Source: Clostridia bacterium (lineage in GTDB: Bacteria; Bacillota; Clostridia; Christensenellales; Aristaeellaceae). From it: a stretch of 64,000 nt of DNA. A model generated the notes under the pieces. The model did not search any database and had not been told where the DNA came from. It saw nothing but the letters and a program-made list of their open reading frames with translations. Below are positions 1 through 64,000 of the stretch, piece after piece; the stretch's first letter is position 1, and every line of letters begins with the position of its first letter. The translations under genes were made by a program, and so were the position numbers. The stretch covers positions 1-64,000 of the forward strand of contig JAFRBK010000032.1 in the NCBI GenBank assembly GCA_017404985.1. The letters run 5' to 3'.

Positions 1-179
1 AGGACATGGACACCCCGGCGGAGTTTTATGCCGGTGAAGCTGAAGACCGGCGTTTCCGCTATCTGAACGCGAAGCATGAGCTTGACAGATGGATGGCAGC
101 ACACGGGCAGCAGGGTTTACTGGAACTGATTGAAAAGCTCACTAATGGAGAAGATTTCGATATGGCTTACGGCAGTTAA
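1..179 (+). CDS. C-terminal fragment of an unidentified protein
   Basis: An open frame enters from the left edge (first full codon at base 3) and ends at TAA 177-179, giving 58 residues of a C-terminus. The tail reads HELDRWMAAHGQQGLLELIE and ends in EDFDMAYGS. A Trp-Gly-Leu-Leu-rich helix followed by a 'GEDFDMAYG'-type end resembles the closing segment of gluzincin (peptidase MA-like) metalloproteases, but no catalytic motif lies in the window. The function is therefore not assigned. Confidence 0.6.
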   Translation, partial: DMDTPAEFYAGEAEDRRFRYLNAKHELDRWMAAHGQQGLLELIEKLTNGEDFDMAYGS

Positions 180-366
180 CTCGGAAAATAATCTTCCGAA
201 GGCAGATTTCCAAATTTAAATTTTCCTGTGCAAGACTGGTTGAGCAGAAACCTGACCATTTCGGAGCATCTTACCTGCCAAAAATGCATTTCACCTGCCG
301 ATTTGTTGTGTTCTGTTGCCCCGCAGGATTATCCTTTGCCTGATCAAACAGACGGAGGGTGATCCC

Positions 367-1101
367 ATGAAGAAACTGTATGAGAAAAACGAATTGACAT
401 TTGCCCTGGTATGGATCGCAATCTATGTTGTCGGCACAAGCCTGGCAGAAGCCCTGAGCGAATCAATCAGCGTGTATAAGCTGGTTTCCGCCGTGTTTCA
501 TATTGCCTTGACTGCAGCCCTGTTTCTGTGGGTCAGGCGGAACGGCCTCATGGAAAAGTACGGCCTGTTCCTGCCGCGTTACCGGCTCCTGCAGGCCTGG
601 TTCTTCATTCCGCTGGCGCTGGTATGCCTGTATAAGCTGGTCTTCAGCCCGGCTCTCCGCTTTTCCGCAACGGAAAGCATCCTCTTTGTGATCAGCATGC
701 TGTGCGTCGGCTTCCTGGAAGAACTCATTTTCCGCGGTTTCCTGTTCAGAGCGATTGAAAAGGAAAACCTGACCCGGGCGATCATCATCTCATCGGTCAC
801 CTTCGGCATCGGGCATATCGTGAACCTGTTTAACGGTCAGGATCTCCTGGACACCGCCGCCCAGATCATCTTCGCCGTGTTCGTCGGTTTCGCGCTAGTC
901 ATCCTTTTCCACAAAGGGAAGAGCCTGGTACCATGCATCGTTTTTCACGGCGTGTTCAATGCCCTCTCCGTGATCGCGAATGATGAGGCGCTGAACAGCG
1001 CCTTCGGCGATCCGGTTTCCGCCGCGCTGATCATGATCGCGGCCAGCGCGGTCATATTGGGAGGTTATTCCCTCTGGAACTGGAAACACCTGCAAGGATA
1101 A
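367..1101 (+). CDS. CPBP-family intramembrane glutamic protease
   Basis: Predicted polytopic membrane protease of the CPBP (Abi/Rce1-like) family, 244 residues. The family cleaves or processes peptides within the membrane; the substrate here is unknown. The diagnostic motifs are visible: EExxxR (EELIFRG, about residues 118-123), a conserved His in GIGHIVNLFNG near residue 150, and a second His in VFHGVFNAL near residue 194. Several hydrophobic segments surround them. I chose ATG 367 because GGAGGG lies at 354-359. An in-frame upstream start at 316 has no good ribosome site. The next genes are a LytTR-DUF3021 pair with its own promoter. Confidence 0.85.
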   Translation: MKKLYEKNELTFALVWIAIYVVGTSLAEALSESISVYKLVSAVFHIALTAALFLWVRRNGLMEKYGLFLPRYRLLQAWFFIPLALVCLYKLVFSPALRFSATESILFVISMLCVGFLEELIFRGFLFRAIEKENLTRAIIISSVTFGIGHIVNLFNGQDLLDTAAQIIFAVFVGFALVILFHKGKSLVPCIVFHGVFNALSVIANDEALNSAFGDPVSAALIMIAASAVILGGYSLWNWKHLQG

Positions 1102-1109
1102 AAGGCGCA

Positions 1110-1138
1110 TTGCGGTTCAATGCCCGCTCTGATATACT
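1110..1138 (+). promoter_or_regulatory. Sigma-A-type promoter for the LytTR gene
   Basis: TTGCGG (1110-1115), a 17-bp spacer and TATACT (1133-1138), about 45 bp ahead of the LytTR start. Confidence 0.55.
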
Positions 1139-1182
1139 GACTGCAGTCCGGCTGAAAGCGGCCGGTATAAAGGAGCGGGCCT

Positions 1183-1629
1183 ATGAAACTGGAAACCAAG
1201 AAGATTCCGGAAAGCGAACCGGAAATGGTGGAGATCCGGTACCACTGGATTACGGACGAGATCCAGGAAATCATTTCCTTTGTCAAAATCCGCCAGGGGC
1301 AGCTCAGTGCCACCCGGGACGGAAAGCGTTTTGAGGTGCCTGTGGTGGATCTGTTCTACGCCGAATCGGTGGATGAGCGGCTCTTTCTGTATACCGCTTC
1401 TGACAGTTATGAGATCCGGATGAAACTGTATGAGCTGGAAGACCTGCTGAAAAACAAAAGCTTCCTTCGTATTTCCAAGAGCATGATCGTGAACCTCATG
1501 AAGATCACTTCCGTTCGTCCAACCCTGAACGGCCGATTCTCAGCCGTCCTGAAAAACGGAGAGGAAATCATTATTTCCCGGAAATACGTACCGGCCCTGA
1601 AACAGGTCCTGAAAGGCGATGAATCCTGA
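1183..1629 (+). CDS. LytTR-domain DNA-binding regulator
   Basis: A 148-residue single-domain regulator. Residues about 45-145 form a LytTR DNA-binding domain, recognisable from the order of segments: VDLFYAESVDERLFLYT, YEIRMKLYELEDLL, FLRISKSMIVNLMKI, and a C-terminal ISRKYVPALKQVL. There is no receiver domain, so it is not a classical response regulator. It overlaps the following DUF3021 membrane gene by one base (TGATG). LytTR-DUF3021 pairs are common in Firmicutes and are thought to act as a regulator with its membrane-bound inhibitor; that relationship is inferred here. The ribosome site AAGGAG lies just before ATG 1183. Confidence 0.88.
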   Translation: MKLETKKIPESEPEMVEIRYHWITDEIQEIISFVKIRQGQLSATRDGKRFEVPVVDLFYAESVDERLFLYTASDSYEIRMKLYELEDLLKNKSFLRISKSMIVNLMKITSVRPTLNGRFSAVLKNGEEIIISRKYVPALKQVLKGDES

Positions 1630-2096
1630 TGACCAGACAAAAATGGAAAGAGCTTCTTATCCGGGCACTCCGCCTGTATACGCTGCTGGTTACGCTGATC
1701 ACCGTGCTGATGATTGTCCTGGGAAATCTGCTGGACCGGGGCCGCGTTTTCAGCTATGACGCATTCGTTTCCCCGCTAGTCTATGCGCTGATTGGCACGG
1801 TTGCCACCATGATCACCCGGTCGGATAAGGAACTCAGCGTCAGGAGCCTGGTCAGCCGGAAAATCATCCACTTGCTTCTGATTGAAGGAGCGGTCATTCT
1901 GATCGCCCTGAACGCGGATACAATCCCCACAGAAAAAAGCTGGGTGCTTCCCGGCCTTGCTCTGGGTATTTTCGCGGTCTTTGTCCTGACGCATATCATT
2001 CTGTATTTGATCAATAAAAAGGATGCGGAGAAACTCAATGCGGATCTGTCCCGATATCAGGAAAGGCAGATGAATGGTTCACCTATTCATGAATAG
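1629..2096 (+). CDS. DUF3021 four-helix membrane protein
   Basis: 155 residues with about four transmembrane segments (LYTLLVTLITVLMIVLGNLL; a segment around VYALIGTVATMI; LLLIEGAVILIAL; LPGLALGIFAVFVLTHIILY) and a short polar C-terminal tail. This matches the DUF3021 family, usually encoded directly after a small LytTR regulator. Start and stop overlap with the regulator indicates translational coupling. The likely role is control of the LytTR protein at the membrane; this rests on family context, not on a motif. Confidence 0.8.
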   Translation: MTRQKWKELLIRALRLYTLLVTLITVLMIVLGNLLDRGRVFSYDAFVSPLVYALIGTVATMITRSDKELSVRSLVSRKIIHLLLIEGAVILIALNADTIPTEKSWVLPGLALGIFAVFVLTHIILYLINKKDAEKLNADLSRYQERQMNGSPIHE

Positions 2097-2162
2097 TTGA
2101 ACATGATGCTTCAGAAAACCGGAAGTTGGGAAACTATGGCTTTATCCTCCTTTTTCTTGCGA

Positions 2163-2476
2163 GATAACTCCCATTTGGAGGGCACGGCGGAAAGAGCGTT
2201 TACTTGCTGTCAAAATACCTTAAAGATATTAAAGACGAAGAAGCCATTGCCATTAATTGTCATATGGGTTTTTCACGTGCGGAAGATAATTCAATCAATA
2301 TTCGTGAGCCTTTTCATTTTTCCCCACTCGCATGGATTGTTCACGCAGCTGATGAAGCAGCGACATTTATGCTGGATCGAGGTGCTCCTGAAAGAGTGTA
2401 TTTCCAACAAAAAGCGGTAGATGGGTCTCAAAGTCCTACCGCCTTTGTTGGATTTGCAAACATCTTGCAAACATGA
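2163..2476 (+). pseudogene. Degenerate HD-domain phosphohydrolase fragment
   Basis: From about 2171 one frame reads LPFGGHGGKSVYLLSKYL, then INCHMGFS and PLAWIVHAADEAATFM. This is the pattern of the small HD-domain proteins found on phages and integrative elements (GHG..S, H-MG, HAAD). The frame is stopped by TAA at 2165-2167. Restoring one A there (GAT AAA CTC CCA) would extend it as D-K-L-P, so a one-base deletion is likely. No start or N-terminal half is present, and similarity stops near 2380, after which the frame runs into an inverted repeat. I read it as a broken relic of a mobile element. Confidence 0.65.
2404..2451. repeat. 16-bp imperfect inverted repeat, terminator-like
   Basis: Arms around GCGGTAG (2414-2420) and CTACCGC (2436-2442) extend outward through CCAACAAA and TTTGTTGG. 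The loop is about 15 nt. It lies inside the end of the HD relic and just before a tandem TTGCAAACAT repeat (2454-2463 and 2465-2474). It could be a terminator or recombination-site remnant. Confidence 0.55.
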
Positions 2477-2603
2477 CACCCCTTTTTCAGGCGATTTCAG
2501 ATGGGAAAATGCAAACTCAGACGAACAGTAAATCGCCCGCCATCCTTGCACCACAAGGCTTAGACGATCTCAGACGAGCGCCAAGGCGCACGCCAAACAA
2601 AAA

Positions 2604-2646
2604 CTCCTAAGCGGCAAGCCGGAGGTTCGAATCCCGCCAGGTTCGC
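2604..2646 (+). other. tRNA 3'-half-like fragment (possible attachment-site scar)
   Basis: The stretch looks like the 3' half of a tRNA gene: an anticodon-loop-like CTCCTAA (2604-2610; CCU would be an Arg anticodon), a T-loop GGTTCGAATC (2623-2632), and an acceptor-like end GGTTCGC (2640-2646). No matching 5' acceptor (GCGAACC) lies upstream, and the T-stem pairs poorly, so it is not an intact tRNA. Such fragments are left by elements that integrate into tRNA 3' ends. That fits the adjacent HD relic, but no integrase is visible. Confidence 0.4.
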
Positions 2647-2718
2647 GATGATTACTCTGTCATATCGGTTTTTCACCACGTCTGGTTCGATTTCCGGAAT
2701 CTTTCGTCCAATCAGACG

Positions 2719-3669
2719 TCAGGAAAGTATGGACTTATCCATGGCACGATCAGTGAAAGGCGGAATAGTCTTATTGACGGGACGCGGAATCCTATAGGCG
2801 GGAATCTCTTCCTCCAGACTGTCCGCGTACTGCTTCATGAAATCCCGGATCGCTTCAGCGAAATCCCGGAAGGAACTGAACCTTTCCCCCGGCCTAAATG
2901 CAGCTGCTTTCTGAATGATTTTCAGAAGGTCCGGGTGAATAAATAGCGTTCGGATCTGATCCTCCGGGCCGCGCCGGAATTCTCCGTTCTCCGGTATTTC
3001 AAATGGAACCCGACCGCCCATCAACAGAGCGTACATGGTAATCCCCAAAGAATACATATCTTCCTTCCCGCTGCACTGTTCGCCCTTAACAATTTCCGGC
3101 GCCCTGAACGCTGCGGTTCCGGTCTGCTTTTCGTAGACCGGATACCCAGTTTCCCGGCAGTGGGAAAAATCCCCGATTCTGGCCGTGCCATTCACGATGA
3201 TGATGTTCTGCGGCTTGACGTCAAAATGGGTATATCCCTTCTCCTGAATGTATTCCAATGCATCCGCGGTTTCCAGCAACACCTGCAGCACCTCCCGGAG
3301 AGCGCATTTTCGCCAGGCAAAAAAATCCAGGCTGGCTTCGCCTAATTCCTGCACGATAAAGAGTTGCCCTTCATTCTTATAGCAGGCGACGGGCCGAACC
3401 GTTTTTCCGCTGTCCGCGAAGATTTTAGAGATTTCATAGTCCCGGCAAGCTGTTTCCAGCTGTTCCGGTGCTTCCCAGGGAATTACCTTCACAGCGTATT
3501 CCAGCAACTGGGTCGCGTGGTATACGGTTCCAGTGCTCCCCTTTCCAATGACATGGCTCAGCCGGAACTGTTTCATCTCCTCCGGCAGCACAGGCCACGG
3601 TTCCGGAAACACCCAGTCCGGCGCCCCGGAGAACCGGTCTTCTTCCGACCAGGAGTTCATCTCTTTCAT
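2719..3669 (-). CDS. Orphan eukaryotic-like Ser/Thr protein kinase
   Basis: A 316-residue soluble kinase without transmembrane, PASTA or other sensor domain. Visible elements: a glycine loop GKGSTG (42-47), the VAIK-type lysine in YAVK (K61), a catalytic loop HFDVKPQN (D150, K152, N155) and APE (190-192). Two departures from consensus are HFD for HRD and DFS for DFG (167-169). The key Asp residues are kept, so activity is plausible but regulation may differ. HRD-Arg loss usually means activation without activation-loop phosphorylation. No PP2C phosphatase is nearby. The C-terminal 60 residues are polar and Pro-rich. Start ATG 3669 follows AGGAGG at a rather long distance. The target is unknown. 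Confidence 0.85.
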   Translation of the reverse strand: MKEMNSWSEEDRFSGAPDWVFPEPWPVLPEEMKQFRLSHVIGKGSTGTVYHATQLLEYAVKVIPWEAPEQLETACRDYEISKIFADSGKTVRPVACYKNEGQLFIVQELGEASLDFFAWRKCALREVLQVLLETADALEYIQEKGYTHFDVKPQNIIIVNGTARIGDFSHCRETGYPVYEKQTGTAAFRAPEIVKGEQCSGKEDMYSLGITMYALLMGGRVPFEIPENGEFRRGPEDQIRTLFIHPDLLKIIQKAAAFRPGERFSSFRDFAEAIRDFMKQYADSLEEEIPAYRIPRPVNKTIPPFTDRAMDKSILS

Positions 3670-3699
3670 ATTAACAAGCCATCCTCCTATTACAGATAC

Positions 3700-3828
3700 T
3701 CAATCAAGCCAATCTTCAAGAACCAAACCCGGAACCCGGCTGAATTCACCTGTATTATGTGTTACCAACGGGATTGAAAGCGCACGGGTGTGGGCCGCGA
3801 TCAGTGCATCCCGGTCACTGATCGGTTT
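3700..3828 (-). pseudogene. C-terminal remnant of a VapC-type PIN-domain toxin
   Basis: Read on the minus strand to the stop at 3700-3702, about 42 codons give ISDRDALIAAHTRALSI, then PLVTHNTGEF and SRVPGLVLEDWLD. This is the hallmark C-terminus of VapC-like PIN ribonucleases: conserved D-ALIAAH, the T-N-EF motif with acidic residues, and a terminal LEDWL. The N-terminal two thirds, the start codon and any VapB antitoxin gene are absent. Upstream of about 3828 the sequence runs into an A-rich, hairpin-like stretch. It is a deletion relic, not a working toxin. Confidence 0.8.
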
Positions 3829-3891
3829 CAAAAAAGAAAGGGCTGCCCAGCGAAGCGCCCCCTCTTTGTCCCATGAGAAAAGGTGATTTTG

Positions 3892-4293
3892 TCAGCCCTG
3901 ATTCCGTGCATCGCGCCATTCAACGAATGCCTTCAGTTCCGGCTCTGACAGCTTCAGCGCCAGCGCCATCACCGCCAGGTCATCCACGATGCCGATGACC
4001 GGAATGCTGTCCGAAATCAGGTCTTTCTTCTTGAGCAGATATATAATTGCCCCCACCAGACAGGCAATCACCTTCGGGGAAACAACCGTGTATTCCTTCG
4101 TCACCCAGGCTTTGATCATCGCGATCATCAGCGGCAGGTCTGACAGGGTTTCGCCGATCTTCGGGACTTCCTTCAGTTTCTCTTCCAACTGCACCAGAAT
4201 TTCATCCACCTTGGACGGATTGCCAATAATCTCCTCGGCTTCCGCCGTTCCCCTGCCCAGCCGTTCTTTCACCTGATCAGAATTGATATTCAT
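3892..4293 (-). CDS. DUF1232 (YkvA-type) small membrane-associated protein
   Basis: 133 residues. The C-terminal half has the DUF1232 pattern VSPKVIACLVGAIIYLL followed by KDLISDSIPVIGIVDDLAVM, with a hydrophobic helix and the characteristic D-P/I-G-DD turn. The N-terminal 60 residues are charged and helical. DUF1232 proteins have no settled function and are often seen in stress or envelope contexts. The start at 4293 is supported by GAGGAGG 8 bases upstream. Downstream is a T-rich stretch after a large-loop hairpin (about 3832-3895) that may terminate it. Confidence 0.8.
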   Translation of the reverse strand: MNINSDQVKERLGRGTAEAEEIIGNPSKVDEILVQLEEKLKEVPKIGETLSDLPLMIAMIKAWVTKEYTVVSPKVIACLVGAIIYLLKKKDLISDSIPVIGIVDDLAVMALALKLSEPELKAFVEWRDARNQG

Positions 4294-4366
4294 GTGTTTT
4301 TCCTCCTCATTCTTTCTTGTTATTCATACAGACGCAGGAACGCCTGCCACAACAACCCTGTCCTTT

Positions 4367-4693
4367 CTACTGTTCCTCTTTTTCCGTTTCATCCGCCGGA
4401 GGGAACAGATTCCCAATGACCTCCTGCGCTCCGCCCAGCTGATCATAGGAAACATAGAACCTGCTCATTTCAAACATCGGACCAACCCGGATGGCCATCC
4501 CCGCCCCCATAACATCCTTCTTCAGATACGGGATGTTATTCTGCTTCAGCAGATCCTCCAGAATTCCGGAAGAAAGATAGGGCTGTTCGGTCAGAAAGCA
4601 GGGATCTTTTGCCTCCGGCTCCCTGACTTTGCTGTTTTTGCAGAAGGGACAGCGGTCGGTTTCGATGATTCGATTGCATTTTTCACAATACAT
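4367..4693 (-). CDS. Zinc-ribbon protein with DUF2007-like domain
   Basis: 108 residues. It begins with a zinc ribbon, CxxC (MYCEKCNRI) and CxxC (CPFC). A domain of the DUF2007 'signal-transducing' type follows: ...LLKQNNIPYLKK...RFYVSYDQLGGAQEVI. Start ATG 4693 is chosen because AGGAGG sits 9 bases upstream; longer in-frame starts overlap or precede that site. The domain is ferredoxin-like and thought to bind a regulatory ligand; no function can be named. It lies between the DUF1232 gene and the galactanase gene. Confidence 0.75.
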   Translation of the reverse strand: MYCEKCNRIIETDRCPFCKNSKVREPEAKDPCFLTEQPYLSSGILEDLLKQNNIPYLKKDVMGAGMAIRVGPMFEMSRFYVSYDQLGGAQEVIGNLFPPADETEKEEQ

Positions 4694-4777
4694 GGCCTTC
4701 ATCCTCCTATCGCGGCTTTTGAATGTGCTCAAATCTTATCAAAACCGGGATATGCCGTCAAGGCAAACGACGGAGAT

Positions 4778-6499
4778 TTATTTCATCACCACAGAGAAGT
4801 CGTCCAGCGTTCCCCAGCTCTTTTTTCCGCATTTGATCTTCACGCCGACGGTCAGGCTCCCGGACGCCACGGGAATTTCGCTAATCACCGGATGCTGCCA
4901 ATCCGCCCACCGGGTATTCATGAAGGACGTTTCGTAGTATTGGCCGTCCGCGAACACATACAGGACCATCGAGGCATCGGTCATGTCCCCGCCCTGGGAC
5001 CAGACCGATGCTTCATATGTTCCGGCAGACAGGCCTTTCACAGTCTGCTGAACCCCGAAGGACATATCTTTCTCAGACCAGAAGTGGAAGGCCTTTGTTC
5101 CTGAATGGGCATCGTTGACGAAATCCTGGATATCGTAAGGGATCTCCGCCATTTCGGAGAAGGCTTTCCACATGGAAACATCCGGTTCCTCAAAGCCCGG
5201 GTTCAGCACCAGGTTCGACGCTTCAGCCGGGGACGCAGCGGGTTCTTCGGCCGGAGGCACAGTGGGCTCTGCGACCGGATGCGGCTGTGCAGACGGGATG
5301 CCGTTCTCCGAGAGCCGGCGCACGGTATCCAGAACGAGCAGCGGATGCCCGGTGAAGTCGAACATCGCCTGATTGTCCCAGGCACAGCCGCCGGTTTCAT
5401 CCTCTACTTTTGGGTCGTACCCGTGCGCGAAGCGCGTCGCCCAGCCACTGCCCTGGGTTTCCCAAAGGCTCAGGTTTGCAGCCGCGTTCGGGCCCACGGG
5501 AGTCCAGATCCCGCCCCAATAAAACACCCCAAACCCGCCGGCGCCCGCAACCGTACGGCACACGTCTTCCCACTCCTGTGCCTGCCCCGCCGGCGTCACG
5601 GGATACATGCCGGGATCGTAATCAACCACGTTGCCTGCCCCATCTCCATCCGCAGACGTAAAGGGCCAAGCCGTTTCCGCCACGAAAACCTCCTTCCGGA
5701 AATCCTTCCGGATTGCGGTGATGTCATCGGATAAAACCTCCAGCGTGCTGAGCCAATAGGGATAATAGGAGAGCCCCACGGAATCGTAATCCGCGCCGCG
5801 GATCTCCAACTGGCGGAGAATAGTTGAAATCATTCCATAATTCTGCAGGTCTGTCAGATGCACACAAACCATGATCTCCCGGCCCCGTTCAGCAGCCATT
5901 TCCCGTACGGCCCGGCAGCCGGCAGCGATCAGGCGGGCCATGTTATCCAGGTCATACTCTCCCGCCATGCCTGTCGTGGTTTCGTTCCCGACCTGCACCA
6001 TGTCCACATCGCCGCCGGCATCCAGAATCGTTGCCAACGCTTCCTTTGTATATAACGCCAGAGCGGTTTCCTTTTCATCCACGCTCATCCCCGCCCAGGC
6101 TTTCGGCGCAGTCTGCCGGGAAGGATCCGCCCAGAAATCGGAATAATGGAAATCGACCAGCGTTTTCATGCCCAGCTTCGCGGCACGTGCGCTGAGCTCC
6201 GCGGCCCTTTCCGCGTTGATGTTTCCGGCGCCGTATCCCCTTCCCTGCGCGTCAAAAGGATCGTTCCACACCCGCAGGCGGATATGGCTGACTCCGCTTG
6301 CGGCCAGCACGGTGAGCGCGTCCGCCGGGCGGCCGTCGGTATCGTAATAACGGACGCCGCTGCTCTCCTGGGAAAGCAGTTCCGAAACGTCCACGCCCTG
6401 GATAAACGCTTCCGGCTTGCTTTCCGCACAAGCGTTCCCGCCCAGCAGCGCCAGGATCAGCAGAAAAACGAGCATTCGTTTCAGCAACAGATTCTTCAT
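4778..6499 (-). CDS. ganA: Secreted GH53 endo-beta-1,4-galactanase with C-terminal CBM61-like domain
   Basis: 573 residues. A signal peptide (residues 1-25) is followed by a GH53 TIM barrel (about 30-400) with the acid/base Glu in VQVGNE (E173) and the nucleophile in VFVAETAWPF (E275). A Pro/Glu/Ala linker (about 405-430) leads to a beta-sandwich (about 432-573; NLVLNPGFEE start, WADWQ, LDDFSVVMK end) that resembles the galactan-binding CBM61 family. It should cut beta-1,4-galactan side chains of pectin outside the cell. Start ATG 6499 has GGGAGG 8 bases upstream. No transporter or beta-galactosidase gene is adjacent. Confidence 0.9.
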   Translation of the reverse strand: MKNLLLKRMLVFLLILALLGGNACAESKPEAFIQGVDVSELLSQESSGVRYYDTDGRPADALTVLAASGVSHIRLRVWNDPFDAQGRGYGAGNINAERAAELSARAAKLGMKTLVDFHYSDFWADPSRQTAPKAWAGMSVDEKETALALYTKEALATILDAGGDVDMVQVGNETTTGMAGEYDLDNMARLIAAGCRAVREMAAERGREIMVCVHLTDLQNYGMISTILRQLEIRGADYDSVGLSYYPYWLSTLEVLSDDITAIRKDFRKEVFVAETAWPFTSADGDGAGNVVDYDPGMYPVTPAGQAQEWEDVCRTVAGAGGFGVFYWGGIWTPVGPNAAANLSLWETQGSGWATRFAHGYDPKVEDETGGCAWDNQAMFDFTGHPLLVLDTVRRLSENGIPSAQPHPVAEPTVPPAEEPAASPAEASNLVLNPGFEEPDVSMWKAFSEMAEIPYDIQDFVNDAHSGTKAFHFWSEKDMSFGVQQTVKGLSAGTYEASVWSQGGDMTDASMVLYVFADGQYYETSFMNTRWADWQHPVISEIPVASGSLTVGVKIKCGKKSWGTLDDFSVVMK

Positions 6500-6653
6500 A
6501 TGCATATCCTCCCACAGCAAAACAAAACGCAACGCAACGATGATACTATTATATCCGGTTCCCGGGAATTATTGAATACCAAATTCGTACCGTTTGTCAA
6601 ATCTTTGCAGGATAAATGTGCAGGATGAATGCGAAATGGAAAAATCAGGGCAC

Positions 6654-6682
6654 TTGACATCAAGGCAAGAGGTTGATATAAT
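6654..6682 (+). promoter_or_regulatory. Consensus sigma-A promoter of lexA
   Basis: A perfect TTGACA (6654-6659), 17-bp spacer and perfect TATAAT (6677-6682). Just downstream, 6692-6702 (AGCAAATTGCT) is an 11-bp palindrome apart from its centre and a candidate operator. Confidence 0.85.
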
Positions 6683-6733
6683 GCTTATTGAAGCAAATTG
6701 CTCCATATCAGTTTGAAAGGAACTGTGGATCTC

Positions 6734-7357
6734 ATGAGACCGAAACTCAACGAGAGAAAAAAGATCATCGCGGATTTTATCCAGCAGTATTTTGAAGAAA
6801 ACGATCAGAATCCCAGCGAGCGGGATATTTCGGAAGGCACCGGAATTCCCCCTTCGTCCGTTCACCGGTTTCTGGCGGAGATGCGCGATCAGGGGGAGAT
6901 CCTGTTTGACGGGCGGAGAAGCGTCCGGACACAGAAGCTGGACCATATCAGCGGCGTGAACCTGATTCCCGTGCTGGGGGCCGTTGCCTGCGGCCCCGGC
7001 CAGGAGGAAGAAGAGGAGTTCATCGAATACCTTCGCATGCCGGAAAGCCTGGTCGGAAAGGGCGAGATGTTTGCACTAATCGCCAAGGGTGAGTCCATGG
7101 TTGACGCCGGCATCCACCCGGGAGACTATGTGATTGTCCGAAAGAACCATGCTGCCAGGCCTAACGATATCATCGTCGCGCTGATGGACGGGAAAAACAA
7201 CCTGAAGAAACTGGTGCAGGAAGGGAAAAAGGTGATTCTGCGCTCCTGCAACCAAAAAAACCAACACCTGTATCCCGATATCCTTCCGGAAGAGGGATCG
7301 GAGCTGCAGATCCAGGGCGTCGCCATCGGCGTATACCACGGGCTTGTGTCCGGCTGA
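6734..7357 (+). CDS. lexA: LexA-type autoproteolytic repressor
   Basis: 207 residues. The N-terminal winged helix (residues about 3-60; PSERDISEGTGIPPSSVHRF) precedes an S24 peptidase domain. The self-cleavage bond lies in AVACGPG (C86-G87). The catalytic dyad is Ser121 in KGESM and Lys158 in NNLKKL. It should repress SOS-type genes and be inactivated through RecA filaments. The N-terminal domain is rather divergent from typical Clostridia LexA, so a role limited to the neighbouring ATPase locus is also possible. Start ATG 6734 lies 13 bases after GAAAGG; an in-frame GTG at 6725 sits too close to that site. Confidence 0.85.
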   Translation: MRPKLNERKKIIADFIQQYFEENDQNPSERDISEGTGIPPSSVHRFLAEMRDQGEILFDGRRSVRTQKLDHISGVNLIPVLGAVACGPGQEEEEEFIEYLRMPESLVGKGEMFALIAKGESMVDAGIHPGDYVIVRKNHAARPNDIIVALMDGKNNLKKLVQEGKKVILRSCNQKNQHLYPDILPEEGSELQIQGVAIGVYHGLVSG

Positions 7358-7432
7358 CCCGGCAGCAGCAGGACACAAAGATAAACCTGGAAGCAGAAAA
7401 CGACCTGAACAGCGAAAGGAGATAAAAAATCA

Positions 7433-8428
7433 TTGTATCGCCCATTCAAAGCATCCGAACTGGCCGCCAAAAAAATCAATTACTTCTGGCCCGGCGTGAT
7501 CGCCTACGGGTTCCCGGCATATATCAACGGTTCCACCGGACTGGGGAAAACGAACATCCTGCTGAAAGTAGCGGCTGACGCCACCAGGGGCATTTTCCCT
7601 CCCGGAATCGGCAAGCACGGCCTGACCGCACCGAAACACGATTCCCCTATCAGGATTTTCTATGTTTCCACGGAGAATCCGGTTCGAGAAATCGTCTACC
7701 CAGCCCTGCTGCACAATAACGCAGATACCAGCATGATCAAAATCCAGAAGGAAGAAGACGGCCATTTTGTGCTTTGCAGGGAGGACCTGGAAGCTGTCAT
7801 GAAAGATTTTGAACCCCGGCTCATCATTATTGACGCCTTTCAGGAGCATCTGCCAGAGGGGTGCTCCCTGTCGGACGGGGAGCACATGAGCAAGCTGATG
7901 CGCGAGCTGGAGCAGTTTGCCTATGAGACAAATGTCGCGCTGATTATGATCGGCAACGACTCGAAAGGAACAGAAGGAAGGGCGGATGCCAACAAGCTGC
8001 TGGGGAGCGGCGTGATCGCCCGCAGGGCCAGATCGCTGATCACTGTCAAGAGCGACGGCGATGAACGGTATATCAAGGTGACGAAGTGCCTCGGGTTTAC
8101 GAAAAAGGAAGATACGCTGATCGGATACAGATTCAACAATGACGGCTATCTGGAGTTCTATCCATATGGCGAAGAAGGAACTGAGGACGAAGTCAGCGAG
8201 AAAAAAGTCACTGTCGTTCAATTTATCCAGGATTCTTTGTCAGAAGGACCGCTCAGCGGTGATGACTTATTTCACATTGCAGAGGAGAAAGGGTATTCAA
8301 AGCATCAGATATACAAGAATTTGGAAAAATCAAAGGCGAAGGTGAAAAGAATCGGTGCCCATCAATCTTATTGGTACCTGCCAGAGGTTACACCCGATAT
8401 AGAAGCATATCTTAGAAGTGTAAGCTGA
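7433..8428 (+). CDS. RepA-like AAA (RecA-fold) ATPase with C-terminal winged helix
   Basis: 331 residues. Walker A is GSTGLGKT (33-40), Walker B is LIIIDAF (D134), and a sensor-like IMIGNDSKG follows. This is the AAA_25/RepA hexameric-ATPase pattern of plasmid and phage replication proteins. The last 75 residues (PLSGDDLFHIAEEKGYSKHQ...) look like a winged helix. Translation starts at TTG 7433 with AAAGGAGA upstream. It follows lexA by 75 bp in the same direction and is followed by tandem 8-bp repeats, an arrangement like a replication initiator beside its iterons. No primase, integrase or mobilisation gene is present, so a replicon remnant or a repair or regulatory module are both possible. 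Confidence 0.75.
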   Translation: MYRPFKASELAAKKINYFWPGVIAYGFPAYINGSTGLGKTNILLKVAADATRGIFPPGIGKHGLTAPKHDSPIRIFYVSTENPVREIVYPALLHNNADTSMIKIQKEEDGHFVLCREDLEAVMKDFEPRLIIIDAFQEHLPEGCSLSDGEHMSKLMRELEQFAYETNVALIMIGNDSKGTEGRADANKLLGSGVIARRARSLITVKSDGDERYIKVTKCLGFTKKEDTLIGYRFNNDGYLEFYPYGEEGTEDEVSEKKVTVVQFIQDSLSEGPLSGDDLFHIAEEKGYSKHQIYKNLEKSKAKVKRIGAHQSYWYLPEVTPDIEAYLRSVS

Positions 8429-8437
8429 ACCATTTGT

Positions 8438-8560
8438 CTATTCGCTAAAGGCCATGTCATCGGCGAATTGGCGAATAGGCGAATAGAGGTCTGCAGACCT
8501 TGATAAATAACGCTTGCCTATTCGCCAGTCATCGGACAAATTGGCGAATAGGCGAATAGG
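8438..8560. repeat. Two hairpins built from tandem 8-bp GGCGAATA repeats
   Basis: The 8-bp unit occurs three times at 8462-8485 (GGCGAATT then two GGCGAATA) and twice at 8543-8558. Each cluster pairs with an upstream reverse copy: CTATTCGC (8438-8445), and GCCTATTCGCCA (8516-8527) with TGGCGAATAGGC (8542-8553), a perfect 12-bp stem with a 14-nt loop. Both copies share the flanking word GTCATCGG. Lying directly after the RepA-like gene, they could be iterons, an operator or a terminator pair. Confidence 0.85.
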
Positions 8561-8664
8561 ATTGGCATATTTTTCCATAAAGCAGTTCTCTGAATTATCT
8601 TTTCGTGATAAAGCTCATAAAAGCATGTAACCCAAGTATCCCATATCCAACGCCCGGCTCAGTT

Positions 8665-9030
8665 TGTGACTCGATTTTTTTGTGACTCGTTCGTTCCGGA
8701 ACGTGATGAAACTCAAAAAAAGTGAAACTCAAACGGTGATATGATCCGTGATGCCCGGCGATTCGAGTACAGCCCGTGTACACTCAAAAAACAGTACACT
8801 CAAAACTTGATACGGCAACAAAAGAATGGAAATAATGGTCAAAAAGATGACCAGCGCCGTTTCTGGTGGCGGTGTTACTAAAAAAAGTGTTACTAAAGCA
8901 TCATCCCCAGTCAACACACCTTCGGTTTGCATCTCGTATTATATGTTTCTCGAACCTGGTTTTGTGTATCAGTTTTTTTGTGTATCAGTTCTGGTTTTTC
9001 AGCGATGAAACTCAAAAAAATTGAAACTCA
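8665..9030. repeat. Six paired short direct repeats around A/T tracts, period 15-16 bp
   Basis: Six different 8-10 bp words are each duplicated once with an A or T run between copies: TGTGACTCG at 8665 and 8681; TGAAACTCA at 8707 and 8723; GTACACTCA at 8778 and 8794; GTGTTACTA at 8872 and 8887; GTGTATCAG at 8964 and 8980; TGAAACTCA at 9006 and 9022. The period is 16 bp in five pairs and 15 in one. Pairs 1 and 5 carry T runs, so they are in reverse orientation relative to the others. Pairs 1 and 2 flank a perfect 12-bp palindrome CGTTCCGGAACG (8692-8703). No convincing gene lies in 8429-9206. Confidence 0.9.
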
Positions 9031-9206
9031 AAATGCCGGCGAAGCACTGGGCGGAAACAGCTGACGGCGGTAACTGCCAGCCTGCCGGGAGCTTGACAAA
9101 GCAGAACAGAACAGGCTATGCTTGGATGAACCGTCGGGCCGGCTGAACCGGGTTTTCCGGAAAAGGTCGGCAGGCTAAATCCATGCACAAAGGAAAATGA
9201 AGATAT

Positions 9207-10028
9207 ATGCAGTTTGGAATGCCAACCCTGATTGAAAACAGGACACTGGAGGAAAACATCGCCCTGTGCAGCAGCATGGGGCTTCAGTTCATCGAGCTGA
9301 ACATGAATTTTCCGGAATACCAGGTGGAAGGCCTGGAGCAGACGGACAAACTGGTTCGCCTGGCGGAAGAAGCCGGCATCTATTATACCATTCATCTGGA
9401 CGAGAACCTGAACATCGCGGATTTCAATCGCCTGGTGTCGGAGGCCTACCTGGAGACAGTACGGCGCACGATCCATGCTGCCGGGACACTTCTGGACCTG
9501 CGGGAACAATACGGCGAACCGGGGCGCCCACTGACGCTGAATATGCATATGAACCACGGGATTTTTATCACGCTGCCGGACCGCAGGGTGCAGATGTACG
9601 AGCGGGATTTTGACCGCTACATGCAGTCCTTCGCCGATTTCCGCAGCCGCTGCGAGGAATGGATCGGAGACCGGAAGATCCTGATCGTGGTTGAAAATAC
9701 GGACGGGTTCCGCGATTATGAGAAAAAGGCGATTGAACACCTGCTGCAGAGCCCGAAATTCGGGCTGACATGGGACATCGGGCACTCAAAAGCCTGCGGG
9801 GAGAAAGATATTCCCTTCCTTCTGGAGCATCAGGATCGCCTGGCCCATTTTCATATTCATGACGGATCGGAGCATCCGCCGAGGAACCATCTGGCCCTCG
9901 GGGACGGCGAGATCGACCTGCAGGCGCGGCTGAAGCTTGCAGCCAGAAGAAACGCCACGTGCGTTCTTGAAACCAAAACCATCGAAGCTTTGAAAAAATC
10001 TGTCTGCTGGCTGCAAAATCATTGGTGA
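9207..10028 (+). CDS. Sugar phosphate isomerase/epimerase family TIM-barrel protein
   Basis: 273 residues of the xylose-isomerase-like (AP endonuclease 2) barrel family. Typical segments are IALCSSMGLQFIELNM near the start, YYTIHLDE, ILIVVENTDG, FGLTWDIGHSKACG, LAHFHIHDG and HLALGDGEID. These supply the Glu/His/Asp metal ligands. It likely isomerises, epimerises or otherwise processes a small sugar or polyol; the substrate cannot be read from sequence. A methyltransferase gene follows after 10 bp, so the two are probably co-transcribed. Confidence 0.8.
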   Translation: MQFGMPTLIENRTLEENIALCSSMGLQFIELNMNFPEYQVEGLEQTDKLVRLAEEAGIYYTIHLDENLNIADFNRLVSEAYLETVRRTIHAAGTLLDLREQYGEPGRPLTLNMHMNHGIFITLPDRRVQMYERDFDRYMQSFADFRSRCEEWIGDRKILIVVENTDGFRDYEKKAIEHLLQSPKFGLTWDIGHSKACGEKDIPFLLEHQDRLAHFHIHDGSEHPPRNHLALGDGEIDLQARLKLAARRNATCVLETKTIEALKKSVCWLQNHW

Positions 10029-10038
10029 GGAGGCCCAA

Positions 10039-10692
10039 ATGAAACTGGAGCGAATGGATGATTTCTTTGCCGCGCGGGTGGACGGCTATGATGAACACAT
10101 GCGGACGACGATCGCCGGCTCATCGGATTTCTATGCCTTTACCGCTTCCCTGCTGCCGGCAGAAAGCGGAACACGCGTCCTTGATCTTGGCTGCGGGACC
10201 GGTTTGGAATTGGAAGAATACTTCCGGATCAATCCGAACGCGGATGTCACCGGAATTGACCTGTCAGAAGCAATGCTGAAAGCACTGAAGGCGAAACTCC
10301 CGGATCAGAATATCCATCTGATCCGAGGCTCATACTTTGATGTCCCCTTCGGCGAAAACACCTATGATGCTGCAGTTTCCGTGGAATCCCTGCATCATTT
10401 CCCGGCGGAGCAGAAAGAAAAGCTATACAGGAAACTGCATGATGCACTGAAGGACGACAGTTTCTTTGTGCTGACAGATTATTTTGCCGAATCCGACGCG
10501 CTGGAAAAAGAATATTTTCAGAACCTGAAACAGCTGAAGGCAGAGCAGAGACTGTCCGAAAGCGAGTTCTTCCATTATGATACGCCGCTGACTGCAGAGC
10601 ACGAAATCCAGGTTCTGCGGCAGGCAGGTTTTTCAGACATACAGATTCTGAAAAGCTGGGGAACCACCTCTACCCTACTGGCGAGAAAATAA
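10039..10692 (+). CDS. Class I SAM-dependent methyltransferase
   Basis: 217 residues with motif I VLDLGCGTG, the acidic motif II VTGIDLSEAM, then YDAAVSVESLHHF and FFVLTDYF. This is the Methyltransf_25/11 type, close to small-molecule methyltransferases. GAGGAGG sits 7-8 bases before ATG 10039, directly after the isomerase-like gene, suggesting one transcript. The acceptor molecule is unknown. Confidence 0.85.
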   Translation: MKLERMDDFFAARVDGYDEHMRTTIAGSSDFYAFTASLLPAESGTRVLDLGCGTGLELEEYFRINPNADVTGIDLSEAMLKALKAKLPDQNIHLIRGSYFDVPFGENTYDAAVSVESLHHFPAEQKEKLYRKLHDALKDDSFFVLTDYFAESDALEKEYFQNLKQLKAEQRLSESEFFHYDTPLTAEHEIQVLRQAGFSDIQILKSWGTTSTLLARK

Positions 10693-10717
10693 AAGATCAC
10701 AGTTCATCTATGCCGGG

Positions 10718-11497
10718 TCACTCCTGCAGAAAGCCCATATATTCGTTAAAGACATTGAACAGCATGTCTCCGGAGCAGACCGGGAGCTCGTATTCCGTCT
10801 GCCCGACCGGAACGAATTCAAACAGGTCCGCCGCGCCGGTGAGTACCAGCGCCGGAATCACATCCACGCACTTTCCCAGCAGGATTTCAAGATAGGGCAC
10901 ATATTTAGCAGCCTGCAGCACTTCGTCCGGGTCAATCCGGTTCTTCATCTTGAATTCCAGTGTGAAGGCCCTCTCCCCTGTCAGCACCAGCACATCCGCA
11001 TAAATCCGGATATACCGCGCCCGGTTAAAGCGCAGTTCGAACACGATTTCCCAGTCCTGAAACCGGCCATCTGCCATCTCCTTCAGGTCTGCAAAAAGGC
11101 CCAGCATCACTTTCCGGCAGTCCAGGAAAGAATGAATCAGGCCCCGGGTATCGTTCAGGTTGCGCCCGATCCGCCGGCAACCGTCCTCCAGCACCGCCAG
11201 CCATTCCTCCTCGCTCTGGGCGAGGAATTCCTTCACCAGGCCGTACCAGCCGGAGAATTCGTACAGCCCTTCATGCGGAAACTGCTGCCGCACCAGGGCA
11301 TGCCAGCGGTATTCCCTGTCCTGATAGCACATTTCCCGCATCAGGGCGGACTTCACCAGGAGGCGGCTGACTTCCGTCTTTTCCAGCCCCAGTTCCCCGG
11401 CAATTTCCCGGGCTTTCAGCCCATTGCTCGTGGAAATCAGCCCGTATACCCGCTGCTCTGTTTCCGAAAACCGGAGCAGCTCACGTTCTGCAGCCAT
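10718..11497 (-). CDS. HTH protein with PD-(D/E)XK-like nuclease domain
   Basis: 259 residues. Residues 17-52 form a winged HTH (LKAREIAGELGLEKTEVSRL). The C-terminal part has YADVLVLTG..AFTLEFKMKN, i.e. D168 ... E181-x-K183, the D-ExK signature of restriction-like nuclease folds, followed by AAKYVPYLE. Start ATG 11497 is preceded by GGGGAGAG. Its role could be DNA-linked defence or repair, or the fold may be inactive and regulatory. It stands alone on the minus strand and converges with the methyltransferase gene. The assignment rests on short motifs. Confidence 0.6.
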   Translation of the reverse strand: MAAERELLRFSETEQRVYGLISTSNGLKAREIAGELGLEKTEVSRLLVKSALMREMCYQDREYRWHALVRQQFPHEGLYEFSGWYGLVKEFLAQSEEEWLAVLEDGCRRIGRNLNDTRGLIHSFLDCRKVMLGLFADLKEMADGRFQDWEIVFELRFNRARYIRIYADVLVLTGERAFTLEFKMKNRIDPDEVLQAAKYVPYLEILLGKCVDVIPALVLTGAADLFEFVPVGQTEYELPVCSGDMLFNVFNEYMGFLQE

Positions 11498-11553
11498 TAC
11501 GTTTCTCTCCCCGCGCGGACCTTTCATTCCAAAAAATCAATCAATCAGTGAAA

Positions 11554-11584
11554 AGATGGCTGTCCCGTTCTGAGACAGCCATCT
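11554..11584 (-). terminator. Rho-independent terminator of the secreted repeat-protein gene
   Basis: A perfect 11-bp stem (AGATGGCTGTC / GACAGCCATCT), followed on the minus strand by TTTT. It lies just past the stop of the gene at 11601-12311. Confidence 0.75.
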
Positions 11585-11600
11585 GAAATTTGGTGCCGGA

Positions 11601-12311
11601 TTATTTGGCTTCCGGAGCCTTGAAGCTGATCACCGTCGCGCCGGTCATGGCGTCGGCCGCCAGCAGGCTGATCGGAACCGTTTCAAAATGCAGGGTTTCA
11701 AAAGCGCCTTCCCGGCCGCTTTCCGTCTTGAAGCTCAGGGTCACCACATAACCTACCTTGTTGGAGCCGTTGATCTCCACGGAAGCGCCATTCGCCAGGC
11801 CTTCGCCGGCATAATTCTCGCTCTTTTCACCGGTGGTGTTGTCCGTCACGAAGAGCTCCGTCACCTTTTCGCCGGTGGTGTTATACACGGTGTAGGTGCA
11901 CACGGGGGCCTTGAAAGCGATGGGCGTCGCGCCGGTCTTGGCATCCTCGCCCGCAGCTGCCTTGTTGGCTTCAATGGTTTCCGCGGACAGCAGGGTGATC
12001 GGAACATCCTCGAAGTGAAGGGTTTCGAAAGCGCCTTCGTGGCCGCCTTCTGTCTTGAAGCTCAGGGTGACCACATAGCCTTCCTTGTCCGTCCCGTAGA
12101 TTTCCATAATGCCGTCCTTAGGCAGGCCTTCCTCGCCGGCGTAGTTTGAGCTCTTCTCGCCAGTGGTGTTGTCCGTCACAAAGAGCTCGGTCACCTTCTC
12201 ACCGGTGCTATTAAAAATGGTGTAGGTGCAGGTTTTGGGTTCTTCCGCCAGCGCCCAGGCGCAGCTGAGAACCAGGCACAGTGCCAGAATCATGGATAAC
12301 GTTTTTTTCAT
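11601..12311 (-). CDS. Secreted protein with two tandem ~100-residue repeats
   Basis: 236 residues. A signal peptide (MKKTLSMILALCLVLSCAWALA) is followed by two closely similar repeats. Each begins CTYT(I/V)(F/Y)N(S/T)TGEKVTELFV and contains DNTTGEKS.NYAGE, GYVVTLSFKTE and EGAFETLHFE.VPI. Between them is a short linker ending TGATPIAFKAP, and the last repeat ends in a similar TGATVISFKAP. The repeats are probably beta-sandwich domains. No anchor or enzyme motif is seen. I do not recognise a family; an adhesive or structural role outside the cell is only a guess. Confidence 0.75.
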   Translation of the reverse strand: MKKTLSMILALCLVLSCAWALAEEPKTCTYTIFNSTGEKVTELFVTDNTTGEKSSNYAGEEGLPKDGIMEIYGTDKEGYVVTLSFKTEGGHEGAFETLHFEDVPITLLSAETIEANKAAAGEDAKTGATPIAFKAPVCTYTVYNTTGEKVTELFVTDNTTGEKSENYAGEGLANGASVEINGSNKVGYVVTLSFKTESGREGAFETLHFETVPISLLAADAMTGATVISFKAPEAK

Positions 12312-12376
12312 GGGATACCTCCTGTAATATCATGATCGATTTTTTCAAAAAAGCCGGATAGGCTTTCTTTGCGCAC

Positions 12377-12404
12377 ATCTTATCATATTGTGCGAAAAAT
12401 ACAA
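12377..12404 (-). promoter_or_regulatory. Promoter for the two-repeat secreted protein gene
   Basis: On the minus strand: TTGTAT (12399-12404), 16-bp spacer, TAAGAT (12377-12382), about 65 bp ahead of the start codon. Confidence 0.5.
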
Positions 12405-12448
12405 GTGCTTTTCCGAAAAAAAACTGGATACAAAGCAGGGAATCTGCA

Positions 12449-12477
12449 TTGACTTTTCCCCTGTTCCCCAGTAAGAT
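12449..12477 (+). promoter_or_regulatory. Promoter for the MATE transporter gene
   Basis: TTGACT (12449-12454), 17-bp spacer, TAAGAT (12472-12477). Confidence 0.6.
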
Positions 12478-12543
12478 GTGCCTTGAGCGGAACGGGCTTT
12501 TCCGGATCCGGTTCCGCTACTGTCATGCAGAGGTTTATTCAAA

Positions 12544-13932
12544 ATGAGCTTGAGCGGGCACCAGCCAATCGATCATAAGGAATTCTATCGAAAACTGAGG
12601 AAAATCGCCACGCCCATTGGATTCCAGAGCCTGATGATGGCTTCCGTGGCAGCGGGCGACGCGCTGATGCTCGGCCAGGTCACCCAGAACGAGATGACGG
12701 CGGTTTCGCTGGCCACCCAGGTGCAGTTCGTCCAGAATATGTTCCTGATGTCCGTTACGGCGGCCGGCGGCATTCTGGGCGCCCAGTACTGGGGAAAAGG
12801 CGACCGCGAGACCGTACGCTGCCTGTTCAACCGGATGCTGCGCTGGTGCGGCGTTATCTCGCTGATTTTCTTCGCTGCCTGCGAGTTCTGCCCGGAACTG
12901 CTGATGAACCTTTTCTCCCATGATCCCGTGATCCTGGAAATCGGCAGCGGATACCTGCGCATCGCCGGCTGGTCCTATCTGCTGAACGGCATCTCCCAGT
13001 GTTACCTGACCGCCATGAAGGTATCGGACCATGTGGGCCCCTGTGCGTGGATTTCCTCCTCCGCCGTGGTGTCCAACATTCTGCTGAATGCCATCTTCAT
13101 TTTCGGCCTGCTGGGCGCCCCGGCCATGAACGCCCGCGGAGCGGCGCTGGCCACCACGCTGGCCCGGAGCATCGAGCTGGCGCTGTGCCTGATTGTTTCA
13201 TCCGGGAAAACCTATCTGCGCCCTGCCTGGCACAGGTTCTTCGAACGCCAGAAGCTGCTGGCCAAGGATTTCCGACGCCAGTGTTTTCCGCTTTTGGGCA
13301 GCGGCCTGCTCTGGGGCGTCGGTTTCACTTCCTACACGGCCATCATCGGGCATATGGGAACGGAAGCGGCGGCCGCCAACGCGGTCGCGGCCGTGGTGCG
13401 CGACCTGATCTGCTGCGTCTGCAACGGCGTGGGCACGGCCGCCGGCATCATGGTGGGCAACGAGCTGGGCGCCGGCCGGCTGGAAAAGGGCAAAGCCTAC
13501 GGCATCAAGCTCAAAAATATCTCGTTCGTCATCGGCATCGGCTCCATGGCGGTCGTCCTGGCGCTGACGCCGCTGGTTACACGGATGGTTATCCTTTCAG
13601 AGGAAGCCGCCGGATACCTGACCGGGATGATGATTATTATGGCGGTCTATATGATCGGCCGCTGCGTCAACACGATCACCATCAACGGCGTGCTGGACGG
13701 CGGCGGCGATACGGTCTTCGACCTGTATTCCCTGGCGGTCACCATGTGGGGAATCGCGATTCCCCTCGCCCTGCTGGGCGCGTTTGTGTTCGGCTGGCCG
13801 GTGCTGGTGGTCTATGCCTGCACCTGCCTGGATGAAGTGGGCAAAATCCCCTGGGTCATGGTCCGGTTCCGGAAATACCGATGGGTTCAGGACCTGACCC
13901 GAAAAAAGGAAGAAGGAGATGGTTCCCTGTGA
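12544..13932 (+). CDS. MATE-family multidrug/metabolite efflux transporter
   Basis: 462 residues, about 12 transmembrane helices in two homologous halves. MATE features include the early GDALMLGQV segment, AAGGILGAQYWGKGD in helix 2-3, and a GVGTAAGIMVGNELGAGR repeat of that motif in the second half. It should export cationic compounds or metabolites by Na+ or H+ antiport; the substrate is unknown. It overlaps the next gene by 4 bases (GTGA), indicating translational coupling. Confidence 0.88.
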   Translation: MSLSGHQPIDHKEFYRKLRKIATPIGFQSLMMASVAAGDALMLGQVTQNEMTAVSLATQVQFVQNMFLMSVTAAGGILGAQYWGKGDRETVRCLFNRMLRWCGVISLIFFAACEFCPELLMNLFSHDPVILEIGSGYLRIAGWSYLLNGISQCYLTAMKVSDHVGPCAWISSSAVVSNILLNAIFIFGLLGAPAMNARGAALATTLARSIELALCLIVSSGKTYLRPAWHRFFERQKLLAKDFRRQCFPLLGSGLLWGVGFTSYTAIIGHMGTEAAAANAVAAVVRDLICCVCNGVGTAAGIMVGNELGAGRLEKGKAYGIKLKNISFVIGIGSMAVVLALTPLVTRMVILSEEAAGYLTGMMIIMAVYMIGRCVNTITINGVLDGGGDTVFDLYSLAVTMWGIAIPLALLGAFVFGWPVLVVYACTCLDEVGKIPWVMVRFRKYRWVQDLTRKKEEGDGSL

Positions 13933-14642
13933 AAACCGCAAGAAAATGGATGAAACCTGTTGCTCTGCTGGCTGCTGCTTTGCTGCTCCTGTCGTTCTCC
14001 CCTGCCGGGGCTGAATCCGCTGCGCCGGCACAAACCGAGGCTGCGACGCCGATCCCTACGTCCGCCCTGTTCCATTATGAGCACGATCCCCGGGAAAACC
14101 CTACCGCCATGCGGGATATTGTGGTTAATCCGCAGGCTATCTACGGATTCTCCCCCAGTACGGCGGAAGGCTCTACCCTGAAGGACTACGCGAACACTAT
14201 CGACTGGACAAACGCGGAACAGGTGGCGGACGCCCGAAAGCTGCGCGAAGCGTATCATGAGAGCATGGAGGAACTCTATTCGCTCACCATGGCCATGATG
14301 AAAGAGGACAAGGACATCGAAGCCATCGCCCGGGCCGTCAGCCGGCGCCGGAACGAACTCCGGCTGGAAGCCGACAAAGACAATCCCGAAGCCGTTGCAC
14401 TGACCAAAAAGCGGAATCTGGAAACCTATGGGGATGAATTCGGCCCCTCAGCGGATTCGCTGTATGAAAAGTACGGCTCCTGGGACATGGTCCTGATCAA
14501 GGCGCTGGGCACGAACCCCGGCATGGATGCCTGCGTCGGGCTGTATGATGAGTACTACTATATCTATGATGTTGTGGATGAGGGAGAAGAAGAGGAAACG
14601 GAAGAGGAGGAAGCGGGAGAAGAAGATCGTGGGGCCCCGTAG
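13929..14642 (+). CDS. Secreted acidic-tailed protein of unknown function
   Basis: 237 residues from GTG 13929, chosen because AAGGAG lies 10 bases upstream. It begins with a signal peptide (VKTARKWMKPVALLAAALLL..., cleavage near AGAES). A mostly helical middle (ADARKLREAYHESMEELYSL) and a C-terminus very rich in Glu (DEGEEEETEEEEAGEEDRG) follow. It is coupled to the MATE gene through a 4-base overlap. No family is recognised. The final codons run into sequence that resembles an inverted partial copy of the tRNA-Val 3' half, so the natural C-terminus may have been altered. Confidence 0.7.
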   Translation: MKTARKWMKPVALLAAALLLLSFSPAGAESAAPAQTEAATPIPTSALFHYEHDPRENPTAMRDIVVNPQAIYGFSPSTAEGSTLKDYANTIDWTNAEQVADARKLREAYHESMEELYSLTMAMMKEDKDIEAIARAVSRRRNELRLEADKDNPEAVALTKKRNLETYGDEFGPSADSLYEKYGSWDMVLIKALGTNPGMDACVGLYDEYYYIYDVVDEGEEEETEEEEAGEEDRGAP

Positions 14643-14653
14643 TCACAGGTTCG

Positions 14654-14717
14654 ACTAATCCCACCAACGCAAAAGGACCTTTCCTTTCGGAAGGCCCTTC
14701 GCGTTGGTGGGATTAGT
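14654..14717. terminator. Long hairpin joining a secreted-protein gene and tRNA-Val, built from an inverted copy of the tRNA 3' end
   Basis: ACTAATCCCACCAACGC (14654-14670) is the exact reverse complement of 14701-14717, which contains the tRNA-Val acceptor and CCA end. Inside is a second stem (AAGGACCTTTCC tttc GGAAGGCCCTT). Further matches to the tRNA 3' half lie at 14626-14634 (ATCGTGGGG) and 14647-14654 (AGGTTCGA). It probably terminates transcription from both sides. Confidence 0.75.
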
Positions 14718-14781
14718 AGGACTCGAACCTATGACCCCCACGATGTCAACGTGGTGCTCTAACCAGCTGAGCTATAATCCC
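14705..14781 (-). tRNA. tRNA-Val (GAC)
   Basis: On the minus strand: acceptor GGGATTA pairs with TAATCCC, then discriminator A and an encoded CCA. D-arm AGCTCAGCTGGTTAGAGC. The anticodon stem-loop has loop TTGACAT (anticodon GAC, valine). T-arm ATAGGTTCGAGTCCTAT-like. 77 nt, standard cloverleaf. Its own promoter lies upstream at 14800-14828. Confidence 0.95.
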
Positions 14782-14799
14782 ATGCGGTCAACGAAATGC

Positions 14800-14828
14800 A
14801 TTATAGCAGGAATCCGGATGAATTGCAA
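14800..14828 (-). promoter_or_regulatory. Promoter of tRNA-Val
   Basis: Minus strand: TTGCAA (14823-14828), 17-bp spacer, TATAAT (14800-14805), about 19 bp before the tRNA 5' end. Confidence 0.75.
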
Positions 14829-14856
14829 GCACAATTTTTTACGATTCATGAGCACC

Positions 14857-14885
14857 TTGTTTTGCGAAGGGCTTTGTGGTATCAT
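14857..14885 (+). promoter_or_regulatory. Promoter of the DHH phosphoesterase gene
   Basis: TTGTTT (14857-14862), 17-bp spacer, TATCAT (14880-14885). Confidence 0.5.
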
Positions 14886-14970
14886 ATCCCGTGAAGGCAA
14901 TCAAACAGACAAATCGGATTCAAAGCAGTTTTTGCAATGATTTCTATCCGGATCAAGGAGGAAAAGAACC

Positions 14971-15900
14971 GTGGGAGAAAAAATGAGGCTGGTAACCCGC
15001 AGCGACTTTGACGGATTGGCTTGCGCCATGATGCTGAAGGAACTGGACATGATCGATGATATCAAGTTCGTGCATCCCAAGGATGTGCAGGACGGGAAAG
15101 TGGAGCTGAGCAAGAACGACATCACCACCAACCTGCCCTACGACCCACGGGTCGCCCTGGCTTTCGACCATCATGAATCGGAAATCGACCGGCTGAAAGC
15201 GCAGGAGACGGGAGGAAAGCTGATCATTGATCCCGAAGCCCGCAGCGCAGCTCGCGTGGTATATGACTACTACGGCGGAAAAAAGGTTTTCTCCCGGATC
15301 AATGACGAGCTGATGGAGGCCGTGGACAAGGGCGACAGCGCCGATTTCACCATGGACGAGATCCTGCACCCCACCGGATGGGTGCTGCTACACTATCTGA
15401 TGGATCCCCGGACGGGGCTGGGCCGGTTCCGTAATTTCAGGATTTCCAACTATGACCTGATGATGGAGCTGATTGATTACTGCCTGAACCATTCCATCGA
15501 CGAGATTCTGGAAATGCCGGACGTGAAGGAACGGGTCACGCTCTATTTCGAGCAGGCGGAACAATTTGAAGCCCAGCTGAAGCGCATCGCCCGGGTGGAA
15601 GGCAAGGTCGTGATCCTGGACCTGCGGGAAGAGGAAATCATTCATGCGGGCAACCGGTTCATGATCTACGCCCTGTATCCGGAAACCCAGATTTCCGTAC
15701 ACGTGGCCTGGGGCTTCCGGAAGCAGAACACAGCCGTGATGATCGGAAAATCCATCGTCAACAAAGGCTCCCAGGTAGACATCGGTGAGCTGTGCCTGAA
15801 ATACGGCGGCGGCGGCCATCATAACGCGGGCACCTGCCAGCTGGAAAACGATGTGGTAGACCAGGAACTGCCAAACATCATCGCCGCGCTGAACGCCTGA
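14971..15900 (+). CDS. DHH-family phosphoesterase (exopolyphosphatase-related)
   Basis: 309 residues. The N-terminal DHH domain shows DFDGLACAM and the naming motif in AFDHHESE. The C-terminal DHHA1 domain shows GGGGHHNAGTC. Together these coordinate Mn2+ and cut phosphodiesters or phosphoanhydrides such as oligonucleotides, cyclic dinucleotides or polyphosphate. No transmembrane, PAS or GGDEF domain is present, so it is not GdpP. GTG 14971 is used because AAGGAGG lies 8 bases upstream. The gene has its own promoter and a strong terminator, so it is monocistronic. Confidence 0.85.
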   Translation: MGEKMRLVTRSDFDGLACAMMLKELDMIDDIKFVHPKDVQDGKVELSKNDITTNLPYDPRVALAFDHHESEIDRLKAQETGGKLIIDPEARSAARVVYDYYGGKKVFSRINDELMEAVDKGDSADFTMDEILHPTGWVLLHYLMDPRTGLGRFRNFRISNYDLMMELIDYCLNHSIDEILEMPDVKERVTLYFEQAEQFEAQLKRIARVEGKVVILDLREEEIIHAGNRFMIYALYPETQISVHVAWGFRKQNTAVMIGKSIVNKGSQVDIGELCLKYGGGGHHNAGTCQLENDVVDQELPNIIAALNA

Positions 15901-15904
15901 CGCT

Positions 15905-15947
15905 AAAGAACCTCCCCGGTTTCGATCCGAAGCCGGGGAGGTTCTTT
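15905..15947. terminator. Strong bidirectional terminator
   Basis: A 15-bp perfect stem AAAGAACCTCCCCGG / CCGGGGAGGTTCTTT with a 13-nt loop, directly after the DHH gene and between converging genes. Confidence 0.85.
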
Positions 15948-16031
15948 CGGCAACCTAACAACCGATCGGCAGCCCGAAGGCCGATTACCGCAGCCGGCTC
16001 CGCATCAACGGGGCCAGGTTTTTTTGATTTC

Positions 16032-17480
16032 TTAAATGCATTTCGGTACCTCTTCCCGGGGTTCCGATTGCTTCGGCGGATGGCGGCGAAGGTATTCCTC
16101 AAAGGGTTTCTGCGCCGCAGCCCTGATCCGGGCTTCCCCGCCATGCTCAAAGAACCAGCAGACACTCGGATCCACACCGCAGAAATTGTCCCCCGCAATC
16201 AGGGCCCCGTTCCGGCATCCGCCGCTGCAGCGGCTGATATAGGGGCACTCCCGGCATTTTCCGCTGCCATCGCGCACCTGCCCGACGGTTGTCCGGCACA
16301 GGCGGTCGAACTCCGAATCCCCCAGAATATCCTTCAGCGGGGTTTGGAACAGGTTCGGGAAATGCTTCGCATAGCCGCAATCCGCCATGCCCATGCAGGG
16401 GCACACCATGCCGTCCGCGCCGATATAGAAATTGTTCCGGATCACGCCGCAGGAAGGCGCGACGGTTTCATCCTCCGCAGAGCATTCCCGCACATTGAAA
16501 ATTCCCCATTCCGGCTGTCCCGGCGTGTATATGAACGAGCCGGACAACATGATAGAAAGCGGGGCATCGTCTTCGAAATACTGCGGGATATAAGCTTCAA
16601 ACATTTCCAGCTCTTCCTCGTTGGTCAGCTTCAGGTCCTGCAGTTCCGGCTGGGCCCATTCTCCCAGATCCAGCATGGAGCCGCATTTCATGCTGCCTAC
16701 GCCCAGGGAGGCCATCAGATTGACCGTTTCCCGAAGCACCTGGCGGTTTTTCCGATGCATGCACATGGAAACCGAAACGGGGTGCTTCCGCTGCTGCAGG
16801 AGCTTCAGGGCCTGAAGGGTCCTTTCCTCCGCTCCCGGCACGCCCCGCAGAAAATCATGCCAGCCGACGCCGTCAAAGCTCAGCTGAAACGCCGGATGGA
16901 CATGGCGCCTGTCCAGTTCGTCCAGAAGGGTTTCATCCACCAGCCAGCCGTTGGTATAAATGGTTGCAATCCCGATTCCCCGCTCATTCATGGCATCGAC
17001 GATATCCAGGAAATCGCTCCGGGTCAGCGGCTCCCCGCCGGTAATGCCCACGGAAAAGATACCGCATTCCGCCAGCTGGTCCGCTATATCCATGATCTGT
17101 TCATGGGTCGGAACGCCGTGGGCGGCATGCGGGGCGGACATGAAGCAATGGCGGCATTTCAGGTTGCACGCACCGGTTACGGACCAGTGGGCCTGCTCCC
17201 TGAATTTCGCCGGATAGGTTTTATATTCCTGATCGGGACTGAGGAATTCGGCAAAACCGGCGGGGCGGATGACGCCGAGGAATTTGGACTCCTCAATGAA
17301 CTTTTTCTCCTCGTCCGAAAGCTGATCCTCATCCAGGTCGTGAGCCCCGTCACAATACACCAGCTGAAGGAAACGCGCTTTCGAGAGAAATTTCGTATAC
17401 TTCCGCCGTGTATCGTATACGCCGAAATGCCTGTCCTGCCATCCCCGCAGGCAGTAGCGCCTGTCCAGCAAATACCGCAT
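16032..17480 (-). CDS. Radical SAM protein with SPASM domain
   Basis: 482 residues. The radical SAM cluster motif is CNLKCRHC (C105, C109, C112), with GITGGEPL following. A C-terminal SPASM domain with many Cys (CGVIRNN, CPCMGMADC, CRECPYISRCSGGC, CGVDPSVC) would bind two more Fe-S clusters. The first 90 residues are a separate small domain that could bind a peptide leader, as in RiPP maturases. Family members modify peptides or make enzyme cofactors. No obvious precursor peptide gene flanks it: a terminator lies upstream at 17498-17533, and 15950-16031 holds no credible frame. It may act on a distant substrate. Confidence 0.85.
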   Translation of the reverse strand: MRYLLDRRYCLRGWQDRHFGVYDTRRKYTKFLSKARFLQLVYCDGAHDLDEDQLSDEEKKFIEESKFLGVIRPAGFAEFLSPDQEYKTYPAKFREQAHWSVTGACNLKCRHCFMSAPHAAHGVPTHEQIMDIADQLAECGIFSVGITGGEPLTRSDFLDIVDAMNERGIGIATIYTNGWLVDETLLDELDRRHVHPAFQLSFDGVGWHDFLRGVPGAEERTLQALKLLQQRKHPVSVSMCMHRKNRQVLRETVNLMASLGVGSMKCGSMLDLGEWAQPELQDLKLTNEEELEMFEAYIPQYFEDDAPLSIMLSGSFIYTPGQPEWGIFNVRECSAEDETVAPSCGVIRNNFYIGADGMVCPCMGMADCGYAKHFPNLFQTPLKDILGDSEFDRLCRTTVGQVRDGSGKCRECPYISRCSGGCRNGALIAGDNFCGVDPSVCWFFEHGGEARIRAAAQKPFEEYLRRHPPKQSEPREEVPKCI

Positions 17481-17497
17481 GGGCTATCCTCCGTATC

Positions 17498-17533
17498 AAA
17501 AAACTCCTGCCGGCAGCACAGCCCGCCGGCAGG
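17498..17533 (-). terminator. Rho-independent terminator after the DUF308 gene
   Basis: Stem CCTGCCGGC / GCCGGCAGG (17506-17514 and 17525-17533), followed on the minus strand by a run of six T (17498-17503). Confidence 0.85.
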
Positions 17534-17552
17534 TTTTTATACGTTCCGTTTC

Positions 17553-18092
17553 TCAGGACATCAGGTAATCCTTCACCCGGTTGAGCAGGATCACGTCGAA
17601 GATGCCGTTCACCGTATAGCAGACGCCGATATACACCATCAGCAGGTCTTCCACTTCCGTGCGCTTCATGATGATAAAAATGCCGGCGGCAATCATCAGG
17701 ACGGAGAAAAGCACGATCCAGCCCGTTCCCGCGTTGTTCTCCGGGTCGCCCAGGGGCGCCATATTACTCAGGCCGTTCAGGATCAGGCCAATGCCTGCCA
17801 GAATCGGGAACAGGTCCACCACCGCAGCGGAATTTATCCACACCAGCACGCCGATCAGAGCAATAATGCCGCCGATAATCAGCTGCATGGAGTCCTTGAC
17901 CGGCGAAAAAAGGAACATCAGTACACTACCAACGCCGATGGCGATCAACGTGCCGGCAGTAATCTTCACCATGACGTCCATGGCGGATTTGCGGGCAATG
18001 ATCAGCGCGATGCCGAAGGCAATACTGGCCAGCGCGGGCACCAGCTTGGCGCGGTGCAGTCGTTTGATGAGTTCATTCCATCTTTCTCTCAT
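17553..18092 (-). CDS. DUF308 (HdeD-like) membrane protein
   Basis: 179 residues with about six hydrophobic helices in three repeated pairs, e.g. LVPALASIAFGIALII, LIAIGVGSVLMFLF, QLIIGGIIALIGVLVWI, IAAGIFIIM. The repeated GI..I.G pattern is typical of DUF308/HdeD. The biochemical role is not known; family members are linked to acid or envelope stress in some bacteria. I prefer ATG 18092 (GGAAGGAAG upstream). A longer start at 18149 adds 19 charged residues with a ribosome site set too close. It ends at a strong terminator, separating it from the radical SAM gene. Confidence 0.75.
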   Translation of the reverse strand: MRERWNELIKRLHRAKLVPALASIAFGIALIIARKSAMDVMVKITAGTLIAIGVGSVLMFLFSPVKDSMQLIIGGIIALIGVLVWINSAAVVDLFPILAGIGLILNGLSNMAPLGDPENNAGTGWIVLFSVLMIAAGIFIIMKRTEVEDLLMVYIGVCYTVNGIFDVILLNRVKDYLMS

Positions 18093-18257
18093 TCCGAATC
18101 TTCCTTCCTGATCAGTTTCCTTCCTGATCTTTGAAAAATCATCCGTCATACTCCGGCATCCGCCGGAATTTCGGGATAACTTATTCTATTCGACACAGAC
18201 GCGGGGTCATCCTCCCTCACCCCGGAACGAAATATTTCCTTCCCTCTCCTGTTTCCC

Positions 18258-19250
18258 TTATTCCATGGAAACCCGGTCAATTTCCGCCAGTTCCTCCGCG
18301 GTGAAAGCAATGTTTTTCAGGGCTTTCACATTATCCAGCACCTGCGCCGGACGGGATACGCCAATCAGCACGCTGGTGACCACCTCATCCCGGAGCAGCC
18401 AGGCCAGCGCCATTTCCGCCAGCGTCTGGCCGCGGCGCTGCGCGATATCATTCAGCGCCCGAATCCGGGCCAGGCGATCCTCCGACAGCGCGGAATCCTT
18501 CAGGAAGCGTCCGTCGGTACGAATCCGGCTGTCCGCGGGAATGCCGTCCAGATACCGGTTGGTCAGAAGGCCCTGCGCCAGCGGCGAGAAGCAGATGATC
18601 CCCTTGCCCAGCTTTGCCGCCGTTTCCTTCAGGCCGTTTTGCTCCACGGCCCTGTCGAAGATGTTATAGCGATTTTGGTTAATGATAAAGGGCACCTTCA
18701 GGTCCTCCAGGATCGCGGAAGCCTTTTCGAGGGTCGGCCCGTTGTAATTGGACAGGCCGGCATAGAGCGCCTTACCGCTTCGCACCGCCTGCGCCAGCGC
18801 ACCCATGGTTTCCTCCAGCGGGGTTTCGGGATCCATCCGGTGATGGTAGAAAATATCCACGTACGGCAGCCCCAGCCTGGCAAGGGACTGGTCCAGGCTG
18901 GCCAGCAGGTATTTCCGGCTTCCCCAATCTCCGTAGGGGCCCGGCCACATATAATACCCGGCTTTCGTGGAAATAACCATCTCATCCCGGTAGGGCCGGA
19001 AGTTTTCCCGGAGGATCCGGCCGAAATTGATTTCCGCGCTGCCGCCTTCCGGCCCGTAGTTATTGGCCAGGTCGAAATGGGTGATTCCCAGGTCAAAGGC
19101 GGTGAAACCAATTTCCTTCATATTGGCATAGGATGCCGTGTCCCCAAAATTGTGCCAGAGGCCCAGCGAAACGGCGGGAAGCTTCAGCCCGCTTTTCCCA
19201 CAGCGGCGGTACAGCATGGCATCATAACGGGCAGAATCAGCCTGATACAT
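18258..19250 (-). CDS. Aldo/keto reductase (YghZ/GPR-type)
   Basis: 330 residues. The AKR tetrad is visible: Asp in HFDLANNYG, the Tyr in the same segment, Lys in VISTKAGYY and His in IFYHHRMD. The NADPH-binding end includes SVLIGVSRPAQVLDN. The insertion GYYMWPGPYGDWGSRKYL is typical of the L-glyceraldehyde-3-phosphate reductase (YghZ) subgroup, with a detoxification or general carbonyl-reduction role. Start ATG 19250 has AAAGGAGG 7 bases upstream. It is a lone gene, divergent from iorA. Confidence 0.85.
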   Translation of the reverse strand: MYQADSARYDAMLYRRCGKSGLKLPAVSLGLWHNFGDTASYANMKEIGFTAFDLGITHFDLANNYGPEGGSAEINFGRILRENFRPYRDEMVISTKAGYYMWPGPYGDWGSRKYLLASLDQSLARLGLPYVDIFYHHRMDPETPLEETMGALAQAVRSGKALYAGLSNYNGPTLEKASAILEDLKVPFIINQNRYNIFDRAVEQNGLKETAAKLGKGIICFSPLAQGLLTNRYLDGIPADSRIRTDGRFLKDSALSEDRLARIRALNDIAQRRGQTLAEMALAWLLRDEVVTSVLIGVSRPAQVLDNVKALKNIAFTAEELAEIDRVSME

Positions 19251-19421
19251 CTTTATTCCTCCTTTGGGCGGCATGGCGCCGCAGCCTTTTCTATATTGTA
19301 CACTGGGAAAAGCGGCTGTTTCAACCCGTTTTTTGTCCTCCGTTTTTCATTTTCATACATTTATCGACGGAACCGGGCCGCCCGGGATGGTTTCTTCTCT
19401 GTTCTTTCTGGCGGTTCATTC

Positions 19422-19450
19422 TTGTTTGGAAGGCTCACGGATGGTAAGAT
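19422..19450 (+). promoter_or_regulatory. Promoter of the iorAB-paaK operon
   Basis: TTGTTT (19422-19427), 17-bp spacer, TAAGAT (19445-19450). Confidence 0.5.
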
Positions 19451-19512
19451 AAAAAAACAGCCGGACGAAAAATGTCCGTATTATCCGCAGCAATGCATTT
19501 CGGGGTGAATGA

Positions 19513-21309
19513 ATGAAGCAATATGTGATGGGGAACGGCGCCATCGCACTCGGCGCGCTCACAGCGGGCGTCGGTCTGGTAGCCGGATACCCGGGAACCC
19601 CTTCCTCGGAAATCATTGAAACCATCTCCAAAGCGCCGCACGAGGGCGTTCACCTGGAATGGTCCGTCAATGAAAAAGCCGCGCTGGAGGTCGCCGTCGC
19701 GGCCGCCTACAGCGGCGTCAGATCCATGGTGACCATGAAACAGATGGGGCTGAATGTCGCCTCCGACCCGCTGATGTCCGTCGCCTATCTGGGCGTGAAA
19801 GGCGGCCTGGTCATCGTCAGCGCAGACGATCCGGGCCCCATTTCTTCCCAGACCGAGCAGGATACCCGCCGCTTCGCGGATTTCTGCCGGATCCCGGTTT
19901 TCGATCCCGCTTCTCCGGAAGAAGCGTACGGGATGATTCAGGAGGCATTCGCCTATTCCGAAAAATACGGGACGCCGGTGCTTTTCCGGCCGACCACACG
20001 GGTCTGCCATGCCTATGCCGCCATTGAGGCGCCGGACCATTTCGCGCCGCGGCCGGCTGAAGGCTTTGTCCGCGATCCTTCGCGGTGGGTGATTTTCCCC
20101 CGCCTGTCCTATATGAACCACGCCAAAATGGAAAAGCGCAACGCGGAAATCAGCAAGGACTTTTCCTCCTTCCGGTTCAACACCGCGGAGGGGAATCCTT
20201 CCGAAAAAGCCGTCGTCGCCTCCGGCGTCAGCTATGCATATGTGAAAGAATGCCTGAAGGGGCATGAGGATGTCCGGCTGGTGAGAATTGCCACCGCCTT
20301 CCCCTTCCCCGAGGATTTCGTGCTGCAGGCGCTTCGCGGCGTCAAGAAAGTGCTCTGTATCGAGGAGCTCAGCCCCTATGTGGAGGAGCAGATTCTGAAA
20401 ACCGCCGGAAAGCATCACCTGGACCTGACAGTTTCCGGAAAGCTGGACGGCAGCGTTCCCCACAACGGGGAAAACAGCGTGGAATTGTGTTCCGACATTC
20501 TGGACCGGTTCCTCGGCATCCGGACGAAGCTGGAACAGGTGGATATTTCGGATGCGCCGGCGCTGCCGGTCCGCCCGCCGGTGCTGTGCGCCGGTTGTCC
20601 GCACCGGGCTTCCTTCTACGCCGTCAAGCAGGCGATGAAAGGCAAAAAGGCCGTCTTCTGCGGGGATATCGGCTGCTATACCCTCGGCAACGCCATGCCG
20701 CTGGACATGGTGGATACCTGCCTGTGCATGGGCGCCGGCATCACCATGGCCCAGGGATTCGACTATACCAATCCGGATACAGTTTGCTTTGCCTTCACGG
20801 GGGATTCCACCTTCTTCGCTTCCGGCATCACCGGTGTCGTGAACGCGGTATACAACGGGGCAAACATCATCCTGTGCGTGCTGGACAATTCCACCACCGC
20901 CATGACCGGCCACCAGCCCCATCCCGGCACCGGCCGGAACATGATGGGCAGCCCGGTCGAAAAGGTCCACATCGAAAAAGTGCTGGAAGGCATCGGCGTC
21001 CGGAAAATCCTCACCGTGGATCCCCTTCAGCTGGAGGACAGCATTCGCGCGGTACAGGAGTGCCTGCCGGAACCCGGCGTCCGGGCAATCATTTTCCGTT
21101 CGCCGTGCGTCGCCCTGGCGAAACCGGAGAACAAGATGGCCGTGGATCCCGCCAAGTGCATAAGCTGCAAAAAATGCATCCGGGAAATCGGCTGCCCCGC
21201 GCTGGTCACCGAGGGCGGAAAAGTAAAGATTGAGCGGAATCTCTGTGCCGGCTGCGGCCTGTGCAGCTGCATCTGCCCCGTCGGCGCCATCGGAGGTGAA
21301 CAGAAGTGA
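19513..21309 (+). CDS. iorA: Indolepyruvate ferredoxin oxidoreductase, alpha subunit
   Basis: 598 residues. The N-terminal pyrimidine-binding half (GNGAIALGALTAGVGLVAGY, YPGTPSSE, KQMGLNVASDPL) precedes a central TPP-binding domain (CAGCPHRASFY, FCGDIGCYTLG, FAFTGDSTFFASG). A C-terminal ferredoxin region has two 4Fe-4S Cys sets (CISCKKCIREIGCP and CAGCGLCSCICP). It oxidatively decarboxylates indolepyruvate, phenylpyruvate and similar aryl 2-oxo acids to aryl-acetyl-CoA and passes electrons to ferredoxin. It overlaps iorB by 4 bases (GTGA). Confidence 0.95.
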   Translation: MKQYVMGNGAIALGALTAGVGLVAGYPGTPSSEIIETISKAPHEGVHLEWSVNEKAALEVAVAAAYSGVRSMVTMKQMGLNVASDPLMSVAYLGVKGGLVIVSADDPGPISSQTEQDTRRFADFCRIPVFDPASPEEAYGMIQEAFAYSEKYGTPVLFRPTTRVCHAYAAIEAPDHFAPRPAEGFVRDPSRWVIFPRLSYMNHAKMEKRNAEISKDFSSFRFNTAEGNPSEKAVVASGVSYAYVKECLKGHEDVRLVRIATAFPFPEDFVLQALRGVKKVLCIEELSPYVEEQILKTAGKHHLDLTVSGKLDGSVPHNGENSVELCSDILDRFLGIRTKLEQVDISDAPALPVRPPVLCAGCPHRASFYAVKQAMKGKKAVFCGDIGCYTLGNAMPLDMVDTCLCMGAGITMAQGFDYTNPDTVCFAFTGDSTFFASGITGVVNAVYNGANIILCVLDNSTTAMTGHQPHPGTGRNMMGSPVEKVHIEKVLEGIGVRKILTVDPLQLEDSIRAVQECLPEPGVRAIIFRSPCVALAKPENKMAVDPAKCISCKKCIREIGCPALVTEGGKVKIERNLCAGCGLCSCICPVGAIGGEQK

Positions 21310-21902
21310 ACAAGGATATTCTGATCTGCGGCGTGGGCGGGCAGGGCACCGTCCTGGCCTCGAAGATTATTGCCGCGTCGGCCATGGAGGAAGGCCATCC
21401 CGTCCACTCCGCCGAAACCATCGGCATGGCGCAGCGCGGCGGCTCCGTGACCAGCCATGTGCGGATCGGCGCGGACGCCTTTGCCCCGATGATTCCCTTC
21501 GGCAGCGCCGGCCTGCTGCTGGCCTTCGAACCGGGCGAGGCCGTGCGGAACCTGAAGTATCTGCGGAAAGGCGGCCTGGCAGTGGTCAACACTGCCATCA
21601 CCAAACCTGTCACGGAATCCCTGAAGGAATCCGGATACAGCGGAAAGGTGATGGCAGAGTACCTGGAGCGGAAATGTGCCTGCATCTTTGTGGATGCGGA
21701 AGAGGCCTGCAAACCCTTTGGGTCCACCCGGTTTTTCAACATCATCCTGCTGGGGGTCGCCGCAGGGTCCGGCCATCTGGGCATCCGGAAGGAAACTGTG
21801 CTGAAGCAGATCGAAAAATACGTCCCCCCCAAATACCTGGAAATCAACACCCGCGCTTTTGAAGCCGGAATCAAAATCGCCGAATCAGAAACGGCGAAAT
21901 AA
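21306..21902 (+). CDS. iorB: Indolepyruvate ferredoxin oxidoreductase, beta subunit
   Basis: 198 residues of the POR gamma-type fold: ILICGVGGQGTVLASKIIA at the start, then ETIGMAQRGGSVTSHVRIG. This is the catalytic partner of IorA and binds the CoA side of the reaction. It starts at GTG 21306 inside the iorA stop codon, so translation is coupled. It is followed by paaK after 32 bp. Confidence 0.95.
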   Translation: MNKDILICGVGGQGTVLASKIIAASAMEEGHPVHSAETIGMAQRGGSVTSHVRIGADAFAPMIPFGSAGLLLAFEPGEAVRNLKYLRKGGLAVVNTAITKPVTESLKESGYSGKVMAEYLERKCACIFVDAEEACKPFGSTRFFNIILLGVAAGSGHLGIRKETVLKQIEKYVPPKYLEINTRAFEAGIKIAESETAK

Positions 21903-21934
21903 GAAACTGCCCATTCAGAAAGGAGCGAACAGCC

Positions 21935-23176
21935 ATGCAAATCAATGAAACCCAACTGGCAATGGTGGACAAACAGATCAAGCGGATTCTCGCCAGCGGA
22001 AACTACTACAGCGAGGTTTACAAAAAGGCCGGCATCACCGGCGTCAGCACCCCGGAGGACTTTGCGAAAATCCCCTTCACGGATAAAGCGGATCTTCGCA
22101 ACGCCTACCCCCTGGGCATCCAGGCCGTGCCAGACGAGCAGGTGGTCCGGATTCATTCTTCCTCCGGCACCACCGGAAAACCCGTGATTATCCCCTATAC
22201 CGCCAAGGACGTGGATGACTGGGCGACCATGTTTGCCCGGTGCTACGAGATCGCCGGCATTACCGCGAAGGACCGGATTCAGATTACGCCCGGCTACGGC
22301 CTCTGGACGGCGGGCATCGGCTTCCAGGCCGGCTGCGAGAAGCTGGGCGCCATGGCGATTCCCATGGGCCCGGGCAACACGGACAAGCAGCTGCAGATGA
22401 TGATTGACCTGGAATCCACGGTGATCTGCGCCACATCCTCCTATGCCCTGCTGCTGGCGGAGGAGATCAACCGCCGCGGCCTGCGGGACCAGATCAAGCT
22501 GAAAAAGGGCGTCATCGGTTCGGAGCGCTGGAGCGAAGCCAAGCGGAAGTACATCGCCGACGCCCTCGGCATCGAGCTGTACGACATCTACGGCCTGACG
22601 GAGATTTACGGCCCCGGCATCGGCATCAACTGCCCGGGAGAAACCGGCATGCACGTCTTCGACGACTACCTCTATATGGAAATCATCAATCCCGAAACGG
22701 GCGAAGTGCTCCCGGACGGCGAGGAGGGCGAAATCGTCCTGACCACACTCGTCAAGGAAGGCGCCCCGCTGATCCGTTTCCGCACCCACGACCTGTCCCG
22801 GATCATTCCGGGAGAATGCCACTGCGGCAGAACCTATCCCCGCCTGGACATCATCAAGGGCCGGAGCGACGACATGTTCAAGGTACACGGCGTCAACATG
22901 TTCCCCAGCCAGGTGGAAGAGATTCTCGGCATGGTGGACGGCGTCTCCAGCGAATATAAGATTGATATTGCCCATGACGACAACATTAACCGGGACATCA
23001 TCATGATCACCGTGGAGGCGGAAGGCCGGGTCGCGTTTGCGGAAACCGGCGAGACGATCAAGCAGCTGTTTAAATCCCGGATGAACGTGACCCCGCGGGT
23101 TGCCGTCATCGCCCTGAACACGCTGCCCCGCTCCGAAAAGAAGACGCGCCGTGTCTTCGACCATCGGGCAGAATAA
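21935..23176 (+). CDS. paaK: Phenylacetate-CoA ligase
   Basis: 413 residues of the adenylate-forming family: SSSGTTGKPVIIPYT (P-loop), YDIYGLTEIYGPG, and the C-terminal hinge ...RSDDMFKVHGVNMFPSQ with a late conserved Lys in PRSEKKTRR. It activates arylacetates to CoA esters with ATP. Paired with IorAB, it can either recover arylacetate for aromatic amino-acid synthesis (running IorAB in reverse) or, in reverse, conserve energy from aryl-CoA; the direction cannot be told from sequence. AAAGGAG lies before ATG 21935. Confidence 0.92.
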   Translation: MQINETQLAMVDKQIKRILASGNYYSEVYKKAGITGVSTPEDFAKIPFTDKADLRNAYPLGIQAVPDEQVVRIHSSSGTTGKPVIIPYTAKDVDDWATMFARCYEIAGITAKDRIQITPGYGLWTAGIGFQAGCEKLGAMAIPMGPGNTDKQLQMMIDLESTVICATSSYALLLAEEINRRGLRDQIKLKKGVIGSERWSEAKRKYIADALGIELYDIYGLTEIYGPGIGINCPGETGMHVFDDYLYMEIINPETGEVLPDGEEGEIVLTTLVKEGAPLIRFRTHDLSRIIPGECHCGRTYPRLDIIKGRSDDMFKVHGVNMFPSQVEEILGMVDGVSSEYKIDIAHDDNINRDIIMITVEAEGRVAFAETGETIKQLFKSRMNVTPRVAVIALNTLPRSEKKTRRVFDHRAE

Positions 23177-23210
23177 GCCAAAACAAGCAAGCTTTCCGAA
23201 AAACGCATTC

Positions 23211-23242
23211 AGCCGGGCGGATTTCTCCGCCCGGCTGCTTTT
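23211..23242 (+). terminator. Terminator of the iorAB-paaK operon
   Basis: Perfect 10-bp stem AGCCGGGCGG / CCGCCCGGCT, then GCTTTT. Confidence 0.8.
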
Positions 23243-23262
23243 CTGCTTCCGGCATCCTTTTT

Positions 23263-24711
23263 TTATTTCAGATCCGTCCGGATGATATACACCGTTACCG
23301 TTTTCATGCCTTCGGGGCGCAGGTCGTATCCGCCGTTCTTCGCCTGGTCCCGGGTGGCTTCATAGATCCTCATTGCCCGGCTCATCTGGTTGTCCATAAA
23401 GGCGAGCCCGGTCACAGCCCCGAGCTTTTCCGTACCCAGGATGCTGGATTGCAGGGCTCCGGTTCCCTGGCTCTGGAGCGCCGCGGCGCCCTCCGCCAGC
23501 TGCTTCGCGCCGCCGGAAGCCTGGTCCACGCCGCCCGTATAGGCCTTGACGCCATCCACAAAGGTTTTCACCTGGCCCAGCTGCTCCTTCAGCGCCTGCA
23601 GGCTTTCAACGGCTGTTTTTACCTCCGGCTTCAGCAGGGCAAAGGGCTGCAGCAGAGCAATCAGGCCGGTCAATTCCTTCTCATAGTTTTCCGCAGTCAG
23701 CACGGGCACCGCCAAACCGGTGGCGCTCAGGTCAGAAGCGGCCAGCTGCTTGTTGGCGGCATCCAGGATGCCGGCGAAGACAGCGTCCGCACCGTCGTTG
23801 AGGGCCGCGCTGTTTTCCGACAGGGTTTCCAGCCCGGCATTCAGCTGCCCGGCGCCCTCCGCCAGCTGTTTCGCGCTGTCATCCAGGGTTTTCAGCCCAG
23901 CGTTCAGTTCATTGATCTTTCCGGTCACCATTCCGGCTTTTCCCTGGGCCTCCGGCAATGCCTGGCCGTCCCGCAGTGCCGTCAGCACTTCCTTCACTTC
24001 CCGGATGTCCTTCGTCAGCTCCCCGCTAAGGCGGCTGTCGATTTCACCGCAAACCGCATCAATCGGGTCGGCGGAGGCAAAGGCCATCAGCCAGCCCAGC
24101 TCCGCATGGTCCGCATCAAAGCTCAGGCGGATGGTATCCGGCAGCTTCAGGCTCTCATCCGCACCGGGAACGGCCCAGCCGACCACCGCACTGTGGCCGG
24201 ACAGGCTCATGACCAGGGCGTTTTCCGCCTGCAAATTGGCGATGCCCGTTTCGGGCAGCAGCATCACGACGGCTGCCAGATACGGAACTGATTCCACATG
24301 GGTAAAGGTGACGGCCAGCTCCGCATGGCCGCTCCTTCCCGCCAGTTCCTCCGCCGTCACTGTTTCCCCGTCCAGGGCCAGCGAGACCGTGGGAACCACG
24401 GGCAGCGCCTTATCCGACGTTCCCTGGTAAACAATATCCTTCCCGTTCGCCGCCCAGATCAGCGCTTCCCCTTCCAGCGTGAAAGCCTCGTCGCCCCCGG
24501 CGTTGAGGATTCCCGTCAGCATGGTCCTGTCCCTGATTTCCTCCGCTTTATCGGCATTTTCCAGCCGGATGCTGTCGGTCAGGCTCTGCACCGTTCCATC
24601 CGCGCCCGCCACCACGAAAACCCGCTCATGCTTCGTATTCTCCGCCAGCGCGGACACGCATCCCATCGCCAGGATCAGCGCCATCAAAACAGCCGTCAGT
24701 TTCTTACACAT
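23263..24711 (-). CDS. Secreted heptad-repeat protein partnered with an MMPL transporter
   Basis: 482 residues. A signal peptide (MCKKLTAVLMALILAMGCVSALAE) is followed by a beta-rich N-terminal half. The middle carries heptad-like repeats of the 'xxxLxxGxxQL' type (LDDSAKQLAEGAGQLNAGLETL, GAKQLAEGAAALQSQG). This resembles the extracellular helical part of YhgE/Pip-type and MMPL-associated proteins. It lies 32 bp after the MMPL gene in the same direction and probably works with it as an envelope accessory. There is no C-terminal anchor. Confidence 0.7.
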   Translation of the reverse strand: MCKKLTAVLMALILAMGCVSALAENTKHERVFVVAGADGTVQSLTDSIRLENADKAEEIRDRTMLTGILNAGGDEAFTLEGEALIWAANGKDIVYQGTSDKALPVVPTVSLALDGETVTAEELAGRSGHAELAVTFTHVESVPYLAAVVMLLPETGIANLQAENALVMSLSGHSAVVGWAVPGADESLKLPDTIRLSFDADHAELGWLMAFASADPIDAVCGEIDSRLSGELTKDIREVKEVLTALRDGQALPEAQGKAGMVTGKINELNAGLKTLDDSAKQLAEGAGQLNAGLETLSENSAALNDGADAVFAGILDAANKQLAASDLSATGLAVPVLTAENYEKELTGLIALLQPFALLKPEVKTAVESLQALKEQLGQVKTFVDGVKAYTGGVDQASGGAKQLAEGAAALQSQGTGALQSSILGTEKLGAVTGLAFMDNQMSRAMRIYEATRDQAKNGGYDLRPEGMKTVTVYIIRTDLK

Positions 24712-24743
24712 ATCTTTTTTCTTCCTTTCTCCTTTTTCTCCGC

Positions 24744-26810
24744 TCAGCGGGCGGCCTTCATGTCAAGGGTTGTATGGACGATCAGCTTATCCAGCAGAAG
24801 CAGCACCGCAGGCAGAAGCAGCAGCACCACCGCGACGGACATCAGCGCGCCCCGGGCGATCAGCCTGCACATGGACGAGATAATAGCCACATTGGAATAC
24901 AGGCCCACGCCGTAGGTCGCCGCGAAGAAGCCGATACCGCTGACCAGAATGCTCTGGGCCGCAGACGACACGGCTTTTTCCACCGCTTCCTTCCGGGCCA
25001 GCCCGGCCAACCGGTTCTGCTTATACCGGGTCGTCATCAGAATGGCGTAATCCACAGTGGCGCCCAGCTGGATCGTGGAGATCAGAATCGGTCCGACGAA
25101 GGGCAGCTCCGTGCCGGTGAAATACGGAACGCACAGGTTCGCAGCGATGGCCAACTCGATAACCGCCACCAGCAGCACCGGCAGCGAGAGAGACTTCTGC
25201 ACCAGCAGGATGATTACGAAAATCGCCATCATGGAAATCAGGCTGACCACCGTGAAATCATGGTCTGTGCAGCTGATCAGATCCTTCGTGCAGGGCGCTT
25301 CGCCGATCAGCATACCGCCCTCGTCATACTTTTTCAGGATTCCGTTCAGCGCGTCGATCTGGGCGTTGACTTCGTCCGAGGAGGTTACATAAGCGGAATT
25401 GACCAGCATCAGCTGGTATCTATCCCCTTTGATCAGGGAAAGCACGTCCTTCGGGAGGATCGACTCCGGAATTTCCGAACCCAGCAGGCTGTCAACGCCG
25501 ATCACATCCTTGACGCCGTCCACCCGGCGCATTTCCTCCGTCATTTTCCGCACTTCCGCCTGCGGAATATCCGCATCCACCAGGATCAGATGGGCTGAAG
25601 CCATATCAAAGGTTTCGTTCAGCTTGTTATTGGCGATGACCGAGGGCAGGGTTTCCGGCATCACCTTGCTCATATCATAATAGACCTTCACATGGCTGTA
25701 TCCGTAAAACGCCGGCACCGCCAGCACCACCAGGGCCACCGCCAGCGCCTTGTAATGCTTCGCGGCGAAGCGCCCGATTCCCCGGACGTTTGGGAGCAGC
25801 GGCTTATGGCTGGTCTTTTCAATGGCCCTGTCCAGCAGCCGGATGACGCAGGGCAGCAGCACCACCGTGCCCAGCAGTCCCATCACGACGCCTTTGCTCA
25901 TCACGATGCCCAGGTCCCGGCCCAGCGTGAAGCTCATGAAGCAGATGGACACAAAGCCCGCGATCGTTGTCAGGCTGGAGCCGAGAATCGAAGTGAAGGT
26001 CAGGCGGATGGCCTCCGCCATGGCTTCATCCCTGTCCTCCGCCAGCTCCTTCTGCTCCTTGTAGCTGTGCCAGAGGAAAATGGAATAATCCAGCGTAACA
26101 CCCAGCTGCAGCACGGCAGCCACGGCCTTCGTGATATAGCTGATCTCCCCGAAGACAATATTGCTGCCCATGTTCCACAGAATGGAAATCCCGATGCAAC
26201 TGAGGAAGATCAGGGGCAGCAGGAAGGAATCCATCGTCAGCGTCAGCACCAGCGCACAGAGGGCCACGGCAATGGCAATATAGATCCCTTCCTGCTCCTC
26301 CACCAGCTTCTTCGTATCCGTGACCACCGCGCTCAGGCCGGACACAAAGCACTTCTCTCCGGCCGTTTTCCGAATCTTTTCAATGGCTTCCATCGTCTCC
26401 TCGGAGGAAGACCCTTCATCAAAGAAGACGGCGGTTAGCATGCAGTCCCCACGGTTGAATTTATCCCGAAGTTCCCGGGGAATGATTTCCAGGGGAATCA
26501 GGCCTTTTGTCAGGGACGCGTAGCCGATCACGGAATCCACATGCGGGATTTCCTTCACAGCATTCTCCATCTCCGCCTGCTCCCGGATATTCATTCCCTC
26601 CGTTACCAGCAGGGAGAAAGCCCCCTTGCCGAAATCCTCCAGCAGAATCTCCTGGCCCCTGACGGTATCCAGGTCCTGGGGCAGATAATACAGGAGGTCG
26701 TACTTTGTTTTCGTCGCGGCCATCCCCAGCACGGACGGAATCATCAGTGCAAGGCACAGAATGACTACCAGCAACCGATGCCGGACCAGCCACATTGTCA
26801 TTGGTTTCAC
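24744..26810 (-). CDS. MMPL/RND-family membrane transporter
   Basis: 688 residues with two homologous halves. Each half has one N-terminal helix, an extracellular domain (FVSGLSAVVTDTKKLVEEQ; SLLGSEIPESILPKD) and a block of five or so helices (e.g. VLTLTMDSFLLPLIFLSCIG, LGVTLDYSIFLWHSYKEQ with repeat LGATVDYAILMTTRYKQ). The two 'G.(T)DY' motifs are the proton-relay Asp-Tyr sites of MMPL proteins. GTG 26810 is used as start: GGAGGG is 8 bases upstream. It is divergent from a TetR gene, so expression is probably repressed by that protein. It likely exports lipids or other hydrophobic molecules. Confidence 0.85.
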   Translation of the reverse strand: MKPMTMWLVRHRLLVVILCLALMIPSVLGMAATKTKYDLLYYLPQDLDTVRGQEILLEDFGKGAFSLLVTEGMNIREQAEMENAVKEIPHVDSVIGYASLTKGLIPLEIIPRELRDKFNRGDCMLTAVFFDEGSSSEETMEAIEKIRKTAGEKCFVSGLSAVVTDTKKLVEEQEGIYIAIAVALCALVLTLTMDSFLLPLIFLSCIGISILWNMGSNIVFGEISYITKAVAAVLQLGVTLDYSIFLWHSYKEQKELAEDRDEAMAEAIRLTFTSILGSSLTTIAGFVSICFMSFTLGRDLGIVMSKGVVMGLLGTVVLLPCVIRLLDRAIEKTSHKPLLPNVRGIGRFAAKHYKALAVALVVLAVPAFYGYSHVKVYYDMSKVMPETLPSVIANNKLNETFDMASAHLILVDADIPQAEVRKMTEEMRRVDGVKDVIGVDSLLGSEIPESILPKDVLSLIKGDRYQLMLVNSAYVTSSDEVNAQIDALNGILKKYDEGGMLIGEAPCTKDLISCTDHDFTVVSLISMMAIFVIILLVQKSLSLPVLLVAVIELAIAANLCVPYFTGTELPFVGPILISTIQLGATVDYAILMTTRYKQNRLAGLARKEAVEKAVSSAAQSILVSGIGFFAATYGVGLYSNVAIISSMCRLIARGALMSVAVVLLLLPAVLLLLDKLIVHTTLDMKAAR

Positions 26811-26834
26811 AGGATCACCCTCCGGTTCTAAATT

Positions 26835-26870
26835 TGATACACCCGTTGACTTTCTCAACACCGTGTATTA
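26835..26870. promoter_or_regulatory. Imperfect palindrome, candidate TetR operator
   Basis: TTGATACAC ... TTGA ctttc TCAA ... GTGTATTA forms a dyad of about 36 bp. It overlaps the promoter of the TetR gene and lies 25-60 bp ahead of the divergent MMPL start. Confidence 0.55.
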
Positions 26871-26874
26871 TAAT
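26846..26874 (+). promoter_or_regulatory. Promoter of the TetR gene
   Basis: TTGACT (26846-26851), 17-bp spacer, perfect TATAAT (26869-26874). Confidence 0.7.
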
Positions 26875-27024
26875 CGCACTTGTGACCAGAAACAATAATC
26901 AGATTGAATAACAATCGTTTGTTAATGGACACTGATCCCAAGCGTTCCGGGATATTGAACACAAAATGGAGCATCTGTTCAGAAGATTTATGCAGAAAGC
27001 CGTTCAGAAAGAAGGAATGATGCC

Positions 27025-27600
27025 GTGGATGAACCCGTAAAAAAGGAAGACCGCCGTGTACGGCGGACAAAAAAGATGCTGGCCCAGGCCCTGGTGGCCC
27101 TTCTGCAGCAGAAGCAGGCCAAGGAGATTACCGTCCGGGAGCTGACGGACCTGGCGGATATGAACCGGGGGACGTTCTACCTGTATTATAAGGATATTTT
27201 CGACATGGTGGAGAAGATCGAGGATGAGCTGTTTGAGCGGCTGAACGACATCGTCGCCCTCCACGAGCATGAGGACGTGGCCGCCCAGGCCCGGCCCATC
27301 CTGCTGCAGCTGTTCCGGTTCATAGAGGAAAACCAGGAGCTCTGCAAGGTGCTGCTGAGCCCGAACGGCGACATGAACTTCCTGCACAGGCTGAACGAAG
27401 TGCTGCGGGAAAAATGCTTCCGTTTCATCCAGTCCACCGGCCCGACAGCGGACGAAGACGAGTTTGACTACCGCTACAGTTTTGTGGTCTTCGGCATCGC
27501 CGGCATCATACGCACCTGGGTCAGCCGGAACTGTCCGGAATCTCCGGAACGGATGGCAGAAATGGCCGCCCAGATGATTCTCAGCGGCGGCTTTGCCTGA
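27025..27600 (+). CDS. TetR/AcrR-family transcriptional regulator
   Basis: 191 residues. The N-terminal HTH (residues about 15-60: RRTKKMLAQALVALLQQKQ, ITVRELTDLADMNRGTFYLYYKD) is classic TetR. The C-terminal ligand domain is of the TetR_C_7/DUF type, with LLQLFRFIEENQELCKVLL and FGIAGIIRTWVSRNCPESP. GTG 27025 is used, with GAAGGAA 8 bases upstream. It is divergent from the MMPL operon and shares a dyad-containing intergenic region, so it likely represses itself and the MMPL operon. Confidence 0.88.
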   Translation: MDEPVKKEDRRVRRTKKMLAQALVALLQQKQAKEITVRELTDLADMNRGTFYLYYKDIFDMVEKIEDELFERLNDIVALHEHEDVAAQARPILLQLFRFIEENQELCKVLLSPNGDMNFLHRLNEVLREKCFRFIQSTGPTADEDEFDYRYSFVVFGIAGIIRTWVSRNCPESPERMAEMAAQMILSGGFA

Positions 27601-27700
27601 GCGGCATCGCAGATTTGACAAACTTCCGGAAGCGGCATAAAATATCAGGGTTGTGCCGGAACCCATCCGGCGACGCCATAACCTTCTGAATTCGGAAAGG

Positions 27701-28375
27701 ATGATGAACTTGAAAAACAAACTGGCGCTGTTTGCCTTCAGCCTGGTGCTGTTCCTGCTGCTGATCATCGCGGTGCGAACCATCGACGTGGCTGCCATCG
27801 GCCCCGAAAACACCAGCATCGGCCTGAGCCATGTGAACCAGAGCGTACGCGATTCCCTGGGCGAAAGCGATACCTGGTACAAAATCAGCAAATACCTGGG
27901 CTACGCCTCCCTGGCGCTGGCCGCCTGCTTCGCACTGCTGGGGCTTGTGCAGCTGATTCGGGGGAAGTCGCTGAAAGCGGTGGATTCTTCCCTTTTCGTG
28001 CTCTGCGGGCTGTATGCCGCCGTGGCCGTTTTATACGTTTTCTTCAACAAGGTGGTTGTCAACTACCGCCCCGTTCTGGAACCGGGGCAGACTTTCCCTG
28101 AGCCTTCCTTCCCTTCCACCCATACGCTGATGGCCTGCACCATTTTCGGCAGCGCCGTGATGGTCCTTCCCCGCTTTGTGAAGCAGGGCGGCCTGCTCCG
28201 GGCGTTGCAGTGCCTTTGCATTTTAGCCCTCGTGGGAACGGTCGTTGCCCGCCTGCTTTCCGGCGTGCACTGGATCACCGATATTCTCGGCGGCCTGCTG
28301 CTGAGCATGGCGCTCCTTTCCCTGACTGCAGCCATGCTTGCCAAATATCCCTCCCGGGACACTATTCCGGAATAA
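27701..28375 (+). CDS. PAP2-family membrane phosphatase
   Basis: About 224 residues with 5-6 transmembrane segments. The PAP2 catalytic motifs are in order: KVVVNYRP (Kx6RP), FPSTHT (PSxH) and ARLLSGVHWITDILGG (SRx5Hx3D-like, with Ala for the usual Ser). It should dephosphorylate lipid phosphates such as undecaprenyl diphosphate or phosphatidate. The exact start is uncertain: GGAAAGG abuts ATG 27701, and TTG 27710 is better spaced. It may be co-transcribed with tetR, 100 bp upstream. Confidence 0.85.
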   Translation: MMNLKNKLALFAFSLVLFLLLIIAVRTIDVAAIGPENTSIGLSHVNQSVRDSLGESDTWYKISKYLGYASLALAACFALLGLVQLIRGKSLKAVDSSLFVLCGLYAAVAVLYVFFNKVVVNYRPVLEPGQTFPEPSFPSTHTLMACTIFGSAVMVLPRFVKQGGLLRALQCLCILALVGTVVARLLSGVHWITDILGGLLLSMALLSLTAAMLAKYPSRDTIPE

Positions 28376-28444
28376 CCAGCCCGTTCTCCCGCGCCGCCAA
28401 TGCGGCGCTTTTTTTCTTTGCCCGGTTTCCGCCATCTTCAGACA

Positions 28445-28473
28445 TTGTTTTCGGGCAAGGGCTGTGGTATAAT
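28445..28473 (+). promoter_or_regulatory. Promoter of the 5'-nucleotidase gene
   Basis: TTGTTT (28445-28450), 17-bp spacer, TATAAT (28468-28473). Confidence 0.6.
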
Positions 28474-28516
28474 AGAGACTGCATATGCCAATATCTGGTT
28501 AAAGGAGGATTCCCGA

Positions 28517-30184
28517 ATGAAAAAATGGTTATCCTGTTTGCTTGTCCTTTTCCTGCTGGCGGGCAGCTTCGCCTTGGCAGAAAGCCCTGCCGCGCCGCAG
28601 AAGAACCTGATCATTCTCTACACCAGCGATGTGCACTGCGCCATCACCAAGGGATGGGGCTATGCCGGCGTAAAGGCGATGAAAACGGCGCTGGAGCAGG
28701 AATATGACGTTTTACTGGTGGACGACGGGGACCACTATCAGGGGGAAGCTGCCGGAACGCTGACATCCGGGGAAGCGATCCTGACCGTCATGAATTCCAT
28801 GGGCTACGACGTGGCCATTCCCGGCAACCATGACTTCGACTACGGCGTGGACCACCTGCTGGAACTGGTCTCCAAGGCCAATTTCCCCTATATCTGCTGC
28901 AATTTTTTTCGGGACGGGATCCAGGTCTTCCCGTCCTATCTGGTCAAGGAAATCGGCGGCAGAAAGATCGGCTTTGTCGGTGTAACCACCCCGGAAACGC
29001 TCCGGGCCGCCAACCCGAAGTACTTCTGGAACGACAAAGGCGAGTTCAACTGCGACTTCCTGGGAGACGAAACCGGTGAGAAGCTTTACGCCGCTGTGCA
29101 GAAAGCCGTGGATGACGTGACCGCGGAAGGGGTTGACTACGTCATTCTTCTCGCCCACCTGGGAAACGAGGACGAGTGCAAGCCCTTTACGTACGCGGAT
29201 GTGATTTCCCACACCACAGGAATCACCGCGGTGCTGGACGGCCACAGCCACGATATCGAGCAGGTAACGATGAAGAACAAGGACGGAAAGGACGTCGTGC
29301 GCACCGCCTGCGGTACCAAGCTGGCTTTTGTCGGTGCCCTGACCATCACCACCGACGGCAAGGTATCCTCCGAACTGTATCCCTGGGGAGCCAGCCTCCC
29401 CGCTCCGGAACTGCTGGGGCTGAAGAATGTCACAGAAAACACGGTTGAAGCCGTCAATCAGGAAATCAGCAAAGTTACTTCCAAAGTTATCGGAAAAACC
29501 TCGGTTGACCTGACCATCATGGATCCCAAAGCCAAGGATGAAAACGGCGCCCCGATCCGGATCGTGCGCCGTTCGGAAACCAACATGGCGGACCTCGTGG
29601 CGGACGCATATCTGAGCCAGTCCGGCGGAGCGGATATTGTCATCATCAACGGCGGCGGCGTCCGCTCCTCCATCAAAGCAGGCGATATTACCATGGGCGA
29701 TCTGCTGGCTGTACAGCCCTTCAGCAATTCCCTCTCCGTGATCCAGATCACCGGCCAGCAGATCCTGGATATGTTGGAGTGGGGCGTTCACAGCATGCCG
29801 AACGAGTTCCCCGGCTTCCCGCAGGTGTCCGGCATGACCTATGAAGTGGATCCGAGCATCCCGTCCCCCTGTGTACAGGACAATAACGGCATGTTCGACC
29901 ATGTCGATGACAAAGCGGAACGCCGCGTCCGCAACGTGCTGATCGGCGGCGCCCCGCTGGACTCCGAAAAGACCTATAAACTCTGCGGAGTAGATTACAT
30001 GCTGCTCAGCTTCGGGGACGGCTACGCCATGCTGAAAGACTGCCCCATCCTGATCAAGGATGTCGTCGTGGACAACCAGGCGGTGATCAACTATCTGACC
30101 AGCCTGCCGGACGGCGCCCTGACTGAGAAATACGGCAATCCCTACGGCGACGGCCGCATCGTTTCCGTGGCTCCCGCCCAATAA
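28517..30184 (+). CDS. Secreted 5'-nucleotidase / 2',3'-cyclic phosphodiesterase family metallophosphatase
   Basis: 555 residues. A signal peptide (MKKWLSCLLVLFLLAGSFALAES) precedes a metallophosphatase domain with YTSDVHC, VDDGDHYQG, IPGNHDFDYG, LLAHLGNE and LDGHSHD, which supply the two-metal site. The C-terminal 5_nucleotid_C domain includes INGGGVRSSIKAGDITMGDL and QPFSNSL. It likely releases nucleosides and phosphate from nucleotides outside the cell. AAAGGAGG lies ahead of ATG 28517. It is single-gene, bounded by a promoter and a terminator. Confidence 0.92.
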   Translation: MKKWLSCLLVLFLLAGSFALAESPAAPQKNLIILYTSDVHCAITKGWGYAGVKAMKTALEQEYDVLLVDDGDHYQGEAAGTLTSGEAILTVMNSMGYDVAIPGNHDFDYGVDHLLELVSKANFPYICCNFFRDGIQVFPSYLVKEIGGRKIGFVGVTTPETLRAANPKYFWNDKGEFNCDFLGDETGEKLYAAVQKAVDDVTAEGVDYVILLAHLGNEDECKPFTYADVISHTTGITAVLDGHSHDIEQVTMKNKDGKDVVRTACGTKLAFVGALTITTDGKVSSELYPWGASLPAPELLGLKNVTENTVEAVNQEISKVTSKVIGKTSVDLTIMDPKAKDENGAPIRIVRRSETNMADLVADAYLSQSGGADIVIINGGGVRSSIKAGDITMGDLLAVQPFSNSLSVIQITGQQILDMLEWGVHSMPNEFPGFPQVSGMTYEVDPSIPSPCVQDNNGMFDHVDDKAERRVRNVLIGGAPLDSEKTYKLCGVDYMLLSFGDGYAMLKDCPILIKDVVVDNQAVINYLTSLPDGALTEKYGNPYGDGRIVSVAPAQ

Positions 30185-30215
30185 ATCGTCAAACACTTCC
30201 GCAAGCATCCATGAA

Positions 30216-30244
30216 AACGGCTGCCGGCATTTCCGGCAGCCGTT
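30216..30244. terminator. Terminator between converging genes
   Basis: 12-bp perfect stem AACGGCTGCCGG / CCGGCAGCCGTT with a 5-nt loop. Confidence 0.8.
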
Positions 30245-30271
30245 CCTTGTTTCCAGAAACTGCAGGCGGCG

Positions 30272-32743
30272 CTATTCCACCGTAATGGTGATCACGGCTG
30301 CCAGCGGTTCCGGCGCGCCGACCGCTGTACAGGTCACCTGAATCTGGGTTCCGGGAGCAACCCCCTTATGCACCTTCAGCATACCCTGCGGGGTAATGTA
30401 GGCCGTTTCCTTCGAGACATTCACAGACCATTCCACGGTTCTGTTGCTGGCGGTTTTCGGCAGGATGGTTGCATAGACCTGGAGCATGCCGCCAGCTTTC
30501 ACGGTTCCCCGAACGCTGAGATCCAGGGAGGTGACCGGCATCTGCACATCGACCCAGAACCGCGTGCTCTTTCCGCCGGGTTCCGTCACCGTAACCGTTC
30601 CCTTTCCGATCGTCAGCGGCCGGATTTCCGCGATGCCGTCTTCCAGCGGGGTGATATCCACAAAGTTTTTCTTTCCGCAGCTCCAGTCCAGGCCCACCGG
30701 CGGCACGGTCTCCGGCGTCATCACGATCCGCACCGTTGCGACGGCATCCGCGGTCAGGTAGAGCAGCACTTCCCTGGGTTCGGGATCCATCCGGATCAGC
30801 GCCGGAACGACCGTCAGCGCGGCTTCCGCCCTGGTATGAAAGGTCAGCGATTCCGCAACGACCTTCAGATTCAGCACCCTGCTGATTTCCCTGGCCGTCG
30901 TCAGCTGCCCCTTCTCGTTGATCGCCACCTCCGCCGGGGTTTCCCCGGTTTCGGCATTCACCACGGCCCAGCTCACCGCCGTCTTTCCCGCATCCCCCTT
31001 CACCCGGGGGCTGTCAAACTTTACCGTATAATTGAGCCTGGCACCGGCACTGATCTCCGTCAGCCCTTCCTTGCACTGGACGATGAAGGCCCCGTCGTCC
31101 TGAATCAGCTCAGTCCGGGATTCGTCATACCGGATCCCCCGGGCGATCAGATGCATATCCGCAAGAGTGACCTTCGCCGGTTCCGTCCTGGCATCCCGGG
31201 GCGGAATGGATTTCAGATAGACGGTCAGCACCGTGTTATTCCGAACATAGCAGAGTTCCCCGATGTAGGAAATCCGGGGAGCGTTGCCCCACTCCAGCAG
31301 GGTGATCCTGGCCGGATGCCCACCCATCAAAAAATCTTCCTGGGCAGTAATCACCCCGGGGGTATTGATGGGATGCACGTCGTAATAGGCCTTCGCGTCT
31401 TCCGGGTTTTCCCGGTAATCAGCCAGGTTAGTGATGATGAATTCTTCATACAGCACTTCGCCGGAGTGCTCGTCTTCCCGCTTCGCGCCGATACCGTCCG
31501 CCGTCTTTCCCCAGCGGAAGCCCTGCTCCCGGTCCGAAAGCACCTGAAAGGAAAAGCCTGATTCGGAGGAATAGGGGGTGGTCTCATAATCCCGCATCAC
31601 GCCGTCCGTCACCCCGATCTCCATGCTGATTTCCGGCTCGTCCCCGTCCGGAACCGCCACCAGCGTGAAGGTATAAGGCGGGTTTTCCGCGGAAACATGC
31701 ACAACGCCGGCTTCCCCGTCCAGCTCTACGCCGGTTCCGTCCACCCGCCAGGTATAGGCGCGCTCCTCCGTCATCTCCCGGTCGTTAATCTCATATTTCC
31801 CCCGGTCCCCGGGCTTCAGAATCCGCGGCCCTTCGATGCTGCAGGAGGAGACATTGATCGTCACGGGAATGCTGCAGCAGATATTGGAAAAGCTGAAAAC
31901 CGCCTTCATGGCGAAAGATCCGTAAGCATGCACGGTCCAGTCGCTGGCCGTGCCGTACCATGTGTCCATCCGGCTGACCGTGAAGCTGCCTTCCGGCAGG
32001 TCTTCCGGCTCCACAAGGATATATTCCGCCTTTTCCGCCGGATCCGCGGCGAATTCGGCGCCCGTCCTTTTCAGCGTATGCGCGATCGCTTCAATCCGGT
32101 TCTCGATCACTGCGCTCAGCAGTTTCTGCTCGTCGAAGGTTTCCTCCTTCCGGAGGGAGACGGACGCAGCCTGCTGAAGCACCGTAATCGGCGCGTAGTC
32201 CTGCCAGGACAGCACGCGCAGTGTGAAATACCGCTCAGCCCGGAGATTTTCCCCTTCCAGTTCAATATGGAACACTGCTTCCCCGGGATAGCGGATCGCT
32301 TCGTTGTCGATATAGACCTCCGGCCCATCCTCCCCGGCCCGGAGCTGCACTGCGTCCTTCAGCATGCCGTCGCCCCAGGAGAAATCGATCCGGCAGTCCA
32401 GCCGGGTTTCCCGATCGGGATCGTCTGCTCCGGCTGACGTCCGGTACAGCCAAACCGGCGTGGCATATTCCTGCAGCCCCACCTCGTCGGGAATGGACCC
32501 GGCGGCATAACACCAGGTAAAAAAGCCGTCATCCAGGCCGTAAACCGATACGGAAGCTGTGCCTTCCGCCACAGCCTGTTCACCGGATGGGTTCCCGACC
32601 ACTTCCACAGACGGGTTCTCCCCAGCCGCCATCCCCGGCAAAACCAACAGGAGCAGCAGCAACGCAAGCATCACCCCTGCCCCCCGGAAAACTGCCGCCG
32701 CGGGCGCCCCGCAGGCTTTTGCTGTATCTTTCATTCTGGCCAT
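30272..32743 (-). CDS. Large secreted protein with C-terminal bacterial Ig-like (BIG2) domains
   Basis: 823 residues from ATG 32743 (GGGAAGG 10 bases upstream; other Met codons nearby are possible). A signal peptide with a long Leu run (VMLALLLLLLVLPGMAAG) precedes a beta-rich chain. The last 200 residues contain BIG2-type repeats, e.g. RGTVKAGGMLQVYATILPKTASNRTVEWSV..., and an earlier copy around ITPLEDGIAEIRPLTIGKGTVTVTE. No sorting motif or enzyme site is visible. It is probably a surface or extracellular structural protein. Confidence 0.7.
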   Translation of the reverse strand: MARMKDTAKACGAPAAAVFRGAGVMLALLLLLLVLPGMAAGENPSVEVVGNPSGEQAVAEGTASVSVYGLDDGFFTWCYAAGSIPDEVGLQEYATPVWLYRTSAGADDPDRETRLDCRIDFSWGDGMLKDAVQLRAGEDGPEVYIDNEAIRYPGEAVFHIELEGENLRAERYFTLRVLSWQDYAPITVLQQAASVSLRKEETFDEQKLLSAVIENRIEAIAHTLKRTGAEFAADPAEKAEYILVEPEDLPEGSFTVSRMDTWYGTASDWTVHAYGSFAMKAVFSFSNICCSIPVTINVSSCSIEGPRILKPGDRGKYEINDREMTEERAYTWRVDGTGVELDGEAGVVHVSAENPPYTFTLVAVPDGDEPEISMEIGVTDGVMRDYETTPYSSESGFSFQVLSDREQGFRWGKTADGIGAKREDEHSGEVLYEEFIITNLADYRENPEDAKAYYDVHPINTPGVITAQEDFLMGGHPARITLLEWGNAPRISYIGELCYVRNNTVLTVYLKSIPPRDARTEPAKVTLADMHLIARGIRYDESRTELIQDDGAFIVQCKEGLTEISAGARLNYTVKFDSPRVKGDAGKTAVSWAVVNAETGETPAEVAINEKGQLTTAREISRVLNLKVVAESLTFHTRAEAALTVVPALIRMDPEPREVLLYLTADAVATVRIVMTPETVPPVGLDWSCGKKNFVDITPLEDGIAEIRPLTIGKGTVTVTEPGGKSTRFWVDVQMPVTSLDLSVRGTVKAGGMLQVYATILPKTASNRTVEWSVNVSKETAYITPQGMLKVHKGVAPGTQIQVTCTAVGAPEPLAAVITITVE

Positions 32744-32951
32744 GGTTCCCATACCTTCCCTGATCTGTCTGAACGCCCGAAAAAAGTGCATTTTTTGGCA
32801 ATCAGTTGCGTTTCATCATACCGCACGCTTTTCAGACCTGTCAAGCTCCCGGGCAGGGGCACGCAGCTCTCCGGGCCGCTTCCCGAAGCGCGCCCGCTGC
32901 GAAAGGCCCCTGCCGTTTAAACGGGCAAACCAACCGCTCGGCCGAAAAGCC

Positions 32952-32980
32952 TTGCCAACGCTTCGCCAGTTTGGTATAGT
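32952..32980 (+). promoter_or_regulatory. Promoter of a small membrane-protein gene
   Basis: TTGCCA (32952-32957), 17-bp spacer, TATAGT (32975-32980). Confidence 0.6.
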
Positions 32981-33011
32981 AAACCCAAACCAAGCAAAAG
33001 GAGCTGAGACT

Positions 33012-33194
33012 ATGGATTATAAAAAGCTTGCACCTCTTTTCAGCGCGCTGGGCGTCATCGTCTTTTTCGTGTGGGGCGCTCTGGGCAACGGCTGGGGAAA
33101 AAGCTGGATCGCGATCTGCGTCGGCGGCATTCTTTCCGGCCTTTGCTATACCCTCGCCGGGCAGGAGAAGAAAAACGACAAGAAGGACGAATGA
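33012..33194 (+). CDS. Small two-helix membrane protein
   Basis: 60 residues: MDYKKLAPLFSALGVIVFFV begins the first helix and SWIAICVGGILSGLCYTLAG the second, with a Lys/Asp-rich tail (QEKKNDKKDE). AAAGGAG lies 8-9 bases before ATG 33012 and a well-formed promoter lies upstream, so it is likely expressed. No family is recognised. Confidence 0.75.
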   Translation: MDYKKLAPLFSALGVIVFFVWGALGNGWGKSWIAICVGGILSGLCYTLAGQEKKNDKKDE

Positions 33195-33216
33195 CAGGCT
33201 TTCACCCGCGCACAAA

Positions 33217-33250
33217 GAAACCGGGGCTGCTTTCACGGCAGTCCCGGTTC
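33217..33250. terminator. Bidirectional terminator between the small membrane gene and potD
   Basis: Stem GAAACCGGGGCTGC paired with GCAGTCCCGGTTC, loop TTTCAC; T-rich on both outer sides. Confidence 0.75.
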
Positions 33251-33270
33251 TCTTTTCGCCTGTTTTCCGC

Positions 33271-34314
33271 TTATTCGTGCAGCTTGACCTTGATCCACAG
33301 CTCGGACAGCTGCTTTTTCAGGGTTTCGTTGTCATGGAAAAGTTCATCCTTTTCATATCCGGTGCGGGGCACATAAGCGCTGTTGCCTTCGTAGGCACCG
33401 CCGGGGCCGCTCAGCTCCGCCAGCACGTCCGCGTTGGGGGAAGCATAGCCGACTTCCTCCGAAATCATCGCACTGTTTTCGGGCTGCAGGATGTAGGCGA
33501 TGAACTTGTTCGCCAGCTCCGGATTGCTCGCATTGGCAGGAATCACCATGGCATCCACGGCAACGTTGGTGCCCTGTTTCGGTGCGCAGTAGGCCATATC
33601 CTCGTTCTCGGAGATGATGTAGGCCGCGTCGCCGCTGTATACCAGCGCCAGCCACTTTTCACCGTTAATCATGGCGTCAATCACTTCGTCCGTCACATAG
33701 GAGGGATGGATCGCCTTGTCCATTTCCCGCAGCCAGTTATAGGCAGCTTCAATCTCATCGGCGTTCTCCGTGTTGGCGGAATAGCCCAGGGCCTTGAAAG
33801 CCACCATGAACGCATCGCGTTCGGAATCGTACATGTAGGCATGGCCGCTGTATTCGGAGTCAAGGAAGATGTCCCAGCCCTTTTCCTCCACCACCGCGGG
33901 ATCAATCTTCGTCGAATCATACAGGATGCCGACAGACTGCCACAGGTAGGGCGCGCTGTATGTATTATCCGGGTCATACGGAAGGTTCTTTACGCCGTCC
34001 ACGAGGGAGTCCAGATCGGTCACGATGCCCTTATCCAGCGGCTGAAGTTTGTTTTCCTTAATCAGGCGCTCAATCATATAGTCGCTGGGGATAATCACAT
34101 CGTAGGAAGCGTTGCTCAGCAGCTTGGTGTACATTTCCTCGTTGGAAGAAAACAGGGAATAATTCACTTTGACGCCATATTCCTTCTGGAAATTGGTCAG
34201 CACCTGTTTATCGATATACTCGCCCCAGTTATACACGTTCAGCACATCATCCGCAAGCACGGCGGCGGGGGCCAGCAGGCACAGAACCAGCAGCACAGAC
34301 AGCAGTTTTTTCAT
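33271..34314 (-). CDS. potD: Spermidine/putrescine ABC transporter substrate-binding protein
   Basis: 347 residues with signal peptide MKKLLSVLLVLCLLAPAAVLA, then the PotD start VLNVYNWGEYIDKQVL and further signatures (YDVIIPSDYMIERLI, PYLWQSVGILYD, NEDMAYCAPKQGTNVAVDAM). It captures polyamines outside the membrane. There is no lipobox Cys at the signal-peptide end, so anchoring is unclear. It is the last gene of potABCD, 3 bp after potC. Confidence 0.93.
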   Translation of the reverse strand: MKKLLSVLLVLCLLAPAAVLADDVLNVYNWGEYIDKQVLTNFQKEYGVKVNYSLFSSNEEMYTKLLSNASYDVIIPSDYMIERLIKENKLQPLDKGIVTDLDSLVDGVKNLPYDPDNTYSAPYLWQSVGILYDSTKIDPAVVEEKGWDIFLDSEYSGHAYMYDSERDAFMVAFKALGYSANTENADEIEAAYNWLREMDKAIHPSYVTDEVIDAMINGEKWLALVYSGDAAYIISENEDMAYCAPKQGTNVAVDAMVIPANASNPELANKFIAYILQPENSAMISEEVGYASPNADVLAELSGPGGAYEGNSAYVPRTGYEKDELFHDNETLKKQLSELWIKVKLHE

Positions 34315-34317
34315 GGG

Positions 34318-35121
34318 TTAATCCTCCTCTTTCTTGGTTTTCTTATCCTTAATGCGGGGAATGACGTTCGCCGCAATCAGAATCAGGGTGACCACCACCA
34401 CGATCAGGGTGGAAAGCGCATTCACGCTGGGGTTATACCGCTTCATGGAATACACATACATGGAAATATTGTTGATTCCCACGCCGGCAGTAAAGAAGGA
34501 AATGACGAAATCGTCAAAGCTCATGCTGAAGGCGATCAGCGCACCGGAGAAAATCGCCGGATAGATCTGAGGCAGGATCACCTTGACCAGCGCCTGGACC
34601 GGCGTCGCGCCCAGGTCCAGGGCTGCCTCCGCCACATTGTCATCCAGCTGCCGGAGCTTCGGCATCACGGTCAGGATGACATAGGGAATGCAGAAGGAAA
34701 TATGCGCCAGAATCAGGGTCGTCAGGCTCAGCTGCACCTTGGTGGAAATGAAGAGGAGCATCAGCCCGATAGCCGTAACGATATCCGGGTTCATGACCGG
34801 CAGGTTGTTGACCTCCAGAATCAGGTTCCGGACCAGCGGTTTGGCCTTGCTCAGGCCGATAGCCGCCACCGTGCCCACCACCGTGGACACCACCGTGGCG
34901 ATGACGGCCGTCAGCACCGTGGTATAAATACTCTGCAGCATGGTCTCGTCATTGAACATGTTCTCGTACCAGCGCAGGGAAAACCCGGTGAAGTTCGTCA
35001 GGGATTTGCTCTCATTGAAGGAGAACAGCACCACATAGAAAATCGGCAGGTAAATGAACAGCAGCACGAGCACCAGGTATCCGTTGCTCAGGAAGGACCA
35101 GCGTGATTTTTTTCTTTCCAT
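34318..35121 (-). CDS. potC: Polyamine ABC transporter permease
   Basis: 267 residues with six transmembrane helices. The permease EAA-type loop is AEAALDLGATPVQALVKVILP. It pairs with PotB to form the channel. It begins 3 bp after potB and 3 bp before potD, a tight operon. Confidence 0.92.
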   Translation of the reverse strand: MERKKSRWSFLSNGYLVLVLLFIYLPIFYVVLFSFNESKSLTNFTGFSLRWYENMFNDETMLQSIYTTVLTAVIATVVSTVVGTVAAIGLSKAKPLVRNLILEVNNLPVMNPDIVTAIGLMLLFISTKVQLSLTTLILAHISFCIPYVILTVMPKLRQLDDNVAEAALDLGATPVQALVKVILPQIYPAIFSGALIAFSMSFDDFVISFFTAGVGINNISMYVYSMKRYNPSVNALSTLIVVVVTLILIAANVIPRIKDKKTKKEED

Positions 35122-35124
35122 GGC

Positions 35125-35904
35125 CTACTCCTCCTGTGCGTTCCGGTCCAGCTTCCTGGTCAGCCACATGGAAGCGATGATAATCAGCGCCATGATCAGG
35201 GAGATCGCGCTGCCAAAGTTCCAGTCTCCCGCGGTGAGGAAGTAGATTTCAATCAGGTTGCCGATCAGCACATAATCCCCGCCGCCCAGCAGCTTCGGAA
35301 TCACAAAGCTCGACACCGCCGGCAGGAACACCAGCGTGATCCCGGAGATAATTCCCGGCACGCTCAGCGGCAAAATCACCTTCAGGAAGGTCTTCCACTT
35401 GTTCGCCCCCAGGTCATAGGCCGCGGTCAGCAGGTTGCCGTCCATCTTGGCGATGGATGTATGGATCTGGATAATCATGTACGGCAGGAAGTCGTACACC
35501 ATGCCGATGAAAACCTTGAATTCGCTGGCCAGGTCAAAATTCAGCAGAATGCCGCGCCAGGCATAGGTTTTCAGCAGCATATTGATCCACATGGGCAGGG
35601 TCAGCAGCAGCACCATCATGGTCTGCCTTCTCTCCGACAGCCGTGAGATGAAGAAGGCCGCCGGATAGCCGATCAGCAGGCAGAACACCGTCGTCAGCAG
35701 CGCGATCCGCAGGCTGGTCAGCAGCACCCGCATGAACGTCGCGTCCGAAAAAAAGCGGGCAAAGTTTTCCAGCGTAAACTGGAAGGTCAGGGTGCTGTTC
35801 CCGGTCCTGGTCAGCGCGTACAGCAGGATCATGACCATCGGGGCCACGATGAAGACGGCGATCCACAAAATATATGGATATGTCATGCGAAAAAAAGATT
35901 TCAT
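35125..35904 (-). CDS. potB: Polyamine ABC transporter permease
   Basis: 259 residues with six helices and the EAA-type loop [20 protein letters not shown]. It overlaps the potA stop by 4 bases (ATGA), so its translation is coupled to the ATPase subunit. Confidence 0.92.
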
Positions 35905-37481
35905 AGCTCAGCCACTTCCTTATGCATGACATGGATATCGTCCGGCCCGAAGCTCAGCCCGATCCGGTCTCCCGTCTCATGGGCTGAGGTGGTTTCCACT
36001 TTATAGATCATGCCGCGGGTGGAAAAGGTGATATCATAGGAGCCTTCCGTGATCTCCGCCGGGTCGAAGTCAAACTTGACATCGGTAATTTCGATGCTGG
36101 AGTCGTCCTGCAGGTTCCAGGCCTCGGCGCTGGCCCAGGTTTTCAGATCGGTGGAAATCGCCATGGATTCCTTGATTTCGTCGGGCGTGATAAAGAAGTC
36201 CAGGGCGCTGATGCCGATATTGTGGCGGGCATCCTCCACATATTCCGGATGCACCACGTAGACCTTCACGGTCACTTCGGTTTTCTTCTCTGTCCCGAAG
36301 GTGATGCTGTAAATGCCCGGCGCTTTTTCGATATTGTGGTGCACATGGGTCAGGGAGATATCGCGGTTCTCATCGTCCCAGGCCTGCGCGTTGGCGATGG
36401 AAATAAAGTCCAGATCGGTCATTTCCTTGTTTTCCAGGTCGTCCAGGTCCACATAGAAATCGTTGGCGCTGATTTTCTCCCCCGCCGCCTCATTGATGAT
36501 ATCATGCTGGGTGACCACGTTCATCTTCACGGTCTTGCTGGTGCCGGTCTGCGTTTCCACCATCAGCTCGTAGTGGACGCCCTTGAACAGCACGCTCCGG
36601 ACGGTTCCACGCAGCACGCCGTCCCGGGGCTTGACGATATCGAAATCCTCCGGCCGGATCAGCACATCCACCGGCTCATTGGGCTTAAAGCCGAAGTCGG
36701 CACAGTCAAAGGTCTTGTCGTTAAAGCGCACCTTGTAGTCCGCAACCATCGTGCCGTCCATGATGTTGCTTTCGCCGATAAACCGGGCCACGTAGGCGTT
36801 AGCCGGCTCATTATAAATCTCCAGCGGCGTGCCGATCTGCTCGATTTCGCCTTCCTTCATGACGACGATCTTGTCGCTCATGGTCAGGGCTTCCTCCTGG
36901 TCATGGGTGACGAAGATGAAGGTGATGCCGACTTCCTGCTGAATCCGCTTGAGCTCGCGCTGCATTTCCTTGCGCAGCTTCAGGTCCAGGGCGCCCAGGG
37001 GCTCGTCCAGCAGCAGCACGTTCGGCTCGTTGACCAGGGCGCGGGCAATGGCGACCCGCTGCTGCTGGCCGCCGGACAGCTTGGTCACATTCCGCTTTTC
37101 ATAGCCCTCCAGGTTCACCAGGGAAAGCATCCGGTTGACCTTCTGGGCAATAATGTCATTGCCGGTCTTCTTGATCCGGAGGCCGAAGGCAATATTTTCA
37201 TACACATTCAGATGCGGAAACAGGGCATAGCGCTGGAACACCGTATTGATCTCCCGCTTGTAGGGCGGCACCTTGTCGATGCACTGCCCGTCGAAAATCA
37301 CGGTGCCTTCATCCTGCTCAAGGAAGCCGCCCAGAATCCGCAGCAGCGTGGTCTTTCCGCAGCCGGAAGGGCCCAGCAGCGTCACAAACTCATTCTCATA
37401 AATGTTCAGGTTCACGCCTTTCAGCACGACCTGCCCGTCAAAGCTCTTGACGATATTTCTGAATTCAATCAGTTTGCGCAT
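35901..37481 (-). CDS. potA: Polyamine ABC transporter ATP-binding protein with extra C-terminal domains
   Basis: 526 residues, about 170 longer than typical PotA. The first 240 residues are a normal ABC domain: Walker [10 protein letters not shown] (37-45), signature [15 protein letters not shown], Walker [10 protein letters not shown]-loop THDQEEAL. The TOBE region (from about 245; [27 protein letters not shown]) is interrupted near residue 325. A stretch of about 175 residues follows that looks like two tandem beta-sandwich repeats ([36 protein letters not shown]; then [31 protein letters not shown]). The chain closes with the normal TOBE end ([16 protein letters not shown]). Start ATG 37481, GGGGGAGAG upstream. 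Confidence 0.92.
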
Positions 37482-37641
37482 GGTTCTCTCCCCCTTGATC
37501 AGAATGATGGCGGTTGCCGTACCATGTTATACGATTTTTGAAGAAATGTACAGAGTTATTCTGAAGCTTTTTCCATCTTTTTGCTTCCGCTGCTTTTTCG
37601 CCTTTGCATTCAGGCCCGCAGACAGCTGTTTTCCACCGGTT

Positions 37642-38088
37642 TTACTTCATGCTCTTCCGAAGCTGACGCCGGATTTCGGCCTCGCTGAACTCGTCTTTTT
37701 CCTCGTCGGTTTCCGGCGTGAAGGGCGGCACCGCTGAGGGGTGGTCATTTTCATCCAGCGCGACAAAGACAACGTATGCCTTGTTGATCAGTTCCCGGCT
37801 GCCGTCCAGCCGCTCCACCATACTGTTCACCCGGACTTCCAGGGAAGTATTCCCGGTCCAGGTGACATAGGCCTCCTGCACGATGGTATCGTTCAGGTAG
37901 GCCGGCTTCAGAAACGCCAGGTTATCAATGCAGACGGTCGTCACCGCCTTCTGGGCATACCGCCGGGCCGCCACCGCGCCGACCACGTCAATCCAGGCCA
38001 TAATCTGGCCGCCGAAAAGGCGGGGCTTCGCGTATCCGTTACAATGCTGCGGCATCACAATCTGTACCGCTGTTGTTTTCTCAGTCAT
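37642..38088 (-). CDS. Acyl-CoA thioesterase (hotdog fold)
   Basis: 148 residues of the YciA/BFIT-like thioesterase family: RLFGGQIMAWIDVVGAVAARRY near the start (the GG.iM.w.D motif), VTVCIDNLAFLKPAYLNDTI, and TSLEVRVNSMVER. It hydrolyses acyl-CoA esters in the cytoplasm. It lies 14 bp after oppF and may be read through from that operon, though a functional link is not evident. Confidence 0.85.
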   Translation of the reverse strand: MTEKTTAVQIVMPQHCNGYAKPRLFGGQIMAWIDVVGAVAARRYAQKAVTTVCIDNLAFLKPAYLNDTIVQEAYVTWTGNTSLEVRVNSMVERLDGSRELINKAYVVFVALDENDHPSAVPPFTPETDEEKDEFSEAEIRRQLRKSMK

Positions 38089-38102
38089 CTTTTTTCACTC
38101 CT

Positions 38103-39044
38103 TCAGGCCGTCCAGGTTCTGATTTCCTCGTCTGTGCCGAGAACCACATGGCTGCCGCCGACAGAATGCTCCGTTCCCGCGGCGTAGTCGATCCCGCTGG
38201 AAGCGTAGTCATAGGCTACGGCAGTCCGATGGCGCTCCACCTCCGGATTAGGATGCGGAATCGCCGAAAGCAGGGATTTGGTATAGGGATGCACCGGGTT
38301 GGAGAAGATTTCCTCCTTCGTTCCGGCTTCCACCATATAGCCCAGATGCAGCACGCCGATCCGGTCCGAGATATATTTAACCATGCTCAGGTCGTGGGCG
38401 ATGAACAGATAGGCGCAGTGGGTTTCCTCCTGAATATCCTTCATCAGGTTCACCACCTGGGCCTGGATGGACACATCCAGCGCCGAGATACACTCATCCG
38501 CGATGATCAGCTTCGGGTTCATGATCAGGGCCCGGGCGATGCCGACCCGCTGCCGCTGGCCGCCGGAGAACTGATGCGGATACCGTGCGGCGTGCTCCGG
38601 GCTCAGGCCCACTTTTTTCAGCATATCGCCGACCAGCTGCTGGCGTTCCTTCCGGTCTTTCGCCAGGCCGTGGATCATCAGCCCCTCGCCGATGATGTCC
38701 TCCACTTTTTTCCGGGGATTCAGGCTGGCCATAGGATCCTGAAAGATCATCTGCATATCCTTGCGGAGCACTTCCCGGGTTTCCCCGTCCAGCTTTCCGG
38801 CGATTTCCCGGCCCTGGAAGCGGACGCTGCCCGAAGTGGGATGGTACAGCCGGATCACGCTGCGGCCGATCGTCGTCTTGCCGCTGCCGCTCTCCCCCAC
38901 CAGCCCGTAGGTTTCGCCCGGATAGATGTTGAAACTGACCCCGTTGACCGCCTTCACCGTGAAGGAACGGCTGACCCTGAAATGCTGGATCAGGTTGCTG
39001 ACCTCCAGCAGGGGTTCCTGAAGATTTTCATTCGTCTGGCTCAC
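38103..39044 (-). CDS. oppF: Oligopeptide ABC transporter ATP-binding protein
   Basis: 313 residues: Walker A GESGSGKTT, signature FSGGQRQRVGIARAL, Walker B LIIADE (an Ala in place of the usual Cys), and the C-terminal oligopeptide/dipeptide motif (VHPYTKSLLSAIPHPNPEVE). It starts inside the oppD stop (ATGA overlap). It powers peptide uptake with OppD. Confidence 0.92.
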   Translation of the reverse strand: MSQTNENLQEPLLEVSNLIQHFRVSRSFTVKAVNGVSFNIYPGETYGLVGESGSGKTTIGRSVIRLYHPTSGSVRFQGREIAGKLDGETREVLRKDMQMIFQDPMASLNPRKKVEDIIGEGLMIHGLAKDRKERQQLVGDMLKKVGLSPEHAARYPHQFSGGQRQRVGIARALIMNPKLIIADECISALDVSIQAQVVNLMKDIQEETHCAYLFIAHDLSMVKYISDRIGVLHLGYMVEAGTKEEIFSNPVHPYTKSLLSAIPHPNPEVERHRTAVAYDYASSGIDYAAGTEHSVGGSHVVLGTDEEIRTWTA

Positions 39045-40123
39045 AGGTACTTTTCCGCCTCCTTCCGGGCCCGTTCCAGCCGGGCCTGCAGTTCCGGAGG
39101 AATTTCCACCTTCGGTGCGTCCGGATGCAGAAGCCAGGTTGCTGCCCAGTGTGTCGGGCTGACCTGGAACAGCGGGGGCTCCGCCTTTTCATCAATGGCC
39201 AGCGCAAACTGGTTCCGGGCGGCAAATGCGTCTCCCTTCGGTTCATGCAGCAGGTTCGGCGGGCTTCCGGGAATCGAATACAGCCGGTCGTCCTCCGTCT
39301 CCAGGTCCGGCATGGCGCTGAGCAGCCCCCAGGTATAGGGGTGCTTCGGCTCAAAGAAGATCTCGTTGACATTGCCGACTTCCACGATTTTGCCGGCATA
39401 CATCACGTTCACATAGTCCGCCACCTTCGCCACCACGCCCAGGTCATGGGTGATATAAATGACGCTCAGCTTCATCTTTTCCTGAATATCCATAATCAGT
39501 TCCAGAATCCGGGCCTGAATGGTCACGTCCAGGGCTGTGGTGGGTTCGTCGCAGATCAGGATATCCGGATCCGCGCTCAGGGCGATGGCAATCACCACCC
39601 GCTGGCGCATGCCGCCGGAAAGCTGGTGCGGATAGTTTTTGAAGCGCTTTTCCGCATCCGTGATGCCCACCAGCTGCAGCAGCTCCAGGGCCCGCGCTTT
39701 CGCGGCTTCCTTGCTCATATTTTTATGCAGGAACATACCCTCCATAATCTGCTTTCCGATGGTCATGGTCGGGTCCAGGCTGGTCATGGGATCCTGGAAT
39801 ACCATGGCGATCCGCTGGCCGTTATAGTGCTGGCGCAGCTGTTTCTTCGGCAGCTTCAGCAGATCCACGGTGGTTTCCTGCCCTTTTTCGTCCGTATAGG
39901 TATAGAGGATTTCACCGCGGTTCACCGTCGCGTTGGCATCCAGCAGGCCCATGGCCGCTTTCATGGTCACGGACTTGCCGCTGCCGCTTTCCCCCACGAT
40001 GGCCACGGTTTCGCCCTTTTGCAGATCCAGGTTGACGCCCCGGATCGCGTGGACCGTTCCCGCGTTGGTTTTGAAGCTGATATCCAGATCCCTGATGTTG
40101 AGGATGGTTTTGTTTTCGCTCAT
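39041..40123 (-). CDS. oppD: Oligopeptide ABC transporter ATP-binding protein
   Basis: 360 residues: Walker [10 protein letters not shown], signature [15 protein letters not shown], Walker [13 protein letters not shown], and the peptide-importer C-terminal motif [16 protein letters not shown] with a following [13 protein letters not shown] segment. Members with this tail often carry an Fe-S cluster; the four-Cys set is not evident here. Confidence 0.92.
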
Positions 40124-40136
40124 GACGTCATCCTCC

Positions 40137-41147
40137 TCACATATCTTCCAGCTTCGGGGCCAAGGCTTCCCGCAGCCCGTCGCCGATGAAGTTGAAGCCG
40201 AGCATCAGCAGAGCCAGCACGATAATCGGCGGAAGGATCTGGTACGGAAGGGTGGTGATGTTGTTGAAACCATCCTCAATCAGCGTGCCGACCGAGCACT
40301 GGGGCAGCGCAATACCGACGCCGACGAAGCTCAGGAAAGCCTCGGTAAAGATGGCGGTCGGAATGGAGAACATCACCTGGGTAATGATCGGCCCGATGGT
40401 ATTGGGCAGGATCTGTCGGAAAATGATGTGGCCGTGCCCGGCGCCGAGCGTCCGGCTGGCCAGCACATATTCCTGTTCCTTGATTTTCAGCATTTCCGCC
40501 CGGGCAATCTTGCTCATGCCGATCCATTCGGTCAGCAGCAGGGCAACGATTACCAGCCCCATGCCCTTCGGCATAAAGATCGCCAGCACGGATACGATTA
40601 CCAACCGGGGAACGCTGTTGGCAATTTCCACGAAGCGCTGCATGACGTTATCCGTCAGCCCGCCGAAATAGCCGGAAACCAGCCCGTAGCTCATGCCGAT
40701 GATCATATCGATAATAATCGTCACGAAGGCGATCAGCAGGGAAACCCGGGCCCCGTACCAGGTTCGGGTCCACAGGTCCCGGCCCAGATCGTCCGTGCCG
40801 AACAGGAAAGTATACTGGCTGAAGTTGCCTTCCAGCTCCTCGCCGGTGAACAGCTTATGCAGGGCCGGAATCTGCGGGGCGATTCCCTTGGCCACTACCC
40901 GTTTGTTGTTTTCGTTCCGGTACTGCACAATGTCCCGGTAGCCGAACTCATTCATGGAAGGACCGATCGCGGCAAACAGGATAATCAGCAGAATGATCAC
41001 CAGCCCGATGACCGCGCGGCGGTTTTTGAAGAAATGCATCGCCACGCTCTTCCAGTAGCTCTGGGAGGCGAAGTTGGTATCCGTATAGAGGTCCTGCCGG
41101 TGCAGCAGGGTGAAGTCCTCTTTGGAGGGAATATATCCTTTTTCCAT
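40137..41147 (-). CDS. oppC: Oligopeptide ABC transporter permease
   Basis: 336 residues. A long cytoplasmic N-terminus leads to a helix (VIGLVIILLIILFAAIGPS) and a permease core with five more helices and the loop ASRTLGAGHGHIIFRQILPN. A large extracellular stretch lies between helices 1 and 2, as is usual for OppC. Confidence 0.92.
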   Translation of the reverse strand: MEKGYIPSKEDFTLLHRQDLYTDTNFASQSYWKSVAMHFFKNRRAVIGLVIILLIILFAAIGPSMNEFGYRDIVQYRNENNKRVVAKGIAPQIPALHKLFTGEELEGNFSQYTFLFGTDDLGRDLWTRTWYGARVSLLIAFVTIIIDMIIGMSYGLVSGYFGGLTDNVMQRFVEIANSVPRLVIVSVLAIFMPKGMGLVIVALLLTEWIGMSKIARAEMLKIKEQEYVLASRTLGAGHGHIIFRQILPNTIGPIITQVMFSIPTAIFTEAFLSFVGVGIALPQCSVGTLIEDGFNNITTLPYQILPPIIVLALLMLGFNFIGDGLREALAPKLEDM

Positions 41148-41153
41148 GTTTCC

Positions 41154-42101
41154 TTACGCCTCCTTTTTGCCGGAAGATACCCGGATTCTGGGATCCAGCA
41201 CGCCGTAAAGCAGGTCCACCAGAAGCATGATGCCGATATACAGCGCGGAGTACAGAATACCCAGGGCCAGGACATAGTTGTAGTCAATGCCCTCGCCGGC
41301 GATCGCGTCCACCATCAGCTTCCCGATTCCGTTAATGCCGTAGATCTTCTCCACCACCAGGGCCCCGGTCAGCAGGTCCACAATCAGCGGGGCCAGCACC
41401 GTCACAATGGGGATCAGCGCGTTCCGCAGCACATGCTTCATCACCAGGCCCCGGCCGTACATGCCCTTGGCTTCCGCCAGCCGGACGTAGTCGCTGTCAA
41501 ACACCTCCACCATTTCGTTCCTGGTGAAACGGGCAATGGTGGACGTGGTAAACAGGGACAGGGACAGGGCCGGAATCACCGAGGAAAACAGGAACCGGCT
41601 GCTGTCAAAGAAGTACGGGAAAAACGGAATCTTGAATGCGAACGTGTACTGCAGGAAAATCAGAAACACATAGCTGGGCACGCAGACGCCCAGAATGGAA
41701 ACGACGGTGCAGAACCCGTCCAGAAACTTTCCCCGGTGCAGCGCTGCCGTAATGCCCAGCACCAGCCCCACCAGGGACCCCCACAGCACCGCCAGGCCGC
41801 CGATCCGGAAAGAGTTCGAGATGGCGGTGGACAGCACGGTGCTGATCGGCGCGCCGTAATACAGCGATGTTCCCTTGCCGAAATCCCCGTGCAGCGCGTT
41901 GCCCAGATACCGGAAGAACTGGGTCAGAATCGGATCGTCCAGACCCATTTCCGCCCGTTTGTTGGCAATCTGCTCTGCGCTCATGCGCTCGGACGGGAAC
42001 GGGTTTCCCGGCATGATGCGCACCAGCACAAACAGCAGGAAGGTGATAATCAGCAGTGTCAGCACAGCCATGCCGACCCGCTTCAGCGTATACTTGATCA
42101 T
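41154..42101 (-). CDS. oppB: Oligopeptide ABC transporter permease
   Basis: 315 residues. The standard OppB start (YTLKRVGMAVLTLLIITFLL, RIMPGNPF) is followed by six helices and the loop RLAEAKGMYGRGLVMKHVLR. It lies 7 bp before oppC. A terminator-like hairpin separates it from oppA. Confidence 0.92.
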   Translation of the reverse strand: MIKYTLKRVGMAVLTLLIITFLLFVLVRIMPGNPFPSERMSAEQIANKRAEMGLDDPILTQFFRYLGNALHGDFGKGTSLYYGAPISTVLSTAISNSFRIGGLAVLWGSLVGLVLGITAALHRGKFLDGFCTVVSILGVCVPSYVFLIFLQYTFAFKIPFFPYFFDSSRFLFSSVIPALSLSLFTTSTIARFTRNEMVEVFDSDYVRLAEAKGMYGRGLVMKHVLRNALIPIVTVLAPLIVDLLTGALVVEKIYGINGIGKLMVDAIAGEGIDYNYVLALGILYSALYIGIMLLVDLLYGVLDPRIRVSSGKKEA

Positions 42102-42157
42102 AGTCTTCCGCGCTTTCGCGCGACCTCTTCTGAAGATTCGTCTGAAAACAGGAAAAA

Positions 42158-42184
42158 GGAGCGGTCAGGAAAACTGACCGCTCC
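42158..42184 (-). terminator. Intra-operon terminator between oppA and oppB
   Basis: Perfect 11-bp stem GGAGCGGTCAG / CTGACCGCTCC, loop of five, then TTTTT on the minus strand. Partial read-through would give more binding protein than transporter. Confidence 0.8.
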
Positions 42185-42196
42185 GCCAGGATGCTC

Positions 42197-43843
42197 TTAC
42201 TTGGTCGTATCCTTATAAACACGGTTCAGCGCCACGGGATGGAAGTCGATTCCCTCCACGCCGGCAGTGATCAGGTTCGCGTTGGCCTTGGTATAAAGCG
42301 GAGCGATGACCGCTTCCTTCATCACGATCTCTTCCGCCTTGAACATGGCCGCCCAGCGAGCATCATAGTCCGTGATGTAAGCGCCGGTGGTGCAGTCCGC
42401 GATCAGCTGGTCGTATTCCGCGTTGGACCAGAAGCCATAGTTGTTGGAGTTGTTGGTGATCCACATTCCCAGATAGGTCATGGGATCAGCGTAGTCCGGA
42501 CCCCAGCGGGTCAGGGCGATATCATAGTTGTCGTTCTGCATCTTGTCCAGGCGCTCCGCCTTGGTCATGCTCTGCAGGTTGATTTCCACGCCGGGCAGCG
42601 CGGCTTCCACGTCTTCCTTGATGGCCTGGGCCACTTTCTGGACTTCGTCGCCTTCGTTGTTGCCATAGATCATGGTGAAGCTGAAGCTGTCCTTGCCCAG
42701 TTCCGCCTTGGCCGCCTCGAAGTATTCCGCAGCCTTTTCAGGATTGTAGCCCACATAGTCCGCGAAAGCACCCTGGTCAGCGGAGAAGTCTTCGCCGGTG
42801 GTGCTGCTGGCAGCGAACTGCGGGGGAACCGCGGTGTAGGTAGCCAGGGAGCCGTCCATCACATAGTTGTCCACCAGGTTGTCCCGGTCAATGGCGTTGG
42901 AGATGGCCAGGCGCAGATTGGCGTTGGCCAGCATGCCGCCCTGGGCATTCTTTTCGGTCTGGCTGAAGGACAGGTACCACATATAGCCGGCGCCGGTCAC
43001 TTTCAGGTTCTCCGCCAGGGAAGCGTCCTTCTTGGCCGCATCCACCTGGTTGCCGGAAATCATGACCACATCCAGGGTCTTGTTGCGGAAAGCGGTCAGG
43101 GCGTTGTCGGAGGAGCCGACCACCTGGTAGGTGATGCCGTCCAGCTTGACGCGGTCCGCATCCCAGTAATCGGGGTTCTTCTTCACGGTCAGGTTCGCGG
43201 TGCCGGGCGTATAGCTCTCCAGGATAAAGGCGCCGTTGCTCAGGAAGGTTTCCGGGCTGGTGCCGTAGGTGCCGTCCGCCAGGCTGTTGTAGAACTCTTC
43301 GTTGATCGGATAGAAGGTGGGGAAATACATCAGGCTCGGGAAGAAGGAGACGGGAACCGTCAGCTCCACCACGAGGGTCTTTTCATCGGGAGCGGACACC
43401 GCCAGGGTGGTCAGGTCATCCGTCTTGCCGCTGATGATTTCCGCGGCGCCCTTGATGTTGCCGATTTCATCCAGCATGTAGGCATATTCGCCGGCTTCCT
43501 TCGCGATCCGCCGCCAGGCGAACACGAAGTCATTGGCGGTCACGGCCGCTCCGTTGCTCCACTTCGCATCGCGGAGATGGAAGGTGTAGGTCAGGCCGTC
43601 TTCGCTCAGGTCATAGCTTTCCGCAATCGCGGGAACGGCGGCGCCGTCCTTGTCCATCTGCATCAGGCCGTCGATGCAGTCAGCGATCACTTCAAAGGAG
43701 TCGCCGTCGGTCGCCAGGTTGGTGTCCAGGGACATCACGTTAGTCCCCAGCATGACGCCCAGAACATTGCCTTCCGCGGAAGCGAAGGAAACAACGCTCA
43801 GGAGCAGGGCTGCCGTCAGCAGCAGGGCAACAAATTTCTTCAT
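42197..43843 (-). CDS. oppA: Oligopeptide ABC transporter substrate-binding protein
   Basis: 548 residues of the SBP_bac_5 family. A signal peptide (MKKFVALLLTAALLLSVVSFASAEG) precedes typical segments: MQMDKDGAAVPAIAESYDLSEDG, YTFHLRDAKWSNGAAVTANDF, LRLAISNAIDRDNLV, and near the end DIALTRWGPDYADPMTYL. It delivers peptides to OppBCDF. There is no lipobox Cys at the end of the signal peptide. A TATAAT-type -10 lies at 43905-43910 on the minus strand. Confidence 0.93.
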   Translation of the reverse strand: MKKFVALLLTAALLLSVVSFASAEGNVLGVMLGTNVMSLDTNLATDGDSFEVIADCIDGLMQMDKDGAAVPAIAESYDLSEDGLTYTFHLRDAKWSNGAAVTANDFVFAWRRIAKEAGEYAYMLDEIGNIKGAAEIISGKTDDLTTLAVSAPDEKTLVVELTVPVSFFPSLMYFPTFYPINEEFYNSLADGTYGTSPETFLSNGAFILESYTPGTANLTVKKNPDYWDADRVKLDGITYQVVGSSDNALTAFRNKTLDVVMISGNQVDAAKKDASLAENLKVTGAGYMWYLSFSQTEKNAQGGMLANANLRLAISNAIDRDNLVDNYVMDGSLATYTAVPPQFAASSTTGEDFSADQGAFADYVGYNPEKAAEYFEAAKAELGKDSFSFTMIYGNNEGDEVQKVAQAIKEDVEAALPGVEINLQSMTKAERLDKMQNDNYDIALTRWGPDYADPMTYLGMWITNNSNNYGFWSNAEYDQLIADCTTGAYITDYDARWAAMFKAEEIVMKEAVIAPLYTKANANLITAGVEGIDFHPVALNRVYKDTTK

Positions 43844-44007
43844 TCAGGTCATCCTTTCTGACTGTAAAAATCTCCGGCGGACCCTGCCGCCGGTCACATC
43901 GCCTATTATAGCGGAAACGGTTCCATATTGGAATTCATCCGCTCTGAAAATGCAGTGAAAAAACAAGGCCCCGCCGCGGGCGGGACCCTGCAAAAGGCCG
44001 GCAGGCC

Positions 44008-45942
44008 TTATTCGTCAACAACTGCCATTTCTTCTTCCTCCGGAAGCGGTTCCGCCTCCGGCTCTTCTTCCGGTTCCGGCGTTTCAGCAGGCGCCGGTGT
44101 TTCGGACGGGCCGGGCGTTCCGGCCGCCTCCGCGGTTTCCTGCGGCGGCGCGGATTCCTCCGGTTCCGCCGCGCCCTTCTTTTCTTTCACGGCATCATAG
44201 AGCAGGTCGATCGTCTTCTGTTCCGCCACGCCGTTGGCATAAACGCCGTGGTCTTTCTGGAAGGCCTTGAGGGCCTGCACGGTGCCCGCCAGCATCTGGC
44301 CGGTGCACTTGGAATTGTAGTATCCCAGTTCCTTCAGCTGGGACTGCATCCAGTAAATCACTTCCGTGTTCTTGCTGCCCTGCTTGACGTTCTTCCCTTC
44401 CAGGTCCGGTTTATAATCCGCAGCGAAGGTCGGTTCCGGGGTCGGGCTTTCCTTGTAGACGAACACCTTGTTTTTCTTGTCCCAGACCGGCAGTTCCTTT
44501 CTCAGGGCCGCCACCAGCTCCGGCTGGGAAGGCATGTTCTCGACAATGGACACAATCGTTCCCGCGCCCACGTTGTCATAGATCCACTTGGCGTCGGCCA
44601 CGGTCAGCCGGATGCAGCCGTGGCTGGCCCGGGAACCCAGCATGTTCACGCTCTTCGTGTTCACGGCCTTCAGATCCACCGCGTTGTAAATCACGGAATG
44701 GAAGGCGATGGATCCGTTGATCTTCGTCCAGTAGCGGGCATAGCTGTTGCCCCATTTCGGGAAGGTGCACCAGTTGGCCTTCCGCCCGCTCAGCACCCAG
44801 TCGCCCGGGTCGCTGGGCGTGGCTTTCATGCCGGTTGAGCACAGCATCTGGCGCACGATGATGGTGTGGTCCCCGTTCTCGTCCAGGCCGTACACCGTCG
44901 TGACCTGGTTTGCCACGTCCACCGTAATTGCGAAGGGCACCGGAGTCGGTTCCGGCGTGGGCTTCGGCGTGGCGTTGGGCAGGACGATCGTGTAGTCATT
45001 AAAGATCAGGTTCCAGGTGGCTTCATCCACCACGCCGGTCTCTTCCATCCCGTTCTGGGTCTGGATTTTCTTGACGGCCCGGGTGGTTTTGACCATAAAA
45101 TTGCCGCTGATGGGCCCGTCGTAGTATCCCAGCTCCGTCATCCGGGTCTGCAGCTGCTTGACCAGCTTGCCGCTGGAGCCGTTCTTGAGTTTCTTTGTGA
45201 ACTCCACCGGCTCATCCGGCATGGGCACGGGATTCTCCCTCGTGTCGTCCACCAGGAATTCCGCCAGCTCGGGCACGGGCGTCGGCGTCACTTTTTCCTT
45301 CGGTTCCTGGCTCGCATCCAGCGCATCCGCTGAAAAAAGCACTTCCTGGGTATCCGGGTCCGCGATCCCGGTCATGTTCAGCCCGTTGATCTTCTGGAAG
45401 GTAACCACGCTGCTCTGGGTCACTTCCAGATAATTCCCACTGACCTTGGCCTTGTAATACCCGAGCTCCATCAACCTGGTCTGCAGGGCTTTGACGTCGT
45501 CGCCCTTGGCGCCGTAGCGCAGCGGCCGGTACTGGGTGCTGTACAGGACCGACTGGGTTTCCGCGTCCGCGATGCCGGTCACTTCCAGGCCGAAATCTGT
45601 CTGGAAGGTCTTGATGGCATCCCGGGTGCCTTCGCGGTAGCGCCCGGATATTTTGCCTGTATAGTATTTCAGTTCCTTCAGCCGGGTCTGCAGTTCCTTC
45701 ACGTCGTCCCCGTTATCCCCGTATTTCAGGACCCGGATTTCCGACGTTTCCACTTCTATCTCGCCGTCTTCATCCGGCATCTCCACCGGCACAGCCTCCG
45801 AATCGATGTCGTCGGCCGATTCGGTTCCCTGTCCTTTCGGCACAGAGATCTCCCGCTCATCTTCCGCCAGGCCCGCCGCCAGGGCGGCCAGCAGGCAGAG
45901 AATCAGCAGCAGGCTGCATCCCCGTTTGATCTTCAGGTTCAT
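44008..45942 (-). CDS. Secreted L,D-transpeptidase with peptidoglycan-binding repeats
   Basis: 644 residues. A signal segment and acidic linker lead to three PG_binding_1 domains (each with DDVK.LQTRL.ELGYY-type starts). A YkuD transpeptidase domain follows, with the catalytic SHGCIRL (Cys443) and the preceding His in SIAFHSVIY. A fourth PG-binding domain (EVIYWMQSQLKELGYYNSK) and a Pro/Glu/Ala-rich tail (..PAETPEPEEEPEAEP..) complete it. It should form 3-3 cross-links or attach proteins to peptidoglycan. The start codon is either ATG 45942 or GTG 45948. Confidence 0.9.
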   Translation of the reverse strand: MNLKIKRGCSLLLILCLLAALAAGLAEDEREISVPKGQGTESADDIDSEAVPVEMPDEDGEIEVETSEIRVLKYGDNGDDVKELQTRLKELKYYTGKISGRYREGTRDAIKTFQTDFGLEVTGIADAETQSVLYSTQYRPLRYGAKGDDVKALQTRLMELGYYKAKVSGNYLEVTQSSVVTFQKINGLNMTGIADPDTQEVLFSADALDASQEPKEKVTPTPVPELAEFLVDDTRENPVPMPDEPVEFTKKLKNGSSGKLVKQLQTRMTELGYYDGPISGNFMVKTTRAVKKIQTQNGMEETGVVDEATWNLIFNDYTIVLPNATPKPTPEPTPVPFAITVDVANQVTTVYGLDENGDHTIIVRQMLCSTGMKATPSDPGDWVLSGRKANWCTFPKWGNSYARYWTKINGSIAFHSVIYNAVDLKAVNTKSVNMLGSRASHGCIRLTVADAKWIYDNVGAGTIVSIVENMPSQPELVAALRKELPVWDKKNKVFVYKESPTPEPTFAADYKPDLEGKNVKQGSKNTEVIYWMQSQLKELGYYNSKCTGQMLAGTVQALKAFQKDHGVYANGVAEQKTIDLLYDAVKEKKGAAEPEESAPPQETAEAAGTPGPSETPAPAETPEPEEEPEAEPLPEEEEMAVVDE

Positions 45943-45999
45943 GAACACTTCACCCCATTCTCTCCGCCTGAAACAGTTTTGTCTTCAGACAGTATTCTA

Positions 46000-46028
46000 A
46001 TTGTAACAAAATTGTTATTGCTTTGCAA
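46000..46028 (-). promoter_or_regulatory. Promoter of the L,D-transpeptidase gene
   Basis: Minus strand: TTGCAA (46023-46028), 17-bp spacer, TACAAT (46000-46005). Confidence 0.7.
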
Positions 46029-46075
46029 GTTTGTCTGAAAAAATCGTAAAACATGCATAGAAAATTGTAAACAAT

Positions 46076-46105
46076 CAGGGCCAGCGGATCATTCCGCCGG
46101 CCCTG
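46076..46105 (-). terminator. Terminator after the SdrD-B-repeat gene
   Basis: Stem CAGGGCCAGCGG / CCGCCGGCCCTG, nearly perfect, between the SdrD-B-repeat gene and the L,D-transpeptidase gene. Confidence 0.65.
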
Positions 46106-46177
46106 GTTGTCTGTTCCGGAAAAACTCCGAAACGGCAGTTCCAAATGATTATGTGCCGAAATGTTTTCTCCGGATGG

Positions 46178-49100
46178 TTACTTTTCCGATCTCGCGGATT
46201 TGCTCCAGTCCTGGGTTTCTCCCTGCCCGTATCCCGGAGGCGTCACGCCCGGCTTTCTGCAGACAAATCCGAGGTCCGCGTTGTAGTTGGCCCGGTCGCT
46301 TTCCACCTGCACCGGATCGGACAGGCTTTCCTCCTCATCGGTTTCATTCAGCACCGAGGCAATGATTGCCGGGCGGCTGCCCTTCACGGTGGGTTTCACT
46401 TCCTGCGGCGGAGTCACGCGCAGGGTATATTCCGCCGGATAAACATCGCTGAAGCGCCAGAACCCATACTGGTCGGATTCGGTTTCCGCAATCGCAGTTC
46501 CATCCCGCAGCAGTTCAATCTTCACGCCGGGGATCCCGTATTCGCCCATGCCCTGCAGGCCGTCGCCGTTTTCATCCAGCCAGCACAGGTCGCCCACGCG
46601 CCCGGGCAGCACGCAGCCGATATCCAGTTCCGTCAGGTCTTCACCCATCACGAGCTGAATCGGCTCGGATTCCCCATGGCGGCGGTTGGTCACGGTCATG
46701 ATGGAAATCCTGCCAGAGGCCAGCCGGGTATCTTCCGGTTCCACCACAACGCAGCCTTCGGGAAGGTTCGTATCCAGGGAATAGGTGCCGGGCATCAGTT
46801 TTTTGAATTCATAGGCGCCGTTTACTCCGGTCGTCGCGGACACCAGTTCCGTGCCGCTGCCGTCCTTCAGAATCACCTGGGCGCCGGCAAGCGGCTCCAC
46901 CGTGCCGCCCCGGTCAATCCAGACCGTGCCGCCCATCCGGGTATAGCGCACAATGCCCAGCTTCAGGTCTGACCGATGGTCGCCTTCGCCCAGGGAGATC
47001 CCGCTCATCACCAGCCTTCCGCCTTCACTGCGGAAAGTGCTGTCCCCTTCCTTCGGGGCAGTGGTGTCTTCGGTCAGCTCCATGCTGACGGTGAAGCTGC
47101 CGGGAATCATTCCGGAGGTTTCGAAGGCGCCGTTTTCGTCAGTGGTCAGCACGTCAAAGATTTTGCCGGTCCGTTCATCTGTCACGGTGACCTGCCATCC
47201 GGCCGGCGTCTGCTCGCCTTCGTCCATCAGGCCGTTGTCGTTTTCATCAAGCCAGAGAACGCCTTCCAGACCAGCCGGCGTCACGCAGCCGAGGGGCTGC
47301 CCATCCCAGCACTGCCCCATGGCCACCGCCAGCTCGGTTTCCTGCTCCGCTTTTCCGGGCTTCAGGGGCAGGGTCAGGCCGTCGGTTCTGCTCAACACCG
47401 TCCCGTCGGGGCAGATTGCCTCCAGCGTCCAGGTATCCGGATGAATCTCCGTGATCGAGATAGCGCCGTCCGCTCCGCTTGTGGCCGTCATCGGGTCCAG
47501 GTCCCTGCGGGATGGCGTCAGGACAAGCGTCAGGCCTTCCAGCGCTTCTTCCTCCGCGCTCCGGATGCCGTCGCCGTCAGAATCCCGGAAGGCGGTTCCC
47601 GTGATCCGTCCCAGCGTCAGCGCGCCGCACAGGGGCGCGGTCACTTTAGCGCCGGTGGTGAAGTCAAACCAACTGCCCCTTCCGACGCTGTTTTCGCCGG
47701 TAACAGTGTTCCCTCCGCTGATGGCATTGGGCACCCTGGCAAAAATCGCGCCTTCGGGAAGCGTGTATTCCAGATAATACCTGCCGGGCATCACCGCGTC
47801 AAAGAGGAAATGGCCGTCCTCGCCGATGAGGGTGCTGAAGGCTTCGCCTTCCTCGCCCATCAGGCGCACAACCACCCCGGCCAACCCGTTTTCGCCGGGA
47901 TCCATCATTCCGTCGTCATTCCGGTCCGCAAATACGGTTCCCTCCACCGTGCCGGGCAGGATCATTCCCAGATCCATTCCCGGCACTCTGGTTCCCAGTT
48001 CGACGCGGAACGGGGCGGATATGCCGGCCCCGCCGGTCAGGTTCAGCATCACATTGCCTTCGCCGGTCTTTGTGAAAGCATACCCGTCCAGCGCGGTGGC
48101 GGTCAGGGTATACTCACCGGGAACCACGCCGGGGATTTCGTATACGCCCTTGATATTCGTTTTGTCGCTGGCGATCGGATTGCCGTATACATCTGCCAGG
48201 GTCACCTGGAAGCCGCTGACGATCTTTTCCTTCCCCGACAGGGTGCCGGAAAAGTCGTTGTCCATATACACCGTGCCTGAAACCGTGGAGGGATAGATGA
48301 CGCCGACGTTCATCTCCCGCTGTTCCATATCCGCCAGAATAAAGTCATTCCAGAAGTTTTCCCTCCGCCCCGAACGTGCTTCAAAATGGTTGCCCAGCGG
48401 GTCCGAAACGGCTTTGGAAAAGTCGGAACCGTCATCCGGCAGCAGCACCCGAACCTTGTATGTGCTTCCCCGAAGGCTCGGAATGGTGTATGTCCCGTCC
48501 TCCCCGCTGGTTACGGTAGCCAGCGGTTTTTCCGCGGACGGTTTGGTCACGGAGATGCGCACGCCGGGCATGGGCAGCTCGCCTTCGTCATACAGGCCGT
48601 TATAGTTGGCATCCAGGAAGCAGCGGCCGGAAATGGAACCGGCCCACACAAAGCCGATGTTTTCCTGGGTTTTATCTGTCCCGTCGCTGACCTCAATGGT
48701 TTTCGATCCCTTTGTAGCGCCCTCCCGCGTAATGATGGAGCGGTTGTTGCCGCCCTGTGCGCTGTAGCGGGTGAACATCATGCCGTCCGGCGTATACGCC
48801 GTCAACGTGTATCCGCCGGGGCGCACATGGTCAAAAACATAGTATCCGTTGCTGTCGCTGACCGCTTCATAGTGCAGCTCATTCTTGATGCCGTCCAGCG
48901 TGATCCGCACCCCCGGCAGCAGCTGCTCGCCGGAGGAACAGATGCCGTCCGCCAGCGTTTCCAGCCAGCAGAATCCGCTGATTCTGACGGATCCCATCAG
49001 CCCGACGCCGCGCTCTGCGGTACCCCCTGCCCGGACCGTGATCGGGTCGCTCAGCGCCCAGGGTTCCGGGGTCAGCCCCGTACAGCTGGAACTCAGCTGG

Positions 49101-49963
49101 TTATGTTTGCCCTTCTTGCTGAAGCAGCGCCCTTCCGGCGCCCAGACCCGCAGGCGGTAATTGCCTGCCGGCAGGTTCTCAAACAGGGCCTCGCCGTCGC
49201 CGTTGCTTTCCGCCATGGCAACCGGCGTGCCGTTTTCATCTTCCGCATAGATCTTCACGCCGGAAACCCCGACCTCATAGGGCCCCTGCTCGCCGTTTCC
49301 GTTTTTATCCAGAAAAACATTGACCAGCAGGCTGCCTGTATTGTCCCCGCCGTCCAGCCCCGGAAGCTCCGGTTCGGCCGTCGGCGCCGGGGTCGGTTCC
49401 GGCGTCGGTCCCAGCGTCGGCGTGGCCATCCCGTATGCCGCCGGCACAGGGCCGTCCTCGCCGTCCGGCACTGCAGGCGTTTCGGTCGGCTGGGCGGTGC
49501 CCTCCCCGGTTTCCTCCGTCGCTTTTTCTGTTTCTGAATCAGCATCCTGCCCCACGTCGGACGCAACAGTCGCTGTGACAGAGTTCCTGGCCGCTTCCGC
49601 AGACAGCGGTTTCAGCACAATGGTAATCTCGTTCGATCCGGTTTTCAGCCCGTCCAGGTTCCGGGTGGCGCCTGTAAGGTCCCATCCGGGGCTGATGGTT
49701 TCCGGCAGCGGCTCCACCCGGACACGCTCGCCGCTGTCCAGCAGCATGGTGTCCTGCCCTGCCCGGATGGTTCCCTGTTCCCGCCCGTTCTGCCAGACCC
49801 GGAAGGAGCCTTCCAGGGGAACGGTCTGCGTTCCTTCCGGCGTTTCTTTTTCTCCCGCCAGAATGATCTTCAGCGTCACCGCTTCCGCGCCGGCAAAAGG
49901 AAGCATGCCGAACGCCAGCGCCAAAGCAAGCAGCAGGGCTGCAGCACGTGCCGTTTTTCTCAT
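46178..49963 (-). CDS. Giant secreted protein with about nine SdrD-B/Cna-B-type repeats
   Basis: 1261 residues. After a signal peptide (to about residue 27) and a Thr/Pro/Glu-rich linker (TPTLGPTPEPTPAPTAEPE), about nine beta-sandwich repeats of the SdrD_B type follow. Each begins G.V.G..(W/F).D.N.NG..D.GE..L.GV.V, for example SGRCFLDANYNGLYDEGELP, EGTVFADRNDDGMMDPGENG and GDLCWLDENGDGLQGMGEYG. The Asp-rich loops resemble Ca2+-binding sites and stiffen such stalks. The C-terminus (KPGVTPPGYGQGETQDWSKS) carries no LPXTG or membrane anchor, so retention is unclear. Start ATG 49963 has GGAGG 10 bases upstream. Confidence 0.85.
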   Translation of the reverse strand: MRKTARAAALLLALALAFGMLPFAGAEAVTLKIILAGEKETPEGTQTVPLEGSFRVWQNGREQGTIRAGQDTMLLDSGERVRVEPLPETISPGWDLTGATRNLDGLKTGSNEITIVLKPLSAEAARNSVTATVASDVGQDADSETEKATEETGEGTAQPTETPAVPDGEDGPVPAAYGMATPTLGPTPEPTPAPTAEPELPGLDGGDNTGSLLVNVFLDKNGNGEQGPYEVGVSGVKIYAEDENGTPVAMAESNGDGEALFENLPAGNYRLRVWAPEGRCFSKKGKHNQLSSSCTGLTPEPWALSDPITVRAGGTAERGVGLMGSVRISGFCWLETLADGICSSGEQLLPGVRITLDGIKNELHYEAVSDSNGYYVFDHVRPGGYTLTAYTPDGMMFTRYSAQGGNNRSIITREGATKGSKTIEVSDGTDKTQENIGFVWAGSISGRCFLDANYNGLYDEGELPMPGVRISVTKPSAEKPLATVTSGEDGTYTIPSLRGSTYKVRVLLPDDGSDFSKAVSDPLGNHFEARSGRRENFWNDFILADMEQREMNVGVIYPSTVSGTVYMDNDFSGTLSGKEKIVSGFQVTLADVYGNPIASDKTNIKGVYEIPGVVPGEYTLTATALDGYAFTKTGEGNVMLNLTGGAGISAPFRVELGTRVPGMDLGMILPGTVEGTVFADRNDDGMMDPGENGLAGVVVRLMGEEGEAFSTLIGEDGHFLFDAVMPGRYYLEYTLPEGAIFARVPNAISGGNTVTGENSVGRGSWFDFTTGAKVTAPLCGALTLGRITGTAFRDSDGDGIRSAEEEALEGLTLVLTPSRRDLDPMTATSGADGAISITEIHPDTWTLEAICPDGTVLSRTDGLTLPLKPGKAEQETELAVAMGQCWDGQPLGCVTPAGLEGVLWLDENDNGLMDEGEQTPAGWQVTVTDERTGKIFDVLTTDENGAFETSGMIPGSFTVSMELTEDTTAPKEGDSTFRSEGGRLVMSGISLGEGDHRSDLKLGIVRYTRMGGTVWIDRGGTVEPLAGAQVILKDGSGTELVSATTGVNGAYEFKKLMPGTYSLDTNLPEGCVVVEPEDTRLASGRISIMTVTNRRHGESEPIQLVMGEDLTELDIGCVLPGRVGDLCWLDENGDGLQGMGEYGIPGVKIELLRDGTAIAETESDQYGFWRFSDVYPAEYTLRVTPPQEVKPTVKGSRPAIIASVLNETDEEESLSDPVQVESDRANYNADLGFVCRKPGVTPPGYGQGETQDWSKSARSEK

Positions 49964-50049
49964 GGTCTCTGTTCCTCCGATAACAGGACGTGACGCGCCT
50001 CATGTCCATCAGGCGCGCCACGTCCGCGGTTATGTTTGATTCCCGTGTT

Positions 50050-50904
50050 TTACTGTGCAGCAGGCTCCTGCCCGGACAGGGTTCCGCCCAGCTTCACCGT
50101 ATGGCGGAACTTGTCAAACACGTTGCTGACATAAGTTTCGCGGTAGCCCTGCGGGAAGGTAACATGCAGGATATAAAGGGTCTTGTTGACGCAGGCCGCG
50201 ATGACCCGGCCGCCCATCTTGACGCCGCTGTCCAGCGTGCCGTTGTAGTTGGCATAGATGCCGTCGCTGTTCAGGAACACGCGGGACGCTGTCTTGGAAG
50301 GCTCGAATTTCGTAAAGCCCTGTTCTTTGATGGTGGTCAGCATGCCGTTGATTTCCTTGGTCAGCTCGTTCTTATTGTATTGCTTGGCCACCGGCACCGC
50401 ACGGATAATCAGCTGTGCCGCGAAATCCATGGACGGGTCGGGATTGGTCAGGGTGTAAGTATCGGAGCCTTCCTCCACCAGCCAGCCGCTGGGCGCATCA
50501 AATGTCATATGCAGGGTGGCGGCTTCATAGGTGGTATAGCCGAAGGAAATCGTGGGCAACGGCGTCGCCGTGGGCTTGTCGATCGGATCGATCAGCACCG
50601 GAGTCGCGCCGGCATATTCGCTGTTCATCGTCGGCGCAGGGCTGTTGGCTGCCGTCGCGCCTTCCCCTGTAAGATCCTCCTCGTCGCCGCCTTCCTCGGA
50701 AGAGGGATCATAGGTGCCGTCGTCATAGTTCTGGGATGTTACCGTGGCATTTTCAAAAAGGGTTTGGGGTTCCGCCTGTACAGTAGTCGGAGCATCCGTT
50801 GCCGCAGCCTGCGGCTGGTTCGGGAAGGTTTCCTTCTGCTGGCAGGCCGTCAGCAGAATGGCGCAGAGCACCAGTACCAGGCACAAAACGCTTTTCTTTT
50901 GCAT
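50050..50904 (-). CDS. Lipoprotein of unknown function
   Basis: 284 residues from ATG 50904 (GGAGG upstream). The lipobox LTAC (MQKKSVLCLVLVLCAILLTAC) marks a lipid-anchored extracellular protein. A low-complexity acidic linker is followed by a C-terminal domain (about residues 120-284; FGYTTYEAATLHMTFDAPSG, IIRAVPVAKQYNKNELTKE, YILHVTFPQGYRETYVSNVF). This resembles the small beta/alpha domain of bacterial proteins predicted to face the cell surface. It lies 86 bp downstream of, and in line with, the SdrD-B gene's upstream side, so the two may be co-expressed. Confidence 0.75.
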   Translation of the reverse strand: MQKKSVLCLVLVLCAILLTACQQKETFPNQPQAAATDAPTTVQAEPQTLFENATVTSQNYDDGTYDPSSEEGGDEEDLTGEGATAANSPAPTMNSEYAGATPVLIDPIDKPTATPLPTISFGYTTYEAATLHMTFDAPSGWLVEEGSDTYTLTNPDPSMDFAAQLIIRAVPVAKQYNKNELTKEINGMLTTIKEQGFTKFEPSKTASRVFLNSDGIYANYNGTLDSGVKMGGRVIAACVNKTLYILHVTFPQGYRETYVSNVFDKFRHTVKLGGTLSGQEPAAQ

Positions 50905-50977
50905 GGTTCTTTCCTCCATCCTGATTAAAAATGTTCTCACTGATACAGACGAATGGTTTCCTTTCCCTGTTCCCGGC

Positions 50978-51937
50978 TTATTCTGCGTCCTCGGTATACA
51001 GCGGATGGTAAACCCGCCGATCCAGGCTGAATATCTTCTCGCTGAAGGCGCCTTCCGGCGTCTTGTCCGTGATGCCCTTCATGGTATTCATCCGGGCGTC
51101 CATGATGTCGATCCAGTGCAATGCTTCCGCTTCCGGAAACATCGGCGGCCGCGGGCTTCCGTATTCCGCCTCCCCGTGGTGGCTCAGCAACATATGCTCC
51201 AGCAGCACCACCGTTTCCCCGGTCACGCCGGCCTGCTCTGCCGCCCGGTTCAGGTTCGTGATCCCGCGCACCAGATGCCCCAGCAGCTGGCCGTCCCGGG
51301 TATAGTCCGTCACGTTCCCGGTTTTGTCGCTTTTCAGCTCGTCAATCTTTCCGAGGTCGTGGATGATGACGCCCGCCAGCAGCAGATCCCTGTTCAGCCA
51401 GGGATAAACCGCCAGAATGCCTTCCGCCAGCTTCAGCATATCCGTAGTGTGGTGCAGAAGGCCGCTCCGCTCCGCATGGTGCATGCGCTGGGCGGCCGGG
51501 AACCAGCCCAGGGTGTCCCCGACCTGGGCCAGCATGGCGTTCACCAGCTTCCGGAGCTTTTCGTTCCGGAAGGAATCCACGGTTTCCCGAATCTGGCCCA
51601 TCATGTCTTCCGGGGTTCTCGGCGCGCAGGGAACCAGTGCGTTCATGTCCACCGGGTCCCCTTCCTTCATCGGCCGCCATTTTTCCACTCGCAGCTGCAG
51701 CCGCCCGTTGTATTCCTGGATGGCTCCCCGCACTTTGATGACAGACCCGCTTTCCGGCACTTCCGCGGAGGCATCCCAGTTCCAGATCTTGCAGTTGATC
51801 TCCCCCGTCCGGTCTGTCAGGTTCATATCCACATATTCGTTGCCTTTAATGTCCTTGCGTTTGTCTGCCGAGCGGACCAGCAGAAATCCTTCGTAGCGCA
51901 TATCCCGCTGAAGCTGGCAGACCGTATAGTTCTCCAT
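50978..51937 (-). CDS. yhaM: 3'-5' exoribonuclease YhaM-type (OB fold + HD domain)
   Basis: 319 residues. The N-terminal OB fold (GNEYVDMNLTDRTGEINCKIW) precedes an HD phosphohydrolase domain with HHAERSGLLHHTTDML, VIIHDLGKIDEL (HD metal residues) and LLSHHGEAEYGSPRPP. This arrangement is that of YhaM/CBF1 exoribonucleases, which trim RNA 3' ends. It lies 19 bp after dnaB. Confidence 0.88.
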   Translation of the reverse strand: MENYTVCQLQRDMRYEGFLLVRSADKRKDIKGNEYVDMNLTDRTGEINCKIWNWDASAEVPESGSVIKVRGAIQEYNGRLQLRVEKWRPMKEGDPVDMNALVPCAPRTPEDMMGQIRETVDSFRNEKLRKLVNAMLAQVGDTLGWFPAAQRMHHAERSGLLHHTTDMLKLAEGILAVYPWLNRDLLLAGVIIHDLGKIDELKSDKTGNVTDYTRDGQLLGHLVRGITNLNRAAEQAGVTGETVVLLEHMLLSHHGEAEYGSPRPPMFPEAEALHWIDIMDARMNTMKGITDKTPEGAFSEKIFSLDRRVYHPLYTEDAE

Positions 51938-51956
51938 TCATTCTCCTCCGTGCCCG

Positions 51957-53324
51957 TCAGAAGGGGGCGTCCCCTCCCAGGCCCTGTTCCCTGGCCAGGT
52001 TGGCAAAGGTAGTATATTCGCTCAGCCATGCCAGCTTCACAGTCCCCAGGGGGCCGCTGCGCTGTTTGGCAATGATGACTTCGCCGATGTTTTTATCCTC
52101 GGTTTCCTTGTTGTAATATTCCTCCCGGTGGAGAAACATCACCACGTCGGCATCCTGCTCAATGGAGCCGGAATCCCGCAGGTCGCTCAGCACCGGTCGT
52201 TTATCCGTCCGGTCTTTGTTGGCACGGCTCAGCTGGGCACAGGCGACGAGCGGAATTTTCAGCTCCAGTGCGATTGCCTTCAGCTGCCGGCTGATTTCGC
52301 TCACTTCCAGCTGGCGGTTTTCCATCCGGCTGTCCGAGTGCATCAGCCCCAGATAGTCGACCACGACCAGGTCCAGCCCTTTTTCCATCATCAGGCGCCG
52401 GCACCGGGACCGCAGCTGGGTCGGCGTGATACCGGCCGTATCGTCTATATACATGGAGGAAGCCGCCAGCGGCCCGAGCGATGAGGCCAGGCGGAGCCAG
52501 TCGCTGTCCTGAAGCGTTCCTTTCCGCACCCGCTGCATATCCACCCGCGCATCGGAGCACAGCATTCTCATGGCGATCTGCTCCCGGGGCATTTCCAGCG
52601 TGAATACCGCCACGGTCTTCCCTTTGTTCAGCGCCGCATATTCGGCCACGTTCATGGCAAAGGAAGTCTTTCCCATGCTGGGACGCGCCCCGACCACAAT
52701 CAGCTCGCCGGGATGAAGCCCTGTCAGCAGGCTGTCCAGGTCGATAAATCCGGTGGGAACCCCTGCGATTTCGCCCTTGAGGCGGGCCAGTTCCTCGATC
52801 TCCTGGTAGGTGCCGAGCAGCACCTGTTCCATGGGTTTCAGGGATTCTCCCTCCGCCCGGTTCATCACGATATCGAAGATCGCCTTCTCCGCATGGTCCA
52901 GCACTTCCGGCACCGGATTCTGCTGGTTGCAGCATTCCTTGCCGATATCCCGGCTGGCCTGCAGCAGCTTCCGCAGCGTGCTTTTCTCCTGCGTCAGGGT
53001 GATGTAGGCTTCAACGTTGGCGGTGGTCGGCACCTGCTGGATCAGCTTGATCAGATAGCTGCTTCCGCCGATCCCCTCCAGGCTTCCCCGGCGCCTCAGT
53101 TCGGCGTTCAGGGTTGTCAGGTCGATCGGGGAATGGTTCCGGTTCAGCTCCGCCATCGCGGAGAAGATCTCCCTGTGTTCCGGCTGATAGAAATCGTCCG
53201 GGGTGAGCCTTTCCAGCGCGCGGAGCACGGCATTGCTGTCCTGGAGCATCGCACCCAGAACGCTGACCTCCGCCTCCACGCTGTTGGGCGGCACGACGCC
53301 TTTCAGTTCATCCCGGTTCTCCAT
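51957..53324 (-). CDS. dnaB: Replicative DNA helicase
   Basis: 455 residues. The N-terminal domain (PPNSVEAEVSVLGAMLQDSN) precedes a RecA-like helicase domain with Walker A ARPSMGKTSFAMN, FTLEMPREQIAMRM, LVVVDYLGLM and the DLRDSGSIEQDADVVMFLHR arginine-finger region. It unwinds DNA at the replication fork. It follows rplI by 13 bp, the usual Firmicutes order. Confidence 0.97.
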   Translation of the reverse strand: MENRDELKGVVPPNSVEAEVSVLGAMLQDSNAVLRALERLTPDDFYQPEHREIFSAMAELNRNHSPIDLTTLNAELRRRGSLEGIGGSSYLIKLIQQVPTTANVEAYITLTQEKSTLRKLLQASRDIGKECCNQQNPVPEVLDHAEKAIFDIVMNRAEGESLKPMEQVLLGTYQEIEELARLKGEIAGVPTGFIDLDSLLTGLHPGELIVVGARPSMGKTSFAMNVAEYAALNKGKTVAVFTLEMPREQIAMRMLCSDARVDMQRVRKGTLQDSDWLRLASSLGPLAASSMYIDDTAGITPTQLRSRCRRLMMEKGLDLVVVDYLGLMHSDSRMENRQLEVSEISRQLKAIALELKIPLVACAQLSRANKDRTDKRPVLSDLRDSGSIEQDADVVMFLHREEYYNKETEDKNIGEVIIAKQRSGPLGTVKLAWLSEYTTFANLAREQGLGGDAPF

Positions 53325-53337
53325 ACCGTTCTCCCGC

Positions 53338-53790
53338 TTACTTCTTGATTGGTTCCACGCTCAGCTTCATGGGTGTCGTCACCCCGGAATACAGCCATAC
53401 GGTAATGTCCCGCATGCCGATTTCCCGGATCGGGTCCCCGATATCCAGCTTCCGTTTGTCCACCTGGATGCCATGCTGCTTTTCCAGCGCTTCGGCAACT
53501 TCCGCCGTGGTGACGCTGCCATAGAGGCGGCCTTTTTCGCCGCATTTGACTTCCAGGTTCACCACCTTGTTTTTCAGCAGCGCCGCCTTGGCTTCCGCCT
53601 CCGCCCGGCGTTCGGCTTCCCGGGCGTCCTGGGCGGCACGTTTGCGTTCTATCTCCTTCAGCGTGCCGGGTGTCGCCTCCGCGGCCAGCTTCTGGGGAAA
53701 CAGGAAATTCCGGGCGTATCCGTCGCTCACGTTCAGGATCTCGTCCCGCTTCCCGATGTTTTTGACATCCTTGAGCAAAACCACCTTCAT
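53338..53790 (-). CDS. rplI: 50S ribosomal protein L9
   Basis: 150 residues: [20 protein letters not shown] and [16 protein letters not shown] form the conserved N-terminal rRNA-binding domain; a long central helix and the C-terminal domain follow. It lies 2 bp after the YybS-type gene. Confidence 0.97.
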
Positions 53791-53792
53791 GT

Positions 53793-54815
53793 TTATTCAA
53801 CCTCCTCGCCGGGCCTCAGGTGCCTGGCATCGCGCCGCTGGTCCACCATGCCCATAATCACGGGAATGACAGGCGCCAGGATGCTCAGCACCACAGCCCA
53901 GATATTCCGGAATACACTGCGGATTCCCATCCGCTTTTCAAACCACTGCATCAGGCAGAGCCCCTGGACCAGATACGCCGCCCGGAACACCGACCAGCAC
54001 AGCCAACCCATATACCGGTCCGCGCCGCCTGTGGAAAGGGTGCCGGGCAGCCAGCCCAGGCTCAGGGCGAAGATCGCCAGCCCCAGCCCTCTGGGAATGA
54101 ACCATTTTTCCATGGGAGGCAGCTCCCCCCGCTCGCCCCGTTTCCTTCTGCGCCAGTCCGGCAGCGTGGTGCAGAGCAGCGCCGTCGCCGCGGTATGGTA
54201 AACCAGCGCCTCGCACAGGAAATGCGGCAGGATCTCCTCCAGGCTCACCCGCAGGCTGTACAGCATCTGCAGCCTGGTTTCCTCCGCAATCACCACGTTG
54301 CCCATCACCCGCATCGCGGGAATCAGCGCGGCGGTCCCCTCCAGCCGGGAATATCCCATGCTGTAGGCATTGAGCAGGATGGTATTGCACTGGGGGCTTT
54401 GCTCCACCCAGTCGCAGGCCGCCTGCGCCAGGCCGGCAACCAGCTGCCCGTTCATCCGGGGCAGCAGCATGGCGATACCGCCGGCCCAGGTCACCAGGCA
54501 CAGCGCCGCCCACAGCATCGGCCGGTGCAGGGGCTTCCTGACCTTCACCAGCGGGATCACGGCGCACAGCACACACCAGGCCAGACTCAGAATCCACGCG
54601 TCCGCGGGAAGAACCAGCAGGCAGGCCGCAGCAGCGCCGGCGCAGACCATCGCGCCGCCCCACCAGCCGGCAGTAACGGCCAGCACAGCCGAAACGGGCG
54701 GCAGCAGAATCAGCGCCACCAGCAGTGCGGGAACGCCCCTGGACGCAGCCACGGCCACGAGGGCCAGAATAACGGCCGGTGCGGTCAGGCGCTTTCCGAA
54801 CGGTTCCTGAGGCAT
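53793..54815 (-). CDS. yybS: DUF2232 (YybS-type) membrane protein
   Basis: 340 residues with about eight transmembrane helices, ending in [14 protein letters not shown]. Its position directly before rplI-dnaB matches the Firmicutes YybS gene. The function is unknown; the family resembles ECF-type membrane components. No GdpP phosphodiesterase gene is interposed, unlike in many relatives. Start ATG 54815 is favoured by GGAGG 7 bases upstream. Confidence 0.8.
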
Positions 54816-54888
54816 TCCCTCACCTCCATCGCATATCATATCACTTTATTCTATTCCAAATCCCCCGAAAAAGCAAGAGAGACGCAAA

Positions 54889-54915
54889 GAGAGCGGTTCG
54901 CTCTGAACCGCTCTC
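54889..54915 (-). terminator. Terminator after the coiled-coil protein gene
   Basis: Perfect 11-bp stem GAGAGCGGTTC / GAACCGCTCTC, then TTT on the minus strand. Confidence 0.75.
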
Positions 54916-54941
54916 CTGTACCTGTTTCGTGGTCGGAGATA

Positions 54942-55814
54942 TTACTCCGTTTTTTTTTGCTCCTCCAGCGTCAGCTCTTTGAAGCCCAATTTCGTAATGA
55001 ACTCGTTCGCCTTGTCGAGCATCTTCTGGAAGTCTTCCTTCGTCATGGTCGCGAAGTCATATGCGTTTTCCTTCAGGGCTTCCACCTGGGCCGCCAGTTC
55101 TTCCTTGGCCTTGGTGGCGTCCGTCAGCTTGCTCTGGGCCTCGTCCAGCATGGCTTTGGTGGCGTCCTTTTCCTTGTTCGCCGCTTCCAGCTGCTTCGCT
55201 GCCTCTTCTTCCGCGGCTTTCTTCGCATCGGCCGCAGCCTGCTTCACATCCGCTTCGGCCTTTTCGGCAGCCTGCTTGGCTTCTTCCTGCAGCGTATTCA
55301 CCTGGGCCGCCAGCTGATCCTTTTCGCCGGTCACTTCAGCCAGCTTGGCCGCTGCTTCCTCGGCCGCCTTCGCCGCGCTGTCCGTCAGGGTTTTCACCTG
55401 GGCTTCCAGGTCTTCCTTCGCCTTGGTTGCTTCATCCAGCTTGGCTGCCGCTTCCTCGGCCGCCTTTGCCGCGCTGTCCGTCAGGGTTTTTACCTGGGCT
55501 TCCAGGTCTTCCTTCGCCTTGGTCGCTTCGTCCAGCTTGGCTGCCGCTTCCTCAGCTGCTTTCGCCGCGCTGTCCGTCAGGGTTTTCACCTGGGCTTCCA
55601 GGTCTTCCTTCGCCTTGTTCGCTTCGTCCAGCTTGGCCGTTGCTTCTTCAGCCGCCTGTTTCGCTTCCGCGGTCAGTGAATCCACCTTGGCGGTCAGCTC
55701 TTCCTTTTCCTTGGACAGCGCGTCTTTCGCGCCGTTCCCCGTCAGGAAAAGAACCGCAAATACCACTGCCAGAATTCCCAGAATAGCCATCACGATTTTC
55801 GAAGTGTTCTTCAT
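54942..55814 (-). CDS. Membrane-anchored coiled-coil protein with 96-bp tandem repeats
   Basis: 290 residues. One N-terminal helix (IVMAILGILAVVFAVLFLTG) anchors it. Residues 36-240 are a continuous Ala/Lys/Glu coiled coil. Three nearly identical 32-residue units (62-93, 94-125, 126-157) each read LDEA(N/T)KAKEDLEAQVKTL then TDSAAKAAEEAAAK; they correspond to 96-bp DNA repeats at 55344-55631. The C-terminus (DFATMTKEDFQKMLDKANEF) is a non-repeat helical piece. The N-terminal layout matches the SH3 coiled-coil gene at 61.5 kb. It is probably an outward-facing spacer or scaffold. Confidence 0.8.
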   Translation of the reverse strand: MKNTSKIVMAILGILAVVFAVLFLTGNGAKDALSKEKEELTAKVDSLTAEAKQAAEEATAKLDEANKAKEDLEAQVKTLTDSAAKAAEEAAAKLDEATKAKEDLEAQVKTLTDSAAKAAEEAAAKLDEATKAKEDLEAQVKTLTDSAAKAAEEAAAKLAEVTGEKDQLAAQVNTLQEEAKQAAEKAEADVKQAAADAKKAAEEEAAKQLEAANKEKDATKAMLDEAQSKLTDATKAKEELAAQVEALKENAYDFATMTKEDFQKMLDKANEFITKLGFKELTLEEQKKTE

Positions 55815-55937
55815 TTCCTAATTCCTCCCATCGTCAGAAACGGCCTCAATTTTTTTACCCGTTCCTGAAGCATTGCGCCAATTCTATCACATTTGATCAA
55901 AAAAGAAAATAGTCTGATGGATCCTCCGTTGCATTTT

Positions 55938-56366
55938 TCATGCATCCCTGAACCGCGCCTTGAGCCGCAGGTACCGTTCCTGCTTCTCCGCATCCCGGAA
56001 ATGCACTTCCCGGAACTGCTCCGGGTTCTTACCGCCGTAATCCAGTTTCTTCTCCCCAAACTGCGCGTCCGTCAGGTCGAACACCTGCCCGCCGATCACA
56101 TTGTAACAGTGGAACCCGCCCTCAGGCAGCGGAATGCCGTATACGGTTCCGCCGAAATAATCCTGCACCAGGAAAGCCGTCACCGAGCACTGGCCCAGCG
56201 TTCTGTTTTCCGGCGTCCAGTCCCCGCGCATTCTCGGTGCGCAGGTTTCCGCGCACCAGGCTTTGCCCAGCCGTTCGTACATTTCCCGCAGGGTGCCGGA
56301 AAACCCGTCCGTTTCCCTTTCGGGCCGGATCTCCGCGTATTCCATTCCATAAAATGCTTCCTTCAT
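55938..56366 (-). CDS. YunG-like small protein
   Basis: 142 residues. GQCSVTAFLVQDYFGGTVYG, FHCYNVIGGQVFDLTDAQFG, and the C-terminal RYLRLKARF fit the YunG-like family of uncharacterised proteins. The order of conserved Cys, His and Asp suggests a papain- or transglutaminase-like fold, but catalysis is unproven. GGGGGAAGG precedes ATG 56366. It is followed by genes on the same strand, possibly one transcript from murB onward. Confidence 0.65.
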   Translation of the reverse strand: MKEAFYGMEYAEIRPERETDGFSGTLREMYERLGKAWCAETCAPRMRGDWTPENRTLGQCSVTAFLVQDYFGGTVYGIPLPEGGFHCYNVIGGQVFDLTDAQFGEKKLDYGGKNPEQFREVHFRDAEKQERYLRLKARFRDA

Positions 56367-56387
56367 GGCTGCCTTCCCCCGTCTTTT

Positions 56388-58376
56388 TTACCGGATCCGG
56401 TATACCTTGGCTTCCTTGTTTTCGAACACCTTCAGGTACAGGCGGTCCAGCGCCTCCTCATCCACCTCGTAGCTGTTCCGCTCGTAGGAGGAGAGGTAGA
56501 TGTAGCCTGCCCCGTACTTCCGGGGGACCTCCTGGTTGTTCTCCGGGTCTTCGTAGAAATCCTGCAGCTCCTGTTGGCGCTCCCTGGTATCAAACCCGTG
56601 CCAGTACAGCCACAGGTCCGGGCCGCAGGCAATGCTTCTCCCCGCGATGGACAGCACCGGGTTCAGGTGCTGGGTACCGGTGATGAACACCGCGTCCCGT
56701 TCCGTATGGTCCCGCACATATTCCCCGGCCTCCACGGCCCGCACCCCGAACGCAACATAGTCGGACACGCATTCCCGCCAGACCGTCAGCCCGGCGCTCA
56801 GAAAGAATACGAAAGCCGCGGCGCCGGCGATCACCGGCCGGGCCCGCAGGCCCTTCAGCCGCCGCCACATGGCGGCACACCAGTCCGCAATGATCATGCA
56901 GCATGGCAGCCAGGCCAGATAGAGCAGCTTGTTGTTGTCGTAGTCATTCGGCTGGAAGCGGATAAACTCCGCGGCCAGAATCACCGGCAGCGCCATGGCA
57001 AACAGCCGCCGGTGCCGCGGATTCTTTTCAATCAGCGCCAGAATCAGCACCAGGAACGGCAGGCCGATATTCTTGACATAGAACCAGAGATACAGGTCCT
57101 TCATCCCGCCGCCGTCCACGTTGTTGACCCAGTTGAAATGCAGCTGCACGAAGCCCTGCGCAGCCCCCTGGAATGCCTGGCGGAAGGTGAACAGGAAAAG
57201 CTGCGGCGCGGCCAGCGCGGCCGTCATAACACCGTACAGAAGATATCGTCCGCATATCTGCCACCGGCTTTGCCGGATGAACATCGCGCCCGGGTCGCCG
57301 TGGATCACGTCATAAACCATCAGCCCCAGCGAAGCCAGCCCCAGCGCCAGAAAGCTGTGCGTATGGATCATCGGCAGGGCTCCAGCCCACACAGCCAGCA
57401 GGATCAGCCCCCGGAACCCGTTTTTTTCGTCCCGTTTTTTGGCCCGGAACACAGCGTCCAGCAGATACAAGCAGGGAAACACCATGCACCAGCCGCCCAG
57501 CAGCGTCCGCTGCGGAATCATCAGGTCGCAGATCACGTTGCTCCAGCGCAGGTTATTCGGAGTCGGCTGGTTCGTCGGCGTTTTGTAGTAGCCCGTCAGA
57601 ATGGTGTCCAGCTTCTCCCCGACCCCGCTGAAATAGCCCGCCAGGCTGTCGGGCGTTCCGCCCGCCATGTCAAAGTCGTACAGGAATCCCAGCCCGCCGT
57701 TCAGGAAAAACAGCAGCGCAGCCAGCACAGCGGTCTTTTTTCCTCCGCTCATTTCCCGTCCCAGGATCAGCACGCCCGCGTAGCAAAGCGCCATCATCAA
57801 AGTGCCCGGGATCACCAGGGCCGCCTGCAGGCTGGATCCCAGCAGCACAAATGTGGAGCTGAGGGAATCGGTCAGAAAAGGATAGCTCAGCCTCGCCCCC
57901 GGATAGAAGGGATACTCCGCCGGGAAACGCTTCCCGATGATCCCGGTGATGAAGCTCATGTGCATCGGCAGGTCGCCGTAGGTGCTCTGGCCCACGTGCC
58001 AGTTCCCGGCCGAATCCACCCGGGCATTATGGGTCACCTGCAGATACGCGCTGATAATCGTCAGCGGCAGGGCGACATAAAGCAGTTGTTTCAGCAGGCG
58101 GGTTTCCGCTTCGTCCCATGGGCGGGGGCTCCGCCGGTCCCTGAGAAGGAAGCACAGGCCGGTCACAGCCACCAGCAGCACCGCGGCCAGCGCATGGGCC
58201 TCCGCGGTAAAGGAGAGGAAGAACGCGCCGATAGCCGGCAGCCACATTTCTTCCAGCAGCCCCAGGCTCAGTCCCAGCCACAGCCGGTTCAGCGGGCGGT
58301 GATTGGGCAGCAGCCAGCGAATGCACATCACGCCGGAGGTCAGGAACATCAGCATATATGCCAGGGATCCGATCAT
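56388..58376 (-). CDS. Polytopic membrane protein, GT-C glycosyltransferase-like
   Basis: 662 residues, more than ten transmembrane helices, and a soluble C-terminal part (about 540-662). An acidic extracellular loop early in the chain (GQSTYGDLPMHMSFITGIIG, then YPFYPGARLSYPFLTDSLSS) resembles the first loop of GT-C fold lipid-linked-sugar transferases. The C-terminal SSYERNSYEVDEEALDRLY segment resembles those seen in predicted mannosyltransferases. It starts inside the whiA stop codon (ATGA overlap). The substrate is unknown; GT-C membership is an inference from topology and loop motif. Confidence 0.6.
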   Translation of the reverse strand: MIGSLAYMLMFLTSGVMCIRWLLPNHRPLNRLWLGLSLGLLEEMWLPAIGAFFLSFTAEAHALAAVLLVAVTGLCFLLRDRRSPRPWDEAETRLLKQLLYVALPLTIISAYLQVTHNARVDSAGNWHVGQSTYGDLPMHMSFITGIIGKRFPAEYPFYPGARLSYPFLTDSLSSTFVLLGSSLQAALVIPGTLMMALCYAGVLILGREMSGGKKTAVLAALLFFLNGGLGFLYDFDMAGGTPDSLAGYFSGVGEKLDTILTGYYKTPTNQPTPNNLRWSNVICDLMIPQRTLLGGWCMVFPCLYLLDAVFRAKKRDEKNGFRGLILLAVWAGALPMIHTHSFLALGLASLGLMVYDVIHGDPGAMFIRQSRWQICGRYLLYGVMTAALAAPQLFLFTFRQAFQGAAQGFVQLHFNWVNNVDGGGMKDLYLWFYVKNIGLPFLVLILALIEKNPRHRRLFAMALPVILAAEFIRFQPNDYDNNKLLYLAWLPCCMIIADWCAAMWRRLKGLRARPVIAGAAAFVFFLSAGLTVWRECVSDYVAFGVRAVEAGEYVRDHTERDAVFITGTQHLNPVLSIAGRSIACGPDLWLYWHGFDTRERQQELQDFYEDPENNQEVPRKYGAGYIYLSSYERNSYEVDEEALDRLYLKVFENKEAKVYRIR

Positions 58377-59347
58377 TCCGTTTCCTCCTTTTCCAGTGCT
58401 TCTGCAATCTCCATCAGCCGGCGCATCCGGTGGTTCACGCAGCTTTTGCTCAGCGGCGGATCCATCATCTCCCCCAGCTCTTTCAGGCTCAGTTCAGCAT
58501 GCTCCACCCGCAGCCGGGCAATCTCCTGCAGGGCCGGCGGCAGGGTAAACAGGCCCTGCTTCAGGCTGATGTTCCGGATAGCTTCCGACTGCCGCAGGGC
58601 GGTATCCAGCATTTTCTCCCCGTTGTATTCGTCGCAGTTCGCCGCCCGGGTGGCCCGGGCCCGCAGCTGCTTCCGGATCCGGATGTTTTCCAGGTCCAGC
58701 ACGCTCTGGACGGCCCCCATCAGGGTCAGCAAATCCGCAATCTCCTGGGCTGCCTTGAAATACACCACTGTTTTTCCTTTTCGGTTGTATGTCCTGCAGG
58801 GCATCCCGCATTTCTCCAGCAGCTTTTCCATCGTCCGGAGCAGTTCCTCATCCTCGGTTTTCCATTCGAGATGGTAATCTTTCTCAGGGTCGCTCAGCGT
58901 GCCTGCGCCGAGGAATGCGCCGCGCAGGAAAGCCCTTCTGCAGCATTGCCGGGTCATGGGATGCCGGGGCACGGTTCGTTTCAGGTGGACCTGGCCCTGC
59001 TCGTCCGTCTCCGTCATGTGCAGCGCTTCCAGCAGCGTCCGGCTGTCGTCCGGATTCAGGCTCAGCACGCAGATGCGCCTTCCTCCCCATTGCGCGGTCT
59101 GCACAAAATGCAGGGTCGGGTTGGCCCCCAGCCGTTTTTTCAGCAGCTGAAACAGGCGCCTGGCCGTCCCGGCATTTTCCAGCCGGTAGCTGACGGTGAA
59201 CCAGCCGCCGCCCCGAAAAGCCAGGTGCCCGGACGTCTGGGTCAGCGCCGATATTTCGCTCAGCATGCAGCAGGCTTTTCCCAGGGGCAGCCGGACCATC
59301 TCATTCCTGGCCCGGGCAGAGAAGCTCTGTCCGTCTCCGGATCGCAT
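58373..59347 (-). CDS. whiA: DNA-binding protein WhiA
   Basis: 324 residues. Two LAGLIDADG-like halves (RRAFLRGAFLGAGTLSDPEK, then DLLTLMGAVQSVLDLEN) lead to a C-terminal HTH (LSLKELGEMMDPPLSKSCVN). In Gram-positive bacteria WhiA affects division and chromosome segregation or sporulation. It lies after rapZ by 6 bp. The usual yvcK gene between rapZ and whiA is missing. Confidence 0.93.
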   Translation of the reverse strand: MRSGDGQSFSARARNEMVRLPLGKACCMLSEISALTQTSGHLAFRGGGWFTVSYRLENAGTARRLFQLLKKRLGANPTLHFVQTAQWGGRRICVLSLNPDDSRTLLEALHMTETDEQGQVHLKRTVPRHPMTRQCCRRAFLRGAFLGAGTLSDPEKDYHLEWKTEDEELLRTMEKLLEKCGMPCRTYNRKGKTVVYFKAAQEIADLLTLMGAVQSVLDLENIRIRKQLRARATRAANCDEYNGEKMLDTALRQSEAIRNISLKQGLFTLPPALQEIARLRVEHAELSLKELGEMMDPPLSKSCVNHRMRRLMEIAEALEKEETE

Positions 59348-59353
59348 GAATGG

Positions 59354-60253
59354 TCACTCCTCCACCGGCGTCGTCCAGCGGGCCTGTTCCAGCACCAGGT
59401 CCCGGTGGTTGATCTCAGTAGCCATTCCCAGTTCGCGCAGCCAGGCGCCGATGGCTTCGGCAATGGCCACGCTGCGGTGTGCGCCGCCGGTGCAGCCGAC
59501 GGCAATCACCAGCCGCTGCTTTCCTTCTTCCCGGTAATGGGGAATCAGGAACGCCAGCAGGTCCTTGTATTTTGCCAGAAACTCCTGGGTGGTGGGATGG
59601 CCGAGCACAAACTCCCGCACGTCCTCATCCAGCCCGCTGTGGCGGCACAGGTGTTCAATATAAAAGGGATTGGGCAGGAAGCGGACGTCGATCACCAGGT
59701 CCGCCTGCCGGGGAAGCCCCCGCTTGAACCCGAAGCTCATGACCTCCGCCCGGAAAGGCGGTTCGGAATCCGCCATGTTTCCCAGGGTTTTGTTCAGGCT
59801 CTTTTTCATTTCCCTGGAGGTCATCCCGGTCGTGTCGATCACGTAGCTGGCGGTTTCCCGAAGGGGCTGCAGCCTGGTGCGTTCCTCCGTGATGGCCTGC
59901 ATCAGCGTCAGGCCTTCCTGCGTCAGGGGGTGGTCCCGCCGGGTTTCCTTGTAGCGGTCCAGCAGGGTGTCGTCGCTGGCCTCCATGAAGATGGTGTCGA
60001 TCTGGTGGCCCCGCTGGCGCAGCTCCCGGATCATGGTCGCCACGGCCTGGGCGTCGAACAGTTCGCCGCTCCGGACGTCGATCCCGATGGTCACCACCTG
60101 GAATTTCGTCGGTGTTGTATCGAATGCTTCAATCAGCTTCGGAAGCATCATCGGCGGCATGTTGTCCATGCAGAAGCTTCCCTTGTCCTCCAGAAACCGC
60201 ACGCAGGCCGTCTTGCCCGCACCGCTTTGTCCGGTAACGATTAAATACCTCAT
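59354..60253 (-). CDS. rapZ: RNase adapter / nucleotide-binding protein RapZ (YvcJ)
   Basis: 299 residues. Walker A is GQSGAGKT (8-15). FMEASDDTLLDRYKETRRDHPL is the conserved central motif, and the C-terminal domain carries the family's IAVGCTGGAHRSVAIAE. It binds nucleotides and in some bacteria controls amino-sugar synthesis through small RNAs. It overlaps the murB stop by 4 bases (ATGA). Confidence 0.95.
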   Translation of the reverse strand: MRYLIVTGQSGAGKTACVRFLEDKGSFCMDNMPPMMLPKLIEAFDTTPTKFQVVTIGIDVRSGELFDAQAVATMIRELRQRGHQIDTIFMEASDDTLLDRYKETRRDHPLTQEGLTLMQAITEERTRLQPLRETASYVIDTTGMTSREMKKSLNKTLGNMADSEPPFRAEVMSFGFKRGLPRQADLVIDVRFLPNPFYIEHLCRHSGLDEDVREFVLGHPTTQEFLAKYKDLLAFLIPHYREEGKQRLVIAVGCTGGAHRSVAIAEAIGAWLRELGMATEINHRDLVLEQARWTTPVEE

Positions 60254-61137
60254 GATGCTGCCTCCTCTTCTCCGATCACGCGAATTTCCGGTTCCAGCCG
60301 GATGCCGGTTTCTTTCTCCACTGCCTCAGCCACTTTCCGCATCAGGTCCAGGAAATCCCGGCTGCTGCTCCCCCGGTTAATCAGGAAGCCGGCGTGTTTG
60401 GTGCTTACCTGCGCCCCGCCGCACCGGAATCCTTTCAGGCCGCACTGGTCAATCAGCGCCGCCGCGAACCCGCCTTTCGGCCGTTTGAAGGTGCTGCCCG
60501 CGCTGGGTTGGTCCAGCGGCTGCTTTTCCGCCCTTCGCCGGTTCAGCTCTGCCATTTTCTCCCGGATAGCCTTCCCTTCTCCCGGTTCCAGAATGAATTC
60601 TGCCTTCGTGATGATGATCCCGGATCCCTGGATGGCGGATGTCCGGTAGCCGAATGCCAGCTCCTCCCGGTTCAGGCGGATGGCCTTTCCCTCCGGAGTC
60701 AGCCCTTCCGCGCCGGCGGTGACCTGGCTCATCTCCCCGTCATAGGCGCCGGCGTTCATCGCCAGCCCGCCGCCCACCGTGCCGGGAATTCCGCCGGCGA
60801 ATTCCAGCCCGGCCAGCCCGGCGTCCGCCGCCGCAGCTGCCAGCGCCGACAGCATGGCGCCTGCCTGTGCTTCCAGCCTGTTTCCGTTCCGCCGGATCTC
60901 CCGCATGTTCCGCCCGATCCGGATCGTCAACCCGCGAATGCCGCCGTCCAGCACCAGCAGGTTGCTGCCATGGCCGATCACCGTCACCGGCATCCCGGCC
61001 TCCCGGGCCTCCCGGATGAGCCCGGCGATTTCCTCCCCGTTTCGGGGTAAAGCCAGCCAGTCCGCAGGGCCGCCCAGCTTCAGTGTGGTGTATTCCCGCA
61101 TCGGTGCGTTCCGGATCACCTCGTATGCGTCAAACAC
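60250..61137 (-). CDS. murB: UDP-N-acetylenolpyruvoylglucosamine reductase
   Basis: 295 residues. FAD-binding region: TLKLGGPADWLALPRNGEE, VIGHGSNLLVLDGGIRG, GIPGTVGGGLAMNAGAYDGE. Substrate region: the Ser motif PSAGSTFKRPKGGFA (type IIb form) and STKHAGFLINRG, with a late Glu in EPEIRVIGE. It makes UDP-MurNAc for the cell wall. It is the first gene of murB-rapZ-whiA. Confidence 0.97.
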   Translation of the reverse strand: MFDAYEVIRNAPMREYTTLKLGGPADWLALPRNGEEIAGLIREAREAGMPVTVIGHGSNLLVLDGGIRGLTIRIGRNMREIRRNGNRLEAQAGAMLSALAAAAADAGLAGLEFAGGIPGTVGGGLAMNAGAYDGEMSQVTAGAEGLTPEGKAIRLNREELAFGYRTSAIQGSGIIITKAEFILEPGEGKAIREKMAELNRRRAEKQPLDQPSAGSTFKRPKGGFAAALIDQCGLKGFRCGGAQVSTKHAGFLINRGSSSRDFLDLMRKVAEAVEKETGIRLEPEIRVIGEEEAAS

Positions 61138-61168
61138 GCCTTGCCTCCCCCTTCCTGAAGAATGGTAA

Positions 61169-61196
61169 AAGGCTGCCTCACCATGGAAGCAGCCTT
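61169..61196 (-). terminator. Terminator after secG
   Basis: Stem AAGGCTGC / GCAGCCTT, then TT on the minus strand, between secG and murB. Confidence 0.65.
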
Positions 61197-61214
61197 CATC
61201 AGTTCGGGACGCTT

Positions 61215-61442
61215 TTATTTGATCACCAGCATAACCAGGGACAGCACGATGAACACGGCTGCGGCAATCTTTGTGCCCAGTGCCAGCTTCGCCTCAAAAG
61301 TCTTGGCCTTGGACTTGCTCAGATAGCTGTTGTTCTGTCCGGAAAGGGCACTGATGCCGCTTTCGTCGGAGCTCTGCAGAAGCACGGTCACGATCATGAA
61401 CAGCGCTGCCAGGATCAGCACGATGGAAAGAACTGTTGCCAT
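61215..61442 (-). CDS. secG: Protein translocase subunit SecG
   Basis: 75 residues from ATG 61442 (GAGGAGG 8 bases upstream). Two transmembrane helices (MATVLSIVLILAALFMIVTV; IAAAVFIVLSLVMLVI) flank a loop of the SecG type (LLQSSDESGISALSGQNNSY). It is the accessory subunit of the SecYEG export channel. Confidence 0.9.
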   Translation of the reverse strand: MATVLSIVLILAALFMIVTVLLQSSDESGISALSGQNNSYLSKSKAKTFEAKLALGTKIAAAVFIVLSLVMLVIK

Positions 61443-61550
61443 TAAAATAACCTCCTCACAAATCAGCCTGACCATGATATCACAGGCTCACGGAAAATGC
61501 AAGCTTTTTCGGCGGGCCTGAAAAGATGTTCCCGTACTCCCGGCTGAAAG

Positions 61551-63725
61551 TTATTCCACCTTCTCCCCGGTGCTTCCCGGCTGGGTCACTTTCACTTCGT
61601 TCAGCTGCGCATAATTGCTGTGCACCCAGCCCTCGACGCCGTTCTGCAGCCGGATTTTGAACCAGCTGTTGGGCGAGGATTCCAGCACCAGGTATTCGGT
61701 GTCGGACATGGCGTTGCCCAGCGCCTTCGACCGGATGTCCGGTTCCTTGCGCACGTTTGGATAGGTGCCTTTTTTAATCACGACGGTCCGCGTGATCACC
61801 AGGGTACCCGACTCGTCTCCGGAAGTTTCGACAAATGTGTTGGCCGGCAGCGCCGCCAGCGTATCCTCGAAGAGCTGCTTCATTTCGGACACAGCTTCTT
61901 CCTTCTTTTGGTTTTCCTCCGTCAGTACGGCAATCTCTTTGTCCATTCTTTCCGTGTCGCTGGTTTTGATTTTCAGCTCGCCGCTCAGCGTCTCGATCTG
62001 CTGGGCCTTCTCCGTCGCTTCGGTCTTCAGCGTCTCGATCTGCTGGGACTTCTTCGTTGTCTCGGTCTTCAGTGTCTCAATCTGCTGGGCCTTTTCTGTT
62101 GTCTCGGTCTTCAGGGTTTCGATCTGCTGGCTCTTCTCCGTAGTCTCGGTCTGCAGCGTTTCAATCTGCTGGTCTTTGGCCGCGGCCTCGGTCTGCAGCG
62201 TCTCGATCTGCTGCGCTTTGGCTGTCGCATCGCTCTGCAGTGTCTCAATCTGTTCGGTTTTCGCTGCGCTTTCGGTCTGCAGCGTTTCAATCTGCTGGGC
62301 TTTGGCTGTCGCATCGCTCTGCAGTGTTTCAATCTGCTCGGTTTTCGCCGCGCTTTCGGTCTTCAGCGTCTCGATCTGCTGGTTTTTGGCGGTTGCTTCG
62401 CTCTGCAGCGTCTCAATCTGCTGGGTTTTCGCTGTTGTTTCGGTCTGCAGCGTCTCGATCTTCTGGTCCTTTTCCGCCGCTTCCGTCTGCAGGGTCTGAA
62501 TCCGGGCGGTTTGCTCCCCGTTGGCTGTGGTCAGGGTCTCGATCTTCTGGTCCCTGTCTGCCACGTCTGCGTTCAGGGTTTCGATTTCCGCAGCCTTGGC
62601 CGCCACTTCCCCGGTCAGGGTCTGAATCTGGGCGGTTTTATCGGCGATGTCCGCGTTCAGGGTAGCGATCAGCGTCGTTTTCTCCGTGATATCGGCCTGC
62701 AGGGTTTCAATCTGGGCCGCTTTGTCGGCGATGTCCGCTTCGAGCTTTTCCGTCTGGCTCATGGTTTCCGTCGCCTTGCCCGCGTCTGTGGCCAGTGTTT
62801 CCGCCGCTTTGCCGGCGTCCGCGGCCAGTGTCTCCCCAGCCTTGCCGGCGTCTGTGGCCAGTGTTTCCGCCGCTTTGCCGGCGTCCGCGGCCAGTGTCTC
62901 CCCAGCCTTGCCGGCGTCTGCGGCCAGTGTTTCCGTTGCCTTGCCGGAATCCGCGGCAAGTGTCTCCGCAGCCTTGCCCGCATCCGCGGCCAGTGTCTCC
63001 TCAGCCTTGCCGGCGTCCGCCGTGCCTGCTTCGATTGCTTCCAGCAGGGCTGTTTTCTCTGCGATATCCTGTTTCAGCGACTCGATCTGGGCAGCTTTTC
63101 CGGCCACGTCGGCCTCCAGGGCTTTGATCTGCCCCTCTTTTTCAGCCACGTCGGTCTCCAGCGTCTCGATCTGGGCCGACCGTTCCTGCTCCAGCTGCGC
63201 ATTTTTGGACGCCTTGTCCGCCGCTTCCGTTTCCAGTGTTTCGATTCTCGCCGCTTTGGTCTTCACGTCCTCTTCCAGCGTCTCGATTTTCGTGTTTTTG
63301 TCAGCAGCTTCCGCCTCCAGGGCCTCGATCCGGGCTGCCTTTTCCGCAGCGTCCGCCTCCAGCGTCTCGACCTGGATGCTCTTTTCTGCCGCGTACAGTT
63401 CCAGCGTCTCGATCTGGGTGCTCTTCTTCGCCGCATCTGCTTCCAGCGTCTCGATCTGGGTGCTCTTCTTTGCCGCGTCTGCCTCCAGCGTCTCGATCTG
63501 CGTGGTCCTCTCTGCCGCGTCGGCGTTTAAGGTATCGATCGCCGCATCCCGGCCGGCCAGGTCGGTATTCAGCTGCTCAATCCGCGCAGCGCTTTCGGTG
63601 GCTTCGGCGGTCAGCGTGTCAATCTGCTGTGATTTGTCATTGTTGTTGGTGATGTACAGTATCACAAACACCATGGCAAGCACTGTCAGAAGAGAAATCA
63701 GGGTCACGGCAACGCTCTTCTTCAT
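61551..63725 (-). CDS. Membrane-anchored giant coiled-coil protein with C-terminal SH3 domain
   Basis: 724 residues from ATG 63725 (GAGGAGG 8 bases upstream). After a helix (AVTLISLLTVLAMVFVILYI), a coiled coil of 14-residue units (about 35 copies of IETL..(D/E)...K.(Q)) is broken in the middle by eight 11-residue units ((A/S)GKAxETLAxD; near 62.76-63.02 kb). The coil ends at about residue 620. The C-terminal 80 residues are an SH3_3-like domain (KKGTYPNVRKEPDIRSKALG ... WFKIRLQNGVEGWVHSNYAQ). Such domains bind cell-wall peptides. It probably links membrane and wall, with a length-adjustable rod. Confidence 0.85.
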   Translation of the reverse strand: MKKSVAVTLISLLTVLAMVFVILYITNNNDKSQQIDTLTAEATESAARIEQLNTDLAGRDAAIDTLNADAAERTTQIETLEADAAKKSTQIETLEADAAKKSTQIETLELYAAEKSIQVETLEADAAEKAARIEALEAEAADKNTKIETLEEDVKTKAARIETLETEAADKASKNAQLEQERSAQIETLETDVAEKEGQIKALEADVAGKAAQIESLKQDIAEKTALLEAIEAGTADAGKAEETLAADAGKAAETLAADSGKATETLAADAGKAGETLAADAGKAAETLATDAGKAGETLAADAGKAAETLATDAGKATETMSQTEKLEADIADKAAQIETLQADITEKTTLIATLNADIADKTAQIQTLTGEVAAKAAEIETLNADVADRDQKIETLTTANGEQTARIQTLQTEAAEKDQKIETLQTETTAKTQQIETLQSEATAKNQQIETLKTESAAKTEQIETLQSDATAKAQQIETLQTESAAKTEQIETLQSDATAKAQQIETLQTEAAAKDQQIETLQTETTEKSQQIETLKTETTEKAQQIETLKTETTKKSQQIETLKTEATEKAQQIETLSGELKIKTSDTERMDKEIAVLTEENQKKEEAVSEMKQLFEDTLAALPANTFVETSGDESGTLVITRTVVIKKGTYPNVRKEPDIRSKALGNAMSDTEYLVLESSPNSWFKIRLQNGVEGWVHSNYAQLNEVKVTQPGSTGEKVE

Positions 63726-63844
63726 GGAAACAGCCTCCTCTTTCGGCAAAGCATTCGGGGAACAGGGGAAAGATATCTGAGTTTGGGAACAACAAAAAGG
63801 CGGGCATATCCTGCACCCTGCAAAACGGTCTGATAATTACATAT

Positions 63845-63873
63845 ATTATATCCTGTTTTCCCTGAATTGTCAA
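63845..63873 (-). promoter_or_regulatory. Consensus promoter of the coiled-coil/SH3 gene
   Basis: Minus strand: perfect TTGACA (63868-63873), 17-bp spacer, perfect TATAAT (63845-63850). Confidence 0.85.
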
Positions 63874-63884
63874 AAAATCCAAAA

Positions 63885-63919
63885 GCTCCGGAAGCCTTGA
63901 ATTCAAAGGCTTCCGGAGC
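63885..63919 (-). terminator. Terminator of the truncated gene at the right edge
   Basis: Perfect 14-bp stem GCTCCGGAAGCCTT / AAGGCTTCCGGAGC, then TTTT and a T-rich stretch on the minus strand. Confidence 0.85.
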
Positions 63920-63929
63920 CATTCAGGAT

Positions 63930-64000
63930 TTATATTTCCCGGTTTTGTTTTTTTGCGCTCAGCGCGGCCAGGCAGTTTTCCTTGCTCCGCTCGATATGGG
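63930..64000 (-). CDS. C-terminal fragment of an unidentified protein
   Basis: A minus-strand frame enters from the right edge and ends at the stop at 63930-63932. The last 22 residues are HIERSKENCLAALSAKK plus QNREI. The strong terminator just downstream supports a real gene end. This is too short to assign a function. Confidence 0.55.
   Translation of the reverse strand, partial: HIERSKENCLAALSAKKQNREI

Follow-up and report, generated by a model that had tools for sequence, protein, structure and literature searches.

Direct word pairs at a 16-bp period behind a RepA-like gene in a repeated element of a Clostridia bacterium: possible iteron-like sites of mobile DNA

The window, meaning the whole stretch of 64,000 nucleotides analysed here, carries a repeated and probably mobile element (6649 to 9083, + strand), the limits of which are drawn from sequence shared with other contigs of the same genome (G000). 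On the left, similarity to G000:C2:2063-2092 starts at 6649; on the right, the copies on C2 (L027) and C1 (L025) share sequence to 9083 and 9082, respectively, and then diverge. The right end of the element (9034 to 9083, +), common to the window, C2, and C1, closes in a GGCTG...CAGCC inverted repeat, and contigs C2, C51, and C23 hold pieces of 6649-9083 with different internal deletions. The first gene (6698 to 7357, +; 219 aa) encodes a LexA/S24-type repressor (Pfam Peptidase_S24, 2.7e-22; NCBIfam lexA, 112.8 bits against a cut-off of 110.95), in which a Cys-Gly cleavage site and a Ser/Lys dyad are recognised by eye only. The second (7433 to 8428, +; 331 aa) encodes a RepA-like AAA_25 helicase/ATPase (Pfam AAA_25, 2.1e-10) with a C-terminal part that, by eye, resembles a winged helix. 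A profile built from five RepA-like members of the genus matched RadA in the PDB (4.7e-11) and, weakly, RepA 1g8y (0.0079). No integrase, relaxase, or transposase was found by Pfam among the 15 window genes scanned (first 17.5 kb), and a similarity search against plasmid DNA gave no match. Elsewhere in the window, at 55299-55714 and 61985-63521, there are long tandem repeats of 96/48, 42, and 33 bp, which probably code for repetitive proteins.

Directly 3′ of the RepA-like gene, the position in which PICI origins are found, lies an origin-like segment, here called module A (8459 to 8562, +). It consists, in order, of octamer direct repeats GGCGAATT/GGCGAATA, a hairpin AGGTC/GACCT, an AT-rich box TTGATAAATAA, an inverted octamer CTATTCGCC, and octamers again, the box being flanked by octamers on both sides. 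The excerpted text of PMC6092414 describes PICI origins as two sets of repeats flanking an AT-rich region 3′ of the replication gene; module A fits this layout and by analogy may act as an origin. The segment is predicted to fold strongly (z = -5.55 on the + strand and -4.54 on the - strand). Across 23 copies from the same genome, the octamer stem is 95.7% paired and shows double changes in two of its nine pairs (at one, five copies have U-A and one has C-G in place of A-U; at the other, two have A-U in place of U-A), and the inner hairpin is 87% paired, with C-G replaced by U-A in four copies and some other cells unpaired. The number of double-change cells (12 vs 4.0 in shuffled alignments, with 0/500 reaching 12) and the covariation score (0.139 vs 0.072; 0/500) exceed the shuffled values; the counts of double-change pairs (3 vs 1.9; 73/500) and of pair types (7 vs 5.5; 47/500) lie within their range. 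Octamer changes appear in direct and inverted copies together (GGCGAATA, GGCGAATT, GGCGAAAC). At the gathering threshold, Rfam recognised only a tRNA in the window and no family for module A or for the array beyond it, and a scan of viral sequences with the module A pattern gave 0 matches.

Further downstream, at 8663-9033, six pairs of words follow, in each of which one word stands twice across a run of A or T, at a period of 16 bp in five pairs and 15 bp in one. This is the arrangement that the first-pass annotation had described; its count of six different words comes down to five, since pairs 2 and 6 share the word TGAAACTC. Pair 1 (8663 to 8689, -; word CGAGTCAC, on the + strand GTGACTCG; period 16; T-run) and pair 2 (8707 to 8733, +; TGAAACTC; period 16) enclose a 12-bp palindrome CGTTCCGGAACG (8692 to 8703), also reported earlier and read directly from the sequence, which is found again with the same pair order and is imperfect in some copies. 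Pair 3 (8778 to 8805, +) repeats GTACACTC at period 16; pair 4 (8872 to 8897, +) repeats GTGTTACT at period 15, although at 16 in most other copies; pair 5 (8960 to 8990, -; T-run) repeats CTGATACAC, on the + strand GTGTATCAG, at period 16; and pair 6 (9006 to 9033, +) repeats the word of pair 2, again at period 16. The T-runs of pairs 1 and 5 agree with the earlier description of these two as inverted, with the qualification that their + strand words also start with GTG.

When the region 8430-9200 was scanned for a repeated word of at least 7 bases with a run of six A or T, 6 pairs were found, whereas 1000 first-order Markov shuffles keeping dinucleotide frequencies averaged 0.019 and never exceeded 1. 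The same scan gave 8 matches in the whole 64-kb window, the two outside the array having period 14, and 2 matches (periods 18 and 19) in 400 kb sampled elsewhere in the genome; the prospect, raised with the initial description, that such pairs might be as frequent elsewhere was thus not borne out, neither of these matches lying at 15-16 bp. Among congeners, there were 3 matches in 340 kb of G011 and 3 in 420 kb of G022. Word pairs are scarce in the ordinary DNA of this genome, yet recurrent within a dispersed repeat family.

This family was traced through the genome in several ways. A blast search with 8430-9060 returned 72 matches. Searched for without mismatch, the pattern of pair 2 turned up 32 times in the genome but was absent from all of 60 relatives (36 from the same genus), and a degenerate pattern with at most two mismatches occurs 63 times, compared with 0 for the reversed-pattern control. 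The matches fall at about 25 places, spread over 22 contigs; C1 and C23 share an identical end of 141 bp and may represent a single place split in two. Most of the places are intergenic in a coarse ORF view. Recurrence on 22 contigs, and in genomes of other species, makes an assembly artefact unlikely. All five words recur, and a sixth, TGCAACTC, is present at C13, C33, and C47. In many copies the pairs come after module A, which was not seen at the arrays on C3, C45, and C44. Within the list for the word family W2, both words are perfect in 35 of 40 rows despite widely differing flanks; the other rows are one imperfect pair (L021:3567), two register shifts (L009:875, L010:155), and two chance matches in the window (6726, 52301), the list being without L028 and further W2 copies standing in that for W4. 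In the arrays listed for this genome, pairs 1 and 5 are opposite in polarity to pairs 2-4. One frame of many pairs reads [V/M]xLKKSxTQ; a peptide constraint was rejected as the cause: A-tract variants such as AAAAATAA and AAAAATTC alter residues, and selection on a peptide gives no reason for one DNA word to stand twice, in two different frames. Upstream of the downstream AP_endonuc_2 gene, where 8 relatives were compared, other sequence is present and no empty site could be defined.

The search of relatives for the pair pattern, as proposed in the first-pass annotation, revealed the same geometry with other words. The pattern ACTCAAAA-N6-9-ACTCAAA is present in 7 of 45 genus genomes, in the relatives with words other than those of the window: 43 times in the window's own genome, 14 in G068, 2 each in G004 and G011, and once each in G033, G015, and G016. 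The reversed-pattern control gave 5 matches over all 45 genomes, to be compared with 21 outside the own genome. A looser pattern gave 6 matches in four other genomes vs 6 for its control and is therefore uninformative outside the own genome; three of its G011 matches led to real arrays. In a set of 63 pairs (one G004 pair counted twice, in two overlapping loci), the period is 16 in 60, 15 in two, and 17 in one, the pattern allowing 14-17, and no third copy of the word at 15-17 bp was found in any. The halves also change together. The five free prefix bases before ACTC agree between halves at 105 of 125 positions in 25 distinct pairs (shuffled 54.3 ± 5.9; 0/20000), at 53 of 60 vs 37.1 without the own genome (1/20000), and, weakly, at 26 of 30 vs 22.5 in the 6 distinct pairs left without G000 and G068 (338/20000), figures made generous by the relatedness of the entries. 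An earlier covariation test was discarded, as an exact run had been the ground for choosing 12 of its 23 pairs, and the listing of arrays by exact-word pattern was unused for judging conservation. The first-pass annotation was right that the geometry is kept as the sequence changes, and several species of the genus show this.

Other short repeats were met in the same genomes. In G022 (L097-L117), there are many intergenic heptamer tandem repeats with periods 7, 14, and 21 (e.g., AATTATG, TTCACTC, TTAAGTT) and no 16-bp pairs in the scan; a first period scan had returned mostly the codon periodicity of coding DNA. At L117:17172-17367 of this genome, a constant word like ATTTCACA stands between small hairpins of differing sequence at period 24. 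G011 has tandem octamers GTGCACTC, TACCACTC, and TGTCACTC at L084:1701-1733, L088:6740-6782, and L082:1369-1400, the ending of which resembles that of the pairs. Several pair arrays of G068 (L259-L264) stand behind a promoter-like leader (TTGACTTATGATATGATACACTTGGCAAAATTGGATG or a variant of it), and a leader related to it, by eye, precedes module A at C31 of the own genome.

Relatives of the RepA-like protein were sought in the genome contigs, where a single-protein search returned 0 and an alignment search 28. Four other genus members are 25-67% identical to the window's RepA-like gene. Downstream of the gene, period-8 repeats are present in 5/5 genus loci and period-16 runs in 3/5; G006 has module A and no pairs, and G011:C3 has no exact period-16 run. 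Outside the genus, 7 of 18 loci were unreadable (match on the other strand or frame unclear), and short direct and inverted words were seen by eye after the gene in 6 of the 11 readable loci, as well as in both of two phage-collection records. Downstream of 14 outside-genus RepA-like genes, there are 3 runs of period 15-17, none of them of the pair form. Among the seven pair-bearing genus genomes, a RepA-like match at E<=1e-3 was obtained in three (G000, G011, and G033) and in none of the other four (G004, G015, G016, and G068), so this RepA cannot be the only reader of the pairs.

Whereas in some species the pairs have a RepA-like neighbour, in others they accompany a terminase-linked gene, here called Y, of 190 aa and without a Pfam, PHROG, or NCBIfam match. 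Y is found in 14 of 45 genus genomes, often in several copies (17 matches in G011). In the window's own genome, four W2 copies at C3 and at C45 and two W4 copies at C44 lie between a terminase-small-subunit-like gene and Y. A pair with the word GTTTCACTC occupies a like place at G004:C19, where the terminases were matched by profile (small subunit, phrog_10899, 3.1e-7; large subunit, phrog_38, 5.1e-67); those beside pairs in G000, G012, G068, G033, and at G004:C52 were identified by eye only. For a count, 15 of 30 Y loci were used, namely those outside the own genome with both flanks available and a substantial match; the remaining loci lay at contig ends (L236, L242, L255), were partial or distant matches (L237-L239, L246, L250-L253), or belonged to the own genome (four copies, viewed by eye). 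At 12 of these 15 loci, a stretch of 8 bases or longer is repeated exactly at period 16 within 130-170 bp of the Y match, compared with 2.9% of random placements (26/900); at those 12, no other period between 10 and 25 did as well as 16. Of the three loci without one (L233, L248, L249), L233 and L248 look, by eye, like degenerate pairs. Seven words are linked to Y: GTTCCCCTC, GTTCCTCTC, GTTCCACTC, GTTTCACTC, GTTACACTA, TGTGCCTA, and TTCTCAC(C/T)C. These pairs immediately precede the gene or immediately follow its stop, seven on the 5′ side and five on the 3′ side, and the A-run is on the strand of Y in 12/12 pairs outside the own genome. The Y copies of the own genome are accompanied by W2 at C3/C45, W4 at C44, GTACACTC at C40, and W1 at C12:106.8k; the W1 pairs beside the copy at C12:106.9k are opposite in polarity to the strand bias elsewhere. 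A tRNA gene stands just after Y in L243, L244, and L235.

The reading of these data that we favour, quite possible in our judgement yet somewhat short of probable, is that the pairs are iteron-like recognition sites, each with two half-sites, of the replication or maintenance machinery of mobile elements; that a protein binds them, that it acts in replication, and the way in which the element moves are inferred. Each pair would be one site, with two equal words set 16 bp apart (some 1.5 turns of the helix) on either side of a short run of A or T, and small mobile elements of the genus would be the carriers of such sites. Those of the window would form the cis-acting tail of a replicon-like element, after a RepA-type helicase gene and an origin-like octamer module, and it is because the pairs follow this gene and this module that they are read as iteron-like. 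The five words may represent five specificities gathered by mosaic recombination. A nearly fixed spacing, two copies, the common CT(C/A)AAA end, and a jointly changing prefix are what would be expected of a site with two equal half-sites. Among the three readings offered in the first-pass annotation, an array of protein sites spaced by 1.5 turns is the best supported on the sequence evidence, with 60 of 63 pairs at 16 bp and halves that change together. Like iterons, the pairs are direct repeats at a fixed spacing; however, classical iterons repeat one word and the array has five, which counts against the iteron-like reading. Module A alone would show the single repeated word.

A wider form of the proposal, which we consider doubtful, is that the pairs represent a recognition code of mobile DNA, in which the frame (16 bp, A tract, CT(C/A)AAA end) is fixed and a prefix of 4-5 bp varies from species to species and from site to site, both halves being rewritten together. 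An element with several prefixes would then answer several readers, be it initiators or phage terminases, and the array would be a panel of addresses. No description of such pairs was found, by title or abstract, in the open-licence literature. Should the pairs be recognition sites, this genus would supply numerous natural examples of changed specificity at constant geometry, and the evolution of DNA recognition would become directly testable; also, a single kind of cis site would be common to two sorts of mobile DNA, a minimal RepA-type replicon and terminase-linked genes.

The iteron-like reading comes naturally where the pairs adjoin RepA-like genes; where they adjoin terminase genes, they could serve packaging. 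It has to be considered that they are packaging-start sites, cos- or pac-like, read by terminase small subunits, and that several words allow packaging by several phages, as satellites do. Such a role is unlikely, if still to be taken seriously. The terminase genes adjoining pairs are consistent with it, as are the LexA-like gene and the PICI-like origin arrangement of the window element. So is the comparison with lambda cosB, which in the excerpted text of PMC6092414 has three TerS sites (R3, R2, and R1). However, very similar TerS-like proteins are found, by eye, beside different words in the own genome (C45/C3 vs C44), and 5 of the 12 Y-linked pairs lie 3′ of Y. Pfam recognised neither terminase, and viral contigs scanned with the pair pattern CACTCAAAA yielded 8 stretches, four of them one repeated sequence, which by eye are chance matches.

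Alternatively, the pairs may act in RNA, e.g., by marking where transcripts of mobile elements are bound or processed, in the leader or at the 3′ end. The consistent strand of the A-run beside Y, the position of the pairs at the very ends of that gene, and the strong, partly covarying fold of the adjacent module A speak for this idea, to which we give little credence. A structured RNA had been among the readings first offered, and it applies to the octamer module at 8459-8562, with its strong fold and some compensating changes, much better than to the pair array, with a fold of z = -2.59 on the + strand (2/100 shuffles fold as well) and -0.65 on the - strand. Moreover, no Rfam family matches, and the opposite polarity of pairs 1 and 5 relative to pairs 2-4, met again beside Y at C12:106.9k, speaks against it.

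It is about equally improbable that the pairs are a selfish dispersed repeat without function, that is, tandem duplications that spread with the elements and whose halves are kept alike by slippage or gene conversion. The species-specific vocabulary of words, the mosaic segments that often stop at pair ends, and the somewhat varying words of a family, among copies as well as between halves, would agree with such an origin. Slippage, however, should vary both copy number and spacing, and 0 of 63 pairs have a third copy and the spacing hardly changes; comparable sites differ in word from species to species, but not in geometry or strand. Scars of repeated insertion, each a short target duplication around an A tract, are very improbable: word, A tract, and word do resemble a target duplication, but the words share the CT(C/A)AAA ending in unrelated contexts and recur exactly in dozens of places, and comparable sites of other species hold a pair of another word, not an empty, uninterrupted single copy.

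The preferred reading, iteron-like sites in a replicon-like element, can be set against several known systems. Origin repeats of PICIs and SaPIs differ between elements. As far as the excerpted description of these origins goes, module A resembles them in lying directly 3′ of a replication gene, with two repeat sets around an AT-rich region. The window element has a LexA-like and a RepA-like gene, which may correspond to the repressor and rep genes of a PICI. Unlike PICIs, it is without a recognised integrase (by Pfam, 15 window genes), separate primase, or attachment site, it adds 16-bp pairs of five words, and it is dispersed in about 25 places. The RepA-bearing integrative or mobilizable elements of gut Clostridia, which we take to be Tn916-like, also have an AAA_25 gene followed, by eye, by direct and inverted words around an AT-rich box. 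Their neighbours are MobV-like relaxases or tyrosine integrases (below NCBIfam cut-offs), whereas no relaxase or integrase was seen beside the genus RepA-like genes listed, and the 14 outside loci examined were without pair arrays. STRRs are intergenic short direct repeats in many-copy arrays; the pairs, too, are intergenic short direct repeats in bacteria, but unlike the STRR heptamers they have exactly two copies in the 63 pairs studied here. REPINs, in the excerpted text of PMC3116915, are inverted repeats that form hairpins and are linked to RAYT transposases, whereas the copies within a window pair are direct and so do not form a hairpin of inverted copies. Like REPINs and REP sequences, however, the pairs are short intergenic two-copy repeats that are dispersed, species-specific, and linked to a gene family.
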